This document shows, piece by piece, positions 1 to 20,171 of a DNA stretch of 20,171 bases (positions are counted from its first letter, which is position 1; the number at the start of each line of letters is the position of its first letter). This stretch comes from a virus: positions 1 through 20,171 of IMG/VR virus record IMGVR_UViG_3300030047_000392; one strand, written 5' to 3'. The position numbers were made by a program, and so were the translations under genes. The notes beneath the pieces are model-generated. The model was not told the DNA's origin. It did no database searches and saw only the letters and a list, made by a program, of their open reading frames with translations.

Positions 1-131
1 TCATATTGTTTAAGTTGTTAAATTACGCCAGTGTGTTTGTAAGGCTAGGCGGGTTTAAATCGCATAGCGGGGCTTGTAGCCTTTAGTTTGCCAACATATT
101 TTTAGTATATTGGCAATAAAAGGGGGGAAGC
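1..131. other. Non-coding, hairpin-rich left edge
   Basis: No convincing gene is visible on either strand. Two inverted repeats stand out: AAGGCTA (41-47) with TAGCCTT (77-83), and TTGCCAA (88-94) with TTGGCAA (110-116). They lie just downstream of the last leftward gene, so they could end or protect that transcript. Neither is followed by a clear U-run on the minus strand, so a rho-independent terminator is not established. A tRNA was considered and rejected. Confidence 0.35.
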
Positions 132-293
132 TTAAATATTACCGTTCAATCTGTTTAGTTCTTTTAGATATTGCTTTGCTATATATTCTGTCTGATCTCC
201 GTCTAAAGCGTCAGCAACATCAACAATATTTAATCTTTGATTCGTTTCTATAGCTAACTGCTCCGCTATTTGTTTGGCTTGTTGTTTAGTCAT
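132..293 (-). CDS. Small hypothetical protein, 53 aa
   Basis: An ATG-initiated ORF of 53 codons reads MTKQQAKQIAEQLAIETNQR at its start and ends LNRLNGNI. It is Gln/Glu/Lys-rich and looks fully helical, with no membrane segment or recognisable domain. It starts 8 bases after the stop of the upstream 66-aa gene, a spacing that fits one leftward operon. No Shine-Dalgarno sequence precedes it; the leader is A/T-rich as elsewhere here. Function unknown; a small early or accessory phage protein is the natural guess from its divergence from the structural genes. Confidence 0.55.
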   Translation of the reverse strand: MTKQQAKQIAEQLAIETNQRLNIVDVADALDGDQTEYIAKQYLKELNRLNGNI

Positions 294-300
294 ATGATTA

Positions 301-501
301 TTAGTTAATAGGGTTTTTAAGATTAAAGTCGGTTAATTCTTGGCTAAACATTATTAGTGTTGCTTCGGCTCTTGTTAGTGTGGCGGTGTCGTCTTTATCG
401 TGTTGTGATCTTAACCACTCTATAAAGGCAGTTTGTCGTTTTATATTGTCGGCTAAGTGTTCGCGGTGTTGTTCTAGTTGTTGGCGGTCGTATGGGTTCA
501 T
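301..501 (-). CDS. Small hypothetical protein, 66 aa
   Basis: I start this gene at the ATG at 501 (MNPYDRQQLEQHREHL). The frame stays open to an upstream ATG at 552, but that extension only adds a lysine/asparagine-rich tract encoded within the 3' end of the preceding gene. Starting at 501 leaves a 7-base gap after that gene. The protein is charged and helical (QHREHLADNIKRQTAFIEWL, residues 11-30) with a predicted second helix near TRAEATLIMFSQEL. No family is recognised. It is the third of four leftward genes. Confidence 0.55.
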   Translation of the reverse strand: MNPYDRQQLEQHREHLADNIKRQTAFIEWLRSQHDKDDTATLTRAEATLIMFSQELTDFNLKNPIN

Positions 502-508
502 ATAATTA

Positions 509-886
509 TTATTTAGTTTCTTCTTCTTGATTAACTTCTTCTTCTTGATCATCTAATAAATCTATTAAAGCGTCATAATCTTCTCTAAGTTGTTGCTCAT
601 AATAAAAATATAAGTCACTTGACATCATTTTATAAATATCTGTCATGCCGTCATAACTTCCTAACGCTTCTACTGTCATTTCTCTTGCTTCGCTGTTCTC
701 TTGCCACTCTTTAACAATATCATAATAATAGATAGGCACTAAGCCGTCTACATACTCAGCAATATTGTCTTCTTGGTCTTTGGTGTCGCTTTCGTCTTTA
801 TCAGTGTAATTGTCCAAGAAGTTAATTAGTGTGTCTTCGTTGTTAAATTTTTCTTTATTAGCGTTTATTAGTTCTTTGTAGTTCAT
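509..886 (-). CDS. Acidic hypothetical protein, 125 aa
   Basis: The protein is strongly acidic: residues about 30-45 are Asp/Glu-rich and the C-terminus is DDQEEEVNQEEETK. The middle has an aromatic cluster (VPIYYYDIVKEW, about 50-61; DLYFYYEQQL, about 91-100). The charge and aromatic pattern resemble small acidic phage early proteins, including DNA mimics, but no family is recognised and this is only a resemblance. It lies 24 bases downstream of the membrane-protein gene and 7 bases upstream of the 66-aa gene, within the leftward operon. Confidence 0.65.
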   Translation of the reverse strand: MNYKELINANKEKFNNEDTLINFLDNYTDKDESDTKDQEDNIAEYVDGLVPIYYYDIVKEWQENSEAREMTVEALGSYDGMTDIYKMMSSDLYFYYEQQLREDYDALIDLLDDQEEEVNQEEETK

Positions 887-910
887 AAAATTATTATATT
901 AGTTAATAGA

Positions 911-1048
911 TTAAATTAAAGATGCTGACCAGATAGATAAGCCTACAATAATTACAAAGGTCATGATGTAAGCAAAGGCTGGGGCGATTGGTTTAGATTG
1001 TCTTGCTTGTTGTTGGCGTTCCTTGAAAGTCATTAGTGATGATGTCAT
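911..1048 (-). CDS. Small single-pass membrane protein, 45 aa
   Basis: A 45-codon ORF starting MTSSLMTFKERQQQARQSKP is followed by one hydrophobic stretch, residues about 21-45 (IAPAFAYIMTFVIIVGLSIW then SASLI), to the C-terminus. The basic N-terminal half followed by a terminal hydrophobic helix suggests a tail-anchored, N-in topology in the host inner membrane. It is the first gene of the leftward cluster, about 85 nt downstream of the predicted transcription start of the 1140-1168 promoter. Function unknown; a holin-like or superinfection role cannot be told from sequence alone. Confidence 0.5.
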   Translation of the reverse strand: MTSSLMTFKERQQQARQSKPIAPAFAYIMTFVIIVGLSIWSASLI

Positions 1049-1139
1049 ATTTTTTGTTGTTCTTTTAGGTTTAATATTATGATCAATTAATTGATAATAA
1101 ATATATGGCTAAAAGTATTGTTTAATTTATTACTATTAT

Positions 1140-1168
1140 ATTATATCAAATATATTTAAGTATGTAAA
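1140..1168 (-). promoter_or_regulatory. Leftward sigma-70 promoter with extended -10
   Basis: Read on the minus strand: -35 TTTACA (1168-1163), 17-base spacer ending in TGA, -10 TATAAT (1145-1140), giving the extended -10 form TGATATAAT. The predicted start is near 1133. It faces the four leftward genes. A perfect DnaA box (1177-1185) lies 8 bases upstream of the -35. Confidence 0.75.
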
Positions 1169-1176
1169 TAGTAAAC

Positions 1177-1185
1177 TGTGGATAA
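1177..1185 (-). promoter_or_regulatory. DnaA box TTATCCACA (copy 1)
   Basis: On the minus strand this is an exact match to the classical high-affinity DnaA box TTATCCACA. It marks the left end of the repeat-rich region and sits just upstream of the leftward promoter. Confidence 0.6.
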
Positions 1186-1283
1186 CTTTTTTCTGCTTAT
1201 GTGCTGCTTATGTGCTGCTAACACCCTATTACCATTGGTTTATATTAAGCAAATAAGCATAATAAGCATTTTCTTTAATTTAA

Positions 1284-1300
1284 ATTGTATAATATACAAT
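1284..1300. repeat. 17-bp palindrome ATTGTAT-AAT-ATACAAT
   Basis: Perfect 7-bp arms around a 3-base centre, near the middle of the origin-like region and between the two arms of the inner 16-bp inverted repeat. The size and symmetry suit a dimeric repressor or initiator site. It also contains a TATAAT, but no good -35 lies at the right distance. Confidence 0.45.
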
Positions 1301-1453
1301 ACAAAACAGTAAATAAGTCAATAGTAAACTATATAAAACTCTTTAAAATGCTTATTTGCTTAATTTTTCGCTCCTGCTTATTGCGGGGCAATAAAGACGG
1401 GGGTAAAAACTCATTAAGCAGCACATAAGCAGGATTTAAGCAGGATGTCAAGA

Positions 1454-1462
1454 TGTGGATAA
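1454..1462 (-). promoter_or_regulatory. DnaA box TTATCCACA (copy 2)
   Basis: Exact DnaA box on the minus strand, closing the right side of the repeat array. Its flank (TGTGGATAACTATT) is shared with the third box near 2426. A TTGACA follows 2 bases further along the minus strand (1451-1446), but the -10 at the expected spacing (TTATGT) is poor, so I do not call a promoter here. Confidence 0.6.
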
Positions 1463-1638
1463 CTATTAAAAAGCTACCTTGTACGCGGCTTTGATCGTCT
1501 ATTTTATCAAAATATGTCAAATAGTTAATATTATGTAATTAGTGAATGTAATAATAGTTATACCTACTTATAGAAAAGTTAAAATCTGTTTTAATATTAG
1601 ATAAAATACTTGATTATAAACTTAGTGTAAGTAAATAC
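1463..1638. other. AT-rich spacer without a gene
   Basis: No gene is supported. It contains TGTCAAATAGTTA (1515-1527), repeated exactly at 2416-2428 next to the third DnaA box. A short palindrome AAGTAAATACTT (1629-1640) overlaps the -35 of the next promoter and could be an operator. Confidence 0.35.
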
Positions 1639-1667
1639 TTGACATAGTTTATTGACAATGATATAAT
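1639..1667 (+). promoter_or_regulatory. Consensus promoter for the HNH endonuclease gene
   Basis: TTGACA (1639-1644), 17-base spacer, TATAAT (1662-1667) with an extended TG at -15/-14 (TGATATAAT). Every hexamer base matches the sigma-70 consensus. The predicted start near 1674 leaves a leader of only about 20 nt before ATG 1696. Confidence 0.8.
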
Positions 1668-1695
1668 AAGATAGTAATAAACTAATTTTAACATT

Positions 1696-2205
1696 ATGAT
1701 GTCAGAATTTAACAAATTTCCGTCAAGAATAGTTGACGGTTATCGTGGAATGTATCGTATTAATAGTATTGGTCAAGTTTTTAGCTTAAAACGTGCCAAA
1801 ATACTATCAACGCATAAGAACACAAATGGCTACACTTATACAAGTCTTGCTAAAAACGGTATCAATAAGCCTTTTAGTGTTCATAGGCTTGTGGCGGCGG
1901 CTTTTTTGGTTAATGATAACCCTTTAAAGATATGGGTTAATCATATAGACGGAGATAAAACAAATAATAAACTTAGCAATTTAGAATGGATCACTCCTAG
2001 TGATAATAAACATCATGCTATTAATACTGGGTTACAACTATACAAACGCGGTGAAGACAATAAAAATGCTATATTAAGCAATAAACAGATAGAATGGATT
2101 AAAACACTAAATAAAAGCGGTTATAATAAGTCACAGCTTTGTGAAGTGTTTAATGTATCAAGAACTTTAATACATTATATAGTCAGCAAGGGTTATAGAG
2201 AATAA
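1696..2205 (+). CDS. Free-standing HNH homing endonuclease (NUMOD4-HNH)
   Basis: Predicted site-specific DNA endonuclease of the NUMOD4-HNH type found in phages. The N-terminus carries a NUMOD4-like segment (about 12-31, VDGYRGMYRINSIGQVFSL). The HNH core follows: His63 in SVHRLVAAAF, Asn82-His83 with Asp85 in VNHIDGDKTNNKLSNLEW (81-98), then SDNKHHA. The C-terminus (about 126-165, ILSNKQIEWIKTLNKSGYNK onward) looks like a helix-turn-helix DNA-binding domain. Two adjacent ATGs (1696, 1699) are possible starts. No Shine-Dalgarno is present. The gene has its own strong promoter and lies between the origin-like region and the main rightward promoter, so it is not inside a recognisable intron. 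It is probably a selfish element that spreads into related phages lacking it. Confidence 0.85.
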   Translation: MMSEFNKFPSRIVDGYRGMYRINSIGQVFSLKRAKILSTHKNTNGYTYTSLAKNGINKPFSVHRLVAAAFLVNDNPLKIWVNHIDGDKTNNKLSNLEWITPSDNKHHAINTGLQLYKRGEDNKNAILSNKQIEWIKTLNKSGYNKSQLCEVFNVSRTLIHYIVSKGYRE

Positions 2206-2244
2206 CCCCCACCCTATACGATCAACACAATATATTGAATTATT

Positions 2245-2260
2245 ATGCTAGTATTAGCAT
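2245..2260. repeat. Perfect inverted repeat ATGCTA-GTAT-TAGCAT
   Basis: A 6-bp stem with a 4-base loop, 40 bases after the HNH endonuclease stop. It may help end that transcript, but the following sequence has only a broken T-run (GTGTTATTTTAG), so terminator status is weak. The rest of 2206-2415 shows no gene. Confidence 0.3.
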
Positions 2261-2425
2261 GTCTAGTGTTATTTTAGTCTATACCATTGACACTTTGGAC
2301 AAAACATTGTACCAGTACCCACCCCATTTTTATTGGCGTGAAAACCGTTTATAGCAGTAAATAATTACGCGTATATTTTTTTGAGATTGACTTTTTCACT
2401 ATAAAACACTAAATTTGTCAAATAG

Positions 2426-2434
2426 TTATCCACA
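2426..2434 (+). promoter_or_regulatory. DnaA box TTATCCACA (copy 3)
   Basis: Exact DnaA box on the plus strand, 4 bases upstream of the -35 of the main rightward promoter. It shares a 14-base context (AATAGTTATCCACA) with copy 2 on the opposite strand. A protein bound here would touch RNA polymerase, so it could activate or repress the late operon. Confidence 0.6.
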
Positions 2435-2438
2435 CCTA

Positions 2439-2467
2439 TTGACAAACACTTTTTTATATGATATAAT
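2439..2467 (+). promoter_or_regulatory. Main rightward promoter of the packaging/structural operon
   Basis: TTGACA (2439-2444), 17-base spacer, TATAAT (2462-2467), extended -10 TGATATAAT. Full consensus. The predicted start is near 2474. No other equally good promoter faces the head genes downstream, so this one probably drives the whole rightward cluster. Confidence 0.8.
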
Positions 2468-2488
2468 ATAATCAGTTAAGTCAAGTTT

Positions 2489-2615
2489 TTCTGTCTGCCC
2501 GTATTAACTCTATTTATGTCTTATTCGGTGATCCCGAGAACACAAAAGAGGATGTCCAGCTTCACGGGAGATTTCACAATCCAAAGTGCACAAAAATTAT
2601 ATGGGCTGGACAGAA
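2489..2615 (+). ncRNA. Structured 5' leader, candidate cis-regulatory RNA
   Basis: The leader of the rightward transcript is less AT-rich than its flanks and can fold in two exclusive ways. Fold A: TTCTGTC and GCCC (2489-2495, 2497-2500) pair with GGGC and GACAGAA (2603-2606, 2609-2615). Fold B: TGTCCAGC (2553-2560) pairs with GCTGGACA (2605-2612). A small TCGG/CCGA hairpin lies inside. Competing stems are typical of attenuators and riboswitches, but I recognise no known class. The alternative is coding: an ATG ORF of 35 codons (2516-2623) and a second open frame lacking a normal start codon cover the same bases. Confidence 0.35.
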
Positions 2616-2623
2616 GAATTTAA
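2516..2623 (+). CDS. Possible 35-aa ORF in the leader
   Basis: The ORF starts ATG TCT TAT and reads MSYSVIPRTQKRMSSFTGDF, ending LYGLDRRI. Its composition (Arg, Ser, GC-rich codons) differs from neighbouring genes. Another frame of the same stretch is open to 2634 with protein-like composition, but has only CTG or ATT as possible starts. It could be a leader peptide, a gene remnant, or chance within a structured RNA. Confidence 0.2.
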   Translation: MSYSVIPRTQKRMSSFTGDFTIQSAQKLYGLDRRI

Positions 2624-2649
2624 CTAAGATTTAACATAAACCCCACGCA

Positions 2650-2787
2650 ATGTTCAAATCTAAAGCTCAAGCTAAATATTTATTTGCAAACAAACCAGAA
2701 TTAGCGAAGGAATTTGCAGGTAAAACTAAATCAATCAAAAAATTGCCAGAACATGTAAAGTCTGGCGTTTTGCGTAAAAAAAAATAA
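2650..2787 (+). CDS. Small basic phage protein, 45 aa
   Basis: Starts MFKSKAQAKYLFANKPELAK and ends with SIKKLPEHV plus a basic tail LRKKK. The pattern of an SKAQ start, a YLFA-x-PELA helix and a SIKKLPEHV motif recurs in small proteins encoded near phage head genes, in my experience, but I cannot name a function. Highly basic and soluble. It is the first clear gene behind the main promoter and structured leader. Its stop is one base before the next ATG. Confidence 0.7.
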   Translation: MFKSKAQAKYLFANKPELAKEFAGKTKSIKKLPEHVKSGVLRKKK

Positions 2788-2788
2788 T

Positions 2789-2968
2789 ATGATGAAGACA
2801 AAACCACAAGGAAAAGGTATTGTCAAGGCTTTAGGTCAATCTGGCACTACTGGTAATTTTAAAAAAATCGAAGCTTCTAAAGGAAAAGGGGCAGCGATTG
2901 GAGCTTTACAAAATAAACTTGCTAAACATCGCGGTGAACCTATTCCTTATACACGAAAGAAAAAATAA
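2789..2968 (+). CDS. Small basic hypothetical protein, 59 aa
   Basis: Begins with two ATGs (2789 or 2792), reads MMKTKPQGKGIVKALGQSGT and ends PYTRKKK. Rich in Lys and Gly with a likely central helix (GAAIGALQNKLAKH). High positive charge suggests nucleic-acid contact, but no domain is recognised. It follows the 45-aa gene by one base, so translation is probably coupled. Confidence 0.6.
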   Translation: MMKTKPQGKGIVKALGQSGTTGNFKKIEASKGKGAAIGALQNKLAKHRGEPIPYTRKKK

Positions 2969-2969
2969 T

Positions 2970-3017
2970 ATGCCTAACAAAAAACCCCTCCCACCAAAAA
3001 TTTTAATTCTTATTTAA
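2970..3017 (+). CDS. Very short ORF, 15 aa
   Basis: ATG one base after the preceding stop opens a 15-codon ORF (MPNKKPLPPKILILI). Its A-rich start context matches its neighbours, but it is so short that it may be chance. Confidence 0.15.
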   Translation: MPNKKPLPPKILILI

Positions 3018-3034
3018 TAATAAACAACACAAAT

Positions 3035-3205
3035 ATGCCAGGAAGTCAAATTAGGCAAGAGGCGATGGAGGTCGCAACATCAAATTTAAAAGGTAAAGCA
3101 ATGGCTGATAAATTAGCTCAAGTTATGGTTAATCCAGAAGAGAAGGATGAACCAGGTGGAGTTGAACCTATTAAGGATATGTTAACAAGTCCTTACAATA
3201 AATAA
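3035..3205 (+). CDS. Small hypothetical protein, 56 aa
   Basis: Starts MPGSQIRQEAMEVATSNLKG and ends DMLTSPYNK. Helical first half (EAMEVATSNLKGKAMADKLAQVMV), charged and probably extended second half (NPEEKDEPGGVEPIKDM). The start context (CAAATATG) is the type seen before well-supported genes here. Stop 6 bases before the terminase small subunit start. Unknown function; its position suggests a packaging or head accessory gene. Confidence 0.55.
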   Translation: MPGSQIRQEAMEVATSNLKGKAMADKLAQVMVNPEEKDEPGGVEPIKDMLTSPYNK

Positions 3206-3211
3206 TCTACA

Positions 3212-3787
3212 ATGGATACTAAGGAAGAAGTTGAAGGTGAAATAATGACTGTCGAGCAAATGAGAGAAAGAGACATTCTCCATATTGCCGGCGTTGAAGC
3301 CAGACAAAAGATGGCTTTTTGGCGTTTGTATCTCGATCCAACTAGTCCGACACTTATGAACGCGAAACAGTCGGCTATTTCTGCAGGGTTTCCTGAAGAG
3401 CAGGCAAATGCGGTCACACAGTATAAATGGTTCAAACGCGGAACAATGAAGGATAGATTATTAGAAGTGGCGGAGAAGACATTAGAGGATATGCTAACAT
3501 TGCCAAGAACTACAATTAAAATAGTTAAAGGTGAAGAAGTTTTAGTAGATGATCCAGCTATGGTGAAGATTATTCAAGATACTGCTAAATATATTGCCTC
3601 TACTCTTGGTAAAAAGGATTATTCCCAACGCAACGAACTTACTGGTAAAAAGGGTGGCGCGATTGAAACTGTGGCCGTTAAGATTGATGATAAGGAATTT
3701 GATAATATATTAGAACGATATGCTGCAAAACGCTCAGCTAAACGAACAACAGAAGAAGGATGTATTGAAGAAAGCATTTCAAAATGA
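3212..3787 (+). CDS. terS: Terminase small subunit
   Basis: Predicted DNA-recognition subunit of the packaging motor. The 191-aa length and position directly before the large subunit fit. Residues about 30-65 (ARQKMAFWRLYLDPTSPTLM, then NAKQSAISAGFPEEQAN) have the look of the small-subunit helix-turn-helix, with the NAxxSAxxAGF pattern common in terminase small subunits. The middle carries the oligomerisation helices (LLEVAEKTLEDML; MVKIIQDTAKYIASTLG) and the basic C-terminus probably contacts the large subunit. Starts at ATG 3212; M12 (3245) is an alternative. The last 68 bases overlap the large-subunit gene in another frame. Confidence 0.8.
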   Translation: MDTKEEVEGEIMTVEQMRERDILHIAGVEARQKMAFWRLYLDPTSPTLMNAKQSAISAGFPEEQANAVTQYKWFKRGTMKDRLLEVAEKTLEDMLTLPRTTIKIVKGEEVLVDDPAMVKIIQDTAKYIASTLGKKDYSQRNELTGKKGGAIETVAVKIDDKEFDNILERYAAKRSAKRTTEEGCIEESISK

Positions 3788-5168
3788 TATTGAGGAGTTT
3801 GGTAGATATTTCTTTCCGCATTACATGAGTAATGCCACTCCCAAATTTCACCGTGCAATCTTCGATTTATATGAGAATCCTAAATTAGATAAAATAGTAA
3901 TCGGTGCTCCTCGTGGGCACGCCAAATCAACAATAACCGATTTAATATATTTAGCATGGGTATTGTGTAATAATAAAGCAAAATTTGTTCTTTTAATCTC
4001 CGATACTTACTCCCAGGCAACTTTGTTTCTTAACGCTATTAAAGGTGAGTTTGAAACAAATGAAAAATTAATTAATTTCTACGGTAAATTAACCTCTGAT
4101 AAATGGTCAGAAGGGGAAATTATTACTAATGGAATCTTAGTTAAAGCTTTAGGTGGCGGTATGAAGGTTCGTGGTTTGAAATTTCGTGAATCGCGCCCGG
4201 ACCTAATTATCTGCGATGATCTTGAAAATGAAGAGGCTGTGGATAATAAGGAAAGACGTGAGAAGTTTGAGAGATGGTTTACCGCTGCGTTGCTTCCTGC
4301 AATGGCTAAGGGGGGCCGTGCTATCGTTATTGGAACTATTCTACACTTTGATTCATTACTAGCTAAATTACTGACTCCTGATAAGTATATCGGATGGAAC
4401 AAGAGCACCTATCGGGCTATTAATGATTGGGGAGCACTATGGCCAGAACATTTGTCGATGGACGAACTTTTAAAGATTAAAGCGGAGTATATTTCTCAAG
4501 GTCATGCGTTTCTTTTTTATCAGGAATATCAAAACGAACCAATTAGTGATGAATTTCAGAAGTTTAAATTAGAAAAAATTCGTTTCTATGACGAAAAAGA
4601 TTTATTACAGAAGGATTTACGAACATATGTGGCAATTGATAGAGCATATTCTCTTGAAAAAACTGCCGATTTTACTGCGATTGTTGTCGTATCTGTCGAT
4701 AAAGAGAATAAGTGGTATGTCAGATTGGCGCAGAGGTTTAAGGGGGATGAGAAGGCCTTAATTGAAAAAATATTTGATTTAAAGATATTTTTCTCACCGG
4801 ATATGTTCGGTATCGAGCAAAAAGCGTATAAATATACGATTAAGCCGGCACTTGACGATGAGATGAGAAAGCGTAGTATATTTTTTAAGTGTGAGGAGTT
4901 AAAAGATTTAGGAGTTGGTAAAAATAAGAGAATTGAGGGTTTAATTCCACGCTTTGAGTCTAGTTCTATCTTCTTATTAAGAGATCAGACGGATTTAGTC
5001 GATGAGTTAATTAAGTTTCCTAAAGGTGGCCACGATGATTTGATTGATTCTTTGGCTTACCACTTAGATTTATCGGCTGGTTCTGCTTATAAGGGGCGCG
5101 CAACTACACAATTTATTCCTAAAGGAATAGTAAGACGAACTTTTTTCACAATAAATAATGATTTATGA
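3720..5168 (+). CDS. terL: Terminase large subunit (ATPase and nuclease)
   Basis: Motor subunit that pumps and cuts DNA during head filling. 482 aa, a normal size. ATPase domain: Walker A GAPRGHAKST (62-71); Walker B DLIICDD followed by acidic residues (161-171); a coupling-like segment AIVIGTILH (201-209). RNase H-like nuclease: VAIDRAYS (304-311) with Asp307 and a nearby TADFTA, Glu366 in FGIEQKAY, and the C-terminal acidic pair in GGHDDLIDSLAYHLD (436-450). All expected catalytic positions are present. The ATG at 3720 lies inside the small-subunit gene (68-base overlap), and the 3' end overlaps the portal start in an ATGA, so the three genes are probably translationally coupled. Confidence 0.95.
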   Translation: MLQNAQLNEQQKKDVLKKAFQNDIEEFGRYFFPHYMSNATPKFHRAIFDLYENPKLDKIVIGAPRGHAKSTITDLIYLAWVLCNNKAKFVLLISDTYSQATLFLNAIKGEFETNEKLINFYGKLTSDKWSEGEIITNGILVKALGGGMKVRGLKFRESRPDLIICDDLENEEAVDNKERREKFERWFTAALLPAMAKGGRAIVIGTILHFDSLLAKLLTPDKYIGWNKSTYRAINDWGALWPEHLSMDELLKIKAEYISQGHAFLFYQEYQNEPISDEFQKFKLEKIRFYDEKDLLQKDLRTYVAIDRAYSLEKTADFTAIVVVSVDKENKWYVRLAQRFKGDEKALIEKIFDLKIFFSPDMFGIEQKAYKYTIKPALDDEMRKRSIFFKCEELKDLGVGKNKRIEGLIPRFESSSIFLLRDQTDLVDELIKFPKGGHDDLIDSLAYHLDLSAGSAYKGRATTQFIPKGIVRRTFFTINNDL

Positions 5169-7192
5169 TAATTAATGTAATGGAGCAAAATTGGGGCAAG
5201 AAAAATGGCACTGACTTGTTCTTACAGAATGAGGCCGGTGAGAAAGCGATGCCTTCAATCTATCAACCAGATGAGGAGGAACGAGACGTTCGTGCCATGA
5301 TTATTAACTCCTTTACTTGGGCTGATGTTACAATGAGAAAACCAAGACGTGAATATAATGATATGTCAACGTTAACTCGTATGATGTACGACCAAATGGC
5401 TTTTAATATTTATCAGCCTAACAATGGTCAACCTAATATGGGTGATCCATCACAGTCTTGGAAGTCTAACGCCATGAGACCAGTGGTTCGTAATAAGGTT
5501 ATTAGTATTGCGGCTCATGCTACCGCTAAATTAATTTTTCCTAAGGTTTTTGCCTATAATGAACAATCAGAAGAACAAGAAAAATCTGCCATGGTTATGC
5601 GTGACCTTATTGAATGGGCATCTGAACAAAATAACTACGATAAGATGAGCTTATTCGCGGTGATTAATGCTTGTGTTAACCCAGCTTCAATTATGCATGT
5701 AGAATATGCTGAGGCATATCGCACGATTAAGACTGAGAAAGTTAATGGTAAATGGCAGACTAAAGAAATTTGTGATGAAACTAATAGTGGATTTCAACTT
5801 ACTCCAGTTCCAGTTGACGAACTTTTTATTGGTGATTTTTATATTGAAGATATTCAAAAGCAACCATTTTTAATTTGGAGACGTGTTCAAACTTATGCCA
5901 TGATGAAGGCTAAATATGGTAAGTCTAAAAATTTCGATTGTGTTAAGCCTGGGTTACAGGTTATCTATAATGATGCTAATACTTCATTTTACGAGGTATA
6001 TGACTCAAATCTTCGTGGTTCTTTATGTGAAGAAGTTATTTTTTACTCTAAATCATTAGATTTACAGATTCCAATGTGTAATGGAATCTTAATGACTGAC
6101 CCAGACGAACCAAATCCGCGTGTTGACAAAAACTATCCTTTCGTGAAGTTCTTTTATGAACCATTTGACGAAGGTAGAGCTTTTTACGGTAAGTCTTTGG
6201 CGTTTAAAATGCAACCAGATGCGGATATTATCAATACTCTTTATCCAATGATTATTGATGGTACTTTCTTAAACATCTTTAACCCATTAATCGTTAGTGG
6301 AGAAGAGGCAATAGGATCGGATGTCATGATTCCTGGAGCTACAACCACACTAATTAACCCTGAATCATCTGTTACTCCGCTACGAGTCGCTCAGGACATC
6401 AGGCAGGGTATGGACACGTTATCTAGGGTTGAAGATTCAATTAATCAATCCACTGAGGCTCCATTAAATGTTGGTTCTCGTGCTACCGCCTTTCAGATTT
6501 CTAAAGTTGACCAGGAAAAGCAAACTCTTATTGGATTATTTATCACTATGATTGGTGATTATGTAAAACAATATGGTAATCTCATAAAATCTGATATTTG
6601 TCAATACATTACTATTCCAGAAGTTAATAAAATAATTGATGACGGAGAATTGATTTACAAGACGATTATTGTTCACGATAAACAAACTGATAGCGGTAAA
6701 GTTAATAAGAGTATCAAGTTTGACTTTAACGCCCCATCTAAAGCCTTGACAGATAAAGAAGAATTAAGTGCTTCTTATGATGTCTTAGAAAATCAAGGTG
6801 GTAAGGATAGCAAAAATACAATCTGTGTAGTAAATCCTAAATTATTCCGTGAATTAAAATATCAAGTCGCTATTTCTCCTGATATTTTGGCTCCAATGTC
6901 TGACGACTTAGAACGTGCTTACGGATTAGAACTGTTTGATAGAGCCATTCAGGCTCCAAAGCTTGGTGTTAACGTCGATATGGAGCAAGTGTTTAAGGAT
7001 TTCTTGTTTAAACTATATCCAAAATCAGCAAAAGATGTTAATAAATATTTTAAAGAAGAGCAAATTCAAGATCCAAACTTGCCACCGATGAATCCACAAG
7101 CCGGTCAACCAATAGAAGGAACTCAGGATAAAGCAGGGATTACTAGTGGACCAGCTATGCCTAATATGCAAAGTGTCGGACCAACAAGATAA
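5165..7192 (+). CDS. Portal protein
   Basis: Dodecameric ring at the capsid vertex through which DNA enters and leaves. The 675-aa length is close to P22-type portals. The N-terminal part (about 30-110) with SSxx-like charged helices, NKVISIAAHATAKLIFPKVF (about 110-130) and the C-terminal half with a long segment QPDADIINTLYPMIIDGTFL, then SVTPLRVAQDIRQGMDTLSR, TEAPLNVGSRATAFQISKVD, fit portal stem and wing organisation. These calls rest on overall pattern and position. The C-terminus is Pro/Gly/Gln-rich and disordered. The ATG overlaps the terL stop (ATGA). A second ATG 15 bases in (MEQNWGKKNG) is also possible. Confidence 0.85.
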   Translation: MIINVMEQNWGKKNGTDLFLQNEAGEKAMPSIYQPDEEERDVRAMIINSFTWADVTMRKPRREYNDMSTLTRMMYDQMAFNIYQPNNGQPNMGDPSQSWKSNAMRPVVRNKVISIAAHATAKLIFPKVFAYNEQSEEQEKSAMVMRDLIEWASEQNNYDKMSLFAVINACVNPASIMHVEYAEAYRTIKTEKVNGKWQTKEICDETNSGFQLTPVPVDELFIGDFYIEDIQKQPFLIWRRVQTYAMMKAKYGKSKNFDCVKPGLQVIYNDANTSFYEVYDSNLRGSLCEEVIFYSKSLDLQIPMCNGILMTDPDEPNPRVDKNYPFVKFFYEPFDEGRAFYGKSLAFKMQPDADIINTLYPMIIDGTFLNIFNPLIVSGEEAIGSDVMIPGATTTLINPESSVTPLRVAQDIRQGMDTLSRVEDSINQSTEAPLNVGSRATAFQISKVDQEKQTLIGLFITMIGDYVKQYGNLIKSDICQYITIPEVNKIIDDGELIYKTIIVHDKQTDSGKVNKSIKFDFNAPSKALTDKEELSASYDVLENQGGKDSKNTICVVNPKLFRELKYQVAISPDILAPMSDDLERAYGLELFDRAIQAPKLGVNVDMEQVFKDFLFKLYPKSAKDVNKYFKEEQIQDPNLPPMNPQAGQPIEGTQDKAGITSGPAMPNMQSVGPTR

Positions 7193-7217
7193 CTAATAAA
7201 TAATAACGCTAAAAACT

Positions 7218-7646
7218 ATGATTAACCGATTTAAATGGCTTGAAGTTAGTCGGGATACTAGAACAAACATTGTTCTATATCTCAAAGACTTCACGGACTT
7301 TCCAGAATTTAAAAAATCTGGACACATAGAAGTTTCTGGAAACAAAGTAGTGTGTGATGGTTTCACCGACCAAGATTTATGTAAATTAACACCAGAATTA
7401 CTTCGTGCGGCTTTAGATGAAAGTACGTTAAAGGATAGAGGTGTTGATCCTCAAGATGTTTACGCTTTATTTTATGAACTTGTGGCTCGTCTTGAAATGC
7501 CACCAGTTGAATTAAAAGAACAAGCTATTGTCCACAAAGTAACAGTCGAAGAAATTAAGGATAACGAGTTAGAAGAAGTTTTAGTTCCTAATGAAGAAAT
7601 TAAAATACCAGTTAAAAAACCTATTATTAAAACGCTAAAAAAATAA
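7218..7646 (+). CDS. Hypothetical protein after portal, 142 aa
   Basis: Soluble, mixed alpha/beta protein (MINRFKWLEVSRDTRTNIVL...). The first about 95 residues look folded; residues about 100-142 are acidic then basic (EEIKDNELEEVLVPNEEIKI, then PVKKPIIKTLKK). No domain recognised. It lies between portal and scaffold, where head accessory proteins are usually encoded. The leader contains the AACGCTAAAA motif (7205-7215) two bases before the ATG, and a second copy lies in its last codons (7631-7641). Confidence 0.7.
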   Translation: MINRFKWLEVSRDTRTNIVLYLKDFTDFPEFKKSGHIEVSGNKVVCDGFTDQDLCKLTPELLRAALDESTLKDRGVDPQDVYALFYELVARLEMPPVELKEQAIVHKVTVEEIKDNELEEVLVPNEEIKIPVKKPIIKTLKK

Positions 7647-7650
7647 AATT

Positions 7651-8070
7651 ATGAAAAAAGAATTTAAATTAACTCCAGAACAAATTCAGAAGATTGAACA
7701 AATAAAAATTGTGGAAGCTCGTCAAGAAAAAATTGTGATTAATGCTCGTGAAATGATTCTTCCTATCTTAAAGGAAAACAATTCTAGTGTTAATAAATCT
7801 AAAATGGCTTGCGATGTTCTACAGATTGCTATTAGTCAAGGACAGTTTGAACTATTAAAACAACATAAAGTATGTGACTTAAATCTTCTTGATTTAATTA
7901 AAGAAGATTATCCGGAAAGTAAAATTGTTCGTAGTTTAATAGAAAAAATTAACGACCTAAGCATGGAAGAAGGTATCACTGCATTACAATGGATGGTTGA
8001 AAAGATGAATAAAGTTATCGAAGATGAAAATAAAGATAGAAAGTTTGAAGATTTAAACTTAGATTTCTAA
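7651..8070 (+). CDS. Hypothetical protein, 139 aa
   Basis: All-helical, charged protein starting MKKEFKLTPEQIQKIEQIKI. Has an internal stretch CDVLQIAISQGQFELLKQHK and a C-terminal acidic tail (DENKDRKFEDLNLDF). No catalytic motif or family is recognised. Starts 4 bases after the preceding stop and ends 4 bases before the next start, so it belongs to the same operon. A head or packaging accessory role is inferred only from position. Confidence 0.7.
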   Translation: MKKEFKLTPEQIQKIEQIKIVEARQEKIVINAREMILPILKENNSSVNKSKMACDVLQIAISQGQFELLKQHKVCDLNLLDLIKEDYPESKIVRSLIEKINDLSMEEGITALQWMVEKMNKVIEDENKDRKFEDLNLDF

Positions 8071-8074
8071 GTAT

Positions 8075-8407
8075 ATGATAAAAACGCTAAAAATAAGATT
8101 GATTTATTGGCTCGCTAAAAACTTATTACCCATTGTTGATGAAAAAGAGTTGATTTCATTTAAAAAAGATAAATACTTTGTAAATGGAATAGAACTTACT
8201 CAATCAGAGGTAATGGGATTAAGAGCGGAGGCTGATGTTATTGGAAAAATGAGACTCTGGCAAATCATCGTAAATGATTTAAATGAGAGATCGCAAAAGA
8301 AAATATATAAAGATGCTCTTGATTCCACTGACTTCGTTATTGGAAAAACCATCTTGTATATCTTGGATGTTCAACAAAAGTTTATTGATAAGATGAAAAA
8401 CAAGTAG
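8075..8407 (+). CDS. Hypothetical protein, 110 aa
   Basis: Starts MIKTLKIRLIYWLAKNLLPI, then a short beta-like segment KDKYFVNGIEL, then helices containing LWQIIVNDLNERSQKKIY and FVIGKTILYILDVQQKFIDK. The combination of an LW-x-I-x-x-N helix and a DxxxGKxxLYxLDV helix recurs, as far as I recall, in small proteins next to phage portal genes; the function is unknown. Its first codons contain another copy of AACGCTAAAA (8083-8093). Confidence 0.65.
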   Translation: MIKTLKIRLIYWLAKNLLPIVDEKELISFKKDKYFVNGIELTQSEVMGLRAEADVIGKMRLWQIIVNDLNERSQKKIYKDALDSTDFVIGKTILYILDVQQKFIDKMKNK

Positions 8408-8421
8408 ATTGATAATTCCAT

Positions 8422-8477
8422 CGGCTATCTAAAGGTTTATTGGGGGCAACTCCTTAGCGTTTTCCTTTATATAGCCG
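8422..8477 (+). other. Long stem-loop upstream of the scaffold-like gene
   Basis: CGGCTAT (8422-8428) pairs with ATAGCCG (8471-8477), and after one mismatch TAAAGG (8430-8435) pairs with CCTTTA (8464-8469), giving 13 pairs. The 28-base loop contains GGGGG..CTCC, which can pair further. No T-run follows, so this is not a normal terminator. It may act as a processing, stability or translation-control element before the abundant head proteins. Confidence 0.5.
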
Positions 8478-8502
8478 GCACGAATTATTAATTAACAAAC
8501 TG

Positions 8503-9117
8503 ATGGAACCAGAAATGGCCCATTTAAAAACTTGTATGGAAAATCAAAATGCTGCTCCGGATGCAGTTAAAACACCGGAAGAAGGAGTTAACAATGACAA
8601 CAATGCTCCGGTTGTCGAAGAAATAGTTACGATGACTAAGACGCAGGTTGATGAATTATTAACCGCGGCCGAAAACGCAACTAAATTAGCTGCTCAAAAA
8701 TCTTCTGATGCTGAAAATTATAAGATTGGCATGATGAAGTATAAAGATAAGCTAAAAGACAATGGAATTGATGATGGGGAACCTCAACAAACAACAAAAG
8801 AAGAAATCGCTCAGATGATTCGAGATGCTGTTAAAGAAATTGTTCCTGCTGTTAACACGCCAAAAAAAGATGATGAATTAGAAATTGCTAATGCTAAGAT
8901 TGCCGAAATGCGGTTAACTATGGCAAGTAGTAAAAATGGTTCATCAGCTGCCGGTTCTAATCTTGATAAAGGAAATGAGGAAGGAAAGACTCCTGCCGAA
9001 AGATACTTTAGTAAGGATCAGATTGCAGAGATGAGGGCAAAATTTCCTAATATTGACATTGAACAAGTTTATAAAAATTTGCCAGATGCTAATACTCAGG
9101 GATATGTTGCTAAATAA
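8503..9117 (+). CDS. Scaffolding-like protein
   Basis: 204 aa, highly charged, helical and without hydrophobic core, immediately upstream of the decoration-like and major capsid genes, the usual place of a capsid scaffold. Predicted coiled coils at about 45-86 (TKTQVDELLTAAENATKLAA onward) and about 100-142 (EEIAQMIRDAVKEIV; ELEIANAKIAEMRLTM). A Ser/Gly linker follows (143-160) and a C-terminal helix-rich segment (RYFSKDQIAEMRAKFPNIDI, 168-187) could be the capsid-binding part. The first ATG is chosen; M5 and M12 are alternatives. No protease gene is visible nearby, so removal of the scaffold by proteolysis is not evident. Confidence 0.65.
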   Translation: MEPEMAHLKTCMENQNAAPDAVKTPEEGVNNDNNAPVVEEIVTMTKTQVDELLTAAENATKLAAQKSSDAENYKIGMMKYKDKLKDNGIDDGEPQQTTKEEIAQMIRDAVKEIVPAVNTPKKDDELEIANAKIAEMRLTMASSKNGSSAAGSNLDKGNEEGKTPAERYFSKDQIAEMRAKFPNIDIEQVYKNLPDANTQGYVAK

Positions 9118-9154
9118 ATGCTAAAACTTATTAATCTAAGTAAACAAAACAAAT

Positions 9155-9640
9155 ATGGCTGTAAATGATATTACACAAGTAGGTGCTGCTACTTTCGGTC
9201 CAAATGGGGCTGTACAGTACAACGTAGCTGCAAGTGCTACATTGATTAATCCTGGTGAACCAGTAACTTGTGCCTTAGGTGCAGTTGCTGTTACTCCAAT
9301 GACAACAAACAAACCAGTTGTTGCTACTGACTTTTTAGCTGGTGTTGCAACTACAACTTCTACAAACACTGCTGGTGCTGCTGGAAAAGTTTTCGTTCAA
9401 GCTTTACTTCCAGGTCAGATTTGGTCAATTTTACCAAATTCTGCTGCCGCTTTTGATACTCAAGCTGAATATGATGCTTTAGTAGGTAAGAGAGTATTAA
9501 TCGACTTAACTGCTGGTAAATACACTATCTTAGCTACTGATGGCGCTACTTCTGGTTGTGTTATTCTTGCTAAGGATATTAAAGTTGATGGTGCTCACAT
9601 TTATTTCACTTTCCGAAATGGTGTTAGTTATTTAAGCTAG
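9155..9640 (+). CDS. Probable head decoration protein, 161 aa
   Basis: Ala/Thr/Val-rich beta-type protein (MAVNDITQVGAATFGPNGAV). The central VTPMTTNKPVVATDFLAGVA and GKVFVQALLPGQIW segments resemble the barrel of capsid cement proteins such as the DUF2190-type family, but the match is by pattern only. It lies between scaffold and MCP, a common place for decoration genes, and its codon use (GCT, ACT, GTT) is that of a highly expressed gene like the MCP exons. The start context CAAATATGG is typical for this genome. Confidence 0.55.
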   Translation: MAVNDITQVGAATFGPNGAVQYNVAASATLINPGEPVTCALGAVAVTPMTTNKPVVATDFLAGVATTTSTNTAGAAGKVFVQALLPGQIWSILPNSAAAFDTQAEYDALVGKRVLIDLTAGKYTILATDGATSGCVILAKDIKVDGAHIYFTFRNGVSYLS

Positions 9641-9670
9641 TTGATTAAATAATAGGCTCATTGAAAACAC

Positions 9671-9707
9671 AGAAATTAAAAACGCTAAAACTAATAATTT
9701 AATTTCT
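9671..9707 (+). promoter_or_regulatory. Stem-loop in the MCP leader presenting AACGCTAAAA
   Basis: AGAAATTAAA (9671-9680) pairs perfectly with TTTAATTTCT (9698-9707). The 17-base loop is AACGCTAAAACTAATAA with minor extension and holds the motif repeated at other gene junctions. It ends 8 bases before the MCP ATG, so it could affect translation or mRNA stability. Confidence 0.45.
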
Positions 9708-9715
9708 AAAATAGT

Positions 9716-11857
9716 ATGATAATGGATTCAACCAACTTCGCGTTGGTAAAAACGGAGCTAAAATAATCTGGTTCCGTGTGGATTAAGGGTAAATCTGCAA
9801 AAAATTGGGTGAATTGCTGGAAACTCCTAATAACGGACAATCAGCAGCCAAGTTATCTAGGGATAGATAAAAGGTTCAACGACTAACAGCATACCACTAG
9901 AACAGTGATGAAGCTGACACGAGCGCCCGACATTCATTAATAATGGGTGAAGATATAGTCTGGACACTAGATATATATAAAACTAGTGAAATATAGGATA
10001 AAGAGCCTATATGTTAACATAATCAAGATAGAGTATTTTATCAAAAATTTGCTTGGGAAACAGCTTTTCCATCATTAGCAACTGCTGAAACTGCTGCATT
10101 ATTTAAACCAATGCAAATCGATAGAGCTGCTTATGTTGAAGAAGTATTCCAAGGTTCTCCTTTATATGCAAATATTTCTGAGACACAAACTGTTCCTGCA
10201 ACTACTCCAATTGCTGGTAACAAACTGACAACTTTCGTACAAGACTACGCTCAAGCGAAAGATATCAGTAAGAATTTTTTCGATAGACTAGCAGGCATGC
10301 TAAGTTTTCAAAGATTATCGTTTAGTCTTTAAAAATTATTGTCGAAGTAAAACAGGGATAAACGGGGAAACTCCTATAAATATTAGGACAATCCCGTACC
10401 AAGCATTAATTTAAATGATTAATGAAGGTCGAACGACTAGAAGGTGAACCTCTTCGTTGAGAACATAATCCTTCCACGAAACCCCTGCCCCGAAAGGGTG
10501 AAGATATAGTCTGGGCAATCTTGAAAAATAAACTTGACAAATACCTAATAGATGATATAATTAATACATATTAATTTAAAAAAAATATGGAAAAAATTTA
10601 TAAAATATCTATTAAAAGAAGGGAGTATTCAGCAAAATGGCGTTTAAAAAAAATAGAAGATGTTAGACGTCAAGCACGTGAATGGGTAGAAAGAAAAAAA
10701 CAAAGTGAAAATGGTGAAGAATTTATGGAACTTTGTAATTCACGAGCTAAAAGATATAGAGAAAAAAATCTAGAAAAATGTAGAGAAAGAGAGAAGGAAA
10801 AATCTAGACTATATCGCAAAAATAATCCCGAAAAATATTTACAACAGGCCAGAGATTATCGTAAAAATAATCCCGAAAGGTTTAAATCTTATTATGAAAA
10901 TAGGAAAAAAACATCTGGGTTTACTAGAGATAAGAGAAACGGTACTCTAAGAAAATATGGGCTAGATGTTGAAAAATATAATATAATGGTAGATGGTCAA
11001 GGAGGTAAGTGTGCTATCTGTGATAATAGTAATGATAGTCTAGTAGTAGATCATTGTCACGAAACTGGAAAAGTAAGAAGTTTGTTATGTAATAAATGCA
11101 ATATCTTACTTGGAATGATTGAGTCTGGATTTAAAAGAAATGAAAATATACTCAATTTATCATTAGAATACCTCAAAAAAAATGAAGCACTAAGAGATTG
11201 ATTGTCGGAATAAAGAGTTCGGCAGATAACAAAATGGATAATATGCACGGGTTCTATTCTAAGGTTGTTGAAGACATGGCTATGAAAGCTCGTGTTACAA
11301 TGACAAACAATGCTTTCGCTGTATATCGTGGTGCTTTCACAACTACTTTAACTGCTGATGGAGCTCCATTAATCGGAACTCACACTTTACTTATTGGTTC
11401 TTCTTATTCCAATGTAGTAACTGGTGCTTTAAGTGTTTCTACCCTTAATGATGCTTTAGTTAAATTAGCTGAACAACCTGACCAAGCTGGTGTAGTAATG
11501 GGTAACCAAGGTCGTTACTTATTAGTTCCACAAGCTTTATTCACACACGCAACTCAAATCACTGAATCTGCATTAGTAGCTGATTCTGCTAATAACAACT
11601 TGAACGTATATCGTTCTGCATTTGGTATCACTATCTACACTTCTCCTTACTTAGGATTTAATGCAGGTGGTTCAGATACTGCATGGTTCTTACTATCAGA
11701 AAATCACACAGTTACTCGTATTATCAGACAAGGTATTCAAACTTATCTACGTGATTGGGGTATGTCTAACAACAGAACTTATAACTACCAAGCTAACTTC
11801 AGAGAAGTCGTTTATGCTGTAGATTATGTCGGAACTGTTGGATCTACCGGCCTATAA
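9716..11857 (+). CDS. Major capsid protein, three exons split by two group I introns
   Basis: HK97-fold-type major capsid protein is inferred from position after the scaffold and from sequence pattern. Exons are 9716-9759, 10032-10284 and 11237-11857; joined they give 918 bases, 305 aa plus stop, with no internal stop. Exon 1 reads MIMDSTNFALVKTEL; the junction to exon 2 gives TELVFYQKFAWE. Exon 2 ends DISKNFFD and exon 3 opens DNMHGFYSKVVEDMAMKARV, giving a continuous helix-like FFDDNMHGFY. Later text (AFTTTLTADGAPLIGTHTLL; QGRYLLVPQALF; TAWFLL; FREVVYAVDYVGTVG at the C-terminus) is typical of phage major capsid proteins. Without splicing, exon 1 stops at TAA 9764-9766 and exon 2 at 10330-10332. 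The ATG at 9722 is an alternative start. Leader hairpin at 9671-9707. Confidence 0.85.
9760..10031 (+). ncRNA. Group I intron 1 in the MCP gene (ORF-less)
   Basis: 272-nt self-splicing ribozyme. P1: exon ACGGAGCT (9752-9759) with guide GGTTCCGT (9770-9777), all eight pairs formed, with U.G at the splice site. P3: TTGGGTG (9805-9811) with CGCCCGA (9924-9930). P4: TGCTG (9815-9819) with CAGCA (9842-9846). P5: TCC/GGA (9825-9827, 9835-9837). P7: GACTA (9881-9885) with TAGTC (9956-9960), in the classical contexts GGTTCAACGACTA and AAGATATAGTC. P9: CACTAG/CTAGTG (9965-9970, 9983-9988). P9.1: TATAGG/CCTATA (9992-9997, 10006-10011). It ends in G (10031). P10 pairing is weak (two pairs), so the 3' site is supported mainly by the terminal G and restored frame. 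Confidence 0.88.
10534..10561 (+). promoter_or_regulatory. Promoter inside intron 2 for the endonuclease gene
   Basis: TTGACA (10534-10539), 16-base spacer, TATAAT (10556-10561), extended TGATATAAT. The predicted start near 10568 gives a leader of about 20 nt to ATG 10587. It has the same architecture as the promoter of the free-standing HNH gene and would allow expression independent of the capsid transcript. Confidence 0.75.
10587..11201 (+). CDS. Intron-encoded endonuclease VII-like homing endonuclease
   Basis: 204 aa. The C-terminal domain (about 121-180) matches the recombination endonuclease VII / His-Me finger fold: LRKYGLDVEKYNIM (121-134), a zinc knuckle CAIC (142-145) and CNKC (168-171), and the metal/catalytic DHCHETGKVRSLLC (155-168). 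The N-terminal 110 residues are very basic and helical with repeated YRKNNPE-type units (about 76-82 and 91-97), probably DNA-binding. Such enzymes cut intronless alleles of the host gene to spread the intron. It is inserted in the P9 loop; its stop codon (11199-11201) overlaps the 3' strand of P9 (11195-11200), so the coding end and ribozyme structure share bases. Its A-rich codon use differs from the capsid exons. It has its own promoter and no Shine-Dalgarno. Confidence 0.88.
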   Translation: MEKIYKISIKRREYSAKWRLKKIEDVRRQAREWVERKKQSENGEEFMELCNSRAKRYREKNLEKCREREKEKSRLYRKNNPEKYLQQARDYRKNNPERFKSYYENRKKTSGFTRDKRNGTLRKYGLDVEKYNIMVDGQGGKCAICDNSNDSLVVDHCHETGKVRSLLCNKCNILLGMIESGFKRNENILNLSLEYLKKNEALRD

Positions 11858-11906
11858 GCCAGTGCTTCCATCTATTCCTAGACTAATAAATTAACTTTTC
11901 GTACTT

Positions 11907-12182
11907 ATGGCTAATCCAAAGAATTACACAACAAATTTGAATGTGTTACAACTGGATGGCGCAATTGAAACTATTAACTCTCAGTTAATTAAAGTTTTAT
12001 TGAGAGATTCTAATCAAGATATTCTAATGTGTTCCGGAACAGTATTAATTACTGCTGCTGGTGCAGGTTACGCTAAGGCTTGTATCTATATCAAAACTGA
12101 TGTAGTTACTGGCACTGGTGCTCAATATCTAAATAAGGGTACTAATCTTTCATGCGTTTTCTCTCTAACAACACAGGCTTAG
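11907..12182 (+). CDS. Small structural protein candidate after MCP, 91 aa
   Basis: Beta-type small protein, MANPKNYTTNLNVLQLDGAI, ending with NKGTNLSCVFSLTTQA. No domain recognised. It comes directly after the MCP with an A/T-rich leader and is followed by a strong hairpin. Codon use is like that of the MCP. A second decoration or head-completion protein is plausible by position; no specific family can be named. Confidence 0.6.
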   Translation: MANPKNYTTNLNVLQLDGAIETINSQLIKVLLRDSNQDILMCSGTVLITAAGAGYAKACIYIKTDVVTGTGAQYLNKGTNLSCVFSLTTQA

Positions 12183-12192
12183 TTGAATTTTA

Positions 12193-12216
12193 GGGGACAC
12201 CCCATGGGGTGTCTCC
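12193..12216 (+). terminator. Strong GC hairpin after the capsid genes (possible terminator or stability element)
   Basis: GGGGACACCCC (12193-12203) pairs with GGGGTGTCTCC (12206-12216) with one G.U pair; the effective loop is about 4 bases. It is the most stable short hairpin in the operon and lies 10 bases after a stop codon. The downstream bases are AATAAACTTAATT, not a U-run, so it may instead attenuate or protect the upstream capsid mRNA. Confidence 0.45.
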
Positions 12217-12249
12217 AATAAACTTAATTAACAAGTAATTATAAAAAAT

Positions 12250-12528
12250 ATGCATAATGATTTTCGACCATTTATCGCAGCTAGTGTTACTCCAGTTGTA
12301 GTAGCTAATGCTGGACACAATGTATTTATTCACACTATTTTAGTAGCTAAAGTAACTGTTGGAACAGTAACAGTCGCTAATAAGAATGCAACTCCGGTAA
12401 CTCAGTTTGTATTACCTATCGGAACTGGTTCTGGAACTTATATTTTTGACTCCTTATTTACTGATGGTCTAGTAATTACTAATTCATCTGCTGCTGATGT
12501 TGTTATTTTAAATGGTTACCAATTATAA
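12250..12528 (+). CDS. Small beta-rich structural protein candidate, 92 aa
   Basis: MHNDFRPFIAASVTPVVVAN followed by alternating hydrophobic beta strands (HNVFIHTILVAKVTVGTVTV; FVLPIGTGSGTYIFDSLF; VVILNGYQL). It looks like a single small beta-sandwich, as in decoration or fibre-like virion proteins. Not a membrane protein despite Val/Ala richness, as no segment is long enough without polar residues. No family recognised. It is 14 bases upstream of the next gene. Confidence 0.6.
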   Translation: MHNDFRPFIAASVTPVVVANAGHNVFIHTILVAKVTVGTVTVANKNATPVTQFVLPIGTGSGTYIFDSLFTDGLVITNSSAADVVILNGYQL

Positions 12529-12542
12529 TTAAATAGAAAAGT

Positions 12543-13754
12543 ATGAGTTTTCAAATTTCTGAAGCCCGCGGGGAATTAGAGGCCATGTTACATGGAACAT
12601 CTTTAGCACAAGTTGTCAATATAAATGGAATTTTTAATCGTGCTGCTAGACAATTACTATTAGATTTAGATCCTCAGGAAACAAAAAGAACTGCAGCGAT
12701 GGAGAGTCCTATTTATTATCAGATATTCGATTATAATATTCCTAGTGATATCAAAGGTAATAAAGTTATTGATTTAATCCCTGTTCAACAAAAATATAAA
12801 AGAGATATTATTTATAGTACTTATAATCAGAATTTTGATGTAAATAAACTTTCTTCTCCAACTAACGAACTTAGTATTATTAGTGATACCGGAAATAAAT
12901 ATCTTAGAGTAAATTATAATAATAAGAGTTTAACTTCGGTATTAGACCAGGTTACTGGTTTAAATAATAATGGTCTTTGGGTTACAAGCGGTACAGCCAC
13001 AAATTTAATGGCTAATAACCAAACTACTAATAGTGGTTTACCTACTGTTTCGTTTGATTCTGCAACTGGTACAGCTATTTTGACTAATAGTACTTTAGGT
13101 AAGCAAGATTTATCTGGTCATTTTGACCAAGGTTCTACTTTCTTTCAGTTATATTTACCAAATTCATCTTTATTTACTTCAGTATCAATTAAAATTGGGT
13201 CATCTAATGGTAATTATTATGAATCAGCACCACTAACAACACAGTTTAATAATTTCGCGGTTATTGATGGTTATAATCAATTTGGTGTTACTTTTGATGA
13301 TATGACTAAGATTGGTAATCCTGATTTGACATCTATTAATTATGTTCAGTTAAATATCGTATTTAATGCTCCTGCTTACAATGTTTCTTTTATGCAAATA
13401 CAGAATAGTTTAGGATTCTTATTCAATCTTGAATACTATTCTAAATATTTATTCTGTGATGGTATTAGCGGCGCTTGGCAAGAAAAAGTAACAGATGATT
13501 CTAATTTAATTAATCTTGATACTGAAAGCTTTAATATATTCTTATATCAGGCGGCTTTCTTATGTGTTCAACAGGCTTTAGGTCAAGATGCTGGTTATGA
13601 TACTAATGTTTTTCTTGATAAATATAATGGAGCTTTAGCAAGATATAAGAGGATGTACAAAAGTGAGTTGCAAAAAGTACAACAACCATATTATACAAGA
13701 ACATTTAATAAATATAATCAGTGGTTAGATTCAGGAAACAATAATTCATTCTAA
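12543..13754 (+). CDS. Virion structural protein, connector/adaptor-like, 403 aa
   Basis: The N-terminal helical part (about 1-50: EARGELEAMLHGTSLAQVVN, then IFNRAARQLLLDLDPQETKR) followed by SPIYYQIFDYNIPSDIKGNK is a pattern I associate with proteins encoded after the capsid genes in podovirus-like and related phages. The middle (about 115-290) is beta-rich with Thr/Asn/Ser, and the C-terminus has helices FLCVQQALGQDAGYD and NGALARYKRMYKSELQKVQQ. A head-tail adaptor or tail-neck protein is the best inference from place and architecture; no catalytic motif. The stop is 1 base before the next ATG. Confidence 0.5.
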   Translation: MSFQISEARGELEAMLHGTSLAQVVNINGIFNRAARQLLLDLDPQETKRTAAMESPIYYQIFDYNIPSDIKGNKVIDLIPVQQKYKRDIIYSTYNQNFDVNKLSSPTNELSIISDTGNKYLRVNYNNKSLTSVLDQVTGLNNNGLWVTSGTATNLMANNQTTNSGLPTVSFDSATGTAILTNSTLGKQDLSGHFDQGSTFFQLYLPNSSLFTSVSIKIGSSNGNYYESAPLTTQFNNFAVIDGYNQFGVTFDDMTKIGNPDLTSINYVQLNIVFNAPAYNVSFMQIQNSLGFLFNLEYYSKYLFCDGISGAWQEKVTDDSNLINLDTESFNIFLYQAAFLCVQQALGQDAGYDTNVFLDKYNGALARYKRMYKSELQKVQQPYYTRTFNKYNQWLDSGNNNSF

Positions 13755-13755
13755 T

Positions 13756-15636
13756 ATGGAAAAGAAATTGACAACTGATGTAAGAACTCAAAATAATTTC
13801 AACGGTGTTGATACTAAATCTACTTTCACAACAGTTGATAAGTTTTTAGGTTATCGTTCTCGTGAAGATAAAACAATGTTACCTGGTGGTTACATGATTT
13901 ATCCTTCACAAAATGTTCTAATAGATATAACCGGAAGACTTAAAAATAGACCTGGGTATACTTTATATGGCGCATCGGACATGACTATTACTCCTATTTA
14001 TGCTTACCACGATTGGGAGGAGCATAAAAATGGCTTAATTAATCTTCGCGCTTATTCAGGTAATTTACAATTTGACTATAATGGAACTTGGGTTACTATA
14101 AAGGATAGTTTAGGACTTAATCATATTCGCTTTACTAATTATTGGAATAACGGTGAAGTAGAAAATGTCTTGTTGTTCGTTGATGGATCTTCTAATGTTT
14201 ATGAATGGAACGGTGCTACTACCACTGTATTATCTATTACAGCAAATACAATAACTAAATCTGGAACAACTACTTGGGCCGAGGATGGTTTTTACGTAAC
14301 TGGTAATAAGAAAATAATGATTCGCGGCGTTGAATATACTTATACTGGCGGAGAATCAACAACTACTTTAACCGGTGTTACTCCTGATCCAACCGCTCAG
14401 AGTATTAATACCCCTATTGTTGGTGATTTAGTATTTCAATCAGTTATAACGACTGCTAATTCTTCTATGACAGCTTTACCAGTCACATTTATTAACGATT
14501 TTATATCTGTTCTTGGAAATCAGGTTTATTACGGTTCTTTAGCTTCAAATAACATTTACGTTTCCAAACAGAATAACTATAAGGATTGTTCATTCACCAC
14601 TCCAGTTCGTGTAGTTGGCGAAGGAGCTTTAATAACATTACGCTCTCTTTGTTCTGGTTTTGTTGTTCAGGAAGATACAATGTATATTGCTGGCGGAAAA
14701 TCTCAGTGGTACACAGTTAAAAAAACTTTAAGTTCTGACAATTCTAAGGAAGTTTTTGATATTATTCCACTTAAAACATCACCTAAACAAGGTCCACTTT
14801 CTCAAGAAGGAATAAATCATGATAGAGATAGCGTTGTATTTTTGAGTAACGAGACAAGGCTCGTTACTTTAGGAAGAACTTTAAATATCTTTGGCACTCC
14901 AATGATGACTGATTATTCATATCCAATTGCTAAAGATTTTGATATGTTTGATTTTACTGATGCTTCGGTTAAATTCTGGAAATCAAAACTTTATATTGCT
15001 ATTCCTCGCGAATCTAAATGGTATATTTTTAATCAAACAGACCCAAACAACATGTTTTGGGAAGCTCCACAGACTGGTGCGTTCTCTGGATTTATGATCG
15101 ATAACAATGGTGATTTATATGCTCATGGGTACTCTACACCAGAAACCTATAAATTATTTAATGGTGGTTCTGATAACTCCCATCATATATTAAGCCGAGC
15201 AAAATTTGCTTATATTTCTTATGGAAATCGTGGCTTATCGGATTACTTCTCTCAATATTGGATGGAAGGTTATATCTCTCCTAACACTAAATTAAAAACT
15301 ATATATAATTTAGATTTAGATGGATGTTCATCGCAAGTATCTGGAATATTAAGCGGTGATAATTCTAAGGTGGTATGTTTAATAAAAGATAGAGCATCTC
15401 TAGGAAAAGTATCACTTGGTAAAAATCCACTTGGTAGTCAAGTATTAACAACTAATCCAGATGATGTTCCTCCATATTTCAACGCCGTGATGGTTACCCC
15501 TAAAAATGATTTCTGGAAATTCTCTGCTGAATTTGAAAGTTATGGGGTAGATTTTAATTGGCAACTTATTTCATTTGGCCCATTAGTAACAGCCACGATG
15601 TTCGGAAATAATTCGATTTCGATACCACTAGCATAA
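13756..15636 (+). CDS. Large beta-rich tail/nozzle or DNA-stabilisation-like protein, 626 aa
   Basis: Nearly all beta structure with repeated blocks of the kind GGYMIYPSQNVLIDITGRLK, NVLLFVDGSSNVYEWNG, VTFINDFISVLGNQVYYGSL, KFWKSKLYIAIPRESKWYIF and FSGFMIDNNGDLYAHGYS, suggesting a beta-propeller. A short repeated ASLGKVSLGKNPLGSQ lies near residues 545-560. P22 gp10-like stabilisation and T7 gp12-like nozzle proteins share size and placement after the adaptor, so this is a plausible tail-hub component. No enzymatic motif. The second half lacks obvious coiled coils. Confidence 0.5.
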   Translation: MEKKLTTDVRTQNNFNGVDTKSTFTTVDKFLGYRSREDKTMLPGGYMIYPSQNVLIDITGRLKNRPGYTLYGASDMTITPIYAYHDWEEHKNGLINLRAYSGNLQFDYNGTWVTIKDSLGLNHIRFTNYWNNGEVENVLLFVDGSSNVYEWNGATTTVLSITANTITKSGTTTWAEDGFYVTGNKKIMIRGVEYTYTGGESTTTLTGVTPDPTAQSINTPIVGDLVFQSVITTANSSMTALPVTFINDFISVLGNQVYYGSLASNNIYVSKQNNYKDCSFTTPVRVVGEGALITLRSLCSGFVVQEDTMYIAGGKSQWYTVKKTLSSDNSKEVFDIIPLKTSPKQGPLSQEGINHDRDSVVFLSNETRLVTLGRTLNIFGTPMMTDYSYPIAKDFDMFDFTDASVKFWKSKLYIAIPRESKWYIFNQTDPNNMFWEAPQTGAFSGFMIDNNGDLYAHGYSTPETYKLFNGGSDNSHHILSRAKFAYISYGNRGLSDYFSQYWMEGYISPNTKLKTIYNLDLDGCSSQVSGILSGDNSKVVCLIKDRASLGKVSLGKNPLGSQVLTTNPDDVPPYFNAVMVTPKNDFWKFSAEFESYGVDFNWQLISFGPLVTATMFGNNSISIPLA

Positions 15637-15663
15637 TAATTAATTACTTTGAATATAAAATTT

Positions 15664-17262
15664 ATGGCGAATAATTTCAAACAGCTCCAAGCACAGAACT
15701 TCACCCTAGCCGGTGCTGGTTCTTCAATCGGAGACACATCACTCATCCTGTCTTCAATGTTAACAATTGATGGTATTCAAATTACAATGACAGATATCGG
15801 CAGTAAAGGTTATTTTACAGCTGATCCTGGTAACGGTTCTCAAGAAGAAGCTGGAACTTTTACTGGAATCACTCAAAATGTAAATGGAACCGCCACTTTA
15901 ACTGGTGTTAGTCACCAAATGTTTGAAGACCCTTACACTGAAACTTCTGGTATGACTAAATCTCATACTGGTGGTGTATCTTTAGTATTATCAAATACCG
16001 CTGGTTTTTATCAGAACTTTTTAAGACTTAATGATTCTAATACAGTATCAGATGTTTTAATTTTTACTAACCCAAATTATCCACAAATGGATGTGGCAAC
16101 TCCATTTCCTACTTTAGGAGTGCAATTGGCCACCAAAGCCTACGTTGATTCCGTAGCTATCGCTGGTTCCCCAAAGGCCACTGATACTGTTTATGGTATC
16201 TCTAAATTATCAGTTGCTGCAGTATCTCCTACTGACCCTATTGTAGTCGGAACTAATGATGGAAGAGTTCCAACTCAAAATGAGAATGATGCTTTAGTCG
16301 GAACATCGGGAACCGCCGTATCGTCTAGCAATAAATTAGTTGATAATGCAGATACTATAGGAACTGGTAAAGTTTTAAGACAGGGGACAAGTATAAAATT
16401 CGGAGGATCTGGTTCTGATGGATCTTTATCTATCTCCTCCGGTGTTACTAATATTGACCTGGGTAATGCATCAGTTGTCACTAAAAATTATACATCAATT
16501 TCTATTACTGGAACCGCATCAGTAACTTTTACTAATCCTAATGTTAATGGAACTATCGTTATATTTAAAAGTCAAGGAAATGTAGATATAACATCATCAG
16601 CTAATCCGACTATAGATTTAAGAAATATTGGTGCAACTGGATCCCAAAATGGTAATACTTTTATAGAACAAACAAAAACTGGTTCAAGTGGAGGAACTCC
16701 TTCCGGTGGAATTGGAGGAATTGCTCTTTTTAGATTAAAAAGTATTTCTGGAAAATATATCCCAATTGCTTGTGGTGCGGGTGGATTAGCAGGGACATCT
16801 GCTTCTGGTGGTATGGGGGGAGGGGCTTTATATATTGAATGTGGAGGTTTTTTAAATTTTGGAGCATCATCAGTTATTAATGCTGCTGGTGCAAATGGAA
16901 ATAATAGTGCTTCTAATGCTGGATCAGGTGGTGGGGCCGGAGGATCAGTAATTATAATTTATAACTCATTAACTACTAACTCAGGAACAATAACTTTAAC
17001 AGGTGGAAATGGTGGAAATGGTGGAAATGGTGGGGGTGGAAATGGAGGAAGCGGAGGTGGAGCAAATAGAGTTTCTGGTGGAAATGGTGGAAGTGGTGGA
17101 AGTGGTGGAAGTAGCGGGCTCGTTGGTAATACTGGATTAACAGATGACGGAACCGGTGGAACTGGTGGAACTGGTGGAAGTGGTTCGGGAAATAATGGTG
17201 GAGGTGGTGGTGGTGGAGCAGGCGGCTGGAAATTAATAACACAGAATATAGAATTTGCTTAA
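15664..17262 (+). CDS. Tail fibre / adhesin with glycine-rich C-terminal domain
   Basis: I start at ATG 15664 (MANNFKQLQAQNFTLAGAGS); a TTG at 15649 is less likely. 532 aa. The N-terminal part (1-130) is probably the virion-anchoring domain (YFTADPGNGSQEEAGTFTGI, HTGGVSLVLSNTAGFYQNF). A helical linker follows with LATKAYVDSV (155-164) and PTDPIVVGTNDGRVPTQNEN. Residues about 250-440 have beta-solenoid-like repeats, and about 447-521 are dominated by Gly (GG-N, GG-S, GG-T units), ending in WKLITQNIEFA. Glycine-rich tips are known in some phage receptor-binding proteins such as S16 gp38, so this is a candidate host-recognition protein. DNA carries tandem GGTGGAAAT (17002-17028). Confidence 0.75.
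   Translation: MANNFKQLQAQNFTLAGAGSSIGDTSLILSSMLTIDGIQITMTDIGSKGYFTADPGNGSQEEAGTFTGITQNVNGTATLTGVSHQMFEDPYTETSGMTKSHTGGVSLVLSNTAGFYQNFLRLNDSNTVSDVLIFTNPNYPQMDVATPFPTLGVQLATKAYVDSVAIAGSPKATDTVYGISKLSVAAVSPTDPIVVGTNDGRVPTQNENDALVGTSGTAVSSSNKLVDNADTIGTGKVLRQGTSIKFGGSGSDGSLSISSGVTNIDLGNASVVTKNYTSISITGTASVTFTNPNVNGTIVIFKSQGNVDITSSANPTIDLRNIGATGSQNGNTFIEQTKTGSSGGTPSGGIGGIALFRLKSISGKYIPIACGAGGLAGTSASGGMGGGALYIECGGFLNFGASSVINAAGANGNNSASNAGSGGGAGGSVIIIYNSLTTNSGTITLTGGNGGNGGNGGGGNGGSGGGANRVSGGNGGSGGSGGSSGLVGNTGLTDDGTGGTGGTGGSGSGNNGGGGGGGAGGWKLITQNIEFA
17002..17028 (+). repeat. Tandem 9-bp repeat GGTGGAAAT x3 in the fibre gene
   Basis: Three exact in-frame copies coding Gly-Gly-Asn, followed by degenerate relatives to about 17215 (GGTGGAAGT, GGTGGAACT). 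Slippage could change the number of glycine units without a frameshift, which would vary the tip domain. Confidence 0.6.
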
Positions 17263-17277
17263 TTATAATATATAAAT

Positions 17278-17730
17278 ATGTCCCCAAAACAATATCCAGT
17301 GATTGATGCGCAGAGTGCCATTAAAAATCACAACAAACAAATGGAAGGAATGAAGTCTATCGAGGCTCGCATGAATCCTATTAAGTTGGAAGAATTGCCA
17401 CCTACTGAAGGTGAAGCTACTTTAGATGATTACTTGGCTGCCAATGGTATGCCTAATTCTTTCTCTATTAAAGCATCACTAGCGGCTAAAGTTGGTATAT
17501 CTAATTATTCAGGAACTCCGGCTCAAGATAAGATGATTATGAAAGCTCTTGATATGATGAATACTAAAGAAACAGAGAAAGGTAATATGGACAATGAAAA
17601 TAAGAATAAGGATCGAGAATTTGGATTGAAAGAGAAAGAATTGTCACTCAAGGAAAAAGAAATAGAAGGTAAAAAGATGCCAGATGCATCATCTATCGCA
17701 GACCAATTAATGTCAAAGTTTAATCAATAA
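17278..17730 (+). CDS. Hypothetical virion-associated protein with coiled coil, 150 aa
   Basis: MSPKQYPVIDAQSAIKNHNK at the start, a middle region with DDYLAANGMPNSFSIKASLA, and a C-terminal coiled coil with a seven-residue repeat (GLKEKEL, SLKEKEI; about 116-131). The latter half is highly charged. No domain recognised. It lies between the fibre and the next long protein, 9 bases upstream of the latter; it could be a fibre chaperone, an internal protein or an assembly factor. Confidence 0.6.
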   Translation: MSPKQYPVIDAQSAIKNHNKQMEGMKSIEARMNPIKLEELPPTEGEATLDDYLAANGMPNSFSIKASLAAKVGISNYSGTPAQDKMIMKALDMMNTKETEKGNMDNENKNKDREFGLKEKELSLKEKEIEGKKMPDASSIADQLMSKFNQ

Positions 17731-17739
17731 TTTAAAAAT

Positions 17740-19461
17740 ATGCCAAACATAGGAGATGCTCCAGTAGCACCATTAATCAATCCAACGGGTGCTAATGTCG
17801 GAAATATATTTGCTGGTACACCGGCTGTTGGTAGCGCTATTACTGCTACTAGTTTGCCAACATCTGGCAGTATTAACTTAAATCCACCAACCACAATTCA
17901 ACCTGGGGCTACTCTTCCTATTCCACAAGCTCCTGCATCTTCAGTTCCAGTAGCAACTAATAATCCTGCTCCAGTTACAAATAAATCGGTTGCTGCACCA
18001 GTATCTACTAAGTCCATCTATCGTATTGGTGGTGACATTTATGATGCGCAAACTCAGCAGAAAATTGCTAATCCAGATGTCTTAGCTAAAGATTATGCTA
18101 GTGCTAAAGAAGTCGCTGCACCAACTACTACTACACCAACTGTAACTCCTGTTGTAACCACACCAACTGCAAGTGAACAATCTGGTATTTCTGGTTATGA
18201 TGCTGCGTTAAAAGCAGAAGCAGCTAATAAAATTGAAACTGATAAACAGACCGCCGTTGATAAAGCAACAAAGATTTCCAATCTATTAAGTCAAGGTTAC
18301 GGTGATGTTAATACTATCGCCGCTAATACTGGAATGACCGTTGATGAAGTTAATAATCTTATTAGTTCTGACGAAAGTTTGTCATATAAACTAGGTATTA
18401 ATAAAAATAGTGATCAACAGGACCAAGCTTATAAAGATTACAAAGCATCAATTGATTCTATTACTAACGGAACTTTTGCTCTCACTCCTTCAGAGCAGGC
18501 TGATATTAATGCTATTCAGGCAAGTTTTGATAAATTAAGAACTCAACAATTAGTAGCTAATCAAAATTACGAAGGAGCTGTACAAACCGGTGAAATTCGT
18601 TCAGGCCGTCAAGAGTTTATGAATCAGATTTCTTCTGGTATTTTTAAACAAGCGGTTGATGATGGTGTTACAAAAATAGCTGATATTGAATCAAAAGCTT
18701 CAGCTGCTATTCGTGCTTATAAAGATGCAGTTGAGTCTAAAAATTATAAGGCTGCTAACGATCAATTTACTGCTGTATCAAAATATATGGCTGATAAATC
18801 TGATGCTATCAAAGAATTACATACCGCAACTATGGAAGAATATCAGAGACAGAACGATTTAATTAAATCATCAAATGATTCTATCACTGCCGCTTTAAAT
18901 CAAAAGAAATTATCACAAGATATAGCTACTTCAACTATCGAAGGTTTAACTCCAGCTTTAGCCGGTGCTAGTGATGAGGTTATTCAAGACCTTGCTAAAT
19001 ACTACGGTATCGATCCTAATATCTTAACTGGGTCAGTTATTGGTGAGTCACAGAAGTTTGAAAAAGACATGATTGCTAAAGGATACAGAACTATTAATCC
19101 TGCTGATGTTGATAAAATGAGAGCCACTGGAGCTGATGTTGTAACTTATAGTGGTCGTGCTTATATGAAGGAACCAGAGCTTAAATCATTTACAAATAAA
19201 GGGAATATAGATTTCTATAAAGGAACTACTAAAGTTGGCACATCTGCATTAACAGGTGGTGGTCCATCAGTTGGAGCAAGTAGTGACGCTAAAGAATTAA
19301 AAGCATTTAATGATGATGTTGCTTCTATTCAAGAAAAAGCTGCTGCCGGAACTTATACTACCGATGCTGCTCGTAAAATGTTGTGGCAAAGATATGGAGC
19401 TAGTCCAACTAGACCAACAGGTTTAACTAATGCCGATATTTCAATAATAATTCCAGACTAA
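17740..19461 (+). CDS. Long Ala/Thr-rich helical protein, possible internal virion protein, 573 aa
   Basis: The N-terminal about 150 residues are Pro/Thr/Ala/Val-rich and low-complexity (GAPVAPLINPTGANVG-like), followed by long helices from about 160 to 400 (GYDAALKAEAANKIETDKQT; AYKDYKASIDSITNG; EFMNQISSGIFKQAVDDGVT; SAAIRAYKDAVESKNYKAAN), consistent with an extended coiled-coil protein. The C-terminal part is mixed. No catalytic motif or signal peptide is seen. In podovirus-like phages, genes after the tail/fibre block often encode internal or ejection proteins, so that role is inferred. It ends one base before the next start. Confidence 0.55.
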   Translation: MPNIGDAPVAPLINPTGANVGNIFAGTPAVGSAITATSLPTSGSINLNPPTTIQPGATLPIPQAPASSVPVATNNPAPVTNKSVAAPVSTKSIYRIGGDIYDAQTQQKIANPDVLAKDYASAKEVAAPTTTTPTVTPVVTTPTASEQSGISGYDAALKAEAANKIETDKQTAVDKATKISNLLSQGYGDVNTIAANTGMTVDEVNNLISSDESLSYKLGINKNSDQQDQAYKDYKASIDSITNGTFALTPSEQADINAIQASFDKLRTQQLVANQNYEGAVQTGEIRSGRQEFMNQISSGIFKQAVDDGVTKIADIESKASAAIRAYKDAVESKNYKAANDQFTAVSKYMADKSDAIKELHTATMEEYQRQNDLIKSSNDSITAALNQKKLSQDIATSTIEGLTPALAGASDEVIQDLAKYYGIDPNILTGSVIGESQKFEKDMIAKGYRTINPADVDKMRATGADVVTYSGRAYMKEPELKSFTNKGNIDFYKGTTKVGTSALTGGGPSVGASSDAKELKAFNDDVASIQEKAAAGTYTTDAARKMLWQRYGASPTRPTGLTNADISIIIPD

Positions 19462-19462
19462 A

Positions 19463-20171
19463 ATGGCTATAAATTATCGATCTATAGTAACTGGTGGCAC
19501 CGGTGCTGTAGATTATCACAAAGTTATTTCTGGTGTTGCTTCCCCTAAAGTTTATACTCCCGAAGTTCCTACTCCACCAACTCCTCCTGCGCCAGAACAG
19601 CCAAAGAATATTTTTCAAAAGACAGGTGATATTGTTAAGGATTTTGGCGTTGGTTTAGCTAAACCTTTTGTTAAAAGTTATGAACTTTTATCGCAAGCTG
19701 CTCCAGTTTATGGTGCGGTGCTTAAAGGTGGCGCACAAATGCTAACTGGCAATAAACAAGGCGGTATAAATACTATTACTGAAGCTGCTAAAAAATCAGA
19801 AGTAGAACGTGTTAATCCTATTCAATTTGGTGGTCAAAATATAGAACGTATTAAAACACCAAAAGAAGCAGTTGGTACTGCTCTAGAAATAGCTTCTTAC
19901 GGAGTTGGTGGTGGAGAAGCTTTAGCTGCTAAAAACATCATTAAACAAACACTTGCCGAAGGATTGAAAGTTGGAGCTACTCAAGTTTCTAAAAGATTAG
20001 CAGTTGGTGGAACTGGCATGGCATTATATGGAGTTGGAACAGCTATGCAAGAAAATAAGAGTGCTAAAGATATAGCAATTGCTGCCGCTAAAAACTTTGG
20101 TATTGGTGCCGCTTTTGAAGTTGGTATGTTAGGTCTTGGTGCTAGTGGAGCTTTGATGGCACGTAAATTTG
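19463..20171 (+). CDS. Partial Ala/Gly-rich protein, possible ejection protein (cut by window end)
   Basis: Open from ATG 19463 to the window edge (236 codons, no stop). Starts MAINYRSIVTGGTGAVDYHK, then a Pro-rich linker (PEVPTPPTPPAPEQPK, about 35-50), then helices rich in Ala/Gly/Val (FVKSYELLSQAAPVYGAVLK; AVGTALEIASYGVGGGEALA; LAVGGTGMALYGVGTAMQE; FGIGAAFEVGMLGLGASGAL). These segments look amphipathic to hydrophobic, which is expected of proteins that enter the host membrane during DNA injection. The start is A-rich without Shine-Dalgarno. The true length and any enzymatic domain lie outside the window. Confidence 0.55.
   Translation, partial: MAINYRSIVTGGTGAVDYHKVISGVASPKVYTPEVPTPPTPPAPEQPKNIFQKTGDIVKDFGVGLAKPFVKSYELLSQAAPVYGAVLKGGAQMLTGNKQGGINTITEAAKKSEVERVNPIQFGGQNIERIKTPKEAVGTALEIASYGVGGGEALAAKNIIKQTLAEGLKVGATQVSKRLAVGGTGMALYGVGTAMQENKSAKDIAIAAAKNFGIGAAFEVGMLGLGASGALMARKF

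Follow-up and report, generated by a model that had tools for sequence, protein, structure and literature searches.

A likely P4/PICI-type replication origin with a four-set iteron array in an uncultivated phage

We consider it likely, on the strength of sequence comparison, that positions 1177 to 1462 of the DNA analyzed here are the replication origin of this phage and that the origin is of the P4/PICI type. The window, by which we mean the whole stretch analyzed, comprises 20,171 bases and is an entire linear virus fragment from IMG/VR. A sequence-only reading had proposed an origin at this locus, and the proposal is supported by three more contigs in which the same topology, spelled with other words, occupies the same gap beside an operon encoding a P4-family helicase. 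The anatomy of the sequence, its recurrence at the corresponding locus of other contigs, and the family of the helicase are established. The kind of origin is familiar but its arrangement varies, combining a P4-like place and helicase with a PICI-like two-sided layout, flanking DnaA boxes, and a geometry that persists when the word changes. It is rare for the origin of an uncultivated phage to be recognized from sequence.

Genomic context

The array sits between divergent sigma-70-like promoters, with the early operon transcribed away from it and the late packaging genes running the opposite way. The leftward gene set in the window is short (132-886) and includes an Ocr-like anti-restriction family gene of the early operon (509-886, minus strand; phrog_2568), with the leftward early promoter TTTACA-17-TATAAT at 1140-1168 (minus strand). 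The rightward set is long, comprising the large terminase (3720-5168, plus strand; phrog_38), a portal-like protein assigned from its position and size, and more structural genes. A putative small terminase, named by position only (3212-3787, plus strand), opens the late operon (start region 3212-5168), and the rightward late promoter TTGACA-17-TATAAT is found at 2439-2467 (plus strand). Another promoter of the form TTGACA-17-TATAAT (1639-1667, plus strand) precedes a free-standing HNH endonuclease gene (1696-2205, plus strand). Since both this gene and its promoter are missing in the related contig L009, we regard them as an insertion beside the origin rather than a part of it.

No relative of the window was found among 50,697 phage records (INPHARED) by DNA, portal, or Ocr-like protein, and genome scans with the portal and helicase returned no host or prophage. 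Rfam gave nothing significant over the origin region, and GC skew, which is confounded here by divergent transcription, has no clean switch.

Anatomy of the iteron array

All repeats in this noncoding stretch of ~290 bases are copies of a single word, TGCT[T/A]A, present 12 times in four alternating sets of three and ordered >>> <<< / >>> <<< around an AT-rich center, a single-word structure that had been overlooked. The left outer set (1194-1221, plus strand) consists of TGCTTA at 1194 and 1205 and TGCTAA at 1216, with a pitch of 11 bp, and is mirrored at the same 11-bp pitch by the right outer set (1415-1442, minus strand; starts at 1415, 1426, and 1437). The left inner set (1246-1268, minus strand; starts at 1246, 1254, and 1263) has a pitch of 8 to 9 bp, and the right inner set (1349-1380, plus strand) starts at 1349, 1357, and 1375, with one interval of 18. 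Between them lies the center (1269-1348; 80 bp, 15% GC), a proposed melting site, which holds a palindrome (1284-1300) with 8-bp arms ATTGTATA; a hairpin, TTATTGC/GCAATAA, is located at 1378-1394.

The array contains 11 copies of TGCTTA where 0.76 are expected, and no more than 6 were reached in 2000 shuffles. The outer sets contribute an inverted pair of 18 bp (1193-1210/1415-1432; alternatively 16 bp, 1204-1219/1417-1432) and the inner sets one of 17 bp (1244-1260/1348-1364), while 150 shuffles produced no inverted repeat longer than 13. The nested 16-bp inverted pairs, the tandem 11-bp and 9-bp repeats, and the central palindrome and hairpin of the sequence-only reading are all borne out, the pairs proving slightly longer than described.

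Three exact DnaA boxes (TTATCCACA) accompany the array. Box 1 (1177-1185, minus strand) lies 8 bp upstream of the -35 element of the leftward promoter, box 2 (1454-1462, minus strand) forms the right flank of the array, and box 3 (2426-2434, plus strand) is directly upstream of the late promoter.

Sister types with exchanged iteron words

Contigs L007 and L008 match the window at 99.9%, and a sister type is represented by L009 and L017, which are 99.9% alike across their overlap. Along a left arm of ~2.2 kb that includes the first 98 helicase codons, L008 and L017 are 100% identical. Across window positions 980-2200 identity drops to about 40 to 75% per 100 bases, and past this stretch the window and L009 are 91 to 95% identical. 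Only the DnaA boxes and the geometry survive across the L009 gap, with >90% identity outside it. The L009 array is built from the word TGTTAAG in the order >> << / >>> (1045/1056, 1108/1115, and 1211/1219/1227) at offsets similar to those of the window, and lacks the right outer set.

Because identical left arms stand beside two different words, the origin appears to be exchangeable without the neighboring 2.2 kb, and because the first 98 helicase codons are also identical, the word does not depend on that portion of the protein. The degenerate word TGYTWA fits both TGCTTA and TGTTAA and covers the words of both sister types bar one copy. Either one helicase reads TGYTWA, or the C terminus of the window-type helicase differs; the C terminus was read from the sister type (L017), and window-type sequence covers only the first 98 codons (L008). 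This natural swap of two words beside an identical left arm is a ready-made test of how an initiator recognizes its origin. L009 carries a different endonuclease-like insertion near its late promoter (about 1850-2306, judged by eye), and distinct endonuclease-like genes beside the origin in the two sister types could drive local exchange of origin alleles by intronless homing.

A shared layout in distant relatives

Helicase relatives at 52 to 60% identity led to L025 (with L024 being the same sequence type) and L026, records that also carry homologous portals. In both, the terminase genes run leftward and the helicase rightward, as a mirror image of the window. The L025 gap contains an array of TG[C/T][C/T]TGTC-like words in the order >> << / > <<< around a center of 82 bp and 21% GC, and the L026 gap an array of TGT[C/T]TGT in the order >>> << / > <<< around a center of 75 bp and 11% GC. 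L026 shares the L025 core >><<><<<, to which it adds overlapping copies and, at either end, one mirror copy, and the inner pitch in both is 8 to 9 bp. Compared across the window, L009, L025, and L026, by a topology recognized after the fact, the outer pitch is 11 bp in all four arrays save for one interval of 12 in L025, the inner pitch is 7 to 9 bp (with one interval of 18, in the window), and the centers measure 75 to 88 bp at 11 to 22% GC. G001 (L019) stops at the gap and was therefore left out of this comparison, which also leaves aside the terminase relatives L011-L015 (about 30% identity), as these end or differ upstream of the terminase.

In a scan for word clusters, the top dispersed noncoding cluster lay in the early/late divergent gap in each of the four contigs, higher peaks in the window and L025 falling in repeat-rich coding frames. 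The identical scan on phage P4, run as a control, placed its two highest peaks at the annotated crr and ori. A second, crr-like word cluster was not found in the window, L009, L017, L025, or L026, which are incomplete contigs.

That this gap repeatedly carries one topology spelled in different words favors an origin bound by an initiator over a set of operators. Comparing the contigs also gives a layout with predictive value whatever the iteron word, which could guide the search for origins in other phages that encode P4-family helicases. It is conceivable, though we hold it only tentatively, that a geometric code (four alternating sets, an outer pitch of 11 bp, an inner pitch of 7 to 9 bp, and an AT-rich center of 75 to 88 bp) is fixed across the phage lineage while the word switches, the origin being a cassette swapped between close relatives without the adjacent operon, possibly helped by homing endonuclease genes, with one helicase perhaps reading both close words.

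A P4-family helicase in the early operon

The sequence-only reading had stated that no initiator gene is in the window. This is true of the window itself, but a candidate lies just outside: L008 runs 1.3 kb left beyond the window into the N terminus of a helicase (L008:2-295, minus strand), and L017 contains the full-length gene (L017:2461-3909, 482 amino acids), further along the early operon on the strand of the Ocr-like gene. In L008, the 98 N-terminal helicase codons are physically linked to a window-type array. The L017 helicase matches TIGR01613 (phage/plasmid primase, P4 family) at 164 bits with a cutoff of 108.7, and the early-operon helicase exceeds the curated cutoff in four of the four contigs tested. 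The L017 protein also matches D5_N and DUF5906 (D5/SF3) and by hhalign is a homolog of P4 alpha (98.8%). Among solved structures its best relative is 7ola, listed as a DNA primase, which we take to be the SaPI5 primase-helicase.

The last 114 residues are predicted to form a winged helix (AF2, C-terminal domain alone, core pLDDT about 90), and the best fold matches of the model are RFX DNA-binding domains. In addition, three of the four helicases match the Pox_D5 C-terminal family. From the model, this C-terminal winged helix is a predicted origin-binding domain. An AlphaFold model of the full-length helicase from two sequences reached a pLDDT of 35, and a search of the sequences of solved structures with the C-terminal domain by itself returned nothing beyond chance matches.

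A long hairpin, differing in sequence each time, lies shortly upstream of the helicase gene in four of four contigs (L017, 2310-2400; L025, 9366-9440; L019, 3630-3715; L026, 9554-9650). Rfam gave no convincing match for these hairpins, which are reminiscent of the RNA-based control known upstream of P4 alpha.

Comparison with known replication systems

In the satellite phage P4, the annotated ori separates the alpha operon, which runs leftward, from the late genes, which run rightward, and the window array is placed alike. P4 type 1 iterons (GGTGAACA, 8 bp, in mixed orientation) resemble the window array in their pitch of 10 to 11 bp. However, the P4 ori is ordered <<< > <<, without the four-set symmetry, and the DnaA boxes flanking the window array set it apart from the P4 ori. 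P4 has a second cis element, crr, which carries the ori iterons too and which we did not find in the incomplete contigs here, and its alpha protein has 777 amino acids including a primase part, whereas the helicase described here (482 amino acids) matches the helicase part only.

The iteron plasmids P1 oriR, pSC101, and RK2 combine iterons, DnaA boxes, and an AT-rich region, as does the window. Their iterons are about 17 to 22 bp, tandem, and in one orientation, and their Rep proteins are not helicases; no Rep gene of the iteron-plasmid type was seen in the sequence at hand. The Alteromonas phage vB_AmaS-R9Y1 (OM287554) shares the gene order, with TerS leftward and a primase-helicase rightward, and its TerS/helicase gap contains a cluster of TGTAACG around a stretch of 26% GC in a partly similar topology (>>><><>><), with neither a DnaA-type box nor an annotated origin. 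In contrast, the D5-helicase phage KP13-27 of Klebsiella has no comparable array near its helicase, and thus the layout is not universal.

PICI origins consist of two iteron sets flanking an AT-rich region (PMC6092414). The window array shares this layout with the PICI/SaPI origins, and 7ola connects the phage helicase to the same group as its closest solved relative. The differences concern position and gene content: PICI origins lie just 3' of rep, while the array here stands at the start of the helicase operon, 1.2 to 3.2 kb upstream of the gene, and the phage has its own terminase, portal, and head genes, whereas PICIs are without structural genes. A 2018 survey recognized the two-set iteron layout in no known replicon except PICIs (PMC6092414), a distribution that would be broadened by a phage lineage that has the layout and also encodes terminase and head proteins of its own. 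In SCCmec, the C-terminal domain of the D5_N/primase_Cterm helicase Cch2 binds short iterons (PMC7581432), although the putative Cch2 origin differs from the window in having three AAGTG iterons only, downstream of the gene in a chromosomal cassette.

Operators as an alternative to an origin

The best surviving alternative, which we nevertheless regard as unlikely, is that a phage repressor or activator of the two divergent operons binds the repeats as operators (an immunity region or an early/late switch), with the DnaA boxes being host-responsive promoter elements and replication starting elsewhere. The array does lie between divergent sigma-70-like promoters, with boxes 1 and 3 directly upstream of -35 elements, but the 12 iterons miss the strong promoters, the nearest set beginning 25 bp upstream of the leftward -35 and the other sets being more distant. 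A swapped sequence beside identical neighbors in close relatives would also fit an immunity region, and a small HTH-like protein (HTH judged by eye) is encoded downstream of the helicase (L019:5993-6217, L025:12003-12248). Operators do not, however, need a near-constant AT-rich center and alternating sets of two pitches, as observed in four contigs, and the equivalent position in P4 is annotated as ori.

DnaA boxes and a possible role of the host initiator

Five exact DnaA boxes occur in the 20-kb window against 0.26 expected, and none of 500 shuffles had five boxes, or three inside 1.3 kb, which bears out the sequence-only reading that exact boxes are rare by chance. Its description of the array as bracketed by perfect boxes is correct for the exact copies at 1177 and 1454; since both are on the minus strand, however, they are a direct pair, not a mirrored one. 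The two other exact boxes in the window, at 4238 and 16077, are both within genes. L009 keeps box 1 (1027-1035), where the surrounding DNA is ~50 to 67% identical to the window, as well as box 2 (1315-1323), at a distance of 288 bp from box 1, and a counterpart of box 3 at 1784. The gaps of L025 and L026 contain no exact box. TTATACACA, fitting the broader TTWTNCACA, is present in the L026 gap and at the G001 end, whereas the L025 gap is without any matching box. Outside its gap, L025 has three exact boxes (11409, 11656, and 14114), and P4 (L032) has one, at 4281, immediately beside crr.

Being exact only in close relatives and loose elsewhere, the boxes are probably accessory, and DnaA is probably an accessory host input that is unlikely to be the sole initiator. 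That the locus is a DnaA-driven oriC-like or plasmid-type origin, with host DnaA as main initiator and the iterons as secondary sites, seems very improbable. Its appeal lies in the presence of three exact boxes inside 1.3 kb, which L009 retains despite scrambled DNA between them, and in the TTATACACA copies of L026 and G001. Instead of several boxes clustered beside an AT-rich element, as at oriC, just two flank the array, 277 bp apart and in the same orientation. In addition, the L025 gap has none, the encoded helicase is of a self-loading type, and P4, which replicates without DnaA, counts against a DnaA-driven origin.

We give almost no credence to the idea that the inverted repeats act by folding, as a cruciform or single-strand hairpin, at a packaging, recombination, or single-strand initiation site: the array lies about 2 kb from the terminase genes and the fold energy z is -6.1 in the window and -8.2 in L026, but it is only -2.1 in L009 and -1.9 in L025, where the iteron topology is kept without long pairing, so that the conserved property is word spacing, not pairing. 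Cruciform extrusion, which the nested symmetry had suggested on first reading, was rejected as a conserved feature, as z is about -2 in two of the four arrays.

Proposed mechanism of initiation

For an origin of the P4/PICI type, we propose that the phage P4-family SF3 helicase would bind the TGCT[T/A]A iterons via its C-terminal winged helix. With the protein bound to the two mirrored half-arrays, a hexamer would be placed to either side of the 80-bp AT-rich center, which would then melt so that two forks may start. An 11-bp pitch would put the outer words on about one face of the helix, and the oppositely pointing sets within each half-array suggest pairs of domains touching an outer and an inner set. 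Host DnaA at the flanking boxes may aid opening or couple initiation to the adjacent divergent promoters; as boxes 1 and 3 abut -35 elements, DnaA probably assists the origin or ties it to these promoters. This two-hexamer loading model, which we find the most economical, is concrete and testable, and it draws support from the published two-sided layout of PICI origins (PMC6092414) and from iteron binding by the Cch2 C-terminal domain (PMC7581432).

Additional features of the genome

About 150 bases past the late promoter are near-identical between the window (2470-2640) and L009 (2350-2520), with more divergent flanks, and a possible short reading frame in this stretch is broken by an indel between the two. 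The stretch resembles a conserved leader RNA in which TGTCCAGC and GCTGGACA would pair, and Rfam gave no match for it. Finally, two group I introns (Rfam RF00028) are present in the head-protein region of the window, at 9750-9982 (84.9 bits) and 10306-10533 (51.7 bits). Downstream of the second lies an open reading frame of the endonuclease VII type (10587-11201), and a capsid-like frame is split into 10111-10332 and 11198-11857.
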